From Neovahlkampfia damariscottae (lineage: Eukaryota; Heterolobosea; Selenaionea; Neovahlkampfiida; Neovahlkampfiidae): a DNA stretch of 64,000 nt. Shown here piece after piece: positions 1-64,000 of the stretch. The DNA is taken from NCBI GenBank assembly GCA_016618085.1, contig JABLTG010000029.1:78152-142151 (forward strand). The letters run 5' to 3'. The notes beneath the pieces were generated by a model. It worked only from the letters and a program-made list of their open reading frames with translations, ran no database searches and was not told the DNA's origin. A program made the translations under genes and the position numbers. Positions within the stretch are counted from its first letter, which is position 1. Every line of letters starts with the position of its first letter.

Positions 1-1
1 T

Positions 2-139
2 CATTTTCAAGAATCAAATTATATTGATTTGGAAACACCAGAGATAATTGAAGTCAATTCAATCAAAAGATTAGAAAAGAAAAAGTTTATTTCAAACGTT
101 GATGTAACTGCCAAACCAAAATATCAAAGAATTAATTAA
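2..139 (+). CDS. 3' end of an unidentified protein gene
   Basis: An open frame enters from the left edge and runs 45 codons to a TAA. The residues are hydrophilic and rich in Lys, Glu and Ile, with no recognisable domain. Its stop codon overlaps the stop codon of the convergent ADCK2-like gene by three bases. Assigned as coding because the frame is continuous and ends exactly at the neighbour's stop, a pattern repeated elsewhere in the window. Function unknown. Confidence 0.5.
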   Translation, partial: HFQESNYIDLETPEIIEVNSIKRLEKKKFISNVDVTAKPKYQRIN

Positions 140-1821
140 AATATAGTCTCAATTTGTCTTTCTATCCAATCTTCAATTTCTTCAACTGTGTTATGTGTTA
201 TTTTTGTAAATTCTTCAAATCTATGTTGCAAATATTCCTTTCTAATATTTCCTGACAACAATAAAACAGGAGCTGATTCTTTGATAAAATCAATATGTGG
301 ATTTAATTGTCTTCCCATCCCTTCAATAATACAAGATCCTACTAATGCTGTTGCGAGGGTTGGATCAATTTTAACATTGTGTTTTCTACCTAATTCTAAA
401 CATTTTGAGAATGATTTTCCCATTTCAACTTGTGGTGTTGATAAATCAGCAAGAAAATCAAAAAATTCACCAAGTTCTTGTTTAAACATTTGAATGTTCA
501 ATGGAATTTCTCCCTTTGTGATTTGATTTTTTTCAATTAAACATTCAGCAGCATCTTCACCATGATGTTGAATAACTGAAGTGAATAATCTCATCAAATT
601 TTTTCTATCCGTTTCTTTTAATTTAGCAACCATACCAACATCTAAAACAACCAAACTTGGATTGTTATTTTTATCTAATTTAACAAAAATATTTCCTGGA
701 TGCAAATCTCCGTGTAAAAAGTTATCAATTAACATTTTCAAATATAAAACAATTCCAATTGAAGCTAATTTGGTTCTTAATGGTTTTGTTTCAACATCAT
801 CATTGATAAAATGTCCAATAGGTGTTCCTTGTTCCCAAGTTTCTACTAACACCAAAGGATGACAAAATTGATGAATTGGTTTTGGAAAAGTTACTGAATC
901 AATTTCTTTAAAGTTTTCAATAAATTGTTCTAAATTATCAGCTTCAACTTTCAAATCAATCTGTTCAATCATTGTTCTGCTGAAAGTTGTGATATTTCCT
1001 TCCAAGTTCAATGGTTTAAAAGTTGAAAATTGACCAACGAAATTGGCAAATGATTTCAATAATTGTAAATCTTGTGAGATAGTTTTTTCAATTCCTGGAT
1101 GTCTAATTTTCACTGCAACTTCAATATTTACATCATTTTTTAATTTTGCTTTATAAACTTGTGCAATAGCTCCAGAAGCAATTGGAACTTCATCAAAATC
1201 AACAAAAATATCATCTAAATCTTTACCAAATGCTTTTTGAATAATTTCTTTAGTTTCTTCAAATGAATGCACATTTCCAATATAATGAAGTTGTTTCATT
1301 GCATTAGCAAGATATGGATCAAAAATATCTGGTCTTGTGGCAATCCATTGACCCAATTTTACAAAAGTAGCACCACAAGAACGAAATGTTGATACTAATA
1401 ATTCATACCAATACAACTTATAACTCTCAGAAATAAAGGTCAAAGGATAAGTTGATATGATTGGTGTAAATTTTAAACTTAATAATAACACTCTAAATGA
1501 TAATTGTATCATTGATATTAATCTATGAAATAATCCTTTAGGTTTGTCTGCTGTTTCTGCTTCATATCCTTTTTTTAATTTTTCAATAATTTCTTCAACT
1601 GCTTCATCATGTTCTTTGATTTCTTTATTTTCTTTTGGTTTATAAGTTTGAATTTTATAAAGTAAATAAGCAAGACCACTTCCGAAAATTAAAGTTTTGA
1701 AAGGAAATTTTTTTTTTGCCGTTGATTTTGCTGTGGTCTCAACAAATCTTTTTTGAAGTGTAATTTTTGATGTGGTTTGACACACAGTTTTATTACTTCG
1801 GTTAATTAGTTTTGATAGCAT
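136..1821 (-). CDS. ADCK2-like UbiB/ABC1 atypical kinase, probably mitochondrial
   Basis: Single-exon gene for about 561 residues. The UbiB family signatures are present: KLGQ in the KxGQ helix, an Ala-rich loop (ASGAIAQV) in place of the usual glycine loop, the HGDLHPGNI catalytic segment, and DVGMV where protein kinases have DFG. The phrase around the KxGQ helix (CGATFVKLGQW) looks most like ADCK2. UbiB proteins support coenzyme Q synthesis or mitochondrial lipid homeostasis. The basic, Ser/Thr-rich N-terminus suggests mitochondrial import. The frame stays open 12 codons upstream, but the first ATG is at 1821. Two ATTGGT elements lie just upstream. Confidence 0.9.
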   Translation of the reverse strand: MLSKLINRSNKTVCQTTSKITLQKRFVETTAKSTAKKKFPFKTLIFGSGLAYLLYKIQTYKPKENKEIKEHDEAVEEIIEKLKKGYEAETADKPKGLFHRLISMIQLSFRVLLLSLKFTPIISTYPLTFISESYKLYWYELLVSTFRSCGATFVKLGQWIATRPDIFDPYLANAMKQLHYIGNVHSFEETKEIIQKAFGKDLDDIFVDFDEVPIASGAIAQVYKAKLKNDVNIEVAVKIRHPGIEKTISQDLQLLKSFANFVGQFSTFKPLNLEGNITTFSRTMIEQIDLKVEADNLEQFIENFKEIDSVTFPKPIHQFCHPLVLVETWEQGTPIGHFINDDVETKPLRTKLASIGIVLYLKMLIDNFLHGDLHPGNIFVKLDKNNNPSLVVLDVGMVAKLKETDRKNLMRLFTSVIQHHGEDAAECLIEKNQITKGEIPLNIQMFKQELGEFFDFLADLSTPQVEMGKSFSKCLELGRKHNVKIDPTLATALVGSCIIEGMGRQLNPHIDFIKESAPVLLLSGNIRKEYLQHRFEEFTKITHNTVEEIEDWIERQIETIF

Positions 1822-2019
1822 TTTTTTCGTTGTTTTTTTTGAATTAGAGCCTTTCAAAATAAAACGATTGGTGGAATAATTAATACCCTTTTATTGGTTA
1901 AAAATTATCCGAAAATTGCAAAAAGATTCATAGAATCTCAATAACCTCATCCCTCGGAGATTTTTTGAATTCAATTTTGAATTTTTCAAAACTCCGATTG
2001 ATCCATGAAAAAAACTGAA

Positions 2020-3306
2020 TTACTTCAAAAAAGACTTTATAATTTTCATCACTTGGAGACCTGAAAATCTTCCTAAATTACCTTTTGCCGCTTCTATTTC
2101 AGAGAAACATTCAACTGAGTCTCTCTTATCACTCTTCAAATCCCAAATTGAAAAAGGAACTGGTTCATAAGAATGATCACCAATCAGAACAGGTGTTGAA
2201 TGATCACCAGTCACAACAAACAAAAAATTACCATCATTTAAACCTTTTAAATCATTCAATATATCACCAATCATTAAATCAATTTTTTCAATGAATTCAA
2301 TTTTCAAATCTAAATTTTTATCATGTCCTGCATCATCAACAGCTTTAACATGTAAAAAACCAAAATTCAAATCAATATTGTTTTTAAAAGTGTCTATTAA
2401 TGCAACTCTTTTGGAATTTAAGTCTGTATGATAATCACCTGTTCCACCTTTTGAATTAACGATTTTCATATCAAATGTCATTCCAAGTCCTTTGATAATG
2501 GCAGTTGGAGCAATCATAAATGACTTTAATTGATGCCTTTTTTCAAAATTTTCAGCGTTTATTCTAACTCCACATCCTCTGAATAGAATTATATTGGCTA
2601 ATGTTTTTCCTTCTTTTTCTCGAATTTTATTGATTTCATGATTGGTTAATTCTTCAGATATTACTCTTGAGATATCATTGATCAATTTTGAACTAAAAAG
2701 AGCTTCTTTTGAATCATTTTTTGGTTTTGATTTCAGTAGTGGTAAGTTATCTTTCAAAGGATCTGTGTTTGTAATTTTATTGGATAAATTAGGTCCTCTG
2801 ATTCTAATACCACAACGATGTTCTGTTGAATACTTAAATTTAATCTCATGTTCTGGATATATTTTAACCAATCTTTCTTTCATTTTTTCATTCAAAAAAT
2901 GGCAAAATTTTGGTCCAATGTTTTCAAAATTTCTGTCTGCTCTTCTACTTGTTACAATATCACCTTCCAAAGTCGCAAAATTACTTTTAAATGCAATGTC
3001 ACCTATTTTCATATCTAAACCTGCGCCCATGGTTTCAAAACTTCCACGTCCTTCATAGTAAGTTCTTGGATCATAACCAAATATACTTAAATGAGCTGTA
3101 TCACTTCCACATCCTAAACCAGGTTCAACTGGATCCATTAATCTGTTTTTTTTTTAATTTTTTTAAAAAACAAACCCATTTAAACCGTTATAAGCAATTT
3201 TATCCATGTTTGGTGTTTTTGAATATTTTAATGGTGTTTCGTTGTTCAAATTTGGCACACTTAAGTCAGCTAATCCATCAATTAAAACGAAAACTACTTT
3301 TTTCAT
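2020..3306 (-). CDS. 2,3-bisphosphoglycerate-independent phosphoglycerate mutase, archaeal (ApgM) type
   Basis: Two exons (3306-3176, 3142-2020) with a 33-nt intron give 417 residues. The N-terminus (VVFVLIDGLADL) has the metal-binding Asp of the alkaline-phosphatase superfamily. The segment GLMDPVEPGLGCGSDTAHLS carries the Ser nucleophile region, and the C-terminal GDHSTP supplies metal ligands. It interconverts 3- and 2-phosphoglycerate in glycolysis without a cofactor. The exon join restores GLMDPVE, which is conserved in the family. The promoter is shared with the divergent gene at 3383. Confidence 0.92.
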
Positions 3307-3317
3307 TTTCTTCAACG

Positions 3318-3356
3318 CTTTTGTTCAATTGGTCTTTGAATTCTCTAAACCAATGA
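3318..3356. promoter_or_regulatory. Divergent promoter with two CCAAT-like elements
   Basis: A CAATTGGT at about 3326 lies 20 bases before the phosphoglycerate mutase ATG, and ACCAAT at about 3349 lies 29 bases before the ATG at 3383. Both belong to the CCAATCA-like element found near almost all starts in the window. No TATA box is evident. Confidence 0.5.
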
Positions 3357-3382
3357 ATTTGTAATTAAAAAAAAAACATAAA

Positions 3383-4000
3383 ATGTCGGAGAGGATAAAA
3401 ACAATTCTGAAATTATTTGTTGGACCTGGATTTTTAGTATCACTTGTTCAATTATTTGTATCATTGTAAAAAAAAATAAATTCGTTAATTTTTTCACAGA
3501 ACTTATCAGAAAATGGAAGACAAAACATCAACAAAAAAACGGATAAAAACAGAAGAAAAGAAACTAATTTTAAGTATTTATTTTTAATTTTTAAAAAAAA
3601 ATCAAAAGCTGAACCTCCAGAATCAAAAATAAAAGTCAAACAAGAATTTCCAACTGAAGACATTATAAAATCAACCAAAGGTACTGTAATCGATCCTGAT
3701 ATTTCATTTGTAGCAGGTGAATCAGAAATGCCACTTTCTGTTTATGAATCACCTTTAATGTCTTCATACAGAGAATTCAAAAAATATAAAAAAAATTCAA
3801 AGTCAGACGGTTATTATGTTGTCCAAAAAAAAAGAATTACAAATATTAAAAATAATGAAAATGATGATACAATAAACCAATGGTACAAAAGAATTCAAAT
3901 TAAAGACAATAATCCTGAAATTATGTTGCTATATGGAAGAGGACCTGTTTTCACATATCAGGATGAATTTAATGATCGGTTCGAAGGAATTTATGATTAA
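3383..4000 (+). CDS. Hypothetical protein, charged
   Basis: Three exons (3383-3465, 3500-3573, 3609-4000) with introns of 34 and 35 nt give 182 residues. The first exon encodes a hydrophobic stretch that could be a membrane segment. The rest is Lys/Glu-rich and ends in a Tyr/Gly-containing segment (LLYGRGPVFTYQDEFNDR). I recognise no family. Its TAA overlaps the stop of the convergent GH1 gene. The exon joins rest on GT-AG ends, typical intron size and preserved frame; the first exon is the least certain part. Confidence 0.55.
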
Positions 4001-5642
4001 TTTTTATAAAATTCTTTCAATAATTCAATATAAAACATTGATCCTCTTCTTAATGTTCTTTTTTGAGTTTTGTAATCAACATGATACAAACCAAACTTCA
4101 TAGCATATCCTAAAGATAAATTTAATGAATTTTGAATTTTATTACCTTTAATCCATTCAAAATTATCCATTAAACTCCAGAAGTAATATGATTGGACATT
4201 GACTCCTTCCTCGACAGCTTTGCTGAGAGCATACGTGTATCGTTTTATGAATGTTTCTCGTAAGGAATCTTTTGCATCCGCCAATCCATTTTCTGTTACG
4301 ACTATTGGGATTTTTAATTTATCAAATCTTTTCAATGCTCTGTATAATCCCTCTGCATAAACTGGATAACCCATATCTGTCATTAAATGTTTGAATTCTG
4401 GTCTTTCACCAATTTCAATTGGTGGAAATTGTTTTCCATTCCACTAATATTTAAATATTAATTTCAATTTTGTTTTTACCATAATGTTAAAATGACTATA
4501 ATAATTTAATCCAATGAAATCATTTGATGTTTTTCCTAATTCATTTTTGTAATGAATATCAATAAAAAATGGAATATAAGCTTTGAATTCTCCTTTTTCA
4601 AAATAATTTAACATTAATTCGTTAAAATATTCATGCATATAAGATGCAATGGAAAATAATAAAAGGTTTGAACGTGGTCTAAAATTAAAGTTGTTTTTAA
4701 AATACTTACAGTGGCTATTTTATGAAATTTAGATTAATTTCAAATATTTCTTACATCCATTTGATGATATTCTTTTACAATTCCAATTTGATTGATATTT
4801 CCATGTGGTAATTTTTTCAATTTGTGATAGACGTTTGTGTGGCATGCTAAAATGTTTGCCAATGTTTGCATACCAAGTTGAAGATTTCTTTTACCTGGTG
4901 GATATGTACCAACCCAAAATCCAGGCATAACATAAGCCATAACTTCATTGAAAGTACACCACATTTTAACTTTACTTCCATATTGTTTAAATGCATACTC
5001 AGCAAAGTCTTCAAACCAAATTAAATTTTCATAGCTCTAAAAGTTAAAAAAAAAAAATTTTTCACTGAAAATTCTCCAATATTTTGAAACCAAACAGGAT
5101 TGGTACTTGACAAATGTTAAAAAAATGTTTTTTTACTAATGATGTAAAGTAATCATAGGAGCAATACCATTTTTTATAAGTTCATCAATAACGTCATGAT
5201 AATGTTGTGTAACTTCTTGTGAAAAAATACCTTTTTTCATTTCCGGTTGAATTTTTGACCATTCAATAGAAAAACGATATGAACGTACTCCTAAATTCTT
5301 CATTAATTGTATGTCTTCTTTATAAAGAATATAATGTTGACAAGCGTCTCCAGATTTATCTCCATTAGCAATGTTGCCTGGAATATCTTCCCATTCAGAC
5401 CAATTATTTGTACAATTTCCTTCTACTTGATGAGCTGCAGTTGCTGTACCAAAAGTAAATCTTGGTGAACGTGATTTTATTCTTGACGCTGTTTTTGCTG
5501 CTGACAAATCTATTTCGTCCCAGTTCCATCTTAATTCTGGATCATTGTTCAAACTTTCAGAGTTTAATGGGTTCAATTTGAAGATACTATAACCAAAGAG
5601 CAAAGTAACCAAAAGCACTACAGTTGTGGTGGAAAATGCCAT
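3997..5642 (-). CDS. Glycoside hydrolase family 1 (beta-glucosidase type) with N-terminal membrane anchor
   Basis: Six exons: 5642-5137, 5105-5066, 5036-4755, 4714-4710, 4678-4480, 4443-3997, giving 492 residues. GH1 landmarks are FGTATAAHQVEG, SIEWSKIQPE, TFNE (acid/base Glu), FIGLNYYSHF, VVTENG (nucleophile Glu) and YYFWSLMDNFEW, so the enzyme looks active. It should cleave beta-linked glucosides. The ATG at 5642 follows a CCAATC directly and starts a hydrophobic signal/anchor, so secretory or lysosomal location is likely. The 5-nt exon at 4710-4714 is needed: without it the frame meets stops (see findings). Introns are 29-40 nt. Confidence 0.92.
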
Positions 5643-5750
5643 GATTGGTTGTTGAAGGAAAAATTCATGATTGGACAAATTTTATTTTTATGTTAGAGTT
5701 TATTCATTTTGCAATTTTTTACTTTTTCATTTAGATCATATCTAATTTCT

Positions 5751-7215
5751 TTATTTCTTGTGAAGAAACCTTTTTTTAAAAAAATTAATTAATAGTTTAT
5801 TGATACCTGGTGTGATTTCAATGACTGTATGCAATGGAATTGAAATATCACAACATTCTTCAGGTCTTCTACCCATGAAATATGCATATAAAACTCTCGT
5901 TACAGCTTGATGACTAATTACAAGTAAATTTCCTCTTCTACGTTCGATCTCCATAATTATTGGTTCTAATCGATAAATCATATCTTTATAACTCTCTCCT
6001 CTTGGATATCTATAATTGAATTTATCTTTTTTTCTTGCAAGAAATTCATTTGGCATTTCTTCTTCAATCTGTTTATAAGTCATCCCATCACAAATACCAG
6101 CATCAATTTCATCTAATGCTCTCCAATGTTTAAATTGATTTTTACTTTTTAATTCTATTTTCTCAGAGGTTTCAATTGTTCTTCTCAAGGTACTTGTGAA
6201 AACACAAAGATCTTGTGCATTTGACAAATTTTTGACAAAATCAGCAAGCACATAGGAATAATTCTTTCCTAAAGAACTTAGTCCTGAATCACCCCCTAAC
6301 TTATCAAAAGTATTGTACTCACTTTCACCATGTCTAAAAAATCTAAAAAATCAATTTTGCTTACCTTGAGAAAAAGATTTTTCTTGGGAGAATATTATTA
6401 TTCATCACTAATGATGTCATTTTTGATGGTATGTAGCCACGAATATGATTTAAAATTACTCTTCTTCCTGCATCGATAACTTGAAGATATGATTTGTCTT
6501 CATCATGTTTTTCATCCAACGGTTCATAATATTTGACATATTGTTCAATTCTTTTCTTAAAATCATTATAAGCTTCACTATCATCAACACCTGCATAATC
6601 TTGACTTTTTACCTTCGCAAAAATGATGTTTAAAAAATTGAAAAAAATAAACTTTCACACTATTAATGTTTTGTTCCACAATTTTATCATCTTGACAAAT
6701 TGATTCAATAAAAACAATTCTATGATCTGGTAACTCTTTTTTTGCAAGTTCATCTAAAATGAATTTTCTCCTTTCTCTTGTTGAATTTGTTCCATCAAAA
6801 ATACCAACTTGACCTTCATCTTTCACTAAATAGTTTACCATACTTGACTATTATTCATTTTTTTTGATCCTTACTCTTCTAATGCTAATAATGCCATTTT
6901 TCTTCGAGATTGAAACCCTTCTGTATTTTCTGGATCAAAAAAATTGTGTTTTTGACCAGATCCTAACTCTTTTCTTCTATATGATCCAATATTGAAAACT
7001 TAAAGAAATCAAAATTTGATATTTTTTGTTACCTTTTGTTTTCACACCCAACCAATTGAAATAACGTGAAAGCAAAGAGGAGATGCTTTTATATTGTTAA
7101 TTTGGTGGTATTTTTTGTCAAACCTAGATTTTCCTCTTGCTGGTAATCCAACCATTACAAAAATAAATTTTCTGCTGTCGACTTGAGGAACTGAATATTC
7201 TTTTGTTGTATTCAT
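5751..7215 (-). CDS. Bifunctional 6-phosphofructo-2-kinase/fructose-2,6-bisphosphatase
   Basis: Six exons (7215-7124, 7085-7033, 6998-6875, 6842-6653, 6612-6365, 6333-5751) give 429 residues. The kinase half has a P-loop (GLPARGKS) and FNIGSYRR; the phosphatase half has the RHGES phosphohistidine motif, ALDEIDAG and the second catalytic His in ISHQAV. Both activities look intact. The protein sets fructose-2,6-bisphosphate, the regulator of phosphofructokinase. RHGE is itself formed across a splice junction, which supports the model. There is almost no N-terminal regulatory extension before the P-loop. Confidence 0.93.
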
Positions 7216-7299
7216 TTTTGATTTGTGGAAAATAATTCTCCAACGAAAATAAAGTACTCAAAAGAAAAGAGAAACGAATTATTTGAAGAGATAAAAAGA

Positions 7300-7951
7300 A
7301 TGAAAAACGATGAAGATTGGCATTTCAGGTAAAAAAAAAGAAAAATAAAAATAAAACAACTTTTCAGAATTGGTGAAAAATATCTCGGAAAAAAACATTA
7401 TTTAAATCCAATTTATTTAAATAAAGATATTGAAATAAAATCAAATGAAAATTATAAAAAAAATTTAAAAGAATTATCAGAATTAGTTATTGAATTATAT
7501 TTAACAAAAAATGAAAAAGAAAAAGAATTAATTATTGAAAAATCAAATAAAATAATAAATAAACAAACATTTCCAAAGTAAAATTAAATATTTAAATAAA
7601 ATTAAAAAATTAAGAAATTTGAATCAAATTATTGATATTAGAAAAAAAAGAAAAATTATTGAAAAAGAAATTGAAAAATTAAAAGAAAAAAAATCAATTT
7701 TAGAATTAAATTTTGAATTAAATAATGATTTTATATCAATAATAAATAAAAATTTAAAAGAAAATAAAAAATCAAATTTTGATAAATTAATTGAAAATAA
7801 AGTGAAACAAATTGAATTAAAAATAAAAAAAATTGAAAAAGAAAATATTGAAATTATAAATTTATGTAATCATTTAGAAGATGAATTTGAAGGTTATATT
7901 TCATTTATACATCAAATTGAACTTTTGAATTTTTATTCAATAAATTATTGA
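7300..7951 (+). CDS. Coiled-coil protein, unknown
   Basis: Three exons (7300-7328, 7368-7577, 7615-7951) with introns of 39 and 37 nt give 191 residues. The protein is dominated by Lys/Glu/Ile/Asn heptad-like sequence, typical of a long coiled coil. It is divergently arranged with the PFK-2/FBPase-2 gene, with 84 bases between the ATGs. No family recognised; the very AT-rich composition makes the exact start and first intron less certain. Confidence 0.55.
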
Positions 7952-8067
7952 TCTTTTTCAATCAAAGGTTGAATGCTTGATTTTTATTGAATGAAGATTA
8001 TTGAAATATCAAGAAATAATTCAATTTTTTCGATGGATAGAGATTGGTAAATATCAGATGAATTAGA

Positions 8068-8100
8068 TACCAATCAACCAATAAAAACATTGATTGGAAT
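8068..8100. promoter_or_regulatory. Cluster of CCAAT-like elements
   Basis: CCAATCA at 8070, CCAAT at 8078 and the inverse ATTGG at 8093 lie 30-60 bases before the ATG at 8128. This is one of the densest copies of the promoter element in the window. Confidence 0.45.
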
Positions 8101-8127
8101 TGAAAACACATCTTTCTGTTGTCAACA

Positions 8128-8799
8128 ATGATTATGACAATGGAGCAAAAAGAAGAATGGTTTGAATTTGATTTCGAAATGAATTTAAAAGTTGTAAAAC
8201 AAAATGGCAGTTTCACAACAAGTGAAGGTAAAAAAAGATCATTTTAAAAAAAATCAAGCAATTATTGGCTTATCAAAGAAAGAATTCTCTAAATTATTAG
8301 AAAATCAAGACTATCTTGAATATCAAAATAGTTTTGTTGGATTAAAAAAATCAAAAATTTCAGGAGAAAAAGAATTTGATGATTGTTTCATCAAGAAAAT
8401 CATTCAATCTCCTTTACAAGAAATACCTTCCATCATTCAATGGTATTTAGCATCAGATCAATTAGAATATTTTGCTTTTGAAAAAGTATTCAAAAATCAA
8501 GATTTGACTCAATTTTTTGTTATTCCTCCCATCATGAGTGGTCAGTTTTGTTAATTTCTAAAATTTTGAAATAGAATACATCAAAATCGGAGGGGATATT
8601 GAATTATTTGAAATTGATGAATTCAGTTGTAAACAAGTTATGACTACTTATATTTATGCTGATTTTTGGGGTTTGTCAGAAATTGATTAACTTTTTTGAA
8701 GGTGGATCAATGTTAAGTGAATTAATTTCATCATCTACATCTAAATGTTTAGATACTGTCCCAAGTGCAGTCAACCAATGGTTGAAAATGAACAAATAA
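8128..8799 (+). CDS. Hypothetical protein of about 191 residues
   Basis: Four exons (8128-8227, 8259-8540, 8575-8670, 8702-8799) with introns of 31, 34 and 31 nt. I chose the ATG at 8128 rather than one at 8204 because it follows the CCAATCA cluster and a 31-nt intron then joins two well-behaved coding stretches (ending SFTTSE and starting AIIGLSKKEF). Another in-frame ATG lies at 8140. The sequence looks globular, with no motif or membrane segment I recognise. Confidence 0.6.
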
Positions 8800-8825
8800 C
8801 AACATTAAATTTTTCTAGAGAATGT

Positions 8826-9798
8826 TTATTTTTCTAAAATATCAAATGATCTATCAAACTCTATCAACTGTAATTCTTTCATCAGTTGTTCTAGAAATTC
8901 ATCAGTTTTCGAAAAACTACGAATGGTTGATTGTTTATCATCTGGGAATGTTTTAGTAATTTTCAATAACTTACAAGGTGTAATTTGAAGATTTACAATG
9001 ACATTTTTACATTTTGAATTGTAAAAAGGTAATTCACATGCTGGTGAAACTCTCATACTAGATCCTAAAATAATGGTTAAATCAGCTTGTTTTGAAGTGG
9101 CGATTGCTTTCGACAATTCTTTTTTTGGAAGTTGTTCTCCAAAAGCTACAACTGTATCTCGGAGCATTCCTTTACATATTTCACAATGTCTACCAGTCAA
9201 GTGTGTCCAAGGTTCTTCAACAGTACTAGTAACACAATAATTACGAAAGTGTTCTTTTTCACATTTGATACAATCTTCTTTGTATAAGTTTCCATGTAAC
9301 TCTGATAAATCATCTCCATTTATACCTGATCTTCGGTGTAATCCATCACAATTTGTTGATACAATATGTTTTACAAACCCTTTGTTGATTAATTCTTTGA
9401 GTGCATAATGAGCATACGTTGGAAGTGCTTGTTCGACTGATACTGTATTTTCTATTGTTTTTCCTTGATCTTTTAAAGTCCAAACACCTTTTGGTCCTCT
9501 AAATTGTTAAAAATAGAAAATGTAAAAACCTGAAGTCTGGAATCTTGGCAGACGTTGAAATACCAGCACCAGTATAAACAACAACATGTTTTGATTTTTT
9601 AATTAATTTTGTTAATTCTTTCACGTTTTTTTTTAAAGTTGCTTCATCATCAAAATGTTCGGTTATTTCTTGTTGTGTCAAGTGAGAAGTTGTGACTTCA
9701 TCTTTTTCTCCAATGATATCAATTAAGTTTGTTTCTACAGTTTTAACTTGTTTCATTGAAGATTTGTCATATTGTTGTAAGCAGTCCAAGAGAGACAT
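8826..9798 (-). CDS. Sirtuin, SIRT6/SIRT7-like NAD-dependent deacylase
   Basis: Two exons (9798-9530, 9498-8826) with a 31-nt intron give 313 residues. Visible motifs are GAGIST, STNCDGLHRRSG, the catalytic His in ELHGN, two zinc-binding CxxC pairs (CIKC and CEIC) and GSSMRVSPA. The GPKGVWT segment after the intron matches the SIRT6/7 branch. An N-terminal extension of about 70 charged residues has no clear domain. Expected to act on chromatin proteins, but localisation is not shown by the sequence. Confidence 0.92.
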
Positions 9799-9901
9799 TT
9801 CTTTTCTGTTTTTTTGTCTGCATTTTTCTCTTTGAATTTATTGGTTGAAATATTATTTTTAGAAATGTATTTTTAGAATTGTATTTTTAGATCAAAGTTT
9901 A

Positions 9902-10225
9902 TTAATTTTTCATTATTTTTTCGATGTAATTTAATTCAAACAACAAATTTCTCAATGATTTTTCTTTCATTTCAATTTGTTGTTTCAACACTTGACATTT
10001 TGTACCATACTCTTGATATTTTTGATCTTTGAGCATTAATTTATGATTGCATTGTTTAATTGAATGTTCTACAAAAATTGTTCTTCTTGAAAAATCTTTA
10101 ACATGGTCCATATAGTTGTCAGTTTGAATGAGAAGTCTTTGAGCAGCTGTTGAATCAGCAGTAACAAAAGAAATGATGAAAAAGAAGAAAATAAGGTAAA
10201 CCATCATAATTGACTTCAAATTCAT
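9902..10225 (-). CDS. Small secreted protein with a helical, coiled-coil-like body
   Basis: 107 residues from the ATG at 10225. A strongly hydrophobic stretch (MVYLIFFFFIISFVTA) forms a signal peptide. The remaining ~80 residues are charged and helix-forming, with two Cys. The frame stays open upstream of 10225 but without an ATG. Function unknown. Confidence 0.6.
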   Translation of the reverse strand: MNLKSIMMVYLIFFFFIISFVTADSTAAQRLLIQTDNYMDHVKDFSRRTIFVEHSIKQCNHKLMLKDQKYQEYGTKCQVLKQQIEMKEKSLRNLLFELNYIEKIMKN

Positions 10226-10303
10226 TGAAAGGATGAAATAATTTAATTTGTGGTTGAAATTCAAAATTGTAATTTATTTGGAATTCCATTCATCCTGAAA
10301 TTT

Positions 10304-11320
10304 CTAATTATATTCCACAGTTAATTCACCTGTTTCTTCATTAAAAAATCTATTCTTTCTAGATGATGATGTTATAAATCTTCCCATGATTCCAAAGAAT
10401 GTTAAGAATCTAAATGCTTGATTATTTCCTTCCACTGATACTACATTTGGAACAATAAAATCAGCAACAACATCAGCCTCTTCTGCCATAATATTCAATA
10501 TTTTCTTTGATTTTAAAGTCATATCATCTTTTTTTCCAACCAAAAGATCAGTAACAACCTTCAAAAAAATAAAGAATTAATCAATAAAATCAAACCATGC
10601 CAGGTTGAATGATGTGGATTCCAACATTTGTGTCTTTCATTTGAGTTGCCAATTGTTTGGTAAAATAGCTCAATCCATATTTACTCGCTCCATAAACAGA
10701 CAATAAAGGAAAATCTCTTCCATCTGAACCAGCACCTTCAAACATGAAAATATGACCACCTTTTTCTTGTTTTTCAAGAACAGGCAATAAATATTTACAA
10801 CAATACATTGAACCTTTCATATTTACATCAATACAAGATTCAATTACATCATCAGGAATATCTTGTAACTTTGAACTACCTTGTGCCATTCCTGCATTAT
10901 TTATCTGAAAAAAAAGTCAGTGAACAATGAAGAAATATACCCAGACATCAATAGTTTTAAATTTGTCTTCACAAAATTTAATGAAGTTTTTAACATCATC
11001 CGGTTTTGTAACGTCACAAACCATTCCATCTAAATTTTTACTGTTTATGCTTTCAATTGCTGATGTGATTCCTTTTTGATTTCTGGCACAAATTAATACG
11101 TTATGGTTCAATGCTAAGAATTTTTTTGTCATAGCCAAACCAATTCTTTTGTTTTAAATTTTTTTTTTCTTTTTTACCCTTTTGAACCACCTGTGATGAC
11201 TATATTTAATGTTTTCTTGTTTTTTAATGAATTCTTGTAGGTTTTAAAGAAGGACATCAAGTAATAGATCACAACAAGAAAAACCAAAAAAATGATTAAA
11301 TAAACAAACAAAGACATCAT
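10304..11320 (-). CDS. Short-chain dehydrogenase/reductase resembling chlorophyll b reductase NYC1/NOL
   Basis: Four exons (11320-11178, 11145-10941, 10904-10596, 10558-10304) give 303 residues. An N-terminal hydrophobic segment precedes the Rossmann core: GGSKGIG (cofactor), NNAG, and catalytic Tyr and Lys in YGASK. The phrase FEGAGSDGRD before the active site and the C-terminal PNVVSVEG ... RKNRF match the NYC1/NOL reductase group better than sphingosine or steroid SDRs. Nothing in the window suggests a plastid, so the substrate is unknown. The GG of the cofactor loop is split by an intron, which supports the model. Confidence 0.85.
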
Positions 11321-11397
11321 CAACCAATAAAAAAAAGTCCGACCAATTTAATCTCCGGATTCATCCGACAAAAACAGAAATCCCTGTTCATTTATTT

Positions 11398-12323
11398 TTA
11401 TCCATAAATCCAATCTTTTTCTTTCCTACAAGCTTCTGGATTTATATTTATCAAATCCATATCTGATTGAACAGGATTATCATGTTCATCAAAAACACCC
11501 CCGACATGAAATTTCATAAATCTTCTTGTTGGAAAAGGTCTTCCACCCCATTTAAAACAATGAAAAGAATCATGAGAAATCATTTGATTTTTGACAATTG
11601 GATAAAGATATTTTGACAAAAAATCCATGTCACCTCTGTAGCTTTTCCAATCATAATTTTTGGATAACTCAATTAAATTTGGTATTTTTGAACGTACTCC
11701 ACCCCACATTCCACCCTTTGAAATTTAAAAAACATTGAAAAACAAACATTAAAAGCGTAGTTATGATTTGGGTGATCTCTCATTGAATGAACAGGTATTC
11801 CACTTGCAATCCATTCATCAATAGCTGATTTTTCACGGATATTCAATCTTGAATCAGAGTCTCTGATGATAAATCTATCAACACTTTTATCTGTTGAAAC
11901 AAAAAATCTCCAAAACATACCACGAATCGAACCTGTGAAATTTTTATCATCCATATATACAATTTCCGCTCCTTTTTCTTTCAATTTCTTGATAATGTGA
12001 TCTGGTACTGTTTTGTCAACATAAAATCTACAAATCCAATCTGGAAAAATTTGTTTTTGTAATTCCACGTTTCTTATTGCTCCAATGGTGTATTTTGGAT
12101 TATTTCCATATAATCCAAATGATATTATTTTCTTCTCTGGATTTTTTAAATTTTTGTGATGCTCCAGCTCCATAGTTTTGTTTGTAAATTTTTTTTCAAT
12201 ATAATAAATCTCTGTTGTTGGGCATGTTTCATTATTTTTTAAAAATATATAACCAAGTGATGCTATATAACATAATAAAGTTATTCCAAACAACATTTTA
12301 AAAAAAGTTGCTTGCATCTCCAC
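11398..12323 (-). CDS. Type II membrane glycosyltransferase-like protein
   Basis: Two exons (12323-11748, 11715-11398) with a 32-nt intron give 297 residues. One N-terminal membrane anchor is followed by a lumenal domain with ISFGLYG, FRFIIRDSDSR-type DxD motif (RDSDSRLN) and GGMWGG, the layout of small Golgi glycosyltransferases. It probably adds a sugar to surface glycans; donor and acceptor cannot be told. The intron falls just before GGMWGG and keeps the frame. Confidence 0.75.
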
Positions 12324-12494
12324 TCACAAACAGGAACAACAAACGAATTTTATTGGATGACTCAATGAGTCGCATTTGAATAAAACAAAAATGGTTAAAC
12401 AATAAATCTTCTTTTTTGTAGTATAATCAAACCATTTGATTTCAAAGAATTAATTGAAAATTAAAAGCGTTGATGTGGTTAATAATAGATTTAT

Positions 12495-13011
12495 TTAAAG
12501 AACAGATTGTTCATTTTCATCATCAACTTGTACATCATATTCTGTGCCTTGAAATTTTGGTGATTTACATTCTTGAACAAAATCAACAATACAAGTCAAA
12601 ACAGAAATAATTAACATAAAAAATTCAACAATAAGAGCCATTCTCCAAGCAGCACCACGAACTTCAAATGATAATAAAAATGTCCAGTGTCCAAAAAGTA
12701 ATAATGAAATAATAAAGTGAGTGAGACCTGACATAGCAAAACTCCAAATTGAAACAATAAAACCAAATAATGATATGAAAGGAAGTACTTGACATGGGTA
12801 CAAGAAAATATAATCAGATGCTGTGTGTGGTTCTAAAAACATGACAAAAGGTGTGATCTAAAAAATAAAAAAAACAAAATTATTTTACGCATGAAATGAC
12901 TGAAAATATTAAAGCAAATGCCAACAAAAAAAGTCTACAAATTAAAAAAATTTTGTTTTGCTCTTTGAAACGAACAAGAAGACCAACAAAATGTTCTCTA
13001 ACAGCAGACAT
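12495..13011 (-). CDS. Four-helix integral membrane protein
   Basis: Two exons (13011-12889, 12857-12495) with a 31-nt intron give 161 residues. Four hydrophobic segments span most of the protein, with a short acidic C-terminal tail (DVQVDDENEQSVL) that is probably cytosolic. The overall plan resembles MARVEL or tetraspan proteins, but I see no diagnostic motif, so the family is left open. Confidence 0.7.
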
Positions 13012-13216
13012 GTTTTTTGGTTAGAGTTTTGATTGGATCAAATTTCATGGAAGAGTCGAATCAATTTGAGAAACTCTTTTCAGTGTTTCATCATTGATTG
13101 AGCTGAATAATCGTTATTGAAGCTTTTTTATCTCTAACAGTGTTTTTTTTCAACCCAAAATCAAACACCAAACATATTTTTCTGCAACATTCGAACATTT
13201 AGGAGATTTTTTGCAC

Positions 13217-13292
13217 AGTTTTATTCAATTCAAAAGATCCAGTTAACTTTTCAAAGTTTTATTCAATTCTAAAAATCCAGCTAACTTTCCAA
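13217..13292 (+). repeat. Imperfect 38-bp tandem duplication
   Basis: Two adjacent copies of a 38-bp unit begin at 13217 and 13255; each starts AGTTTTATTCAATTC and later has ATCCAG followed by TAACTTT. They differ at a handful of positions. The repeat lies in the 370-bp spacer between divergent membrane-protein genes. The rest of that spacer holds CCAAT-like elements and no gene I can support. Confidence 0.8.
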
Positions 13293-13380
13293 AACTGGTT
13301 CTAAACCACTTTCATTGGTCCATAAATCCTCTTCGATTTTGAAAAAAACTCACACCAGTTTTTCACATAACCAATTTCAC

Positions 13381-14124
13381 ATGAAGACAATACTATTATT
13401 GATAACGTTTATTTATATAATTTCAGCCCAAAATATTATCAAATTTTCATCCTCTGATACAGCCTGTGTAGTTGCTTCAAAAGTATCGATTATCACACCA
13501 AAATGCTCAAACACAACGATAGGATATACTACAACAATATGTAATTCAACACATGTTATGGATAAAATATGCTCAGATAGTTCATGCAATGAGAATTGTT
13601 ATGAATCAAATTTCCTTGAAATTGATAGGTGTTATCTGGAGCCAGGAATTAGAAACTCAGTCCGTTATGGATGTGGTGATTATAAATTTAAAAGAGAAGG
13701 ATCAACAACAGCTGTTTATTTTTCAGATAAACAATGCTCGAAACCAACTGGAGAAACAGTAGTTTCAGAAGGTTGTCATCTTGAAAATAAGCAAGCATCA
13801 CTATTGAGTTGCTCAAGAAGTTTTTTTCATCCTTTAGGTTATTTTTCAAAAACAACGTATAATGGTACCACATGCACCACCAATGTGGATCAAGTGAAAG
13901 AATACCAAAGAGGAGAATGTATCTCTGAAAATAATGTTCATTTTATGATTACTGCATGTAATACACAACCAGTAGATCAAATTTTAGTTGTAGTTGTTTC
14001 CTTAGGGGCAATACTTATTGGTTGTTTTGGATTTTTTTCAATGTCATTGTTATTCGCTTTCTTATCATCTAAATTGAGAGGACCTGATGAAGAAGAAGTT
14101 GAAGAAGGATACAATGAAATCTAA
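13381..14124 (+). CDS. Type I membrane protein with Cys-rich ectodomain
   Basis: 247 residues, single exon. A signal peptide (MKTILLLITFIYIISA) is followed by a roughly 190-residue ectodomain with many Cys in pairs, one hydrophobic segment near the C-terminus (VVVVSLGAILIGCFGFF) and a short acidic tail (DEEEVEEG). The frame is open from 13315, but the ATG at 13381 gives a proper signal peptide and follows a CCAAT element. Likely a cell-surface or secretory-pathway protein; no family recognised. Confidence 0.75.
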   Translation: MKTILLLITFIYIISAQNIIKFSSSDTACVVASKVSIITPKCSNTTIGYTTTICNSTHVMDKICSDSSCNENCYESNFLEIDRCYLEPGIRNSVRYGCGDYKFKREGSTTAVYFSDKQCSKPTGETVVSEGCHLENKQASLLSCSRSFFHPLGYFSKTTYNGTTCTTNVDQVKEYQRGECISENNVHFMITACNTQPVDQILVVVVSLGAILIGCFGFFSMSLLFAFLSSKLRGPDEEEVEEGYNEI

Positions 14125-14190
14125 TAAGTAAATGAATTAAAATTTAATTTTTTTCACATCAGATATTTATCATTTGATTTTCTGTTTTCG

Positions 14191-14197
14191 CCAATCA
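14191..14197 (+). promoter_or_regulatory. CCAATCA element close to the ATG at 14203
   Basis: An exact CCAATCA sits only five bases before the start codon, leaving almost no room for a 5' leader if transcription starts downstream of it. The WD40 gene at 46318 shows the same arrangement. Confidence 0.45.
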
Positions 14198-14202
14198 AAA
14201 TC

Positions 14203-16647
14203 ATGCAAAGATTGATCTTGTTCAAACTGAATAACTTTCATTTCAGCAAAATATATACTTTTAAAAGTTCTTTAGGAAGGAATTATTCCAAAATTTTAAG
14301 ATTCAAAGATATAAAACCAGAACATTTTTCACAAGTCGGGGAGAAAAATGAAATCCTGAGCAAGATTTACAATTTACAAAGTTTCATCAAAATTCCAAAT
14401 GGATTTTGTTTGACCAAGGAAGTATGTTTAGATTTCTTGTACAATTCAGAATTACCCACCACAACATCCAATGTAAAAGACTTAGTTTCATCAATGAAAT
14501 CACAAGATGAATTGAAATCATTCATTAATGAAAAAATCCAAAAAACTCAATTTTCAAAATTCATAACAGAAACTATTCAACAAAATTATCAAGATTTAGA
14601 ACGTCAGTATGGAAATCATTGTCCAATAGTAATACGATCAAATGTTAGTGAAGAATATGACTTTGAACCATTTTACAACATCAGAGATACAAATGAAATC
14701 ATGGAAAATTTGAAATCCAAGATATCTGAAATCTATTATTATGTTAGTAAAGAGACATTTCATTCAAGAACGATTTCGGAAAAAATATTTCACAATATCA
14801 GTTTAACACTTCAAAAGATGATTGAATCAAATGAATTTGTTCCTTCTGGTGTAATGTATAACGTTGATTTTAGAACTGGCTTTAGGAATGCAATTGAAAT
14901 TTTATCAAATTTTGGGTACTGTGAAGAAATTTTGGACTCAGATCATTATGTATGTTTCAAACCAAATGTTGAAAAAGATATCTTTCCAATCATTGAAAAA
15001 TCAAGAGGTGAAAAATTTTATCGTTCAATTCTTGAAAGAAATGGGAAGAATTTACACAAAATTCGTAATTCAACTCCGATTAAATCCAAGTATTGTTTGA
15101 CTGATGAAGAAATTATATTCTTATCAAAACATGCAATTTCCATTGAAAAAATGGTCGAAGGAAATAATGTTGAATTGAAAATAAAATGGGCTAAAGATGC
15201 AAAAACGAAAGACATCTACATAATAAATGTGAAAGAGATGAAGAAAATTTCCAGATTATCAAATGAAAATTGGATTACTGAATATGATCTATTGGATAAG
15301 AATCAAAAGGAAATATTAATTGGAGATTCAATAAATGACAGAATAGTTTCAGGAAAAGTGTTAAATATCAAAAAAATGGATAATTTCAAACCTGGAAGAA
15401 TTTTGGTTACAAATTCCACCAATCATCAATGGAATCAAGCATTGAAACGATCAAAAGGATTAATAACAGAAAATGATCAAAAATTCAGTCATGGTCCATT
15501 ATTTACCAAATCTCAAGGAATTCCATGCATTTTTGGAGCTCAAAAGGCAACTCAAATTTTAAGAAATGGACAAACAATTACAATGGATGGGAATACAGGT
15601 AAAGTTTACTCAGGGAAATTAGATTTCAAAATTTCTCAGCATGATTTAATATTGATGCCAAAAACTCAAACAAAAATCATGATGAAAATGGAAAGACCAG
15701 AAGAAGCTTTCAAGTATTCATTTGTGCCAAATTCAGGAGTTGGAATGTTAAAAATAGATACAATTTTGAAAAGAATTGGTATTCATCCAATGTCTATTTT
15801 ACATCCTTATCGTCTTCAAAAAAGAGATCAAATCAAATTAAACCAAATGACAATGCAATACCCAGAAAAGAAAGAATTCTTCGTGGAGAAATTATCAAAT
15901 GGAATTTCTTCTATATGTGCCGCATTTTATCCAAAACCTGTTGTTGTCAGTTTTTCTGATATGATGACTTCAGAATATTCAAATTTGTTGGGAGGTGAAA
16001 CTTTTGAACCAAAAGAAAGAAATCCTGTTTTGGGATTAAGAGGAGCAAGAAGATATCTCAGTGATAGTTATAAAGAAGCTTTTACATTAGAATGTGAAGC
16101 AATCAAAAGAGTTAGAGAAAAAATGAAATTTGACAATATCCAACTAATCATACCAATGTGTAGAACTGTAGAAATGGGTAAACTGATCCTTGAAGAGTTA
16201 AAAACAAATGAATTGGAAAAGAATGAAAATTTGAAAATATTTCTTATTTGTGAACTTCCTTCTCATATTTTTCAGTTGGATCAATTTTTAGAATTGTTTG
16301 ATGGTTATAGTATAGGTACAAATGATTTAACTCAAATGATATTGGGTATTGATAAAGCAATCAAATGGGAAATGATTTCAAAAATTTATGATGAAAAAAA
16401 TTCGGTGATTAAAAATATCATTGCAAATACAATTGAAAAAGTTTTGAAAAAAAAGAAATACATTAATATTTGTGGAGATGCTGTCTCTGAATATCCTGAT
16501 TTTACTGAATTTTTAATAGAAAATGAAATTGATGCAGTGACAATCAATCCAAATTCAATGATAAAATCAATTCATTTGATTCATGAAAAAGAAACTTTAA
16601 TATCACGAATATTTGCCAAAAAACCTGAAATTTTTAGTTCAGGATAA
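14203..16647 (+). CDS. Divergent phosphoenolpyruvate synthase-like protein (pyruvate, water dikinase family)
   Basis: Single exon, 814 residues, same domain order as PEP synthase. The ATP-grasp-type N-domain is weakly conserved (VIRSNVSEEYDF). The mobile phosphohistidine domain keeps a His in KFSHGPLF followed by GIPCIFG. The C-terminal PEP/pyruvate barrel is clear: NLLGGETFEP, VLGLRGARRY, CELPSH, GTNDLTQM and a catalytic-type Cys in NICGDA. A basic, Ser-rich N-terminus could be a mitochondrial presequence. Classical enzymes make PEP from pyruvate and ATP; the worn ATP-binding half makes activity uncertain. It overlaps the convergent aminotransferase gene by 14 bases. CCAATCA lies six bases before the ATG. 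Confidence 0.85.
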   Translation: MQRLILFKLNNFHFSKIYTFKSSLGRNYSKILRFKDIKPEHFSQVGEKNEILSKIYNLQSFIKIPNGFCLTKEVCLDFLYNSELPTTTSNVKDLVSSMKSQDELKSFINEKIQKTQFSKFITETIQQNYQDLERQYGNHCPIVIRSNVSEEYDFEPFYNIRDTNEIMENLKSKISEIYYYVSKETFHSRTISEKIFHNISLTLQKMIESNEFVPSGVMYNVDFRTGFRNAIEILSNFGYCEEILDSDHYVCFKPNVEKDIFPIIEKSRGEKFYRSILERNGKNLHKIRNSTPIKSKYCLTDEEIIFLSKHAISIEKMVEGNNVELKIKWAKDAKTKDIYIINVKEMKKISRLSNENWITEYDLLDKNQKEILIGDSINDRIVSGKVLNIKKMDNFKPGRILVTNSTNHQWNQALKRSKGLITENDQKFSHGPLFTKSQGIPCIFGAQKATQILRNGQTITMDGNTGKVYSGKLDFKISQHDLILMPKTQTKIMMKMERPEEAFKYSFVPNSGVGMLKIDTILKRIGIHPMSILHPYRLQKRDQIKLNQMTMQYPEKKEFFVEKLSNGISSICAAFYPKPVVVSFSDMMTSEYSNLLGGETFEPKERNPVLGLRGARRYLSDSYKEAFTLECEAIKRVREKMKFDNIQLIIPMCRTVEMGKLILEELKTNELEKNENLKIFLICELPSHIFQLDQFLELFDGYSIGTNDLTQMILGIDKAIKWEMISKIYDEKNSVIKNIIANTIEKVLKKKKYINICGDAVSEYPDFTEFLIENEIDAVTINPNSMIKSIHLIHEKETLISRIFAKKPEIFSSG

Positions 16648-17602
16648 TTTCTTCACTCATTTCTAATAAATTTTTTTTCACTTTTGCTCCAAGTTTTGAA
16701 GAAAATTCAATTGGGAAATCTAATTCTTTAACTTCATCGGTGAATTGTTTTTTATCATTCTTATTTTCTTTTCCAAAAATACCATCGAAATACTTTTCAG
16801 TTTTATGTAGGTATACCTTTTCTACAGGAAAAACCAATCTTGTAGTGCTTGAAATAAAAACTTCTTTCCATTCACTTATTTCACTAATTTTTGGTGCTTT
16901 GAAAACAACTTCAATATTTTCATCTTTGCATATTTGTAGTATCAATGTTCTAACTGTTCCAGATATAATTCCTTCATTAGATGTATATAATCTATTGTCA
17001 TTCATTAAAACAAAAAAATTAGAAGACAATCCTTCATTTGCATGACCTTCATGATCAACTAGTACAACTTCATTTGATGTTTTACAAAATTTCACATCTT
17101 CTATTTGTTTTCTATAACGTACCCATTCAGAATCTTTCGCTAAAATATGTTTTCTTGAACCTGGAATGAACTCAATAGATCTCTTGATTTTATCATCAAA
17201 TGCATCATTCAATCTTGAAAAATGAATTAATAAATCACATGAATCATTTTCCCAAGTTATCAAAATTGTCAATTTCAAATCATCTTTTGTGTTGTCCACT
17301 AAAAAACCTTCTTTCAAATTTTTTTTCAGTTCTTCTTGGAGAAGTGCTTCATTTGTGATTTTTTCAAAACATTTTGGAATATTTTTGTAATTTTCTTTGA
17401 TCATAATTTGACAAGAATCTGATAATCTTTTGACATGTTGTCGGAGATTGAAAACATAAAATTTTCCGTTTTCTGTTTTGATTGTTCTAGCGCCTGTATA
17501 GGCACCTCTTTGTGATTCTGATAAAAATTTACCAGCATCAATTGTTGTTTTTAAAAGTTTTCCATTCTTTGTAATGTATGGTAAATTGAACAAATTAGAC
17601 AT
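16634..17602 (-). CDS. PLP-dependent class IV aminotransferase (branched-chain aminotransferase/ADC lyase fold)
   Basis: Single exon, 322 residues. The N-terminal RGAYTGARTI and FNLRQHVKRL, the central EGLSSNFFVL and the SGTVRTLIL segment with the following SEWKEVFISSTTR are typical of fold-type IV aminotransferases. The probable PLP Lys lies in the YRKQ region. It resembles the plant-like class IV group more than classical BCAT, so the substrate is open between branched-chain amino acids and D-amino acids or aminodeoxychorismate. It converges on and overlaps the PEP-synthase-like gene. Confidence 0.85.
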   Translation of the reverse strand: MSNLFNLPYITKNGKLLKTTIDAGKFLSESQRGAYTGARTIKTENGKFYVFNLRQHVKRLSDSCQIMIKENYKNIPKCFEKITNEALLQEELKKNLKEGFLVDNTKDDLKLTILITWENDSCDLLIHFSRLNDAFDDKIKRSIEFIPGSRKHILAKDSEWVRYRKQIEDVKFCKTSNEVVLVDHEGHANEGLSSNFFVLMNDNRLYTSNEGIISGTVRTLILQICKDENIEVVFKAPKISEISEWKEVFISSTTRLVFPVEKVYLHKTEKYFDGIFGKENKNDKKQFTDEVKELDFPIEFSSKLGAKVKKNLLEMSEEIILN

Positions 17603-17710
17603 TAAAATTGAGCTGATTGGACAACCAAGACTTTTGCTTTTTATGTTTTTTCTGACAAAAATATTTGTTCTTTTTGATTCAATTGAAGGGTAGTTTTTTG
17701 TTTTTTTTCA

Positions 17711-18580
17711 ATGAGCCAATCAAGTGAAATATCAAAAAGAACTGAAGAAGAAACTGAGGAAGTAAAAACTCTATTTGTAAGCGGATTACCACTTAATGTT
17801 CGTGAAAGAGAAATATATTTGTTATTCCAACAATGTCCTGGTTATGATTCTTCAACTATAAAATTGAAAGCAAAAAGTGCAGTTGCATTTGTACTGTTTG
17901 ACGACAACAAAACAGCTTCAAATGCAATTGATAAAATCAATGTAATATAAAAAAGAAACTAACCACTTCAAAAAGGGTACACAATTCGATCCGGATTCTT
18001 CAAATAAAATCAAAGTTGAACTTGCAAAAAACAACACAAAAATCCAAAAAAGAGAAAGATCAACCACTCCAGAGAATCATTCTGAAAAAAGAATGAAACA
18101 TAATTATCCTCAATCTTCTTTTTTCCAAAGTTTTTCATTTAATTTTTTTAATTTTTTTTCCAAGATGGTTTTTACAATCCTGTATTGAGTAGAGGTTTAT
18201 TTCCAATAACACCACCTCCAGGACCTTTAAATATAGAAGAATACTCAAATTATTTCAACGATTTTTATTATCAACCATCCAAAGGCTGTAATACAATCTT
18301 TATTGCAAATTTAGATTCTTCAATCAAAGAAAAAGATATTTTGGATCTTTGTTGTAAAATACCTGGTTATTCAAGAGTAAAATACCACAAAAATTAATAT
18401 CTCTAGATGAAAATGTTAAGAGGTGAAAATAAAAAAGATCCAGTTTGTTTTGTTGAATTTTATGATGTCAATTATGCACATTCTGCAATCAGAAATTTAA
18501 CAGGTGTAATTTTAAAAGGAATGAAAAATCCAATCAGAGTTGAATTTGCAAAAAATGAAATGGGAGAAAAAAAAAAATAA
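17711..18580 (+). CDS. RNA-binding protein with two RRMs (RBPMS-like)
   Basis: Four exons (17711-17941, 17976-18129, 18165-18376, 18407-18580) with introns of 34, 35 and 30 nt give 256 residues. RRM1 has RNP2 LFVSGL and RNP1 AVAFVLF; RRM2 has TIFIANL and VCFVEFYD. The spacing and the phrase KIKVELAKNNTK after RRM1 resemble the RBPMS/couch-potato group. A Ser/Thr- and Pro-containing linker separates the domains. Expected to bind mRNA; targets unknown. Both introns inside RRMs keep the domain frame. Confidence 0.88.
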
Positions 18581-18647
18581 AATTTTATAACGTTTCAGAA
18601 TGCACCGATTTTTTTGTGATTAAAAATCTTTATTTTATCATAATTTT

Positions 18648-19838
18648 TCATTTTGAATTCATCAACATTTGAGACAATGAAATTCCAAAAATTAACAGTG
18701 AAGAAATCACAATTGTCACCATTGTTATTGAAAAAATAATGATAGCAGGTATCAATAATGAGGGTGTTTCATCACATGACAATGGGAAATAATTCAATTT
18801 TTCATGAATACCTCCTGAAATCAATGAATTAGAACAACAAAGTAATTGTCGTAAAATATGACCACATTTCTCACTCATACATGATCCGTTCGGTATTGCT
18901 TCTGTAAGGAAAGAAATAGTACCATTTTCTTTCTGATAAAAGTCCAAAGGACATCCATTGTCCTTCCAACATTGTTGATAATCAATAGCATATTGAGTGT
19001 AATTACATGCATCTTGTTGAATGTCATGAATTTTACAAACACTTTCTTTGGTTCCATTTTGATTATTAATACAGAAACAAGCTTCTCCCATTGATGAAGA
19101 ACAATTTCTATTACCACATGGTAAATCATCAATGATATGATATCCGCACCTTTTTACATTTTCATTTTCTGACTTCATACAGCTATAAATTCCAATACAT
19201 TCAATATCCTCAATACATATATCACCTTTAACTTTCTTCCCAATTTTTTCGCATTTCTTATTTTTCGTGCAAGCGGTTCCGATTGGACATAGAATGTAAT
19301 AGTTATGTCCTGGTGATTTATCAATAAAATCATCACATGAATCATTTTCATTTAATCTTTTTTCACACATTTTCGTTTTTTTTGAGCAATAAAGTTTTTC
19401 AGCACATTCAACAGGTGCTTCTGGATTGCAAGGATATTTTTCTTGCTTTCCGACACAAAAACCAAAAGTACAAATACCACCATAACACTGAATAAAATTT
19501 TAAGTTTTTTTTGTCATTTACTTCTTTGTCTGAGTCACAATGTTCTCCGTTATATTTTAATGAGTTACAAACATGTTCAATACATTTAACATGGTTTAAT
19601 TCACTCAAAAAGCAATCTGAATGATGTTCACAACGAGCTCCTCTTTATTTTTTTTTTAATATTTTTTTTAATTTTACAGATGACCAGGTTTACATTCATG
19701 ATGCTGACAAGTTAAAAAATTCTTACAAAAAAAATTTTTGTCGTCACAAAAAGAACCTTTAACACCATAAGTGGCGTTTATGCATTGTGAGAAAGTGGAA
19801 CTGATAAAAACTACCAGTATTAACAACACAATTTTCAT
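18648..19838 (-). CDS. Cys-rich type I surface protein
   Basis: Three exons (19838-19678, 19642-19522, 19487-18648) with introns of 35 and 34 nt give 373 residues. A signal peptide (MKIVLLILVVFISSTFS) leads a long ectodomain with Cys every 6-15 residues, in a loose EGF- or Dickkopf-like spacing, and a C-terminal membrane helix (PAIIIFSITMVTIVISSLLI) followed by a tiny tail. Likely a plasma-membrane or phagosomal protein. No single named domain can be assigned. Confidence 0.8.
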
Positions 19839-19887
19839 CACAAAATGAAAAGTTGGACCAATGAAAATGAATCACAGAATGATTTAT

Positions 19888-20216
19888 TCATAAACCAAGT
19901 TCTTTCTCCAATTCTGCTTTATGTGCTCTATATTTTTTAAATTCATTTGAAACAATAAATCTTGATACTGTGTCATAAATGTTAACTTCAACTTCATCTT
20001 CAGCAACCGAAAATAAATCATTATCAAATTTTTCATCATCAAATCTTTTCAATGTTTCACGTGAAGCTTCGATGATAGATTAACTTCCAATGGGGAAACT
20101 CTAGATATCAAATAATTCTCTTTAATTTTCATTCCAAATCTTTTCTTTCCAATTTCCTTTGTTAATTTATAATCTACTATATCCAATTTGAAATAGATAT
20201 TTTCTGTAAAAATTTA
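19888..20216 (-). pseudogene. Broken RGS domain remnant
   Basis: Two frames together spell most of an RGS domain: ENIYFKLDIVDYK, then IKENYLISRVSPLEVNL in one frame, and SRETLKRF, LFSVAEDEVE and RFIVSNEFKKY in another. The frames switch at about 20070-20074 with no room for an intron. The first helices of the domain are missing. An AG-ending T-rich stretch precedes ENIYF, so the first part could instead be a terminal exon of the gene at 20242. Compare the intact RGS protein at 38033. Confidence 0.6.
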
Positions 20217-20241
20217 TTCAATTTTTTCTCCGAATTCTTAT

Positions 20242-22029
20242 TTACTTTTCAATTTGATATTCCTTCACAATTTTCATTGTTGATATTAATTTTTGAATTG
20301 GACAGCATTTTACAAATTCTTTTGTATTTCCTTTGTATTTTCTAATTTGTATTAAAGGGAAAATGAATGGATATTTTTGAGCTTCTTTTGCAAAATCAAC
20401 ATAATCCAAATTGCTAATGCCTAAATATATTTTTTCCAAAAAACTGATGAATTCATTCAATTCACTATTACACTCATCAAATTTCTTCTTGAATGGAATG
20501 AAAGTTTCAAGGTTCAAAAACTCTAAATTTCCGTTCAACCTTGAAATATCCAAGATTGCTTTTCGGATTGTATTTGGATCATAATGCAATTGATATTTCA
20601 AAATTTCCAGGTTTAAGAATTGAGATGAGGCTATTTGAACAATTTTGTTGTTGTAAAATAAATACAATCCTTTGTGGGTCAAAGGATCAGAATTTCTGAT
20701 GAAATCCAATAATTGATCTTTGCAATCGAAATAATATCTTTTAGGTAAACCCCATTGATAAAAAGATGCAATTTCAAAAATATCCAATGATTTTTTCAAT
20801 CCTCTGTCATAAGCGTAGATCAAAATCAAATTATCTTTGATTTGAATTGATATATGATTTTCATTGGTCAAACTTAAATTAAAAATCAACTCCAAATTGG
20901 TGTTAGTTGGAAATTTATATTTTTTCTGTTTCCAAATTTTCCAAAATGATTCTTCAACAGGGAAATTAAATTTTGAAATGATTGAATAATCACAATTTAA
21001 TTCTTTCACATTTTCCGAATAGTATTCCCGAAATGAGATTTGTTTTGGGAAAGCTATATTCCATTTATCATTGAAATAGAACATTCCAATATTAACACCA
21101 TCCAAATATTCATAAATTATTGATTCTTTAATGTTGAAATTTTTAGGAATTTCATTGATGAAATTTGGATATGAAAACAACAACTTTGAATCTTTCAGAA
21201 CTTTTCCTTGTGAAAATTTCTTGATTTTATTTTCGTTTGCAACGTTAAATTCATCCAAAACAAAATAAACAAAATCATTTTCAACATAATCCAATGAATA
21301 ATTTTCCGTCAAATAATCCAAACCATGAATTGCAATCAACTCATTTAATGATTTCAAATTAATATCTTTAACAATAGGATATTTATAATCCTTCATAGAA
21401 TGGACTAAATCACTGAATTCTTCGTAAAACATCTTTTCAATTTCTTTCCACGAATCAAATTGATTGTTAAATAGAGTATTCCAGTATTTATTGCCAATTT
21501 CATAATCCAAAATTTTCTTATTTTTCCAAATATCAATGGAAAATAGTAACTTTCGAAAGCAATGCCCAATATACTTCAAACTCATTTTTCTGTTTTTGAA
21601 AAAAAATTGTTTTGCTTTGTTCCAATTTAATGATGCTTCATGAATGAATTGTTGATGTAACTTCCGTGTATTCAAACGAAATAAATTCTTAAAATCTAGT
21701 TTTTCAAAAATAATAAATTCACTGGGTATCCATAAAACTAAAAGAGCATCAACAGCTTGCTCTTGAATTAATAATTTGAAATATTCTTCATGATACATAT
21801 TTATGTTATATAATCCATCATCATATGTTTTTCTTCCATTAAAATATTCTCCTTTGATTATTAATGTGAAATCAAAATCAGAATTTTTGTTGTTTGTTTT
21901 GAACAAATATGAACCGACTAAATACAAATTCAACAAGTCTTCTGGGTGCGTATGTTGTTTCATAACTTCTATCACTTTTTCTGAAAGTTTTTCTTTGGAG
22001 AATTTTTCCACTTCTTTTTCCATTTTCAT
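20242..22029 (-). CDS. Nucleotidyltransferase fused to a degenerate T4 Rnl1-like RNA ligase domain
   Basis: Single exon, 595 residues. Residues ~35-60 hold a polymerase-beta-type nucleotidyltransferase motif, VGSYLF followed by NSDFDFTLII (GS ... DxD). Residues ~300-500 align by eye with T4 RNA ligase 1: EYLDGVNIG at motif I, LELIFNLSLTNENHISI at motif IV and THKGLYLF at motif V. In motif I the nucleophilic Lys (KxDG) is Tyr (YLDG), so ligation should be lost. Possible roles are RNA repair, RNA binding or tailing. The end is uncertain: a GTAAAT overlapping the stop could splice into the RGS-like sequence downstream. Confidence 0.65.
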   Translation of the reverse strand: MKMEKEVEKFSKEKLSEKVIEVMKQHTHPEDLLNLYLVGSYLFKTNNKNSDFDFTLIIKGEYFNGRKTYDDGLYNINMYHEEYFKLLIQEQAVDALLVLWIPSEFIIFEKLDFKNLFRLNTRKLHQQFIHEASLNWNKAKQFFFKNRKMSLKYIGHCFRKLLFSIDIWKNKKILDYEIGNKYWNTLFNNQFDSWKEIEKMFYEEFSDLVHSMKDYKYPIVKDINLKSLNELIAIHGLDYLTENYSLDYVENDFVYFVLDEFNVANENKIKKFSQGKVLKDSKLLFSYPNFINEIPKNFNIKESIIYEYLDGVNIGMFYFNDKWNIAFPKQISFREYYSENVKELNCDYSIISKFNFPVEESFWKIWKQKKYKFPTNTNLELIFNLSLTNENHISIQIKDNLILIYAYDRGLKKSLDIFEIASFYQWGLPKRYYFDCKDQLLDFIRNSDPLTHKGLYLFYNNKIVQIASSQFLNLEILKYQLHYDPNTIRKAILDISRLNGNLEFLNLETFIPFKKKFDECNSELNEFISFLEKIYLGISNLDYVDFAKEAQKYPFIFPLIQIRKYKGNTKEFVKCCPIQKLISTMKIVKEYQIEK

Positions 22030-22299
22030 TCAATTTGATTCGTCAACCAAAAATTTTTTAATTCACAGCAACAATGAAGAACCAGTAGACACAAAATCAA
22101 GTGAACAGAGCTTTTAGTAATCCATAGAACTTCTTTCTTTCCAATTTGAAGAAATTGTGACCAAGTTTTAACCTTGACAATTTAAATTTAAAAAACAATT
22201 TGTTGACTTCGGACAGATTCAATTTTTGGGACTTCAGAATTTAAATTTTATGTTTTTGTTTGGTTTTTTTTTTTGAAATTGGAAGGGGTTCTAAATGAT

Positions 22300-22330
22300 C
22301 AAAAAAAAACTATAAATACTGTCCAATTGC
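22300..22330 (+). promoter_or_regulatory. TATA-like box followed by CCAATTG
   Basis: CTATAAATA at about 22309 is followed six bases later by CCAATTG at 22322, 30 bases before the ATG at 22358. This is the clearest TATA-like sequence in the window. It places the CCAAT-like motif where a transcription start would be expected. The remainder of the 22030-22357 spacer shows no gene. Confidence 0.45.
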
Positions 22331-22357
22331 AGGCAAGATTTCCACAAAAAAAAGTTG

Positions 22358-23845
22358 ATGATGAAAACTCTTATTCTACTGCTCATATGCTTTACAAGTT
22401 TTTCAATTGCTCAAACTACAAACGAATGTGACTACCAAAAACTCACAACTGCACTCAGAGATGCAAATGCTCTCATTGCCAGTATAAATGCGACATCTGA
22501 CTACGATATTCCAAATTTCGTAGCTTCCTCAAAAACTGCATTGATTCCTGTTTATAATTGCCTCTCACAAATCACAAAACAGAATCGGAATGCATAAATG
22601 GAGGGTATTGTTTAAGTGCTCGCTCTTTCCAAACTACTGAAAAAACACCTTACAATGCTACTTTTTGTGCTCAAACCAAAATGTGTTCGAATTTGAAATG
22701 TACCAAATATCAAGATCCTCCTTGTTCAGAATCAGTATGCAATCAAGGAGGAAGATATATGGGTTTTCCAATTTTTCAAAAATCTTGTATCGTTCCTTTT
22801 GATCATGATTCAACGACTGGACAAAAATCATGCACTGGCGGACAACAAAAAAGTGTAAGATGTGTCAAAGGATATGAACAAACTCAATGTACCGCATTTG
22901 GAGGCATTTTTGCAACAATACCAACAACTGAAGCTGAACGCTTAAAATACAAACTGTGTACAATCAATTTAACAAAAGTGATCACAACAATACCAGAAAA
23001 AGATTGTGCTGGATGTGGAGGAAATTTAGACACAGCATTTAAATGGGTCAAAGGTAATTGGCTAGACAGTGTTTTATACAAATCTCAAAAATGGATTGTG
23101 GCAGCTGAAGTTCCAGTAAATAGATGGATAAGTGGTGTAGATCTAACAAAATTCACAAATTTAGTAAAAAGTGTTGTATTATTGGAATCACTTGATGTTT
23201 ATAAATCAATGATTCAATGCTCACATATTCCACTTCTTTCATTAACTCAAAAGATTGCATGTGATTGTAGAACTCCAAAAGCTCCAAATGGAACAGCTTG
23301 TTTTGAATCTCTAAAAACTTCTGTAGCTACGTTCAAAGTTTTTTCTGGTGTCACAAACAAATTAACAAGCACAGATGCTGATGTTACTCCAAGTTCAAGT
23401 GCTGTTTCTGTATCAAATGATTATGTCGAATTTATGATCATAAAAACTGATCTTTCAACAATTACCACAACTCAAGATAAATTGATAGCTTTTGATTCTA
23501 AGGCAACACCAACTGGGTATTTAGCATCTGATGGTATTTCTGTTCAAACAAAATCTGGAACTGCACTTTCTGGAAAAACAAACCTTTGTATCAAAAGAAA
23601 AGTAGAAAAAATTCCTTCAAGTTATAACTCACCAAGATTTGCAACTGTCTCCAATGGAATAATCACAAGAACCTCAGTAACCATAACAAACAATGATTAC
23701 ACAATCGAAATGTGTGGAGATATAACTGATACTCAAACATATTATATGACATTTTTTTGAAGGAAATGGAACATCCAATGATTCAAAAAAACTCTCATTC
23801 AGTTTAATTATTCTTGTTGGAGTTATTACAGTGTTGCTTGTATAA
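22358..23845 (+). CDS. Secreted, probably membrane-anchored Cys-rich protein; two homopolymer frame breaks
   Basis: About 490 residues when read through two breaks. A signal peptide (MMKTLILLLICFTSFSIA) leads an ectodomain rich in Cys and Thr; the C-terminus (FSLIILVGVITVLLV) is a membrane anchor or GPI signal. The first break is at the A-run 22576-22579, where one more A would continue ITK into TESECINGG. The second is at the T-run 23752-23758, where one T fewer would continue into EGNGTSNDS and the anchor. Both sides of each break read as good protein, so this may be a recent pseudogene or an assembly error. Family unknown. Confidence 0.65.
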
Positions 23846-23861
23846 ATAAAATGTTTTTAAA

Positions 23862-24998
23862 TTATTTTTTTTTTTTATGAATAATGCTTGGACCATATTC
23901 GTCGTATGCCTCGCTTGTAATAACAGCCTTTTGGTAAGATGTTAAACTACTAAGAATTGAGCCTCCAATCCAAGTCATATATTTCCTTTCTGGAGGAGCA
24001 ACAATTTTAACTTTTGCTGCTTTTGGTAATAATTTTTTCATTTCATTTTCAAGGCGATCACTGAATCCCTCAACCATTGAACTTCCACCTGAAATTAAAA
24101 TATTTCCATAAAAGTCTTTTCTGCATCCCAAGTCAATTGATTGAATTGCATCATTTACAATTTCATGAACTCCTTTACTTTCTTTTGACACTAATAACGG
24201 ATTGAATAGTGCTTCTTGACAATCAAATCTTTCTTTACCTAAAGTAATTACAGTGGAATCTGGAAGTTCATAAGATTTTTCCAATGTATTTGAAGTTTCT
24301 GTTGTGGCAACATCTTTTTCATAATCAGCAGAAACAAAACTTGAGTTTTTTTTAATTCCATCTGCAATATAAAATTCATGTGAATTTGATAAACGAACAT
24401 TTCTTTGTGTCAAAAGTTCAATTAAATAATTTGTTATATCTCTTCCTCCAAAGTTAAATCTTTTTGTTGCTGGTTTCATTGTAAAACCATCAATTATTGC
24501 TGTTGTTTGAATAGTTGTTTCACCAATATCAATAACAAGTGCAGTATTTCTTCCAGAAGCCATGTGTGATAAAGCAGGAGGTTCTGTCATAAAAAAACTT
24601 GGAACTGAAAAAGTTTCAAATAGCATCATAATTTTTTTTTCTTTTTGAGTATTTGAACTAAAAAGAGGATCAGTCATAAAACAACTATATTCTTCAGGTG
24701 CGATTCTTAATTCATTGTAAAAAGTATGGTGAAGTAATTTTTCAAATTTTTCCCAGTTTTTAATTTCTCCATCAGAAATAACGTTTTCTATTTCTAAGTA
24801 TGCATTTATTTTTGCAATGTCACCAATGTAATTTCTTGAACCGGACATGAATATATCACTGAAGTCTGATTTGTATTTTGGTTTTCCTGAAATGGTTGGT
24901 ACTACAGCTCTTGGAGCATCATCACCTGAAAACCCTCCATGAGATTCATAAGAACCTACATCTATTATAACTGAACGGTATTCTTCTTCTTCTTCCAT
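23862..24998 (-). CDS. Divergent actin-related protein, copy A
   Basis: Single exon, 378 residues, the length of actin. Actin-fold signatures are recognisable but altered: VIIDVGSYESHGGFSGDDAPRA at the first phosphate loop, a variant of the TEPP segment (MTEPPALS), VIDIGETT at the second phosphate loop, ILISGGSSMVEGF and a C-terminal WIGGSILSSL. The tail ends in KKKK instead of the actin KCF. It is too divergent to place in a named Arp class. Together with the next gene it forms a tandem pair on the same strand. CCAATCA precedes the ATG. Confidence 0.85.
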   Translation of the reverse strand: MEEEEEYRSVIIDVGSYESHGGFSGDDAPRAVVPTISGKPKYKSDFSDIFMSGSRNYIGDIAKINAYLEIENVISDGEIKNWEKFEKLLHHTFYNELRIAPEEYSCFMTDPLFSSNTQKEKKIMMLFETFSVPSFFMTEPPALSHMASGRNTALVIDIGETTIQTTAIIDGFTMKPATKRFNFGGRDITNYLIELLTQRNVRLSNSHEFYIADGIKKNSSFVSADYEKDVATTETSNTLEKSYELPDSTVITLGKERFDCQEALFNPLLVSKESKGVHEIVNDAIQSIDLGCRKDFYGNILISGGSSMVEGFSDRLENEMKKLLPKAAKVKIVAPPERKYMTWIGGSILSSLTSYQKAVITSEAYDEYGPSIIHKKKK

Positions 24999-25113
24999 TC
25001 TTCTGTTGTGATTTGATTGGACACAAATGTATTTTTAGACCAGGATACTTTTTTAAAACCATAAATTTAATAGATGTTAATTTAGATACCAAAAAAAATG
25101 GAAGAAAAATTCT

Positions 25114-26199
25114 TCACAAAAATGATTTCTTTTTAATTAAATTTGGTCCTACTTCTTCATATTCACTTTTTGTCATCCATAAATCATCATTGAAAATTTC
25201 AGAAAAAATCAAACCACCTTCAAATGCAGAAAATTGAGGATCTTTGAGCACCTCAATATTGATTTCAATTCCTAGATTTTTCATTTCTTTGATGATCCTT
25301 TCTTTAAATCCTTTGGAAGAGCTTGATCCTCCTGAAATAAAACAATCTTTTAAATTGGACATTTTGACAGCATCTGATATCAATTCATGTACTCCTTTTT
25401 CTTCTTTACAAACTAACTTTGGATCAAATATTACTTCATTACATCTGAATCTTTGACTATCTAATGTAATTCTAGTCAAATCTGGTAGTTCAAATTCTTG
25501 ACTAATTTTGTTCATTTTTGATTTTTCCATTTCTTCATTAAATTCAAAAGCAGTGTATCCAAAATTTTTTTTCATATCTTCAATGATGAAAATATCCGAT
25601 GAATTGTTCAAGTGAATGTTTTTTTCAGTTAAGATTTCTTTTAAATATTTGGTTGAATCATTGCCACCAAAGTTATATTTTTTTACAGTATTTTCCAAAG
25701 GTTTACAGTTTAAAACTCCATAAAATGATGTTGTTGTGCCTCCAATATCTACAAAAAGACCTGAGTCAACACCTCCTGTGAATTGTGTCAAACGAGTTGG
25801 ATTTGCCAATAGAAAAGAAGGAACTGAAATTGTTTCAAGCATAATCTGAGCTTTTTTTTCTTTTTGAGAGTCAGGGCAATTCCTTTGTTCAGTCATTAAA
25901 TTTTTTGTTTTCTCCATTTTTGTTGGGTCAAAAATGTTGTTGTAAATTTGAGTCATTAACACTTCAAAAGATGTCCAATTTTGAATGATACCATGTTCAA
26001 CAATTGGGTTTATTTTTAATAAGTGGAGCAGAGTTTTGGTGATTTCATTTCCTACATATTCACTTTTTGGGCTCCATAAGAAAGGAAAATGGTTTTGATG
26101 TTTTGGTGTTCCATAGATAGATCCAATATGAAGTTTAAATGACTGATCTCCAACTTTAGTTGTCGAGGAACCAACATCTACCACTCTTGTTTCGCTCAT
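25114..26199 (-). CDS. Divergent actin-related protein, copy B
   Basis: 361 residues from the ATG at 26199, which follows CCAATCA; the frame is open further upstream but outside this promoter position. Motifs parallel copy A: VVDVGSSTTKVG, LETISVPSFLLANP, FVDIGGTTTSF, FISGGSSSSKGF and FEGGLIFSEIF. Key actin nucleotide-loop residues are changed more than in copy A, and large parts of subdomain 2 differ. A cytoskeletal or chromatin-complex role cannot be decided. Confidence 0.82.
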   Translation of the reverse strand: MSETRVVDVGSSTTKVGDQSFKLHIGSIYGTPKHQNHFPFLWSPKSEYVGNEITKTLLHLLKINPIVEHGIIQNWTSFEVLMTQIYNNIFDPTKMEKTKNLMTEQRNCPDSQKEKKAQIMLETISVPSFLLANPTRLTQFTGGVDSGLFVDIGGTTTSFYGVLNCKPLENTVKKYNFGGNDSTKYLKEILTEKNIHLNNSSDIFIIEDMKKNFGYTAFEFNEEMEKSKMNKISQEFELPDLTRITLDSQRFRCNEVIFDPKLVCKEEKGVHELISDAVKMSNLKDCFISGGSSSSKGFKERIIKEMKNLGIEINIEVLKDPQFSAFEGGLIFSEIFNDDLWMTKSEYEEVGPNLIKKKSFL

Positions 26200-26340
26200 C
26201 TTTTGATTGGGTGTTTTAACTTTGGAGAAAAAAAAAAAAAGAAAAAACTTGGCAATGTATTCTGTAAAATACAAAGAAAATAAACTTTTTGCTTTGGAGA
26301 ATTTTTGACCAACCAAATCACTGAAAGTTTTCAATTTCTC

Positions 26341-26926
26341 ATGGACACAAGTGATTCAGAAACAAACCAAAATGTTCTAAAGATTGATCTATCAGAAGAA
26401 AATCAAAAAGAACGTCTCCAATCTGACAATTTTGAATTAATACTTTTCGATTTAGGCGAAGTAAAAATTTAAAAAAAAATTAAAAAAATTAAAGCATAAA
26501 ATTGATGATTTAGATAAAACACAACTTGACACAATAACAAATAAATTTAAATTGAAAAATGGTTCAACTTTAGAATCAAGTTTGATGAATGAAAATCAGT
26601 TTGTTTTTGTCATTGACGACAAACAATTAAAACATGCAAAAGAAATTTCAAAGTGTTATAGATACGTTGATGATTCATTTAAACTTCCAAAAGTTACTTA
26701 TAAAAAATCAAACCCAATCATCACTCAAAAAAAAGATTTAACATGCATTTTTCCACCATTAGGTGATAAAGCTTTCAAAGATAAACAAAAAGATTTAAGC
26801 ACTATGATTACTAAAGCTGAAAATAAAACTGAAAAAAAAAATAAAGAAAAAAAAAATTCTGAAAAAAAAAGAAAAAGAGAAGAAGAAACTTCTGAAAAAA
26901 AACACAAAAAAAAAGCAAAAAAATAA
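26341..26926 (+). CDS. Lys-rich-tailed protein, probably nuclear
   Basis: Two exons (26341-26460, 26495-26926) with a 34-nt intron give 183 residues. An acidic N-terminus and a compact middle (FVFVIDDKQL, FPPLGDKAF) are followed by ~45 residues of Lys/Glu ending HKKKAKK, a likely nucleolar or nuclear localisation tail. The plan recalls RNA polymerase I A34.5/PAF49 proteins, but without a conserved motif I treat this only as a possibility. Confidence 0.6.
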
Positions 26927-26985
26927 ATTTTTGAACATATAAAAAGATAAAACAAGGTTTGTTGTTTCAATTTTTTTTTGTACCA

Positions 26986-27515
26986 ATGACATCTTTGCTT
27001 GATAAAATTTCGAAAGTTGCTGTGAGGTGAAGAAAGAAATTTTTTAAAAAAAATGAAACTTGTAGTTCTGTATTGAATAATGATGGAAAAAACTATGGTA
27101 AAAAATTCATGCTTGATGATGATGATGAAACTTGTTGGAATTCACATCAAGGACAACCACAAAAGTAAAATTAAAATATTAAACTTACTCAAAGGATAAT
27201 AATTGAATTCAAAGAAGAAATTGAAGATATTAAAACTTTAAAAATAATGTTTCAAGGTGGATTTGCAGGAAAGAAATGTAAAACAAAAAAAAATAAAATT
27301 CTTAAACCAATGCACAAGGCGAAATACAAAAAAATAAACAAGATGATGAAAAATCATTTGAATTACATTCATTTTTTTATCCTGATGATTCAAATAAATA
27401 TCAAGAATTTCAAATGGAGAATTTAAAAAATGTTAAAAAATTAAGAATAATATTTCATGATTCATCAGATTTTTATGGAAGAATAACAATTTATAAAATA
27501 GATTTTTTAATGTAA
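26986..27515 (+). CDS. NR2C2AP (TRA16) homologue
   Basis: Four exons (26986-27026, 27066-27164, 27195-27277, 27319-27515) with introns of 39, 30 and 41 nt give 139 residues, the family's usual length. It begins MTSLLDKIS and contains SSVLNNDGKNYGKK, DETCWNSHQG, FQGGFAGKKC, FYPDDSNKYQEF and DFYGRITIY, all matching nuclear receptor 2C2-associated protein, a discoidin-like beta-sandwich. Its molecular role is poorly known even in animals. The start codon sits inside ACCAATG. The stop overlaps the convergent IDH gene by nine bases. Confidence 0.9.
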
Positions 27516-28695
27516 ATTTGAAATTACTTCATTTGTGAATTCACTACATTTTGCATTTCCACCTAAATCACCTGTTAAATGTTTCTTTTCAGCAAAGACT
27601 TTTTTTAAACTATTTTCAATTTTTGTAGCAACATCTAATTTTCCAACATGTTTTAATAACATAACAGAAGACAATAAAAGAGCAGTTGGATTTGCCAAAT
27701 CTTTTCCTTCAATATCAGGAGCAGTACCATGAACAGCTTCAAATAAAGATGCTTGTTTTCCATAATTTCCAGAAGGTGTTAAACCTAAACCTCCAATTAA
27801 TCCAGCAGCTAAATCAGAAACAATATCTCCATATAAATTTGTTGTAACCATAACATCAAATTTTTGTGGATTTCTAGCCATTTCTAAGCAACATGTTTCC
27901 AGTTGAACAATATCAAGTTCAATTTCAGGAAAATCTTTTGCAACTTTTTGACAACAATCTAAAAATAAACCATCTGATAATTTCATTACATTTGCCTTGT
28001 GAATAACTGAAAGTTTTTTTCTGTTGTGTTCTTTACAATAATTGAAAGCATATTTAGCAATTCTCATTGAAGCATCTTCTGTGATAACTTTCAATGATTC
28101 AACAACACCTTTTAGAAAATTTATGTAAAAAAAACTTTTTCTTTACCTGGAACGATTTGATGTTCAAGTCCACAATATTCACCTTCAGTATTTTCTCTGA
28201 TTACAACCATATCAACACCTTTATAGTATTTTTCAATCGGTGGAATTGAAATAGCAGGTCTAACGTTTGCATATAAAGAAAGTGCTTTTCTAAGTGTAAT
28301 GTTCAAAGATCTGTAACCTTTTCCAATCTATCAAAATAAAAATTAATTTTTTTTTTCAGTTTTAATTTACTGGTGTAGCAAGAGGTCCTTTAAGAGCTAA
28401 TTTATTTTTTAAAACTGAATCAATAGCTTCTTGTGAGACTAATTCTTTTGAACCTGGAATTGGTTTACCAATATCATGTTCTTCCCAATGTATATTAGCT
28501 CCTGCTCTATCTAAGATTTTGATACAAGCATCAGAAATTTCAGGTCCTTGTCATTGTTGTTAAAAAAAAATAAAACATACCGATTCCATGTCCTTTGAAC
28601 AAAGTGACAATTAATTTGTTGTCTTTAGTAAATTGAAAATCGTGGTGGAATTTTCTCAAAAATTGTTTGTTTGGTTTGAAAAATTGTTTGAGCAT
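27507..28695 (-). CDS. Mitochondrial isocitrate dehydrogenase, NAD-type
   Basis: Four exons (28695-28581, 28546-28371, 28327-28147, 28108-27507) give 357 residues. The basic N-terminus (MLKQFFKPNKQFLRKFHH) is a good mitochondrial presequence. Family motifs include GHGIGPEIS, VVIRENTEGEYCGLEH, NLYGDIVSDLAAGLIGGLGL and ANPTALLLSSVMLL. Substrate-binding Ser, Arg and Tyr positions look intact, consistent with the catalytic (alpha-like) subunit. It oxidises isocitrate in the TCA cycle, pointing to aerobic mitochondria. Confidence 0.93.
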
Positions 28696-28944
28696 TATGG
28701 TGAACCAATCAAAACCCATGAAAAATCAAATTTTTTATTCCATCTCCAAAAAAAACTCAAAAATATGATCAAGTATTATTTAAAAATATGTAGAATTTGA
28801 GATCAAACAAGCTACAATTCAGTTTAAAACAATATTTTTCAACTTGTGTGAAAAAAAAAATAAGATTAAGCTGTTTGCATCAAATGTATGAATCAGAACA
28901 TGTATTTTTTCGAAACTAAATTAAGAGTTTATTATCTACAATAC

Positions 28945-31133
28945 TTAAATAATCATTTTTGATCTTTTTTCAGTATATTCTTTTATCAATTTTTCCATTT
29001 CTAATTTTTTTTCAATTGTATCAAAAGAATATCTTGAATAGCCTGATCCGAGTTTTAGGTTCATCACTTTTTCATCATGTTCAACTTTTTCATTCTCATC
29101 GTAAAATAAAGCAACATAGAAAAAGTGATCAATCACTTCAACCTCTTTCAAATCATGTCTTAACATTGGAGCTGACAACATCATCATATTATCCTCAGGA
29201 TCAGATAAAAAATTAATAATCAAAATATCATTGAATAAATACATTTTAGCAGATGATTCTTTGGAAATTACAGTAACTTCGTGCACATAATCTCTGTGTG
29301 GTTGAACCAAATCCTAAAAAAATTTTTAAATTTTTTTTTTCACCTTACATCAATCTCCAAATCTTCACTTAATTCTTTCACTTTTAATTTCTTTTCATAT
29401 TCATCACATATTTTATTTTGTAATATTGCATTTTTTTTAATCAAATCCAAAGCAGTTGTTAGCAACTCATAATCAGGATGTTCTTCAGGAGTTACTTTTA
29501 ACACAGATTCAAATAATAATCTATATCTTGGTATTCTTTGAATTGGCATTACCATTAATGAAGAAAGTCCTTGACCACATTTCTTCTTTTGATTCACGCA
29601 CCATTCTGCAAATTTCTTATTTTCTTTGGTGAAGTGTCTAATTTCATTCAATGAGTTTTGATAGGTCTTTGTATATCCAATATAGAGTTTAAACATTGGT
29701 GACATTCTAATAAATGTTTCTGAAATTGATCGAATTTGAGGTCCATTATTTTTTAAATCTTTTAATAATTCTGTATTGAATGAAAAAATAGAAGTCAAAT
29801 CAGGTGGAAAAAGAGTTGCTGATTCTTGTTTACTCAATATCTGTTTTTTACCAGAAACAATACCTGCTCTAATAGGTTTTACATAACTCTCCATGATTAT
29901 TGTCAAAAAATTGACATATTTTGTTTCACTATCTATGATTTCTTGTAATACTTTTGCTCTCTCTTCATCATCTTTTGCGTTGACCCCAGACAATGATTTT
30001 AATAATTGAGTTGGGATACTACTCATTGACTTTCTGATTGCATTTTGTGGTGTTTCAAATTCAGCATCAAGTTGATCTGATGAATTCATTCCTTTTGGTG
30101 ATAATTCATCTTTTAGTTCTTCTTCTGATTTATCAGGAGGTGGAAATATCGGAGTTTGAGGGACCTTTGGACCATCTATTCTATCTTGTAATACTTTTAT
30201 TAGTGGATTTAATTTCTTTCCTGTTTTTCCTTCAGGTGATGAATTTATTTGATTTCCAGGAGGAGCAGCTACTCTTCTTTTATTTCGTCTTTGTCTGAAG
30301 AAAGAGTTTAGTTGAATTTCCATTTCTTTGAACTGGTCTGGATCATTAGGTCTATTTTCATGTATATGTGCTATTTTTAAGTTTTGTAAATCTTGAATTT
30401 CATCAGGTAATTTTGTTAACATATTGTGTGAAATATCAATTTCATTTAGTTCTTTTAATGAGTTTATATTTGATGGTATACACTCTAATAAGTTGAAAGA
30501 TATGTCTAATTTTGTTAATTTTAATGACAGAATGGTTTGAGGAAACTCTTCAAATTGATTAAAACTTAAATTTAACTCTTCAATTGATTTTAATTCTTTG
30601 AATTCATCAGGTAATTTTGAAAGACAGTTATGTGATAAATTCATTATTTTGACGTTTACAAGTGTATAACAAACCCAGGAAGATATGTTTTGAATTAAAT
30701 TTTTTGAAACATCTAAAATCTCGATATTGGTCGCAAAATCAGAAACTTTTTGTGGTATTTCTTTTAAAGAACAACTGTTTAAACCTAATGATTTTGAGTT
30801 TTCTTTTACAAATAAATCCAATGAATCTTGAACCTCTTTTCTAATTATAATGGATTTTTTTTTTGCTCTTTTGGAGAAACCTCGTAACGCAGATTGTATG
30901 ATAATTATAGATTCTATTCTAGTTTTTCTTTGTTTTAAGTCATCTTGTATTAAAATTAAAGCTTTTTCTTCTTTGGTAGTTTTTGAAATGTTCACAAAAT
31001 CCCATGTTAAGCCTCTGAGATAAATTAATGTTGACAAATCGTCAGTATTATATTTTAAGTAAGTATTATTTTTTGGATTTGTCAAATCCTCAGGATTCAG
31101 TTTTCCTTCCTTGAGCTGTTTATTCACAAACAT
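28945..31133 (-). CDS. LRR-IQ-RhoGEF: leucine-rich repeats, Dbl-homology and PH domains
   Basis: Two exons (31133-29349, 29313-28945) with a 35-nt intron give 717 residues. In order: an IQ-like helix (IIIIQSALRGFSKRAKKK, ~80-100), about six leucine-rich repeats (~130-270, e.g. MNLSHNCLSKLPDEF), a Pro/Ser-rich linker, a DH domain (~400-600, with LMVMPIQRIPRYRLL, its most conserved helix) and a C-terminal PH domain. It should activate a Rho-family GTPase and control actin. The intron lies between DH and PH. CCAATCA precedes the ATG. Confidence 0.9.
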
Positions 31134-31341
31134 GAAAACAAGCTGAAAAACAAAAATGATTGGATTAATTTTTCATAACGGAATTTAGGATAAAAAAAAA
31201 AGAAAACAAATCGACAACAACTTCAATTTTTCTTATTTCTTCAATTTTATTTCCATGAACCAATCAAGTTATTTCTTTTTTCGATGCACCGTTTGGTGAG
31301 AAGTAAACCATTCATCAAATTAAATAAACTTCATTTGTAAA

Positions 31342-34300
31342 ATGTTACATAGATTTAAAAATTTTAGTTCAATTTTTAAACTGAGGAATATTCAACCAAT
31401 AAAACGTCAGAGTTTCAATTCAACTTTTTCAACAGAAACACACATGACTGAAAAACCAAAGAAAGAAAAAAAAGAAAAAAAAGAAAAAGAAATTTTCACA
31501 TATGTTAATAAAACTCCAAAAGGAGAAAAAAAAAGTAAAAAAAAAACAAAAAACTAAAAAAAAAAAAAAAACAGACGTTTCAGAAGAAGCACCTTCAACC
31601 TATCAACCAAAAGTAATCCAAAAAAATATAGAATTAAAATTAAAAAGTATGTTGAATCAGCATGGTATGAATGGTGGGAAAAGATGGGATTTTTTCAACC
31701 AGAACCAAAAAGTGATAAAAAAAGCGTAAAAAAAATAAAAAAAAAATTAAAACAAAAAAGTATGTTATGGTTTTACCACCTCCAAACGTAACAGGTAGTT
31801 TACATTTAGGTCATGCTTTGACGGTTGCTGTTGAAGATTGTCTCGTTAGATGGTTTTTTTTTTTTTTTTTTTTGACTTGTTTTGACAGGCACAGAATGAA
31901 AGGTGATAACGTTTTATATTTACCTGGTGTTGATCATGCTGGTATTGCTACACAAGTTGTTGTTGAAAAACGATTGAAAAAATTAACAGGTAAAAGCAGA
32001 CATGATATTGGACGTGAAGAATTTCTTAAAGAAACTTTCAAATGGAAAGATGAATATGGAGCTAATATCTGTAATCAACTTCGTCGTGTTGGTGCTTCTT
32101 TAGATTGGACAAGAGAAGTTTTCACAATGGATGATAAACTTTCAATTGCTGTTAATGAAGCTTTTGTTAGACTTTATGAAAAGAAGTTAATTTATAGAGC
32201 TACAAGATTAGTCAACTGGGATTGTACTTTGAATACTGCTATTTCAAATATTGAAGTTGACCATAAAGAGATTGAAAGAAATGAAAAAATTAAAATTGGA
32301 AATAGATTAAAGAAAGTTGAATACGGTTTCTTATTTGATTTTGCATATAAGCTTGAAGACTCTGGTAAAGTTTTTTTGCATGTGTTAAAAATTTTTTAGA
32401 TGAAGAAATTATTGTTTCAACAACAAGACCTGAAACAATTCCAGGTGATACAGGTATAGCTGTTCATCCAGATGATGAAAGATATAAAAAATTAGTTGGC
32501 AAGTTTTGTATTCATCCATTCAATGGAAGAAAAATTCCTATTGTAGCAGATTCAATTACAGTTGATATGAATTTTGGAACAGGTGCTGTTAAAATTACAC
32601 CAGCACATGATTTCAATGATTTTGAATGCGGAAAAAGAAACAAGTTGGAAGTTATCAATATCATGAATGATGATGGTACTTTAAATGAAGAAGGAAAACC
32701 ATTTGTAGGAATGGATAGATTAGATGCACGTGAAGAAGTCATGAAAAAATTAGAAGAATTAAAATTAGCAAGAGGTAAAAAAGAACATAAACTCTCCATT
32801 GGACTTTGTCAAAGAGTAAGTCATATAACAAATTTATTAAAAAAAAAAAAGAGTGGTGATGTTATTGAACCTATTATCAAACCACAATGGTATTTTGATT
32901 GTAATGAACTTGCTGAAAGTGCAATGAAATCAGTTAAAGATGGTGATTTAAAAATACTTCCAAGTTTTTATGTTGATAACTGGAATAAATGGTTAGGTGA
33001 CATTAGAGAGTGGTGTATTTCACGTCAACTTTGGTGGGGTCATAGAATTCCTGCATATTTTATTGTTGTTGAAGGAAAAGAACGTGGTGATGTAAAGTTT
33101 AAAATAAACTAAATACTTTTTAAAAAAGCCAATCGATGAAGAAAATTGGGTTGTTGGTAGAAATGAAAAAGAAGCTTTAGAAAATGCTGCTAAAAAGTTA
33201 GGAATTGATAAAAGTAAAATCACTCTTGAACAAGATGAAGATGTTCTTGATACATGGTTTTCATCAGGTCTTTTCCCATTTTCAACAATGGGTTGGCCAG
33301 AAAATACACAAGATTTTGAAAGTTTTTATCCAAACTCAACACTTGAAACAGGAGCTGATATTCTTTTCTTTTGGGTTGCAAGAATGGTTTTTATGGGTCA
33401 AGCTTTAACAGATAAACTTCCATTTGATACAGTAACATTTTTAACACAAAAAATTTTTAATTTTTTTTTAAAGGTATTTTTACATGCTATGGTTAGAGAT
33501 AAAGAAGGAAAGAAAATGTCAAAAAGTTTAGGAAATATCATCGATCCAATTGATGTTATTGAATCAATTTCTTTAGAAAATCTTCAAGAAAAGTTAAAAC
33601 ATGGTAATTTACAACCAAATGAATTAGAAAGAGCAACAAAATTACAAAAGAAACAATTTCCAGAAGGTATTCCAGAATGTGGTACAGATGCTCTTCGTTT
33701 TACTTTATTAAATTTCACAACTGCAAATGCAAGAGATATTAATTTAGATGTTCTTCGTATTAATGGTTATAGAACATTTTGTAATAAAATGTGGCAAACG
33801 ACTCAATTTTGTTTATTAAACATGAAAGACTTTAAACCAGAAGAATCAATTGTTGTAAGTTTAAAAATCATTAAAAAAAAAAAAGTCTGAAAAAACACAT
33901 TCACTTTCATTCCTTGATAAATGGATTTTAGGTCGTCTTAACTCAACAATTAAAAATGTTGATAAAGCACTTACAAGTTATAACTTTGGTCTTTATACTT
34001 CACTTTGTTATGATTTTTGGTATAAAGAAGTTTGTGATGTTTACATTGAAGCTATTAAACCAGTTATGTCTCTTTCAGAAGATTCAAAAGAAAGAAAAGC
34101 AGCACAAACTGTTTTATATACATGTATTGAAACAGTTTTAAGATTACTTCATCCAACAATGCCTTTCATCACAGAAGAATTATGGCAAAGACTTCCAGGA
34201 CATTCAGAATTTCCAAAAGAAAAATGTTCAATTATGATTAATCCTTACCCAAAAACAGTAATTTTTTTTTTATTGTAAATTTAAAATTTTTTAGGTTGTT

Positions 34301-34804
34301 GAATGGGAATATGAAAAAATTGAACAAGAAATGGATCTCATTCAAAAGATTTGTGGTAGAATTCGTTTTGTCAAAGCATCTTATACTGTTCAAAATCATG
34401 TTAAACCAAAAGTTTATTTTCTCAGTCAATCAGATGATTATACAAAATTATTAACAGAATTATCATCAACTATTTCAACACTTTCGTTTTGTGGAGAAAC
34501 TGCTGTTTTAACATCAACCAATGATAAACCAGAAGGATGTGTTATTGAATACATTGATCAATTTTGTTCTGTTTATGTTCTCTTAAAAGGTTATTTAGAT
34601 GTTGACAGTGAAATTAAAAAATTAGATAAAAAAAAGAAAGAATTGACAAAAGGATTAGATGGTTTAAATAAATTAATGTCAAGTGCAAAATACTCAAAGG
34701 TACCACCTAAAATTAAAGAACAAAATGATGAAAAAAAGAAAAAATATGAACTTGATCTTTCAAATATTGATAATGCTATTGATGAAATGAAGAAATTCAA
34801 TTAA
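31342..34804 (+). CDS. Valyl-tRNA synthetase
   Basis: Eleven exons with ten introns of 31-42 nt give 1032 residues: 31342-31534, 31575-31612, 31648-31725, 31761-31852, 31889-32364, 32400-32815, 32852-33091, 33129-33431, 33474-33854, 33886-34257, 34295-34804. [15 protein letters not shown] holds [20 protein letters not shown] holds KMSKS, and an editing domain ([13 protein letters not shown]), an anticodon-binding domain and a C-terminal coiled coil follow. The basic Ser/Phe-rich N-terminus suggests a mitochondrial form, with internal METs allowing a cytosolic one. Many introns are near-pure A/T; one has a 20-base T-run. Confidence 0.95.
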
Positions 34805-34856
34805 AAATACATATTTTTATGATCCAATCAAATTCTTTTTTTCCATTTTGAGATTT

Positions 34857-35703
34857 ATGCACGAAAAAGTTGTTGAGTCTTTTGAAGAAGAGTCAAAAGT
34901 AAATCTTTTGATTAGAAATGTTATTGGTGTTGGTGTTTCTTTTAGTGTCTTGGCTATCATTATAGCAATTGGTGTTGTTGAATATTTGACCATCACAAAC
35001 TTGCCACTTCAACCTCCTTATATTTTTATTGGAAAAACAAATTTGGATAAATTTAATTTACCAACATATTGTCCTTCAGCTAATAACACAAAATGTTGTG
35101 AAGCTGGAAAACCATGTAGTTTACAGTTTGAAGATCCAACCAACATTACAATTGATGCAACTGTAAAAAAAAAAAACTTTTTTTTAACAATTCAAAGGTA
35201 ATTTTAGCAATGCAAAACATCAACCCAAATGAACCTTTTTTTTGGAAAGATATGATTTCAAAACTTGCCCTTGAAAGTAACTTTGCTGATGAGTTGATGA
35301 GAGGTTTTTCAGGTAATGGAACAATGGGTGGTTTAGATTCATCTGAAGTTTGATTTTTGGATTTATTTAACATATAGATTCCTTTGAAGTTGAAATTTAA
35401 TCAAGATTTTGATTCACTTCGAAAGTTGTTATGTGCTCTTGACCAAAAAGAAAATCCAGAAATGTACTTGGATATTAAATTAGTTGATTTTATGTTTGCA
35501 AATCAAACATATCAAAAAAATCTTACTGCTGCAATGAAATTTGGTTTGAAAAAAAAAAAAAAAGAAATTTAACATTTTTTCAAGATTTTCTTTCAATTTG
35601 TGAAAATTCAAAAGAAAAATGTGAAATTGATCCATTATACAGGGCTGATATATGTGGAAGTACAAGAGTTTATTCAATTGAGCAACTTTTAAGAAGTGGA
35701 TAA
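34857..35703 (+). CDS. Single-pass membrane protein, unknown
   Basis: Four exons (34857-35162, 35198-35347, 35378-35543, 35585-35703) with introns of 35, 30 and 41 nt give 246 residues. One N-terminal membrane helix (GVGVSFSVLAIIIAIGVV) is followed by a lumenal or extracellular domain with several paired Cys (NTKCCEAGKPC). CCAATCA lies 25 bases before the ATG. I do not recognise the family; the sequence is well-formed coding throughout. Confidence 0.65.
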
Positions 35704-35818
35704 TTCACGACATTTCCATAAACTTGATTACTTTTTTTGGAATTTTTTTTTTGGTTTTTGGTAGACAGATTCCATCATCCCACTGATTGTAAAAACAAAA
35801 TTAAAATTATAATTGAAA

Positions 35819-36700
35819 TTATTTATGTTCTGCATAGACATTCCAAAAATCTAAACTTCCGATATTATCTTCTGATTCTACTTTATATTTGAATCCTCTT
35901 TGATCTAAAATTTTTAAACATTCGTTTTTTAATTCTGTTGAATGAGCTTCAATGAAAATTTTGTCCAGTTTTTTCCAGTCAGAATCAACAATTCCTTGTA
36001 AAATTAAAACTTCTGCTTTTTCAGCATCGATTTTCAACAAATCTATTTTTTCAAGCTGTTGAAGTTTAATCAAATCTGAAACTGTTGTACATTCACAAAC
36101 TTCTTCTGATACTTTCCAATACCATCCAATGATAATAGCATCTGCAAAGTACTGTCTTAATGGTAAAGGTAAATAATGGCCAACATAATTAAAGATTGAA
36201 GGAGTTTCTTCTGGATGATCAAAGTAGTATAAAAGTGTATTCTTCATGTCATTTTTTTCCTTTGGTGACCAACCAAAAGCAGATGATACAAATGATGCAT
36301 AATGTTGAGTGAATTTCAAAGGATTATTTGAATTACTGACAGCTGATTTCTTCAAAAATACATTCTTAATGTTATTAATATCTAAATTTTCACGACAAAA
36401 AGCATTTGTCGATGATATTGGTTCAAAAGCAAAAACTTTTGAAGCATTTCTTGAAGCAAGCATTGAGAAGAATCCTCTATTTGCTCCAATGTCGATTACA
36501 ACACCACCTTTAGGTACTGAGAAACCATTTTTGAAATATGACAAACATTGTTCATAAATCATTGTGTTAACTGCTGCATCTTCGGAAAAACTTGTTTTTG
36601 CCATGAATCCATTTGGCAAAGGCTCGAAGTGATGACTCTTTACATACAGATAAAATGATATAATGACCAAAAATACACTTACACTTGCAGTTTTTAACAT
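35819..36700 (-). CDS. FkbM-family SAM-dependent methyltransferase, membrane-anchored
   Basis: 293 residues from the ATG at 36700, which follows CCAATCA; the frame is open upstream to 36769 but would cross the promoter element. An N-terminal hydrophobic anchor (ASVSVFLVIISFYLYV) precedes a Rossmann methyltransferase with VVIDIGANRGFFS (SAM loop), VFAFEPISS and LLKIDAEKAEVLILQG, the FkbM hallmarks. Probably methylates sugars or lipids in the secretory pathway; substrate unknown. Confidence 0.88.
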   Translation of the reverse strand: MLKTASVSVFLVIISFYLYVKSHHFEPLPNGFMAKTSFSEDAAVNTMIYEQCLSYFKNGFSVPKGGVVIDIGANRGFFSMLASRNASKVFAFEPISSTNAFCRENLDINNIKNVFLKKSAVSNSNNPLKFTQHYASFVSSAFGWSPKEKNDMKNTLLYYFDHPEETPSIFNYVGHYLPLPLRQYFADAIIIGWYWKVSEEVCECTTVSDLIKLQQLEKIDLLKIDAEKAEVLILQGIVDSDWKKLDKIFIEAHSTELKNECLKILDQRGFKYKVESEDNIGSLDFWNVYAEHK

Positions 36701-36918
36701 TTTTTGTTCAGTGTGAAAAAAAAGAATCAAAATGATTGGAGGCTTATACGTTGACTGATGTCGTCTCATTGGTCAACTCTGTTTCCCAACAGTGCATTTT
36801 TTTTCTCAACGGTTTGGCAATTGACGAATAATGTTGCAGAGTGGAAATCCAATTTTTTCTTGAATACAAAAGAAAATGTTTTTTATCAAAATTTGAAATT
36901 CAGATCACCTTTTGTTTC

Positions 36919-37600
36919 TCAAATCAATTTGTAATTTCTGGAATAAATCCAAAACACTTCTTTGTCCAATATCATTTGATCCTCCAAATGGTACCAATAC
37001 TCTTTTGATTTTTTTAATAATTTTAAAACATAAACTTTGTTATCTTTCCATTTCTTTTTTGCTATTGCAAATGTGTAAGGAAATTTTTCAATCATTATTT
37101 TGGTCAATTCTTCATCATGCTCAATGATACTTCTTAATTGAAAGTCAGTTGTTGAGAATTCAAGAAATCTACCATTCAGTGTTGCTCTAATAATATCTTT
37201 ATCATATACATAAGGATTTTGAGATTTTGACAATGTTGAATAAATATTTGCATCTAATTCAACTGCTTGTAAAATGAATTGTTTATCAGATTTCAATGAT
37301 TTATGTAAATGTGCATAGGCTTTTTGATTTTGTTTCAATGCTTCTGTCCCCAATCCAATGATTTCTCTATCTTTTCTATATTCTTTCTTGCAATACGAGA
37401 CCATCAATCCATTCTTCCTGACAACTTCCAATATCATTTTTCTACCATCCAATTTTGGAGAAACGAATCTAAACAAGTTCACATCATTCTCCAATGCATT
37501 TTTCAACAATTGAGAATCATTTCTCAAAGATTCAGATTTTTACTACTAATTTCAGGTCCTGGATTTGATTTTTTTTGTTCAATTCTCTAAAGGATGGAGG
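36919..37600 (-). pseudogene. DUF4116-repeat protein, 5'-truncated
   Basis: About 200 residues of DUF4116-type repeats (units with DREIIGLGTEAL, DKQFILQAVELD, DKDIIRATLNG) end at a stop at 36919. The frame has no ATG. About 23 more coding-like codons upstream lie in another frame, joined at a short A-run near 37540 where one extra A would restore continuity. No start or CCAAT element is found before it. I read it as a truncated copy; an unseen first exon is the alternative. DUF4116 proteins are expanded in some amoebae and giant viruses. Confidence 0.6.
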
Positions 37601-37656
37601 TTTGGTTAAAAAATTTTTTTTTTTTTTTTTACAGATTGAACAGCAGTAAAAGTTTA

Positions 37657-37869
37657 CTAATTTTTACTTTGTTTTTTCAAAATCATCAAGTTTTCTTTCA
37701 TCTGTAATTTCTTTTTTTTTTGTTTTTGATTTTCAACAAGTTGTTCCATTTCTTCAGAAACTTCACCACCTGTATCTAAATATATTTTGTATGATCCCAA
37801 AAGTATTTGAGCCATTTTATCGTTAGCTGATTCTTGGTTGAAAGCAGAAATTTTTTCTCTTTTCGCCAT
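37657..37869 (-). CDS. Small charged protein, unknown
   Basis: 70 residues from the ATG at 37869 (MAKREKISAFNQES). The C-terminal half is Lys/Gln-rich and helical. A CCAATCA on the coding strand lies about 45 bases upstream, which supports a real gene despite the small size. No motif recognised. Confidence 0.5.
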   Translation of the reverse strand: MAKREKISAFNQESANDKMAQILLGSYKIYLDTGGEVSEEMEQLVENQKQKKKKLQMKENLMILKKQSKN

Positions 37870-38032
37870 CAACACAAAACTCGAATGTCAGAAAAATTGT
37901 CAAAGAAATGATTGGTCAACTATTTTTAATTGCACAATTTTCATTTTTTTTATTAATCGAAATCGAATTGAATAATAAAAAAAAAAAAGGGTTTCTAATA
38001 TTGACCAATCAATTTTTTGCACTTGTTTGAAA

Positions 38033-39423
38033 ATGACGAGTTTTGAACTGGACAGAATTCATATTCACTTTAATTCCATATATACAAATGAAGATATGAA
38101 GAATTCATTCATGAAACATCTTGAAAGTGAATTTAATACAGAACCATTTGAATTTGTTTTAAAAGTAAAAGAATTTGAATCGGAGGAAGAAGAAAAATTA
38201 AAATTAAAATTATTTTTTGAAATATATGACACATACATCATTAAAAATTCACCAAAAGAAATTAATTTATCCGCTGAAAATCTTGAAAATTTTAGAAAAA
38301 AAAATAAAATTCAGCTGGAAGACCGAAACACCAATTTATTAGAAAATGAACCATTTGATATTTTAAAAAGAATAATACATTCACAATTACTTCATGATGT
38401 ATTTCCAAGATTCATTAGATCTGATTTATGTATAAAAACAATAAAATTACATCAAAGAGATTCAAAAGTTGTTGAAAAAAGGGAAGTTTATGATTTTCCA
38501 TACAAAGATGAAGATTTTACATCAGAAATTGTAACAGATATTGATATTGAATTTATGAATCGTTTAATGAAAGATGGATATGATTGGGAGTTGGTGTTTT
38601 CTGATAAAAAATTACAAATGAATACATTTTATTTTAAAAATGAATATTTTCCAAATGTATCATTTTTAAAAGATTCAAATATTCAAAAATTTGAATCAAT
38701 TATTCCATTTGGACTTCAACATTGTATTGATGCATTAGTTCCAATTTCTCAAGTAAAAAAATATGATAGAGCAATAGTTGATATCAAATGTAAATCATAT
38801 TTAGATGGAGATGAATCATTAAAAAAATATCCTGATCAAATGAAAATGAAAAGATCAAATGCAGTTTTTAATATCACTGCGAAATTACCTGTTCCAGGAT
38901 CAAAACAAAGAAGAGGTCTTGATGCAACTACAACTTATTTTGATCATAAAGGTAATTGGATACGTATCATGAAACCTATAATTCAAAATTTTATAAAAAA
39001 ACCAAATGATTGGGAAAAATCTCATAAAGAAAAAATTGATGGAAAAACTACTAAATTTTATGCAATGCCAAGCTTTCTGAAGTTTCAATTAACACCAATT
39101 TCTGAGAATAAAACGAAATATACGTATATTCACAGTAAGGAATTTTTTGGAGTTTATTTTTTCAAAGTATTTAATATTTGTGGAAGTTTTATGATGAAAA
39201 AAATGACAAAAACAGTTATTCAAAGTAATTTATTATTTTTTATTTATTTTTGAAATTAAAAGTGAGAGCAAAAGGTCTTCGAAGTGATTTATTATCAAAT
39301 ATTCAAAAATTTGATGAAAATATGAAGAAAGAAGCAGAAGAAAACCTTGAAAATGATGGCTATTCTAAATTAAATAGAGATGCATTTCGTTATTGCAAAG
39401 AAGAACACTGCATCGAAGAGTAG
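38033..39423 (+). CDS. RGS-domain protein with C-terminal START-like lipid-binding domain
   Basis: Two exons (38033-39224, 39263-39423) with a 38-nt intron give 450 residues. The N-terminal ~135 residues read as an RGS domain (SFMKHLESEFNTEPFEFVL, EINLSAENLENF, VFPRFIRSDLC), which would accelerate GTP hydrolysis on a G-alpha subunit. The remaining ~300 residues resemble a START/Bet-v1-type domain (YDWELVFSDKK, TTTYFDHKGNW, YTYIHSKEFFG). The combination would link G-protein signalling to a lipid ligand. Domain assignment is by eye; the START call is weaker than the RGS call. Confidence 0.7.
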
Positions 39424-39477
39424 AGATTTTTAATTGATTTTTTGATTGACTTTGACCAATCAAACAATAAAGTAAAC

Positions 39478-40056
39478 ATGATACAAAAACTCTTGTTGTT
39501 TTCAATTCTCATCACTTTTGCTTTTGTTGCAGCTCAAGAAGAACTTGAAGAAGTATACATCTTCGAAGAAGACACTTTAGCTTCAAAAGTAAAAATTGAA
39601 CTTGACAAAAAAAATTCAAACGACTGGTGGATTCAAGTTACAGCAAAACCAAAAATAAAGTTCACTCAATTCAATTTATTGCAGCTGATGGATCATCTAC
39701 TATGTTATATCCACCTCATCGGGAAAAAAAATATGGTACTTTTGCAGGAAAACCAGATGCATTAGTTCCATGGGTTCAAAAGTAACTTTAAAACTTTGGT
39801 ATCTCAGTCATGGATCTCAAATGGTTAAACTTACAGACAATTATAACAAAGAAGGATCAAGTGGTTCAGGAGGTTCTGGTGTTGGTGGTGGTTCACAACA
39901 AACTGGACCAGATCCACCTTCTTCAAAAACAAAGATATTCAATTTCTTATTAAATCTGTCAAGAAATATAAACAACCAGGTAAAAATCCAGCAGCACATA
40001 TTGCAGGAGAAAATGATCTCAGAAGAAAAGTTTGGGCAAACATTCCACATGTTTAA
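39478..40056 (+). pseudogene. Secreted protein gene with three single-base frame breaks
   Basis: A good signal peptide (MIQKLLLFSILITFAFVAA) follows CCAATCA at 39456. Good protein continues through three frames: ... NDWWIQVTAKPK, then VHSIQFIAADGS ... VPWVQ, then VTLKLWYLSHGS with a Gly/Ser linker, and finally QFLIKSVKKYKQ ... VWANIPHV before the stop at 40056. Each switch sits at an A-rich run (about 39655-39660, 39777-39782, 39924-39932) and each would be healed by one extra A. No intron fits. Either decaying or misassembled; function unknown. Confidence 0.6.
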
Positions 40057-40151
40057 AATTTTTGTCTCTTCTACAAAAAGAGAAATGAAAAATTTTTTTT
40101 GTTTCTTTTTTAAGAAGTCGGAATTTTTTTTTTTTTAAAAAAAGAAAATAT

Positions 40152-41253
40152 TTAATCATCGAGATCAACATCTAATCCAAATGCTTCTAACATTAATCTT
40201 CCATAAGCATCTTTTTTTAATATATCTTTTGAACCAGCTACCTTCTGGTGTGTCTTTTATTGAGGAATTCAATATATATTCTTTTGAAAGCTTATAGGAA
40301 TCTTTAAAATGATATAAACGATGATTTGAAACTGAAAGAACTTCTAATAGAAAATCTTCATCATTTTGCATTTCAGTTGTGAAAATATTTCATAAATTTT
40401 TCTGAGTATTGTTTGGATTCAATCCAGCAAGGAATACTTTCTTTTGAACATTTTTTCATCGATAAAATGAAATATTTCTTGATATTCATCAAAAAAATAA
40501 CTCAATAATTTGACAATGAAATCTTCATCCATAACTAACTTGTCAATCAAATCGATAGAAGCATAATCTAAAGGTTGAAAAAATTTATCATGAGATTCAA
40601 TGGATTTGATTAATAAATCTTCATCGTTTTGCAGTTTCTTTGAGCAAAATTTGAAATTTTGTCCATTTAATTCAATTGCTCTCATTGCAATTTCTTTGTC
40701 ATTTTTCATTTGGTTAGTGAGTATTTGAAAATAACCAGGATCATTTTTTCGAAACATTATTATAACATCTTTATCATGTTTTAAATTTTCCGGAATGTGA
40801 TGAACCCATTCATTTGAATTGGACAAAGATGCTAACACTATATCTTTATCACATCTCAATTCACTGTTTTCCGGAATTTTCAGGTAAATTTTTGATTCAT
40901 TAAGCCCACATTTCAAAGAAATTTCTTTCTCAGTCAAAAAAGGCACCAGTATAGATTCCGAAAAAAGCTTTGTTTTAAAGTGCATCTAAAATAAAATCAC
41001 GATTTGTAGTGATTTCTTGAGGCAAAGCTTCAAAAAAAATACAATCAGCAGGTGAATTTACTGTTGATAAAAATGTCCAAAGTACATCTCTATCTTTTTG
41101 TAGTTCTTTTGACGCATATAAAATGTTGGAACAGTGGAGTTTTACTGATTCAAGAATAATTTCTTTGTCATTTTCAAATTTGTATTTGCAAGTATGAAGA
41201 ATATCTTTTCCTTGTTTTATTTTGAGCAACAATAGCTCTCTACACATTTGCAT
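40152..41253 (-). pseudogene. DUF4116-repeat protein with several frame breaks
   Basis: A CCAAT element, an ATG at 41253 and a plausible C-terminus (GRLMLEAFGLDVDLDD) frame about 360 residues of DUF4116 repeats (DKEIILESVKLH, DKDIVLASLSN, DKEIAMRAIELN, DEDLLIKSIESH). The frame changes at about 40977, twice between 40385 and 40445, and near 40243. All four would be restored by removing one base. Introns long enough to explain them do not fit. Decayed copy or error-rich assembly. Confidence 0.6.
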
Positions 41254-41355
41254 GGTGAATTCACTATTGTTTGTTGGTGAGTTCTATTGGTCAAAAACTA
41301 GAAAGTAGTTTCTTTCAGAAATATTATTTTTCTTGAAACTTGAAATTTTATTTCA

Positions 41356-42803
41356 TTACGGTTTGCAAGGTAATTTATTTGGAACGATAAAGGTAGACGT
41401 GGAAAAAGTCATAGGTGCAATAGTTCCGCTTCTATATCTTAATTCAATCAAATAGGCAGTATATCCAGTTGACGGAACTTCTACTTCAATTTTGTAAACA
41501 CCATTTCTTTCTTGAATGACTTTTCCCTTCCAAGCTCTACCTATTTCAACAATTCTAAAATCACGTGATTTTGGATTATGAGCCATCCAAACTCTTGCAA
41601 TCATTGGTTTATCTTCTGCTTTGACTTCAAGTATTCCTTTTGTTTCTTCAAATTTATGAGTCCATGAAAATTTTGGTCTTGGAACATTATTTAAAAATGA
41701 ATGATAATAAGACATTAAACTTTGTATTGCATCTGAATCCCCAAGTCCATGACCAGTCTTTTAAAAAATGAATGAACAAAAAATCAAGTTACATTTGGAA
41801 CATATCTTAATAATTTCTCTCCTTCCAATTCATCATAAAAAAATTCACTTGAATCAGGAACAAAGAATTCATCACCAGTTGAGGAAACGATGAATTTTGG
41901 CATTTTCAAAATCTTTTTATGAGCAATTGGATCAATGATATCAAATAATTTTGTTCCGTTTGGTGAATTGTATCTTGTTAAAATAGTTTCTCTTTCATCT
42001 AAAAAACTTGTTAATTCAATTAAAAATCTGACAATCTTTCAAAGTTGGAGGCCAAAAACAATATGTTTGATAAATTCTATCTAATGTCTTTGCAGTGTAT
42101 AATACTGGGATTACTGCAGGTACAATAGCTGCACAATATTCAGGTTTTGCAGCTGCAACTAACCAAGTTGTCCATCCTCTTTTTGAACCACCCATAACAA
42201 CAAATTGTTCAATTTTTAAATTTCTCTTTTTAAATAAGAAGTCTTTCACAGAATCCATAGCTTTAACTGTTGCTTTTGCCATAGGTAATTGTTGAATATA
42301 ATCAGATCTTCCAGTGTTCATGAATACCTTCCATGTGTATGCAATAATGTCTTCAAAAAAAATAAATAAATTTTTCACAAACCATCTTCAACTCTGTTCC
42401 TCGGTTCTGCAGGAAAAGAAACTGGTTGATAAGGTATTTGATTTAAAATTATCAAAATAGATTCGGTTAATGTTGTAATTATTCCAAACTCCATAGGAAC
42501 TGAAGTTGGTGGTTTTTGGTCTTTATTTGATCCACCGATGACAAATAAAGGTTTCAAATGTTTAAGTTTAGTAGGTACAGCTATTATAACCCAATGTCTC
42601 CAAATTGGATGAGAAACTTCTTCTGTTGAAAGCCATGTTTGACTTGTGACATTTAGCACATAAGCAGTGCCACCAGAATAATTGAAAGTGCTGTGGTGAC
42701 TGTATTTGAAGCTTGGATCAGCTCTATTAACGTATTCTTGAAGGATTGATTCCGAATATGTCAATTGAAGAACAACAAAAATAAATGTCAGAAACAACTT
42801 CAT
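41356..42803 (-). CDS. PhoPQ-activated pathogenicity-related (AprA-like) secreted protein
   Basis: Four exons (42803-42383, 42350-42033, 41998-41793, 41757-41356) with introns of 32, 34 and 35 nt give 448 residues. A signal peptide (MKLFLTFIFVVLQLTYS) precedes an alpha/beta-hydrolase-like domain with VMGGSKRGWTTW (nucleophile elbow type), YCFWPPTLKDY, STGDEFFVPDSSEFFYDEL and LRYVPNTGHG. The same family includes Dictyostelium AprA, a secreted proliferation repressor, and bacterial PqaA. The name describes homology only. The frame break near 42033 is a normal 34-nt intron. Confidence 0.88.
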
Positions 42804-42877
42804 CTGGAAAAAGTGGTTTGACCAATAGGATTTGTATCAATTTTTCCACCATAAAAAAGAAGAGTGTTTTATTCTAG

Positions 42878-43312
42878 TCACACATTTAAATGAAGAAAGT
42901 CGTCAAACATTTCATTAATCGTTGCATCATCTGAAGTTGTGATATCTGCTCCCTCTTTTTCTTTTTCCTCTGTCACTTTTTTGTGGATATGATGTTTCAA
43001 GTCATGAAAAAAATGTCGAACAATATGCTTGACTCTTTCGTTTGATCTTGATGCATCAACCACTTTTTCTAATTGCATCATTTCAATAAATCTTTTCAAT
43101 CCTGCACCATCCTCACATCTATCGATGATTAATTTGATTGCTTCTGATAAGAAAACAATAGTTTCTTGAAAATGTTGGAAATTTTCTTCAATTGAATAAT
43201 CTGTGTGTTGTCCCAAAAATTCAGGAATGTTTTTACTCAAAGTATCAACAATTTCGACGACTTCATGTTCAATATCTGCTGCTTCTCTTGTTTTTGTTCT
43301 TTCTTCCTCCAT
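42878..43312 (-). CDS. Helical protein of 144 residues, unknown
   Basis: Single exon. The sequence is almost entirely predicted helix with His- and Glu-rich stretches (HIVRHFFHDLKHHIHKK) and an acidic C-terminus (INEMFDDFLHLNV). No membrane segment or signal peptide. An ATTGGT element lies about 25 bases upstream. No family recognised. The downstream spacer to 43556 shows no further gene. Confidence 0.6.
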   Translation of the reverse strand: MEEERTKTREAADIEHEVVEIVDTLSKNIPEFLGQHTDYSIEENFQHFQETIVFLSEAIKLIIDRCEDGAGLKRFIEMMQLEKVVDASRSNERVKHIVRHFFHDLKHHIHKKVTEEKEKEGADITTSDDATINEMFDDFLHLNV

Positions 43313-43556
43313 TTGATTTTTTCGAAGATCAATTCTACAACCAATGAAATCATTGAAATCAAATTGAAAAACAAATCAAGATAAGTAAGCAACTATTGTA
43401 TGAAAATAAGAAATACGTGGATATTAAGCTTAATTATTCTGAGAAATTCTGAATATATTGAAGAATGATAAATTTCAAGAACTTGTACATGAACCAACTA
43501 TTTTGGAGATCTGAAAAGAAGAAAAATTGCAATTTTAGAAGAGGTTTTATTGAAAG

Positions 43557-45274
43557 TTATAAATTTTCCCACATATGTTCAATTCCAAAAATCATTTTTG
43601 AAAATTCTTTTGATTCTTCACTTTCTCCTTTCCAATCAATTTTAGATAATTTCCCAATGCAATCTGTATTTGGTCTTCTTGATGGATTTTTCACCCATTC
43701 AACAATAATATTCTGCGCACATAATCCTTCATAATGCATAATTACACCATGAACGAAATGTGGAAATTTCACGATATGTTGCAAATCATTCTTTTTAACT
43801 TTGTCATAATAAAATTCTGCAAAGAATAAAGGTGTTTGTGGATCCATTGCTCCATTCAATATCAAAAAAGGTTGACGAGTATTTGCGAAATTATTATGAT
43901 ATTGATCAGGTTTTGTAATGTCCCAATGTTCAACAAATCTTCTATGAGAAATTGATGTTTGAGGAGAGAACATATAATTTTCTTCTTTTTTCAATAATTT
44001 CTCAAGAGATGGGATTGTTCCATTGTATAAAAGTTCAGATAAACCAATATGAAGACCTAATATGAAGGAATAACCACCTCTATTTTCAGTTTTTGGTGAA
44101 ATGACACTTGCAAGTCGTTTCAAAATCACTTTATCCGCAGCATTGCATCTTTCAATTCTTTTGATAATTGGAGGTAAGAAATTAACTCTACCACCAGGTA
44201 TTGAAGCAATTAACATAAATAAAGAAGCCTTCATACTAACCTTATTGATTAATCTAAAAAATGTTAAAAAAAATAATTTTGATACTTGTAAAATTCTGAG
44301 CAATGATTTTTGTCAAATCCTTCGAATACCCTTTTTAATTTATTGACTGGATTCTTAATTTTCGATGAACAAAATGCATCTTTTTCACAAAGACCCAAAG
44401 ATTGCCTTCCTTGTTGATCAGCATATTTATCATAAGCAAGGAGTTGTGTATAAACAGGAGGAGCAACACCATCAAAAATAACCAAGTGATTACTTGTTGG
44501 ATAAAGTTGTAAGTATCTGTTCATCTTTAAAATAATATTAAAAGAAGTCAATCAGTCTTACAAGATACGCTCCATAAGAAACACCAAAAATTACAATTTT
44601 TTCATTCGCTGATATTCTTAAAGATTCAGCAACATTATAAACATCTCTTGCTGCTTCTGTTGGATTGAATGCATGAAATGAGGATCCATATTTTCCTTTG
44701 ACGAATTCCAAACATTCTTTGAACAATTTACCAGGTTTTGATAGTTCAACAGGCCAATCTGGATGATCTTCTTGGGGACATCTAAGAGGTGTTGAATGAC
44801 CAGTACCTCTGTGACTTGGAATTATAATGTCCATTTCTCCATTAAACATGTGATAGAGTTTAGTAGCAATTTCACCGTAATTTCTCCAATCAGCACCTCC
44901 ACCAGGACCACCATCATTAATCCAATACTAAAAACATGAGTTTTATCATTTGATTACTTGTCCTTTTCTATTTTTTGCTTGTAATCTTCTGACAAAAAAT
45001 GTGATATTTCTTCCAGTTGGATTTTTCCAAAAAGAAGGTACAGATGTATAAGCACATTCCATTTTCTGAAAAATTTAGAAATAAAAATGTTAAAAATTAC
45101 AATATTTGGGTCTAAAACAAACTTTTTTTTCTCCGAGAAATGAGGTGAAAAAGGAGTTGGAAACATAGAGTTGGAACTGTGTGTTTCTTCTGTTGGACAA
45201 GTGGTCCATTTCACAACAACTTGTGCAGATGTCAAGCAAAATAAAATGACTAAAACGACAACAACACCTTTCAT
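43557..45274 (-). CDS. Secreted S33-type serine peptidase (alpha/beta-hydrolase)
   Basis: Five exons (45274-45101, 45065-44958, 44927-44562, 44524-44286, 44253-43557) with introns of 30-37 nt give 527 residues. A signal peptide (MKGVVVVLVILFCLTSA) is followed by YWINDGGPGGG, PSHRGTGHS, the nucleophile elbow GVSYGAYL, the acid Asp in LNGAMDPQTP and the catalytic His in FPHFVHGVI. The triad is complete. S33 enzymes remove N-terminal residues or tripeptides; a lysosomal or extracellular role fits. The N-terminal ~55 residues are poorly conserved. Confidence 0.85.
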
Positions 45275-45689
45275 CAAGTAGCCAAATTAATCCTATTGGT
45301 ACAATTATTATGAACCTTCCAAATGTTTTATTCAATAAGAATCAAACCTAACTTCAATCAACTTTTTCTTGTTTAAATATGAAACTTGGGAAGTGTTTTT
45401 AGATCAATAATAATCAAAATTTCAATAGATTTGATATCTAATGTATAACTATTTTAACAATTCACAAAAACAATAAGTCGAAAACAAAATAATGTAATTT
45501 TCTTCAAATGCTTCATGTATTCAAAGTTCAATTGACTCAACGTGGAAACCAACTCGAGTTTTCTAAAAACTACTTTTTTTTTTTCTTAAATAATTTGTGA
45601 GGTTTTCTGAATAAAAGCTAAGAGCGATGATATTTTTTCTGCAAATCTGTGGAATCAACATGCTGGTGTTTGTTGTCTTCACAAAATAC
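45275..45689. other. Spacer with no supported gene
   Basis: About 415 bases of AT-rich sequence between the S33 peptidase start and the IPT/TIG remnant. It holds one ACCAATAGG element near the peptidase start and a 12-base T-run. I see no coding frame, RNA gene or repeat. Confidence 0.5.
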
Positions 45690-46290
45690 GTTCAGTTTGA
45701 TGTTCTTCATTTCCATAATTAATTAAAGAAATTTCACTTTCCGTTGAGTATTTCTGTTTCAATTCAAGATGCTGAAAACAATGGAAGATGAGCAATCGAT
45801 ATAATAGGTGAAATACAAATCAATTTTGAAGAATTAGTTGAGCAGTAGAAAGTATATTGTGATAATGATTGATCAACAAATTTCACGTTTGATGCTGTAT
45901 TTTCAAAATCATAAATAATCATTTCATTTCCACCTAAAGGTGTCCCGATTGAAGGTTCAAAAAAATTCTTGCTGACAATGTTAAACAATGCAGTATCTGT
46001 CATTCTTTTTCGAATTCCTTTAGTTTTCATTGAAATGGAAATTGAAGCTTTTCCTTCAATTAAAAGAATGATTGAATATGAAAAAGTTTGATGAACAATC
46101 AAGGCACCTATTTCCAATTGAGTAGAATTGTAACCATAATTGCAAAAGAATTCTGCATTTGATCCATAATATGTGTTGTATGAATATCCAGATGATATAA
46201 AAAAAATTGTAGTTCTATTTTGTTTGATAGCCAATGGTGCCAAAGAAAAAATATTCGTGTATTCTATTAAAATGTTAGGTTGAATAAATA
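45690..46290 (-). pseudogene. Fragment of an IPT/TIG-repeat surface protein
   Basis: About 175 residues without a start codon run from ~46290 to a stop at 45764, then continue in another frame (YSTESEISLINYGNEEH) to about 45690. The segment EPSIGTPLGGNEMIIYDF has the Gly-rich turn of IPT/TIG (immunoglobulin-like plexin/transcription factor) domains, with alternating strand-like segments around it. Missing both ends and frame-shifted, it looks like a relic of a larger repeat protein. Confidence 0.5.
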
Positions 46291-46309
46291 AGAGAGTTTT
46301 TTTTTCAGT

Positions 46310-46316
46310 CCAATCA
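46310..46316 (+). promoter_or_regulatory. CCAATCA one base before an ATG
   Basis: The element is preceded by a T-run and CAG and followed by AATG at 46318. If it marks the promoter, the leader is essentially absent; if the preceding CAG is a splice acceptor, the true first exon lies upstream. Confidence 0.4.
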
Positions 46317-46317
46317 A

Positions 46318-47310
46318 ATGCATTTTAGTTTCCAAAGTAGATCTACTGCATTTGCAGACGATGAAGTTTCATTTCTCACTTCAAACTCAACCAAAACATT
46401 GTTAGCAATAGGATTTATCACTGGAAAGATTCAAATTAAAAATTTCTTCACTCTTGAAACTTACTTTGAATATATTGGACATGAACATAAAATTTTGAGT
46501 TTAATTTTTTCAAAAGATGGTAAAAATTTATATTCAGGAGATAATGCTGGTGAAATTATTCAATTTAATTTAGACATGAGAGCAATTATTTTTGTTGGTT
46601 CAGGAAAAGGATGGGTACGTCAACTGTTAATTTTTGAAAATAGTCTCATTTCCATCAGTGATTCTGAAGTTGTTTTTTGGAATTTACTGTCTTATGAATT
46701 GGAAAAAACTATATCTTGTCAAAATCATGGTGGAAATTGTATTAACAAGAATGAAAAAGAACTAATTTTGATTTCATATTATGATATGTCAGTGGTTGAT
46801 TTGGAGACAAAAGAAATGAAGAAAAAATCAAGTTTGCATAAATTTAGTCATAAAGTGATGTCTTCAAATCGTCCAAATATCCATTTTGTCAGTAGAAGAA
46901 GATACGGAACATCATCAATATTTGAATTTAACATGAAAAATTCTGAGATTAGAAATATCACTGATGATGAAAAAGAGCATTCAAACATTTATGTAAAAGG
47001 AAATTTCCTGTATTTAGTACGTGAAGATGGTCTCATTCGAGTTTTGGATTGTTTGAATTTTGAAGAATTGTACAAAATTGAAACAGGTGAAATGATCAAA
47101 TACACTTGGATAGATGAAATACAGAACAATTTAACCATTATATCTTTAAATCAGATTATAAAAGAAGATGGTGAAAATGAAATTGATTTAAAATTTGTTT
47201 CTGTCAAAAATATTTTGAATATGAAAAAAGTGCTTACAAGAGGAAAGGATTTCAATTTGAATTTTCGTTTCAGGACACCATCCAAATTTAGATTTCCTTT
47301 TGGAAAATAG
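46318..47310 (+). CDS. WD40-repeat protein
   Basis: Single exon, 330 residues. WD40-type units are visible (GHEHKILSLIFSKDGKNLYS, DNAGEIIQFNL, DSEVVFWNL, REDGLIRVLDCL), enough for about six or seven degenerate blades. No other domain. Likely a scaffold in a complex; partner unknown. Confidence 0.75.
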   Translation: MHFSFQSRSTAFADDEVSFLTSNSTKTLLAIGFITGKIQIKNFFTLETYFEYIGHEHKILSLIFSKDGKNLYSGDNAGEIIQFNLDMRAIIFVGSGKGWVRQLLIFENSLISISDSEVVFWNLLSYELEKTISCQNHGGNCINKNEKELILISYYDMSVVDLETKEMKKKSSLHKFSHKVMSSNRPNIHFVSRRRYGTSSIFEFNMKNSEIRNITDDEKEHSNIYVKGNFLYLVREDGLIRVLDCLNFEELYKIETGEMIKYTWIDEIQNNLTIISLNQIIKEDGENEIDLKFVSVKNILNMKKVLTRGKDFNLNFRFRTPSKFRFPFGK

Positions 47311-47537
47311 CAAATAAATCAGGTTTTTAAGAGATGATCGAATTGTCCAACAGTCTTATTCTTTGAAGAAATAATTCTTGAACCCAAGAATTACCATTCA
47401 CATTTATCTGTGTATTTCTGTTATTTTGAATCTCAACCGATTTTTCTTTTCTTTTTTTGGTCAACCGAAAAATCGGTTGATTGGGCGAATATAAAAAACA
47501 AGCATTCATTGGATGATTTTTTCATCAACAGAAAACA

Positions 47538-48722
47538 ATGGAAGAAGAAACTGCAAAAATTGAAGCAACTATTCAAGATGCAAAAGTAACAGAATTAACA
47601 AAAGAAACTATTGAAGTTCCAAAAAGTTACTTGGAGTACGATTTAAAACCACTTTTAGTGGGACCTCAAAAAATTGTTTTTTACAATGCACAAAACCCAA
47701 AATTTTATAAAGAAGTTTTGAAAGTTCAAAAACCGATAGTAAAGATGTGGTTATTAAGAAAAAACAAAGAACTCAATTATGTCACCAAAAGATCCTTAGA
47801 AGAAGCTTTTAGAATGAACATTCTACTTGAAAATGTTCTGATTGATGATTTAGATTTAGTTTTGAATATTGATGGAAAACAATTAAATTATAAAGGTGTA
47901 GAAATGTCAATTGAAGAATTACCTCAAGTTTGTATTCCAAGATTTGGAGCAACAGTTGATTACTTTTCATTGGTGATTCTCAGACAACTTGAACAATTTG
48001 GTGTTAAAATTTTGAATGATGTGAAAAGTTTGGAAATCTCAAAAGATAAATTAATGACCATGCAAGTGTTTGCTAATACAAATATTCCAATTCCAAAGAC
48101 GATGTACGCAAAATTCCCAATTGACGCAAAAGCAGTAACTGCTGTTTTCGGAGATTATCCAATTATATTGAAATTGGCTTCAAGTTCACAAGGAAATGGT
48201 GTTATGCAAATTTATAACGAAGATAACTTGAAAGATCTTGCAAGTAATCAATATTTCATTTCTTAATTTTTTCAAGATTTGATTGACAAAACCAATCCAA
48301 TCATTCTTCAAGAATTTATTAAAAAATCAAGTGGAAAAGATGTCAGAGTTTTAGTTGTTGGTGATAAAGTTGTTGGTGGAATGAAAAGACAAACCTCTGC
48401 AAAAAATCAATTCAAATCAAACTTCCATCAAGGTGGTTCAGTCAAGAAAGTCCCAGTTAATGAAGAATTGGCTGAATTAGCAATTGAAGCAACAAAAACT
48501 GTTGGACTTCATATTGCAGGTATTGATTTTTTATTAGATGAGGATACATACAAAATTTGTGAAATCAATGCATCACCTGGTTTTGAAGGTTTTGAAAAAG
48601 CCACTGGAACAAATGTCGGAAAAACTATTTTGGATTATGCTCTTACTCAATGTGAAATTGTTAAAACAAAAGAAAAAAAAAACAAAAAAGTTAAAATCAT
48701 GAAAGAACACATTGATGAATAA
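47538..48722 (+). CDS. RimK-like ATP-grasp ligase
   Basis: Two exons (47538-48243, 48277-48722) with a 33-nt intron give 383 residues. An N-terminal domain is followed by ATP-grasp features: KLMTMQVFANTNIPIPKTM, YPIILKLASSSQGNGV, the metal-binding FLLDEDTYKICEINASPGF and GKDVRVLVVGDKVVGGMKR. The family adds Glu or other amino acids to carboxyl groups (RimK, RIMKLA). The Lys-rich C-terminus is an extension. The specific substrate cannot be inferred. Confidence 0.85.
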
Positions 48723-48768
48723 ATTTTATTCTTTTTATTTTCAACCAATCATAATCAACCATAACTAA

Positions 48769-49819
48769 ATGGAAAAGTGAGAAGAAATAAAAAATCTAAA
48801 AATTAGAATCAAACTTGCTTGTGTTCCTGAACATTTTTCAATACCTTTGCATGAAGGAGTTGAATCTGGTATTTTTAAAGAATTAAATTTGGATGTTGAA
48901 ATTCAAGAGTACTCGAGAGGTTTAGTTTTTTTGATAAATTTTTATTTTTAGGAACTGGTTCTATGTGTAAAGGTTTACAAAATAAAAAAGTTGATGTCGC
49001 AATCGCTCTTACAGAAGGTTTAATTTCTGATTTAATTTTAAATAAATCAAACTTTAAAATTATTGGTACTTATGTTGATTCATCACTTTGCTGGGGTTAC
49101 ATCAGTGAAATTAATTCACCTATAAAAACCACAACAGATTTGAAAGGCAAAAATTTTGGAATTTCAAGATTTGTATAGGTTTCTTTTTTTTTTAACATTT
49201 TGTCAGGGAAGTGGTTCTCATATTATGTCTTATCTTTTATCAAAACAAAATGGTTGGAATACAGAAAAAGATATTACTTTCAAAGGTAAAAAAAGAATTT
49301 TTTTTGTGTTAAATTTTATCCGAAAAAGTGAAAGGAGGTTTAGGTGAATTACTTGATGGAATTTATGATGGATCAACTGATACATTTTTATGGGAAAGAT
49401 TCATGTTGAAACAATTTGTAGTTGAAAAAAAAGTGAAATATGTTGGAGAAATAGTCACACCATGGTATTTGAAAAACAAAATTTAATCTTACAGGCCTTG
49501 TTTCATGATTGCAGCAACAGACGATTTTATTGCATCAAATGCTGATAGTTTAGTGAAATTAATGAAAGGAATTCAAAAATCATGCGAAAATTTCAAAACA
49601 AATAAGAAATCTTCTTTAGAATCAATCTCAAAAAAATGTACTTTGGATGAAGAAGATTCAAATTTTTGGTTCAATGAAGTTCAATTTAGTAAAGATTCAA
49701 AAATTAGCAAAAAAGTTTTGAAGTTTACAATGAATACTTTAGTAGAATGTGGAGTGATCAAACAAACTGTAGACATTGAAAATTTGATTGAAAAAGATTT
49801 GACACAATTGAAGGAATAA
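48769..49819 (+). CDS. Ca3427-like periplasmic-binding-protein-fold protein
   Basis: Six exons (48769-48776, 48807-48919, 48952-49172, 49207-49285, 49329-49464, 49495-49819) with introns of 30-43 nt give 293 residues. The first exon carries only eight bases. VPEHFSIPLHEG, VDVAIALTEGLI, GTYVDSSLCWGY, RFGSGSHIMSYLLS, DTFLWERFML and IVTPWPCFMI match Candida Ca3427 and NMT1/THI5-type binding folds. There is no signal peptide, so the protein should be cytosolic, perhaps binding a thiamine-pathway or sulfonate-like ligand. CCAATCA at 48745. Confidence 0.85.
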
Positions 49820-49831
49820 ATTGAAATTTGT

Positions 49832-50998
49832 TTACAATTTTGAACTTGTGAATTGTAAATTATCTTGAAGAATAGTAACGAAATTCTTGACAGATTTGTT
49901 TTGAAAAATGATTTCAAAAAGTGTTTTGAAAAGTGGAAATTCTTCCAATTTGTTTTTTTGTTCTAAAACTTCAACAACTTCTTTCAATGTTAAAGTTCCT
50001 TGTAATTTTTGTCCATTCAACATTTCAGTTTCCAATTCATCCATTGATTTACCTGTTTTTGCGAATTGTGTTGAAACTTTATAATTTCGACCTGCATAAC
50101 ATGTTGTAATCAAATCTGCAATTCCACAACTTTCGAAATAAACTTCATCTTTGGAATCTTTGAAAAATAACTTTGTAAATTTCTTCATTTCTTCTAAGCC
50201 TATTCTAATAATTGTTGATTTAGCATTTGATCCTAAACCAAGTCCATCAGAGAATCCACACCCTAAAGCAACAATATTTTTTGTTGCTTGAATTATTTTA
50301 ATCCCAAATGATTAAGTTACCTCCACATACTTCTACACCAGCTATGTCATCCAAATAATTGATTTTGAAATTTTTGGTGTTGAATAATTCACGAAGAATG
50401 GTTGCATTTTTTTTGTTTGAATAACCAAGAGTTGATTCACAGAATAATTCTTTAGCTACTTCAGATGCAATATTTGCACCCATTAAAACGCTCACATCAA
50501 TTCCTAGAAGATCTTCAATTGTTTTTGATATCAAATCTGGACCTTCAATTCCAATGTGTAAACCTTTGATCAAAGAAACACCAATTGTGGTATTTTTGTT
50601 GATGTGATCTTTAATATCTTTACATATTTTACCTATTTAAAGTTAATAAAGCAAAATAAAATCGTTTACCTAAAAATTGATGTGGCAACACAAAGACTAA
50701 GATGTTTGAATTTTTAATGGCATCAATCAAGTTTGGATTTGCAATAATATTCTCTGGTAGTTTAATACCAGGTAAATATTTCACATTTTCATGTTTTTCA
50801 TTGATAATTTCAGTTAAATTTTTTCCTTCAATTTTTTCTTCATACACCCACATTTGAACTTTTTCTTCAAATTTTGAAGATAATTTTTTGGTGTTGTTTC
50901 CAATGATTTTTGCAATTGCAGAGCCCCAATTTCCTATTTTTTAGTTGTTTTTTTGAAATACCTGACCCAATAATTGTGACTTTTTTCAGTTGACTAAT
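49832..50998 (-). CDS. NAD-dependent glycerol-3-phosphate dehydrogenase, apparently without an ATG start
   Basis: Four exons (50998-50962, 50933-50670, 50632-50321, 50286-49832) with introns of 28-37 nt give 355 residues. [16 protein letters not shown] is the NAD-binding GxGxxG loop, followed by [27 protein letters not shown], the catalytic Lys in [13 protein letters not shown] and [13 protein letters not shown]. It makes glycerol-3-phosphate from DHAP. In frame upstream of SQLKKVTII the expected ATG position holds ATT, and no in-frame ATG exists before a stop (see findings). The divergent neighbour at 51036 also lacks an ATG. Confidence 0.88.
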
Positions 50999-51035
50999 GT
51001 TTGTCCGTTTGTTCCAAAGAAAAATTTTGGTTGGA

Positions 51036-51474
51036 TAAAACAAAGAAAAATCAAAGTTTCTTTATTACCAACACCAATTGTTGAAAAAGTAAAATCTCCA
51101 GAAATTGATGGAATATTTTTTACTCCAAATTGTTATTTTTGCTTTCACAAAACTCAGCATTATTTCAAGATGTTCAAATTGTAGCTGAAGAAAAAATTTT
51201 ATGTGGAGTAACTTTAACACCCACAAAACTTTCAAATTTAAGAAACATTGTGTTGAGTTCACAAATAAAAAAAAAACTGCAGCATTCATTCGCACTTTAA
51301 TGGATCACTTAAATGAAAAAGAAATAAGTTTAAATCAAAAAGATACAATGGAGAGAAGATTATGTTGAAGAAATTATTGGTTTTTTGAAAGAAGAATTAG
51401 AAATTTCAGAACAATCTGCTAAAGAATTATTGAACAATTGGAGATCAAACCAAAATAGAATAAAAAAGGAATAA
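51036..51474 (+). pseudogene. Decayed gene of unknown function
   Basis: Coding-like stretches in three frames: KVSLLPTPIVEKVKSPEIDG, then LFQDVQIVAEEKILCGVTLT, then AAFIRTLMDHLNEKEISLN and finally EDYVEEIIGFLKEELEI with NWRSNQNRIKKE before a TAA. The changes fall at ~51130-51156 (possibly a 26-nt intron), at an A-run near 51270 and near 51350. An ATA occupies the start position right after a TTGGTTGG element. I recognise no family. Confidence 0.45.
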
Positions 51475-51512
51475 GAAATTTCCATTTTTATTCGGATGTT
51501 TGATTTTTATAA

Positions 51513-51660
51513 TTTTCCAGAGAAAATTCCAGGTTGACCAAAATTCAGCAATTTACTTTTACCTGGAAAACCTGATTTTCCAGGTTCTTTTTTTTCCAGG
51601 GTAAATTCTACCTGGAAATTTCGAAATTTCCAGGATCAACCTGGAAAAATAGGTGGAAAA
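51513..51660. repeat. Nested foldback (inverted-repeat) element built on TTCCAGG/CCTGGAA
   Basis: Seven copies of CCTGGAA or its complement are nested within ~150 bases. They include a perfect 24-bp palindrome centred near 51621 (arms CCTGGAAATTTC and GAAATTTCCAGG), a hairpin at ~51561-51585 (ACCTGGAAAA ... TTTTCCAGGT) and an outer pair TTCCAGGTTGA at ~51528 with TCAACCTGGAA at ~51635. It sits between the 3' ends of two convergent genes. It could be a miniature foldback transposon or a 3'-end structure. Confidence 0.8.
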
Positions 51661-51757
51661 TTTTTTTTTGTGTTTCAGAATTTTTTTTTGGGTTTTTTTT
51701 TTGTTGGAATGTAGAATCTGATTGGACAAATAAGATAAACAGAATTTATTGAAATTT

Positions 51758-52003
51758 TCATCTTCTTGATGATGCAATGAAATCTCCTTCCAATTCTCTG
51801 AAAGAAACAAGAGAATCAAAATATTGGTTCAACTTTGAAACTTTTGTTTTCAGTTCATGAATTTGTTGTTGAATGATATCACTCTTTTGATCTATTCTAT
51901 TGAAACTATCAGATACTTTTTCTTCAAATTCTTTGAGAAATTGATAAAAGTGCTGATATTCTACTTGAGTTGAATTATTTTCTTTGACTCTTTCTTCGCT
52001 CAT
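51758..52003 (-). CDS. Small coiled-coil protein
   Basis: 81 residues from the ATG at 52003 (MSEERVKENN). About 60 residues form a heptad-like helix (DIIQQQIHELKTKVSKLNQY), reminiscent of small subunits of tethering or BLOC-type complexes, but not assignable. The spacing to neighbours is normal for the window. Confidence 0.5.
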   Translation of the reverse strand: MSEERVKENNSTQVEYQHFYQFLKEFEEKVSDSFNRIDQKSDIIQQQIHELKTKVSKLNQYFDSLVSFRELEGDFIASSRR

Positions 52004-52107
52004 CCTTATCTTCAAGTTCTGTAGAACAACTCAATACTAGGTTATTAGTGGAAGATATTGTAAGGAAAATTTTTTGAGGTAAAAATTCAATTTTGAAAGG
52101 AAAATTT

Positions 52108-54037
52108 TTATCCCAAAAAATGAGGACGAATTTGAAGGATGTAGAGAGTAGAATTTTTCATGATGAATTCAATATTTACACAATTTGATCCTTCTTCTTT
52201 CCATGATTCGGAAATTTCACTTCTATCAATTTTAATGAAATTTTTGTACAACATTTCTCCTTCTGTAATTGACATTAATGGATCATTGGACAAATCACTT
52301 TTTGAAATTATTTCTTGAACAATTGCTCCAAAATTATGAAATAATATCACTTGTTCTGGGAACCCCCCACTTGAATCAGTTACATATCCGCTGGTCGGTT
52401 GAATATTTATCATAACAGGATCAAAATCTCTATTGAAAATAAAATTAGCATTTAAATGAGATTTACTCATATCTATGTGATTTTGTTAGTGCTACACCAC
52501 TAAATTTAATGTTTGATATGTATGGTTGGATTAAAATGGCCATTCCAACTTTTGAATGATCAATTTTAAACTTATTTCTTTCTCCAATCGCATGAGGTGA
52601 ATAAATACTTTTCCAGATCGATTTAATTGTAAATTGTATATCACTAGGATTTGTCACTTTGATTGATTGATACAAACCAGCACCATTGAAATTTGGTAAA
52701 TCTTCAGCATTACTACTTGATCTCTAAAAAATGAATTATTTGATGGAATTTGTTACAAAAATATATTGTTCTTTTTTCATGTATTTTTTAATTTTCTTTA
52801 ACAATTTTTGATTTATCTTAATTGAATCTATTTGTTCTTGAATCTCTTCCAATTTGAAATTGGAGTCTAAAAGTGGTTGTAGATGACGATGAAATTCACT
52901 AAATGGAATAACCATACCTTCATCGTATATTTTAACATTTTTTGAGAATTTCATGTCATTGAATTCAACTAAATTTGACGCCTTGATTCCACAATTTTCT
53001 ATATTGCAATCAGATAGTTTTAATAACTGTTTTGTTGATTCAAAATCTGGTTCAGGAATGTCAATTTTTGGATAAATAATCTTTTTTAGTTTAATCTTTG
53101 GAGTTTTTATCAATGTGAAATTGGTGTCTTTGGTTTCAAATTTTACAAAATCATGTTCTTTAATGGTTAGAGTGTCGAAGATATTTCTAATGAATGCATT
53201 TGGAATTTTTCGATTACTGCTCAAAAGAACAATGTGTGATAATGGTGATTGAAATTTTGATGTGATTATTCCAGCAGATAATGGTAAATAGTTTGGAATA
53301 TGATCCATCAATACAATATCATTTTCAGTGATGTTTTTAAGTTTCATTTCATAATCCGGGTCTACTTTTTTTAGAATTTTGAAATATCCAACACTTGATG
53401 CTGAAAAATATGAAATGAAATCTAATTGTTTGTACAAAAAATTCGTTGAAATGACTTTCATTTTTTCATCCAATAAAATTTTTGAATTTATTTCGGATTG
53501 AATTGAATTTGTGCGAAAGTAAAAAGTTTCTTTGAAATAAATCTTTGAAATAATCAATTTCATCAACTCTAATAAACTTTTTGGAACCAAATTATCTTCT
53601 GGACATAACTCGAAAGTGTAAATATTCATTGAATTGATTTTGGTCAAAGTACCCAAAATGAATTGTCTTTCTGGTGATTCATGATAATTAATTGAGTTGA
53701 AGTATTCAAGTGATACCTTTTTATCATACTTTTCAATCCAGTCAAGGTGATTGGTAAACTTCTTTGTGTTCAAAAAAATTAATAGTTTTGATTTGATGAT
53801 ATAAACCACTTTTATCAATTGAGTGTCCGAAAAAATAATAATATCTGTTGGTTTTTTTGAAAGTAAATCCCATTCTCTTTCATTTTTTATTTCTAACAAA
53901 AATTCCTGGTTATTTTTGATCATCATGTTGAAGTTGTTTGTTGAGTTTCCAGAAATAATTGATGAATTTATTGAATTTCCTAATGAGATGTTCACAACTA
54001 TCATGAATAATGAAAGTTGAATGAAAAAGGAATTCAT
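52108..54037 (-). CDS. Secreted PEP/pyruvate-binding (PPDK N-domain) protein
   Basis: Exon 1 runs 54037-52757 and exon 2 52723-52108, with a 33-nt intron. A signal peptide (MNSFFIQLSLFMIVVNIS) opens the protein. Residues ~220-310 resemble the mobile phosphohistidine domain with the expected His in SPLSHIVLLSSN, preceding an ATP-grasp PPDK N-domain (RSSSNAEDLPNFNGAGLY; FIMKNSTLYILQIRP). This reversed order is known in large bacterial and ciliate exported dikinase-like proteins. One frame break at the T-run 52481-52484 (one base too many) separates GVALT from the rest. A cytosolic ATP-dependent reaction is puzzling for a secreted protein. Confidence 0.7.
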
Positions 54038-54059
54038 GGTTGAAATGTCACCCAAATTT

Positions 54060-54640
54060 TTTGTGGTTGTTATTGAGTTTCATTTGAGTACTAAATTTAG
54101 TTAAAGTACATGAGATTCACTTTACCTTGCTGCAAATGTTAAATAGTACAATTATTTTTAAACCAATCACAAATGCTGTTCAAAAAAACATGAGTTTCAG
54201 CAAGAAAAGAAAATACGACTAAATTGTAGAAACTGCTTCACATTCACAAAAATATGCAAAACCAACTATTGATTTTACGTTCAAAAAACTTTGGAAATGA
54301 CCGTAACAAAAAATTACGATTAACAAGAAAAGGTTGAAAAGTTGTTCTTAGACTATTCAGATTTTTCAAAGGAAGACATGCTCAAATAAAATAAGGTTAT
54401 TAGGTTATGTTAAATTATAATAAACTAAATTCAATACAGAAGAAATGAATTCATAGTGTCTAGAGCATTGCAGAATAATGGATTGGAAATATGTAACAAA
54501 GATTTTGGCAAGAAATAAACATATATTGTCATCAGTGCTGTGAAACAGAACAAAAAATCAATTTATTCCTTGGGTTTTTCTAGATGACATTTGAAAAACC
54601 AAACATCAATTCATTTGTCATTTTTGACCAATGATTGTGA
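54060..54640. other. 580-bp spacer with possible gene debris
   Basis: Between the secreted PEP-binding gene and the SPFH gene. An ACCAATCACAAATG at ~54165 is followed by a short frame (MSFSKKRKYD), then other-frame pieces such as VEKLFLDYSDFSKEDMLK near 54330. These look like a decayed small gene but nothing can be reconstructed. No RNA gene seen. Confidence 0.35.
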
Positions 54641-54725
54641 ATTTTCTTGATCTTGATCTTTCATTTCTCACTAATTTTGTGGTTATTTTCTTTAGAATAT
54701 TCAAAAAATGAATCAATAAAATATT

Positions 54726-56228
54726 TTATTCATAAAGGTTACCTTCAACTCTTGCTCCTGCAATTTGAGCAATCAAATTTCCTTTTGTTGAACCTTTTAA
54801 TAATAAATTATCATTTTGATTCAAAGAATTAAATATTTTCACTTTGTTAACATTTTCATCATGTTCTCTTTTCATTTTGAGTTTTTTATTTGCTTTTTCT
54901 TCAGCATCAGCTTTTAATTTCAATGCTTTTGCTTTTAAACTTGCAACTTCTAAACCAGCTTTACTTTTTTCATTTGATTCAAAAGCAGTAGCAGAAACGA
55001 GTAATTCATCACATTTAGCTTTACCTGACGCAACAGCTTCTAATAAAATATTTTTTTTTTTTGCTTGAAGTTTTTGAGCATATTCTTGTGATTCTTCTTT
55101 GACAAGTTGAATCATTCTTTTACTTTCAGATTCAATTTCAGCAACTCTTTGATTGGTTCTACCTAAAATTTCGTCCATTTGTTTTGACACCAATTGAACT
55201 TTTTGTTTTTGTTCTTCTGTAACTTTTAAACGATGATTTTGATGTTCCAAATTCAATTTTTGAAGTTGCTCACGATGTTGTGTTTTTATCAAATCAAATT
55301 CTTGTTTTCTTTTTTGGTATCTTTGTTCTGTTGCGAATGTTGTTTCATTTTCAAGAGCAGAAGCAATATTTTCAGGTAAAGTAACATCAGTAACCATCAT
55401 TTCAAACACTTCAACACCATAAGGTTCTCTAAATTTTTCATCTAATTCTTTAATAATACTATCTTCATCCAACATCATTAAATCTTGAGCAAGTCAAAAA
55501 AAAAAAAATTAAAAATTACCATAAATAGAATTTGCTTTTGTTGATTGAGCAAGATTTCTAACAGCTTCTTCTTGAGCATTTTTCAATAATTCACCTAATT
55601 TTTCAGGTCCAATATTAATCATAAATTTATAAGGATCTATAATTCTGAACATCATAAATACATCAATTTGAACAAAAACCTAAACGTAAAGGTGAAACAA
55701 AATTTTTTGGTTACATTGTCTGCGGATTGTTTTAATTTTTAGTTTTTACTCACCTTTAGTAGGACAATTTTTCACTGGTATATCAAACTGAGTGTACTTG
55801 TTGAGGAAAAATGTTAAAAAAAAATTTTTTTTTTTTTACTTGTTTTGTGATGAGGTATTCAACTCTATCAAAAAGACCCATCATGTGGAATCCTGGTTTC
55901 ATAGGTTTTGAGTCTACCACTGTTGATTTTGATTTTAAGGCAAAAACTCCACTGAAGAAAAGTTAGTTTTAAAAAAATAAAAAACTCTGGAATAACTACA
56001 TATGGAAAGCCAGCTATTATTTTTTAGTTTTAAATTCTCATTTTTTACCTTAAGTTTTAATTTTATATAAAAAAGTTTTTTTACCTTTTCTTGGAAGACA
56101 AACAATGGGAAGTTGTGTTCCATAAGTGTATTCTCCAAACTTTGGGTTTTAATTTTGTTTTTGTGTTGAGTTACCTTTGGAAGACAATCTGCTGGTGTTT
56201 CAACACCTAATCTCACAAGTTGAGTCAT
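54726..56228 (-). CDS. SPFH/band-7 (flotillin- or stomatin-like) protein
   Basis: Eight exons (56228-56175, 56139-56085, 56013-55986, 55951-55840, 55796-55754, 55719-55715, 55679-55520, 55483-54726) give 404 residues. The SPFH core is recognisable: KPGFHMMGLFDRVEYL, CPTKDNVFVQIDVFMMFRI, GVEVFEMMVTDVTLP. A long Lys/Glu/Ala coiled coil follows. It should form membrane-associated oligomers. The DNV of the core is encoded by a 5-nt exon (55715-55719). Exons 2 and 3 are separated by a 71-nt intron that divides into two GT-AG units (36 and 35 nt). Confidence 0.88.
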
Positions 56229-56354
56229 TGACCAATAATATTGAAGGACTACCTTTTGGATTCTAAAATTATTCCAACGTTTTCCTTGAATTCTATTTTT
56301 TCTAAAATAACGAATTATTGTTAAAAATGTGTTCAAAATGTCTGCTGTTTTTAA

Positions 56355-56362
56355 ACCAATCA
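56355..56362 (+). promoter_or_regulatory. ACCAATCA element between divergent SPFH and RGG genes
   Basis: The element lies 11 bases before the ATG at 56373. The opposite gene's ATG at 56228 has its own TTGGTC copy about six bases upstream on its strand, so each gene appears to have its own element. Confidence 0.45.
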
Positions 56363-56372
56363 CAACACTTTC

Positions 56373-58245
56373 ATGAACAAAAAACCAAAACAAACCAACA
56401 CTGATAAAATTGTTTTGGAAGAATCTGATTCTGTTGCCAAATCACTCAGATCATTAAAAAATAAATCAAAAAAACTAAAAAAACGTGAAGAAGAAATCAA
56501 ACAAGAGTTACAATTTTCCGCAAATAACAAAGAATTTACAAAACATTTATCTGATATAAAATCTAGTTTAGAAACTATAGAACAATGTATTTCAACATTA
56601 GAAACCATTCAAAATGACAAAGAAGACACTCAAACCAATGTAAAAAAAAAAAAAAAATTCTTATATGAAAAACAAAGGTTCTGGAAGAGAATAAAACCTT
56701 AAAAGAAGAAAACATTCAAATAAAAAAAGAAAAGACAGATATTGAAAAATCCCTCAAAGAATCAATCAGAGAACTTAATTCCGAAATTAAAAAATTAAAA
56801 TCAGACAATAAAACATTAGAATCAAAAAATGAACATTTAAAAAAATTAAATCAATCTATTTTAGATAAAGAATCAAAATCTTCAAAAAGATTTCAAGATA
56901 ATGAAATTGCGAATTCAAAATTCCGAAAAGAGAACCAATCATTGATTGAAGAAGTTTCATTGAAAAGAGTAGAATTAGAAAGTATTGAATCAATTCATCA
57001 AAAAAAAATATATGAAATAAATCAATCAAATGAAGGATATAAACAACAAATATCAAGACAAATTCATATGATGCAACAACAAATTGATCAACATAATAAT
57101 ACAGCCTTTAAAAATGCTCAATTATTGGAAAATACAAAACTTTTATTAAATTCAAAAGAAGAATCATTGATTAATTTGAAAAATGAAATGGATCAATTGA
57201 AAGATCAAAATGATAAAAATTCAAAAGAGTTTTTTAAAAAAGTTAAAGAAAATGAATTTCTATTGAAGGAAATTTCATCATTGAAAGAAAAAATTCATGT
57301 TTTAAATTTGGAAAAAGAACAAATCAAATTTGAAGAAGAATTTATTGATACAACAAAATCAAAAAATGAAATTGAAGAAATTGTAAAGGTTATTCAAATT
57401 GTAAACTTTTTTGATTTATCGAAACCTGATGGTTTAGATATTAGAAAAATGTTCTTGTCTGATCAATTTAATAAAATGAACCAAGGAATTCATTGTTTAG
57501 TAAATCGAAAAATTAAAATATTCATTTTTTTAAATAGATTACAAAATTTGAAGATTTTTACGTTTTTGATCATTTTTGTCAATCATTGGTTGGTTTGTTC
57601 GACTCAAAATATGAAGAAAAATTGACTATTGGAAAAATAATGATTCAAAAATTATTATCAAAAAGTAATGATGAATGTATTTTTGGAATTACATTCAAAA
57701 AACTTTCAGAAATTATTTTTGAATTATCAACTTCCTCAATTTTTCTTTATCAAAAAACATTAGTACCTTATCAAATTGAAGAAGATTTTAATTTACCAAA
57801 AGTAATTCCAAATGAAGAAGCTATTTTAAATTCTCTTTCTTTACGTGATGCTTCACCAAAAACACCTTCATCTGATAATGATTTTGGTGTTTGGAATTAT
57901 AATATTCTCTATGAACAATCAAATCAATTCAAACAACAACAACAAGAAAAACATCAACAAGAAATTCAAAATCAAAAATCAGTTGAAGAATCAATTCAAA
58001 ATCAAAATCAAATCATTCCTGAAGAAACAAGTACTGATAATTCCCAAACTCAAAAAGAAAAATCAAATGATGAAAAACAAGAAAAAACTCGTTGGAGAAA
58101 ACCTTATAATGCCACTGATAATACAAATAATAAATGGGAAAACACAAAAAAAAGAGGATCATCAAATCGTGGAAATAGAGGTGGTAGAGGTGTCAATAGA
58201 GGAAGAGGAACTTCAGATCGTGGTACTTCAAGATTTTTCCAATAA
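56373..58245 (+). CDS. Long coiled-coil protein with C-terminal RGG box
   Basis: Three exons (56373-56639, 56678-57499, 57538-58245) with introns of 38 nt each give 598 residues. About 350 residues are Lys/Glu/Leu heptads, then a compact region (DFYVFDHFCQSLVGLFDSKY), a Gln/Asn-rich stretch, and an RGG/RG tail (NRGNRGGRGVNRGRG) ending RFFQ. RGG boxes bind RNA and are methylated; the architecture suggests an RNP scaffold. The intron at 56640 contains a long A-run, so its exact end may shift by one base. Confidence 0.75.
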
Positions 58246-58255
58246 ATTTAATTTT

Positions 58256-59052
58256 TTATTTTTCTAATGCTGTACAAAGCCAATCTAAACCTTCTTTCAA
58301 TCCTTCACCTGTTTTTGCACTTGTTTTAAAAATTGACCACTTTTAAGTTTTATTAATTTTACTTCTTTCCTTACTTGTCTGTTTTTAATTTTTGAAAGTC
58401 CAAGTTTTTCTGAAATTTCTTCATGAGTAAGAGCTCCTTCTAAATCTTGTTTATTTGCAAATACTGTTAAAACAGCATCTTTTAATTCTTCTTCTTCCAA
58501 CATTGCAAACAATTCTTCTTTGGAAATTCCAAGACGTTTTGCATCAGTTGAATCCTTTTTAAATATTTTTAAAAGTAGTTTTTATATTACAACAACGTAT
58601 ATAATTGCGTCTGCATTTGCATAATAACAACGCCAGTAAGGCCTTATTGATGTTTGTCCACCCAAGTCCCTGTTTTAGGAAAAAATTAAACAAAGGGGTG
58701 TTGATTTTACCAGACTTGGAATTTGATATTATTATGTTTTATAGTTTCAACATTAAATCCAATTGCTAAAATAAAAAAAGTGAAAAAAAATGAAGAAAAT
58801 ACTTGGAGTAGTTTTGACAACTTCACCGACTTGCAATTGATCTAAAACAATTAATATCTTTTATTTTTTCAAACACAAAATTGTAGTTTTTCCTTTTTTT
58901 TTTTTTTAATTTTTTAAAATTTCGAACCTGCATTATCAAGTCCTAGAATTAGAATTCTGACTTCTTTTTCACCAAACATCTCTCCTAAACGAGAAAAAAT
59001 TGAAAAAAATGATCCTATAAAATTCAGGTCAAAAATCAAAAATCAAACCCAT
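58256..59052 (-). CDS. ARL1-like Arf-family GTPase
   Basis: Eight exons (59052-59049, 59014-58928, 58892-58875, 58841-58803, 58765-58711, 58669-58591, 58554-58375, 58339-58256) with introns of 33-41 nt give 181 residues, exactly the family length. GLDNAGKTT (P-loop), TPTIGFNVE (switch 1), [13 protein letters not shown] (switch 2), NKQD and SAKTG are all intact; Gly2 allows N-myristoylation. ARL1 recruits GRIP-domain golgins at the trans-Golgi. The first coding exon is just ATGG. Gly/Lys of the P-loop are spread over two exons. ACCAATCA precedes it. Confidence 0.94.
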
Positions 59053-59117
59053 CCTCTGTTTTTTTACTTCAAGTTGGAAATTTAAAAAATGATTGGTTAG
59101 ATAAAAAATGGTTTTTA

Positions 59118-59708
59118 TTACAAAGAATTTGCTTCTTCATCAACTTCTTGATCATTATAAACTGAATTTATAATATTTAAAAGTGCAACATCGTCATCAG
59201 CTTGAGCTTTATCCAATAATTCTCTTTCTTGTGGCGTCAGAATTTTTTTACGCAGTTGATTCGATTCTTCTTTTTCTATTTCTTCTTCTTCCATGTTATC
59301 TGTTTCTTCCTCTTTTGATTCTGTTGTCTCTGTCACTAATTTTTTTTTTTTTTTTTCTTCGAGTATTCCTAAAGCAAGTTTCTTCAAAAAAAATTAAAAT
59401 TAAAATTAATCTACCATTTCAATATAAGGACCCTCCGTTTCTTCATTTTCTTCATCTATTTTTGATGGTTCTTTTGGTAAATTTTTATTTGCTTCCTCAA
59501 TTTCAGGAATAAAATTTTTTACTCTTTGGAGTACTGTTTAATTTAAAATAAAAATCAATTTCTTACAAGAACTTCTGGGCAATTTCATGGATTTAAAATC
59601 TGGTTTTTTATTCACAACGTTAAAAATTTCAAGTTCTTCTTATTTATTGTTAAAAATTTCTTATTTACCTTTTTGATCATTTATTTCAAGTTTTTGATTT
59701 TGATTCAT
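59118..59708 (-). CDS. NOPCHAP1-like (DUF4598) snoRNP assembly factor
   Basis: Four exons (59708-59669, 59638-59567, 59533-59415, 59381-59118) with introns of 30-33 nt give 164 residues. The core LPRSSLLQRVKNFIPEIEEA followed by GPYIEMKLALGILEEK matches NOPCHAP1/DUF4598, a chaperone that loads NOP58 onto box C/D snoRNPs. The C-terminal half is highly acidic. Homology is judged by eye from two short blocks. Confidence 0.7.
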
Positions 59709-59852
59709 CTTTTGTCCAAAACTCTCTGCAACCGAATTTTATAGCGGAGAAAAATAAACCAATGAACTATTTTTCGGTTGAATCTCCAATCAATTTATCG
59801 CACATTATAAAAGCTGATTGGATATTAAATTTTCCATCAACTGCAAAACACA

Positions 59853-61419
59853 ATGACTGAAGAAAAACCTAAATACCCTTCAAAAGTTGTCGAACCAGGT
59901 TCTTTTGAACCAGACAATCACTATTACCCAAAAGTTATCAACGCGAATTTGTCTTATATGGTGGCAAACTTTTTCGACCTCGGAAACGAAAGAATTGCTT
60001 CAAGATACTGTCATTTAAACCCAAGCACAGATAAAAAGAAATTACTTGAAATGTTAGAATACAAACCAAAATTCTTCAAATGGGCTGGAGCAGACTTGTA
60101 ACAACCCTTTTTAATAATTTTTTTCTTTAGGTTCAACGTAGTATCAAACAAAGGAGATAGAAAAATGACTTTAATTGAAACTAATTCATGTCCTTCAGGG
60201 ATGAAATCAATGCCTTTAGTCAATGAATTAGACGAACAAGGAGGTTATCAGTAAGTTGTTTACAATTAAAAAAAAAAAACAGACGTTTAGTGAATCATAC
60301 ATTGAAACCTTACATCCAAGAACAACAAACACTCGGAAATTGTTGTGAAGGTGCTTTAGCTGTGGTTTATGATAAAAATCCAATGGAAGCATGTGGATAT
60401 GCTTGTTGTTTAGCAGACGCTTTTAAAGAAAAAGTTTATACTGTTGAATGGTATCATTATGATAAAAATCCATCTGTTAGAATCAACAAAGATAAAATTA
60501 TGGAAATTCTTGATGATGGAAAATGGATTCCAATTAGAGCTGCTTTTAGATATGTAACTCAAAAACCATGGTCAAGAATTCATTTATCAGGAACAAAAAC
60601 ATTAATTTTTAATCCTATTATTGCTTGTTTAGCTGGTGGTAGAAATAAATTAATTGCTGCAAAAGCTTATGATTTTTTCAACTCAGAAATGCAAATGTAT
60701 GGATTACAAGTTAATTCTCCAAAAACATTTCAAGATGTTGAAAAACCTTTAATTCCACTTTGGATTAAAACTTTAGGTGGAGTTGCAGTTATCAAAAATC
60801 CATATTCCAATGCAGGTCAAGGTGTTTGGACAATTACTTCAAAAGAAGAATTAAAAGAATTTATGGACTTAAAATATGAATATGATCAATTCATCGTCCA
60901 AGATTTAATTGGAAATCGTGAATGGTCATCAGAATCAAAACTTGGAAGATTTTATCATGTTGGAACTGTTCCAGATAAAAAAAACAAAGTAAACTTAAAA
61001 ACCTATTCTCTAACCTTTCTATGAAGATTTATGTTGCTGATTTAAGATTTATGATTCATTATAGTTATACACTTGGTGGATTTTCACCTGTTTCTTTATA
61101 TGCAAGAAGAGCTAAAATACCATTAGAAGAAAAACCACCTAAAAATTCATGGGATGCTCTTGGTACAAATTTAAGTGTTAAAAAAGAAGATGGAACTTGG
61201 GATACTGATACAAAAAGATTAATTATTTGTGCACAAGGTTCATTCAATAAATTAGGACTTGGTACTGATGATTTGATTAATGGTTATATTCAAACTGTTT
61301 TGTCTGTAGTTGCAATTGATAAATTAGCTTGTCAACTTTTTAAAAATGATGAATTTCAATCTGATATTTTTAAATCTTTGAATAAGGATAATAGTTTAAT
61401 TGAAGAAATTTTACTGTAA
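59853..61419 (+). CDS. Conserved protein of 487 residues with ATP-grasp-like features
   Basis: Four exons (59853-60097, 60131-60250, 60283-60988, 61027-61419) with introns of 33, 32 and 38 nt. The protein looks strongly constrained: [49 protein letters not shown] and [14 protein letters not shown] resemble the carboxylate, glycine-loop and lid parts of ATP-grasp enzymes, and [12 protein letters not shown] follows. I recall similar proteins in other protists without an assigned function. A biosynthetic ligase is my inference. CCAATCA lies in the short divergent promoter. Confidence 0.6.
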
Positions 61420-61510
61420 AATTTTTTTGATAAATAAAAAATTTTTTTTTTCATCCAATCATTTTTTATTTTTTTCTGATTTGTTCATTGAGCTCAATAG
61501 AAAAAGGAAA

Positions 61511-61855
61511 ATGTCTGACGCTCAAAACTCTCAAGAATTGACTTTATTTGTAATTTTATTTGAATATATTTAATGATTAGGTACACAATTTATTAGATCA
61601 AATGGTTTGTATTTCAAATTTTTTATTTTTTTTTTTCGCAAAAAGCAAGGTAGATTTCAAGATATGTCTGATAATATTATTAAACGAAGTAATTTATATT
61701 CATTGTATTTATAATTTTAAAATAGTTGATGAAATGGGTAACAGAATTGACGACTTGGAAAAAAATATTCAAGAAATCATGACTCAAGTAAATTAAAAAA
61801 ATAAAATTAAAAATCTAAGGCTGGAATTGAAGAAGAAGGAGGAAAAAAGGAATAA
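61511..61855 (+). CDS. HSBP1: HSBP1, heat-shock-factor-binding protein 1
   Basis: Five exons (61511-61549, 61581-61604, 61646-61688, 61726-61787, 61820-61855) with introns of 31-41 nt give 67 residues. LLDQMQGRFQDMSDNIIKRI and DEMGNRIDDLEKNIQEIMTQ are the conserved HSBP1 coiled-coil trimer, followed by the AGIEEE tail. In animals it limits HSF1 activity and helps WASH complex assembly. Five exons for 67 residues is extreme even in this window. CCAATCA lies ~60 bases before the ATG. Confidence 0.93.
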
Positions 61856-61931
61856 TAAAAATTATAATTTATTCAACCAATAGATTACTTTTTTCAAACC
61901 ATTTCCAACTTACACTTCAAAAGTTGAATAA

Positions 61932-62797
61932 ATGTCAACTGTGAAATTACTTGAAAAAAAAGAAAAAGAAATTTTAAAATTATTAGGAATAACTTTAGAA
62001 GAAGAAATAAAAAAACAAGATTTAAATGAAAATCGACTAGAAACACTAAAAAAACTCTTAAAAAAATTTCATTTTGAATTAGAAATGAAAAATGGAGAAT
62101 TACTTGAAAATTGTGCTTTTATAATAAACTAACTGTTTTAATAGATTTATTACGAAATTATTCTATGCTGCTTTTGTGTCGTTTTGATGATGAAAATTTA
62201 ATCAAAGGAAATTGTCAAAAGAAAGATGATTTAAATTTTTTTGAAAGTATTTTAAATTTAATACAAACACAAAATAATTCTTCTTTTCAAGATTTTAATG
62301 ATTATTCTCAAATGACTTCCAGTATAATTCAAAATTCACATGAAATATTTCAACAAAAACTTGAACTATTTCCAAATGATATTATTTTCAAAAAGGGTTT
62401 TAATGTGCAAGAAGAAATTGTAAATTTAGAAGAAAGTTTGAATAATCAAAAAATTGATTTCAAAAATGTGTCCACAGAAGAATTAAAAGAATTTCTTTTT
62501 TTGATGAAGAAATTCAATGAAATTTATAAAAATAAAGAAAGTGAGAGTATAAAACAAGGGAAATTTAATAAAGAAATTGAAAAAAAATCAAAAAACATCA
62601 TTGAAACAACAAACAAATTAAAATTTGTAAGTTTCTTTTTCCAGCTAATTCATTAGATTGAACAACATCTTGATGATATTTTGAGACAATTCCATGAAGT
62701 TTTGAATGTCAAAACACCAAAAAACCAAATAAATTCAAATTTTTTGTCTGAAATGTCAAAATTAAAAGACCAATTGGATGAATTAAAAAAAAAATAA
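61932..62797 (+). CDS. Coiled-coil protein, unknown
   Basis: Three exons (61932-62112, 62145-62626, 62657-62797) with introns of 32 and 30 nt give 267 residues. Lys/Glu/Leu/Asn-rich helices occupy both ends; the middle (LLRNYSMLLLCRFDDENL) is less charged. The plan resembles small subunits of augmin or kinetochore complexes, but no motif supports a name. CCAAT lies ~50 bases upstream. Confidence 0.6.
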
Positions 62798-62823
62798 AAT
62801 AATTTAACAAAGTGTTTTATTTT

Positions 62824-63405
62824 TTAGTTTGAAGCACCTGGGACAACTTTTTCATCAAGACTTGTGTAATCTACAGCAACATTTTCAATAGTAGCTTTAA
62901 TTGAGTTTTGTTTGTTTTGATGTTCAGAAATTTTTTTCTTTTGGTAAGCAACAACTAAAGTTGAAAGGAATGTTACAATAACTCCCATTGGTAACATAAA
63001 CATAAAAAATCCTCCGATTGAACCAAAGATAACTAAAAGTACTTTGATGACTGATGGAACTGTAGTTTCAGCAACTGGAACAGCAGCAGGTTCAGCAGCA
63101 AATGTATTTGGAAATGGTTCAGCAGCTACACCTCCTTCTAAAACGTTAGTTTCTTCAAGTGCTCTTGTGGCTTCTGTATTCTCTTGTTTTTCCAAAGCTG
63201 CACGTTCATCCGCTTCTAATTTTCTTTCTTGTGTTGGTTCTTCTGATTCTGTGTTTTCTTCATGGTCAAGAGTTTGTTCTTGATCGTCTTCGAGAAGATG
63301 TTCATCTTCAAGAGCTGGTGTGTCATATTCTAATGAATCTTCGTATGCTGATACGAATGTAAGTGAAATAGCAAGTATAACTAATATCAAGGTTAAATAT
63401 TTCAT
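62824..63405 (-). CDS. Acidic type I membrane protein
   Basis: Single exon, 193 residues: signal peptide (MKYLTLILVILAISLTFVSA), an acidic, Glu/Thr-rich ectodomain without Cys, an Ala/Val/Pro stretch, a membrane helix (GGFFMFMLPMGVIVTFLSTL) and a cytosolic tail starting QKKK. Mucin-like or calcium-binding surface roles are possible. No family recognised. Several ATTGGTC/GCCAATG elements lie upstream. Confidence 0.7.
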   Translation of the reverse strand: MKYLTLILVILAISLTFVSAYEDSLEYDTPALEDEHLLEDDQEQTLDHEENTESEEPTQERKLEADERAALEKQENTEATRALEETNVLEGGVAAEPFPNTFAAEPAAVPVAETTVPSVIKVLLVIFGSIGGFFMFMLPMGVIVTFLSTLVVAYQKKKISEHQNKQNSIKATIENVAVDYTSLDEKVVPGASN

Positions 63406-63833
63406 ACTACGTTAGTTGTATGTGTTTGAGAACTTTTATTCAAAGGTAAGTTTGGCCAATGAGATTAGAGACTTTTTTAAATGCCGATTGGTCCATTTAC
63501 CCAAAGTACCATCTAATTGGTTGTCCATTTTCTAACGTTCATTTTGGAGGCTAAAATGTTTTTTTTTATTTGATTTTTCTCATTTCCTTCTGTAATATAA
63601 TTTTGTCTGAATTTGGAATTTGCCCCAATCAATCACAATGAATCTCGGAGAATTTTGTCAAGTCAAACTGAATCGGAATATTTGATTTTTTCGTTACAAA
63701 GTGACCATTCGGAATCGTTTGTGAACTATATATAGATTTTCTAAATTCCGAAAAATTATGAATGGATGGAAAAATCAGAAAAGACGCCAAGAAAACTAAT
63801 AGAGCAGGCTGATGAGCAATAATGATCAATGCA
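63406..63833. other. Spacer before the IS607-like gene
   Basis: About 430 bases with four CCAAT-like elements near 63450-63530, a TATATATAG at ~63726 and no convincing gene. If a mobile element enters at the right edge, its left end should lie here, but IS607 elements have no terminal inverted repeats to mark it. Confidence 0.4.
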
Positions 63834-64000
63834 ATGAAAAATATATCACCAGTAAAAAAATCAGAGAACAGTAGGAGTTTGTAATTCAACACTCAAACGA
63901 TGGGCAAATGAAGGAAAAATTAGTAGTATCCGAACAATCGGAAACAAAAGGCTCTATGGATGTGATGATATTAGAAGAGTCTTTGGAGTTGAAAGTATTG
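63834..64000 (+). mobile_element. Start of an IS607-family serine recombinase gene (MerR-like DNA-binding domain), cut by the window edge
   Basis: The last ~40 codons read GVCNSTLKRWANEGKIS, then IRTIGNKRLY and DDIRRVFGV, the signature of the N-terminal helix-turn-helix in IS607 TnpA resolvases. It is typical of copies in giant viruses and some eukaryotes. The likely ATG at 63834 (MKNISPVK) is in a different frame; one A fewer in the seven-A run at 63854-63860 joins them. The catalytic domain and any TnpB/Fanzor partner would lie beyond 64000. Confidence 0.75.

Follow-up and report, generated by a model that had tools for sequence, protein, structure and literature searches.

We consider it likely that the DNA analysed here, a stretch of 64,000 nucleotides from Neovahlkampfia damariscottae (hereafter the window), carries at its right edge the left end of an IS607-type element present in at least 27 copies, that a Fanzor2 nuclease is nested in the +1 frame of its recombinase gene with a PFW/SWF module under selection of its own, and that the element operates by the mechanism proposed below. 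Judging from the sequences, we read the small N-terminal module of this Fanzor2 as dual-coded over tnpA. As far as we have checked, the element in the window belongs to a known kind, and it is the nested dual coding that is new.

The contig that carries the window (C220, with the window at 78152-142151) is 142151 bases long and its final base is window position 64000, so this assembly holds no sequence past the edge. All parts of the element lie on the plus strand. The N-terminal DNA-binding block of an IS607 TnpA is encoded at 63834-64000, as had been predicted originally from these letters. The placement of the element at the right edge was also correct, although its beginning lies further left than was proposed, at a TG dinucleotide (63669-63670, preceded by C) that the aligned copy ends suggest is the crossover site. 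A search of the same genome turned up no empty allele at this site, the left flank matching itself alone, so this junction was placed by comparing copies. From there, the 5' part of the element runs for 330 bases (63671-64000) until it is cut by the contig end, an assignment that draws on 27 matches in the genome and on a whole copy in contig C3. It includes the left arm of an internal inverted repeat (63698-63707, 10 of the 11 bases of the arm in C3) and, 5' of both start codons, a putative TATA-like stretch (63726-63735). The 5' part of tnpA, with its MerR-like DNA-binding block, begins with the ATG at 63812 (63812-64000). A second ATG in the +1 frame follows 10 nt later, at 63822, and its spacing, together with the Fanzor2 profile matches of the C3 and C241 copies, marks it as the probable start of the tnpB/Fanzor2 frame (63822-64000). 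In the window both frames reach a stop after 20 codons, and this copy is therefore a disrupted 5' fragment, whereas tnpA is open in C3. The element starts 264 bases upstream of the ATG of a neighbouring minus-strand gene (62824-63405), whose 193-residue product has, as read from its translation, a signal-peptide-like start and a hydrophobic stretch.

The only copy found whole in one contig is that of C3 (L014 3304-5414), which measures 2111 bases from TG to TG. Its tnpA product matches the NCBIfam model for IS607 transposases (NF033518) with 176.6 bits, for a cut-off of 110, as well as the Pfam models Resolvase (PF00239, 70.3 bits) and MerR_1 (26.3 bits). A MerR-like protein devoid of a recombinase domain, the outcome that would have spoken against the original prediction, is thus not what the complete copy encodes, given that the recombinase catalytic domain is there. 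The expected Fanzor partner is present as well. Specifically, the nuclease part matches the Cas12f1-like TNB domain (63.4 bits), the guided-TnpB model (116.8 bits) and the OrfB domain, has RuvC and zinc-finger motifs, and finds the mimivirus Fanzor2 (9b0l) as its best sequence match in the PDB. Both its DPG in RuvC-I and its grouping with Fanzor2 proteins and cyanobacterial IS607 TnpBs place it among the Fanzor2 and pro-Fanzor nucleases. Over 25 sequences, C3 included, D195 P196 G197, E337 and D372 are invariant and no glutamate after the LLP.F motif is, and by our own assignment E337 (in E-x-Y-T-S) is the probable repositioned RuvC-II glutamate. The host protein falls in a Fanzor2 clade known mostly from metagenomes, and an origin from giant viruses, noted as frequent for such elements, is not shown by this placement. 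A protein from a record labelled as a Flavisolibacter metagenome-assembled genome (P0011) shares 51% identity with the host nuclease across 97% of the latter, which might reflect either a misbinned eukaryotic contig or a transfer.

The recombinase and the ends of the element are those of the IS607 family, with a TnpA that joins a MerR-like part to a serine recombinase in C3 and with matching TG at both termini. Among the 27 left ends, 14 were laid out; CTG precedes the shared sequence in 13 of these, and the flanks of all 14 differ. At the right, the loci end in GTGGGTG (19 of 20) or GTAGGTG (1 of 20), beyond which the flanks are unrelated. The aligned copy ends show neither a target duplication nor a terminal inverted repeat. 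We infer that TG is the crossover dinucleotide and that the motif next to the target is probably CTG. In the C3 copy, the two arms of an 11-base inverted repeat stand 29 bases in from the left TG and 20 bases in from the right end.

The 3' end of the element is predicted to encode a guide RNA, and C3 thus carries both of the downstream components to be looked for, a TnpB/Fanzor and, as a prediction, its RNA. A predicted structure of four helices is shared by 11 distinct 3' ends, and its closing helix pairs ACCCA with the terminal UGGGU. In the alignment, 98.6% of the cells are paired, compared with 95.3% in shuffles, and 16 cells show double changes, compared with 6.1. Four pairs of helix 1 are changed on both sides, with covariation confined to one helix; helix 3 and most of helices 2 and 4 are invariant and so are little informative on the structure. 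A search of Rfam with the 3' end of C3 returned no family at gathering score.

In the host element, the tnpB frame starts at the ATG 10 nt past that of tnpA and continues in +1 through all of tnpA into the nuclease core, and its N-terminal part matches the Fanzor2 profile in both C3 and C241. To place this arrangement among its relatives, we scanned 160 loci from viral contigs and from bacterial and archaeal genomes (L039-L118 and L160-L239), sampled by similarity and by hand choice, with profiles of tnpA and tnpB. A tnpB reading frame is present in 159 of these loci and a tnpA match in 29. The two genes overlap by at least 150 nt in 23 loci (24 pairs), and all 23, several of them near copies from Microcoleus, use a single +1 register. 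The overlap is at most 70 nt, or absent, in five further loci (L061, L065, L102, L112 and L116), whose registers are mixed. Twin ATGs stand 10 nt apart in L014, L160, L161, L162, L166 and L168 and 7 nt apart in L163, L164 and L170; in L040, L044, L171 and L172 the first start of the tnpB frame lies 64-85 nt downstream. Several elements of bacteria and phages have a tnpB frame that opens only within tnpA. A viral scan that used the single host protein found no relative, whereas the alignment-based viral scan did. Nested pairs were also seen in records labelled Parachlamydia (L171), Riflebacteria (L172) and Vibrio zhanjiangensis (L178), the first two being metagenome-assembled genomes that may owe their labels to faulty binning. 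In L044, a second TnpB-like frame can be read from the translation directly beyond the nested element, on the opposite strand (4464-5696, minus strand).

The N-terminal module encoded by the overlapping part of the tnpB frame is marked by two motifs, PFW and SWF. In a tree of 59 sequences, 55 module-bearing proteins separate from four canonical TnpBs with support of 100/100, at a split that carries a long-branch warning. Both the cyanobacterial and the phage/bacterial branch contain members whose nesting is seen in DNA, and the host is the sole such member of the eukaryote/virus branch, where the others are known as protein sequence or are L039. Of 120 listed homologues, 35 have no core start recognizable by pattern and another 35 have N-termini of fewer than 60 residues, and both groups stand outside the spacing count; among the 50 whose extension reaches 60 residues or more, five lack one or both motifs by pattern and 41 have exactly 40 residues from PFW to SWF. 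The same distance was found in 43 of 53 hand-chosen rows (36 of the 120 listed proteins, for which nesting is inferred, and 17 loci), with distances of 27-38 or 48 in nine rows and no PFW in L042. On the tree, these nine rows call for nine changes, of which well-supported branches force at least five. The outcome depends on the choice of the 53 rows, and apart from L039, L165 and L169 a row was labelled 'unlocked' on the strength of its spacing. Every one of the 53 rows has the tryptophan of SWF.

The motifs also persist where the recombinase is broken or lost, although the distance between them, normally 40 residues, is often altered there. Two cyanobacterial loci, from Prochloron (L165) and Okeania (L169), have a degenerate or 5'-truncated tnpA and a tnpB frame that is still open; L045 and L046 keep only the 3' half of tnpA; and L039 has lost the gene, with a 4.3-bit trace left in the expected register. 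All five retain the module with SWF, and PFW reads PYW in L039 and PFF in L046. The tnpB frame now starts shortly before PFW in L165, L045, L046 and L039. The spacing remains 40 in L045, in which most of tnpA is lost, and it is 42 in L178, a distant nested member. In structure models, the PFW and SWF motifs are moderately ordered, and residues 1-132 of P0002 are disordered. The models align to 9b0l from the motif onward, with the module matched by residue range only. A PDB search with a sequence profile of the module alone gave nothing convincing (best E 0.29) and did not find 9b0l.

How the module came to lie over tnpA is a question on which we hold a view with modest confidence. On balance, we slightly favour its birth by overprinting, with a TnpB frame opening in +1 over the recombinase catalytic domain before the cyanobacterial, phage/bacterial and eukaryote/virus branches separated. 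Selection would then have fixed PFW and SWF while TnpA locked the spacing between them, and the module would have been released several times on loss of tnpA. The dual-coded pair would then be found in all three branches by way of twin starts, and gene callers that accept one frame would truncate one of the two proteins. The module might instead be an old domain of TnpB over which tnpA slid later, or the two frames might have been merged by recombination. Such a history suits the presence of nested members in all three sampled branches, and the direction of change is unreadable from present sequences alone. However, the outgroup canonical TnpBs begin at the core and have neither motif, and IS607 recombinases without a long overlap exist, as in the five loci noted above. 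Module-free TnpBs and recombinases of this kind favour an order in which tnpA came first, and we therefore regard an old TnpB domain as rather unlikely.

For the dual-coded reading, we asked whether the +1 frame is selected in its own right. Synonymous codons were shuffled within each tnpA 4000 times for 20 sequences, comprising 15 nested loci, L178, two host copies and two non-nested IS607 controls. No +1 stop occurs over the whole of tnpA in 12 of the 18 nested sequences, with P(0 stops) of at most 0.018 for each, and these include C241, whose own tnpA is stopped. The other six have one to four stops, all before the tnpB frame opens, with whole-gene P of 0.004-0.14. The two controls have 20 and 26 stops in this frame. 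Furthermore, the +1 products of 14 nested sequences are more alike than their TnpA sequences demand, with a mean pairwise BLOSUM62 score of 0.944 versus 0.314 in 200 synonymous shuffles (SD 0.025, maximum 0.416) and with peaks at PFW and SWF. The start of the nuclease core, situated inside tnpA in many of these loci, also contributes to this signal. The other columns in excess are PFW and the one after it, an S and an L together with some columns around them in the helix that follows, SWF(S), and a few before PFW. Between the PFW helix and the SWF stretch there is little excess, limited to one column of a TKTD patch and two columns just before SWF. Substitutions between the host subfamilies fall on tnpA codon positions 1, 2 and 3 in numbers of 15, 5 and 28, and position 3 is again the freest in pairs of cyanobacterial sequences, so tnpA is the more constrained of the two frames. 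These counts are too blunt to decide on dual coding by themselves.

A simpler account would hold that the +1 frame is open only as a by-product of TnpA conservation and codon usage, and that Fanzor2 is started near the core so that the N-terminal part is never made. Some of the data agree with it, since most columns from PFW to SWF (TKTD.VDLD-like) carry no signal beyond that of TnpA, the stop test is not significant in five of the 18 nested sequences, and database N-termini are shorter than 60 residues in the 35 listed homologues already mentioned. Nevertheless, the signal at PFW, at S..L and at SWF survives conditioning on TnpA, the same frame is riddled with stops in the IS607 genes that are not nested, and the motifs are ordered in models and persist where tnpA is broken or lost. 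Given these findings, we think it improbable that the frame is a by-product, and we retain the reading of a dual-coded module.

The window copy had been thought to be perhaps an isolated insertion, a view that the rest of the 20.4 Mb genome contradicts. The last 301 bases of the window match 27 places, each on a different contig, at 79-100% identity and with a best E of 1.1e-154, so that at least 27 left ends are present, and a 551-base probe from the opposite end of the whole copy yields 24 right-end match rows in the same genome. A TnpB zinc domain is matched in 81 rows genome-wide, 79 of them above cut-off. Of the 20 left ends whose position is visible, 18 run outward to a contig end, and eight of the 24 right-end rows start within 29 bases of a contig start. 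Since left and right ends alike sit at contig ends, the assembly breaks inside a dispersed repeat. Copies at contig ends could also suggest a subtelomeric element; we rejected this idea because both left and right ends are found there, pointing outward, and because some copies are interior. Among the loci of the best 30 of the 81 TnpB rows (L122-L151), 22 are shorter than the full 3198 bases, which means that they lie at most 1.5 kb from a contig end, and Fanzor-type elements may rank among the chief reasons why this assembly is broken. The same genome also has a second Fanzor family with zinc-finger motifs (L240, C144:19000-22500; L241, C260; L242, C254; L243, C236). No tnpA match was found in these four pieces, DPG is present in L240 and L241, and L240 has a PFW-like patch.

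The copies form two subfamilies that are about 84% alike at the 5' end, and decay is common among them. In C3, tnpA is open and tnpB has one stop, in C241 and C303 it is tnpA that contains a stop, the 5' tnpA frame of C292 is also disrupted, and C272 retains about 450 bases of the 5' part. None of the seven longer host copies (C3, C303, C250, C241, C292, C156 and C272) has both frames open throughout. The intact close tnpB relatives that we saw are metagenome proteins (P0001 and P0002), which are known as protein sequence. The prediction of a eukaryotic contig agrees with what surrounds the copies, in that contigs with other copies contain Lon-, Sir2-, ABC-transporter- and UBC-like frames, several of which seem from their translations to be interrupted by introns, and the host Hsp90 is 100% identical to a EukProt protein. 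Among named sequences, its identity is 72% to that of Naegleria lovaniensis and about 70% to those of plants. Bacterial or viral contamination, or an artefact of assembly, is scarcely credible: the preponderance of left ends at contig ends, where assemblies err, would suit it, but left ends on 27 contigs with different flanks in the 14 laid out, two interior copies (C3 and C272), eukaryote-like frames adjoining the copies and two diverged subfamilies all argue against it.

The part of the tnpB frame that is written over the recombinase catalytic domain encodes a small module, a PFW helix followed by an SWF strand, kept under its own selection. In the mechanism that we propose, one transcript would give rise to both TnpA and Fanzor2, and in eukaryotes this might occur by leaky scanning past the first ATG, which has a pyrimidine at -3, to the second, which has a purine there. 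TnpA would excise the element as a circle and reinsert it at TG. Fanzor2, loaded with a guide RNA made from the 3' end of the element and its right flank, would cut the emptied site beside a CTG-like motif, and repair from a sister copy would restore the element. The N-terminal module would pack on the nuclease core. Cutting by TnpB favours retention of an element through repair. In the portions of the literature drawn on here, excision and insertion of the element as double-stranded DNA at matching dinucleotides have been proposed for IS607 TnpA (PMC4058570, PMC6188088), and an IS607 TnpB with its guide RNA is described as cutting its target beside a short motif (PMC10711439).

There is current interest in Fanzors as programmable nucleases and in how they arose from IS607 TnpBs. 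A module that is real and overprinted would explain the Fanzor2 extension that is missing from canonical TnpBs. It would also explain a shared spread and evolution of recombinase and nuclease, since any mutation of one gene alters its partner too, and why only one of the two may appear in annotations. Fanzor2 constructs designed from a short annotated N-terminus may miss a conserved part of the protein. It would also provide a case of a protein module arising over the catalytic domain of another enzyme, with natural releases of the overlap.

Several parts of this system are familiar from earlier work, of which we drew on portions for the comparisons that follow. A general overlap of the two IS607 genes is known (PMC6188088, PMC9956272), and for IS607, IS1535 and ISC1926 the former source speaks of 'two orfs, which often overlap' (eLife 2018, PMC6188088). 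In the open-access literature consulted, we found no account of nesting that spans the whole gene in one fixed register, of a second frame under selection, or of a released module. The elements of that study share with ours an N-terminal DNA-binding recombinase, an inverted repeat near the ends and a dinucleotide crossover. However, their crossover is GG whereas ours appears to be TG, and whole-gene nesting is unstated in the part of the paper that we drew on. The occurrence of Fanzor2 in IS607 elements of eukaryotes and giant viruses has likewise been known for some time (Bao and Jurka 2013, PMC3627910). Those elements also combine a serine recombinase with Fanzor2, have no terminal inverted repeats or target duplications, and reside in eukaryotes and their viruses. 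They differ in that the crossover here appears to be TG and in that nested frames are not described in the text consulted, whose main part does not contain the word 'overlap'.

The pro-Fanzors, which are cyanobacterial IS607 TnpBs (NAR 2023, PMC10711439), come close in having DPG, a repositioned glutamate (by our own assignment), an IS607 recombinase and an expected guide RNA at the right end. The main text of that paper does not contain 'overlap', 'frame' or 'N-termin', and the portion we used confines pro-Fanzors to cyanobacteria, whereas our nested relatives also come from viral contigs and from records that bear the labels Riflebacteria, Parachlamydia and Vibrio. Among viral Fanzor2 proteins, that of mimivirus (TnpB-like protein L79, PDB 9b0l) shows 22-23% identity, and our module profile misses it. 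Guide RNAs have been reported for Fanzors, including the Fanzor2 of Naegleria lovaniensis, in a study that also noted N-terminal Fanzor extensions and, in the portion available to us, describes no overlap with a recombinase gene (Nature 2023, PMC10432273). This Naegleria protein (P0085) is 45% identical to the host protein and keeps PFW together with GWF.
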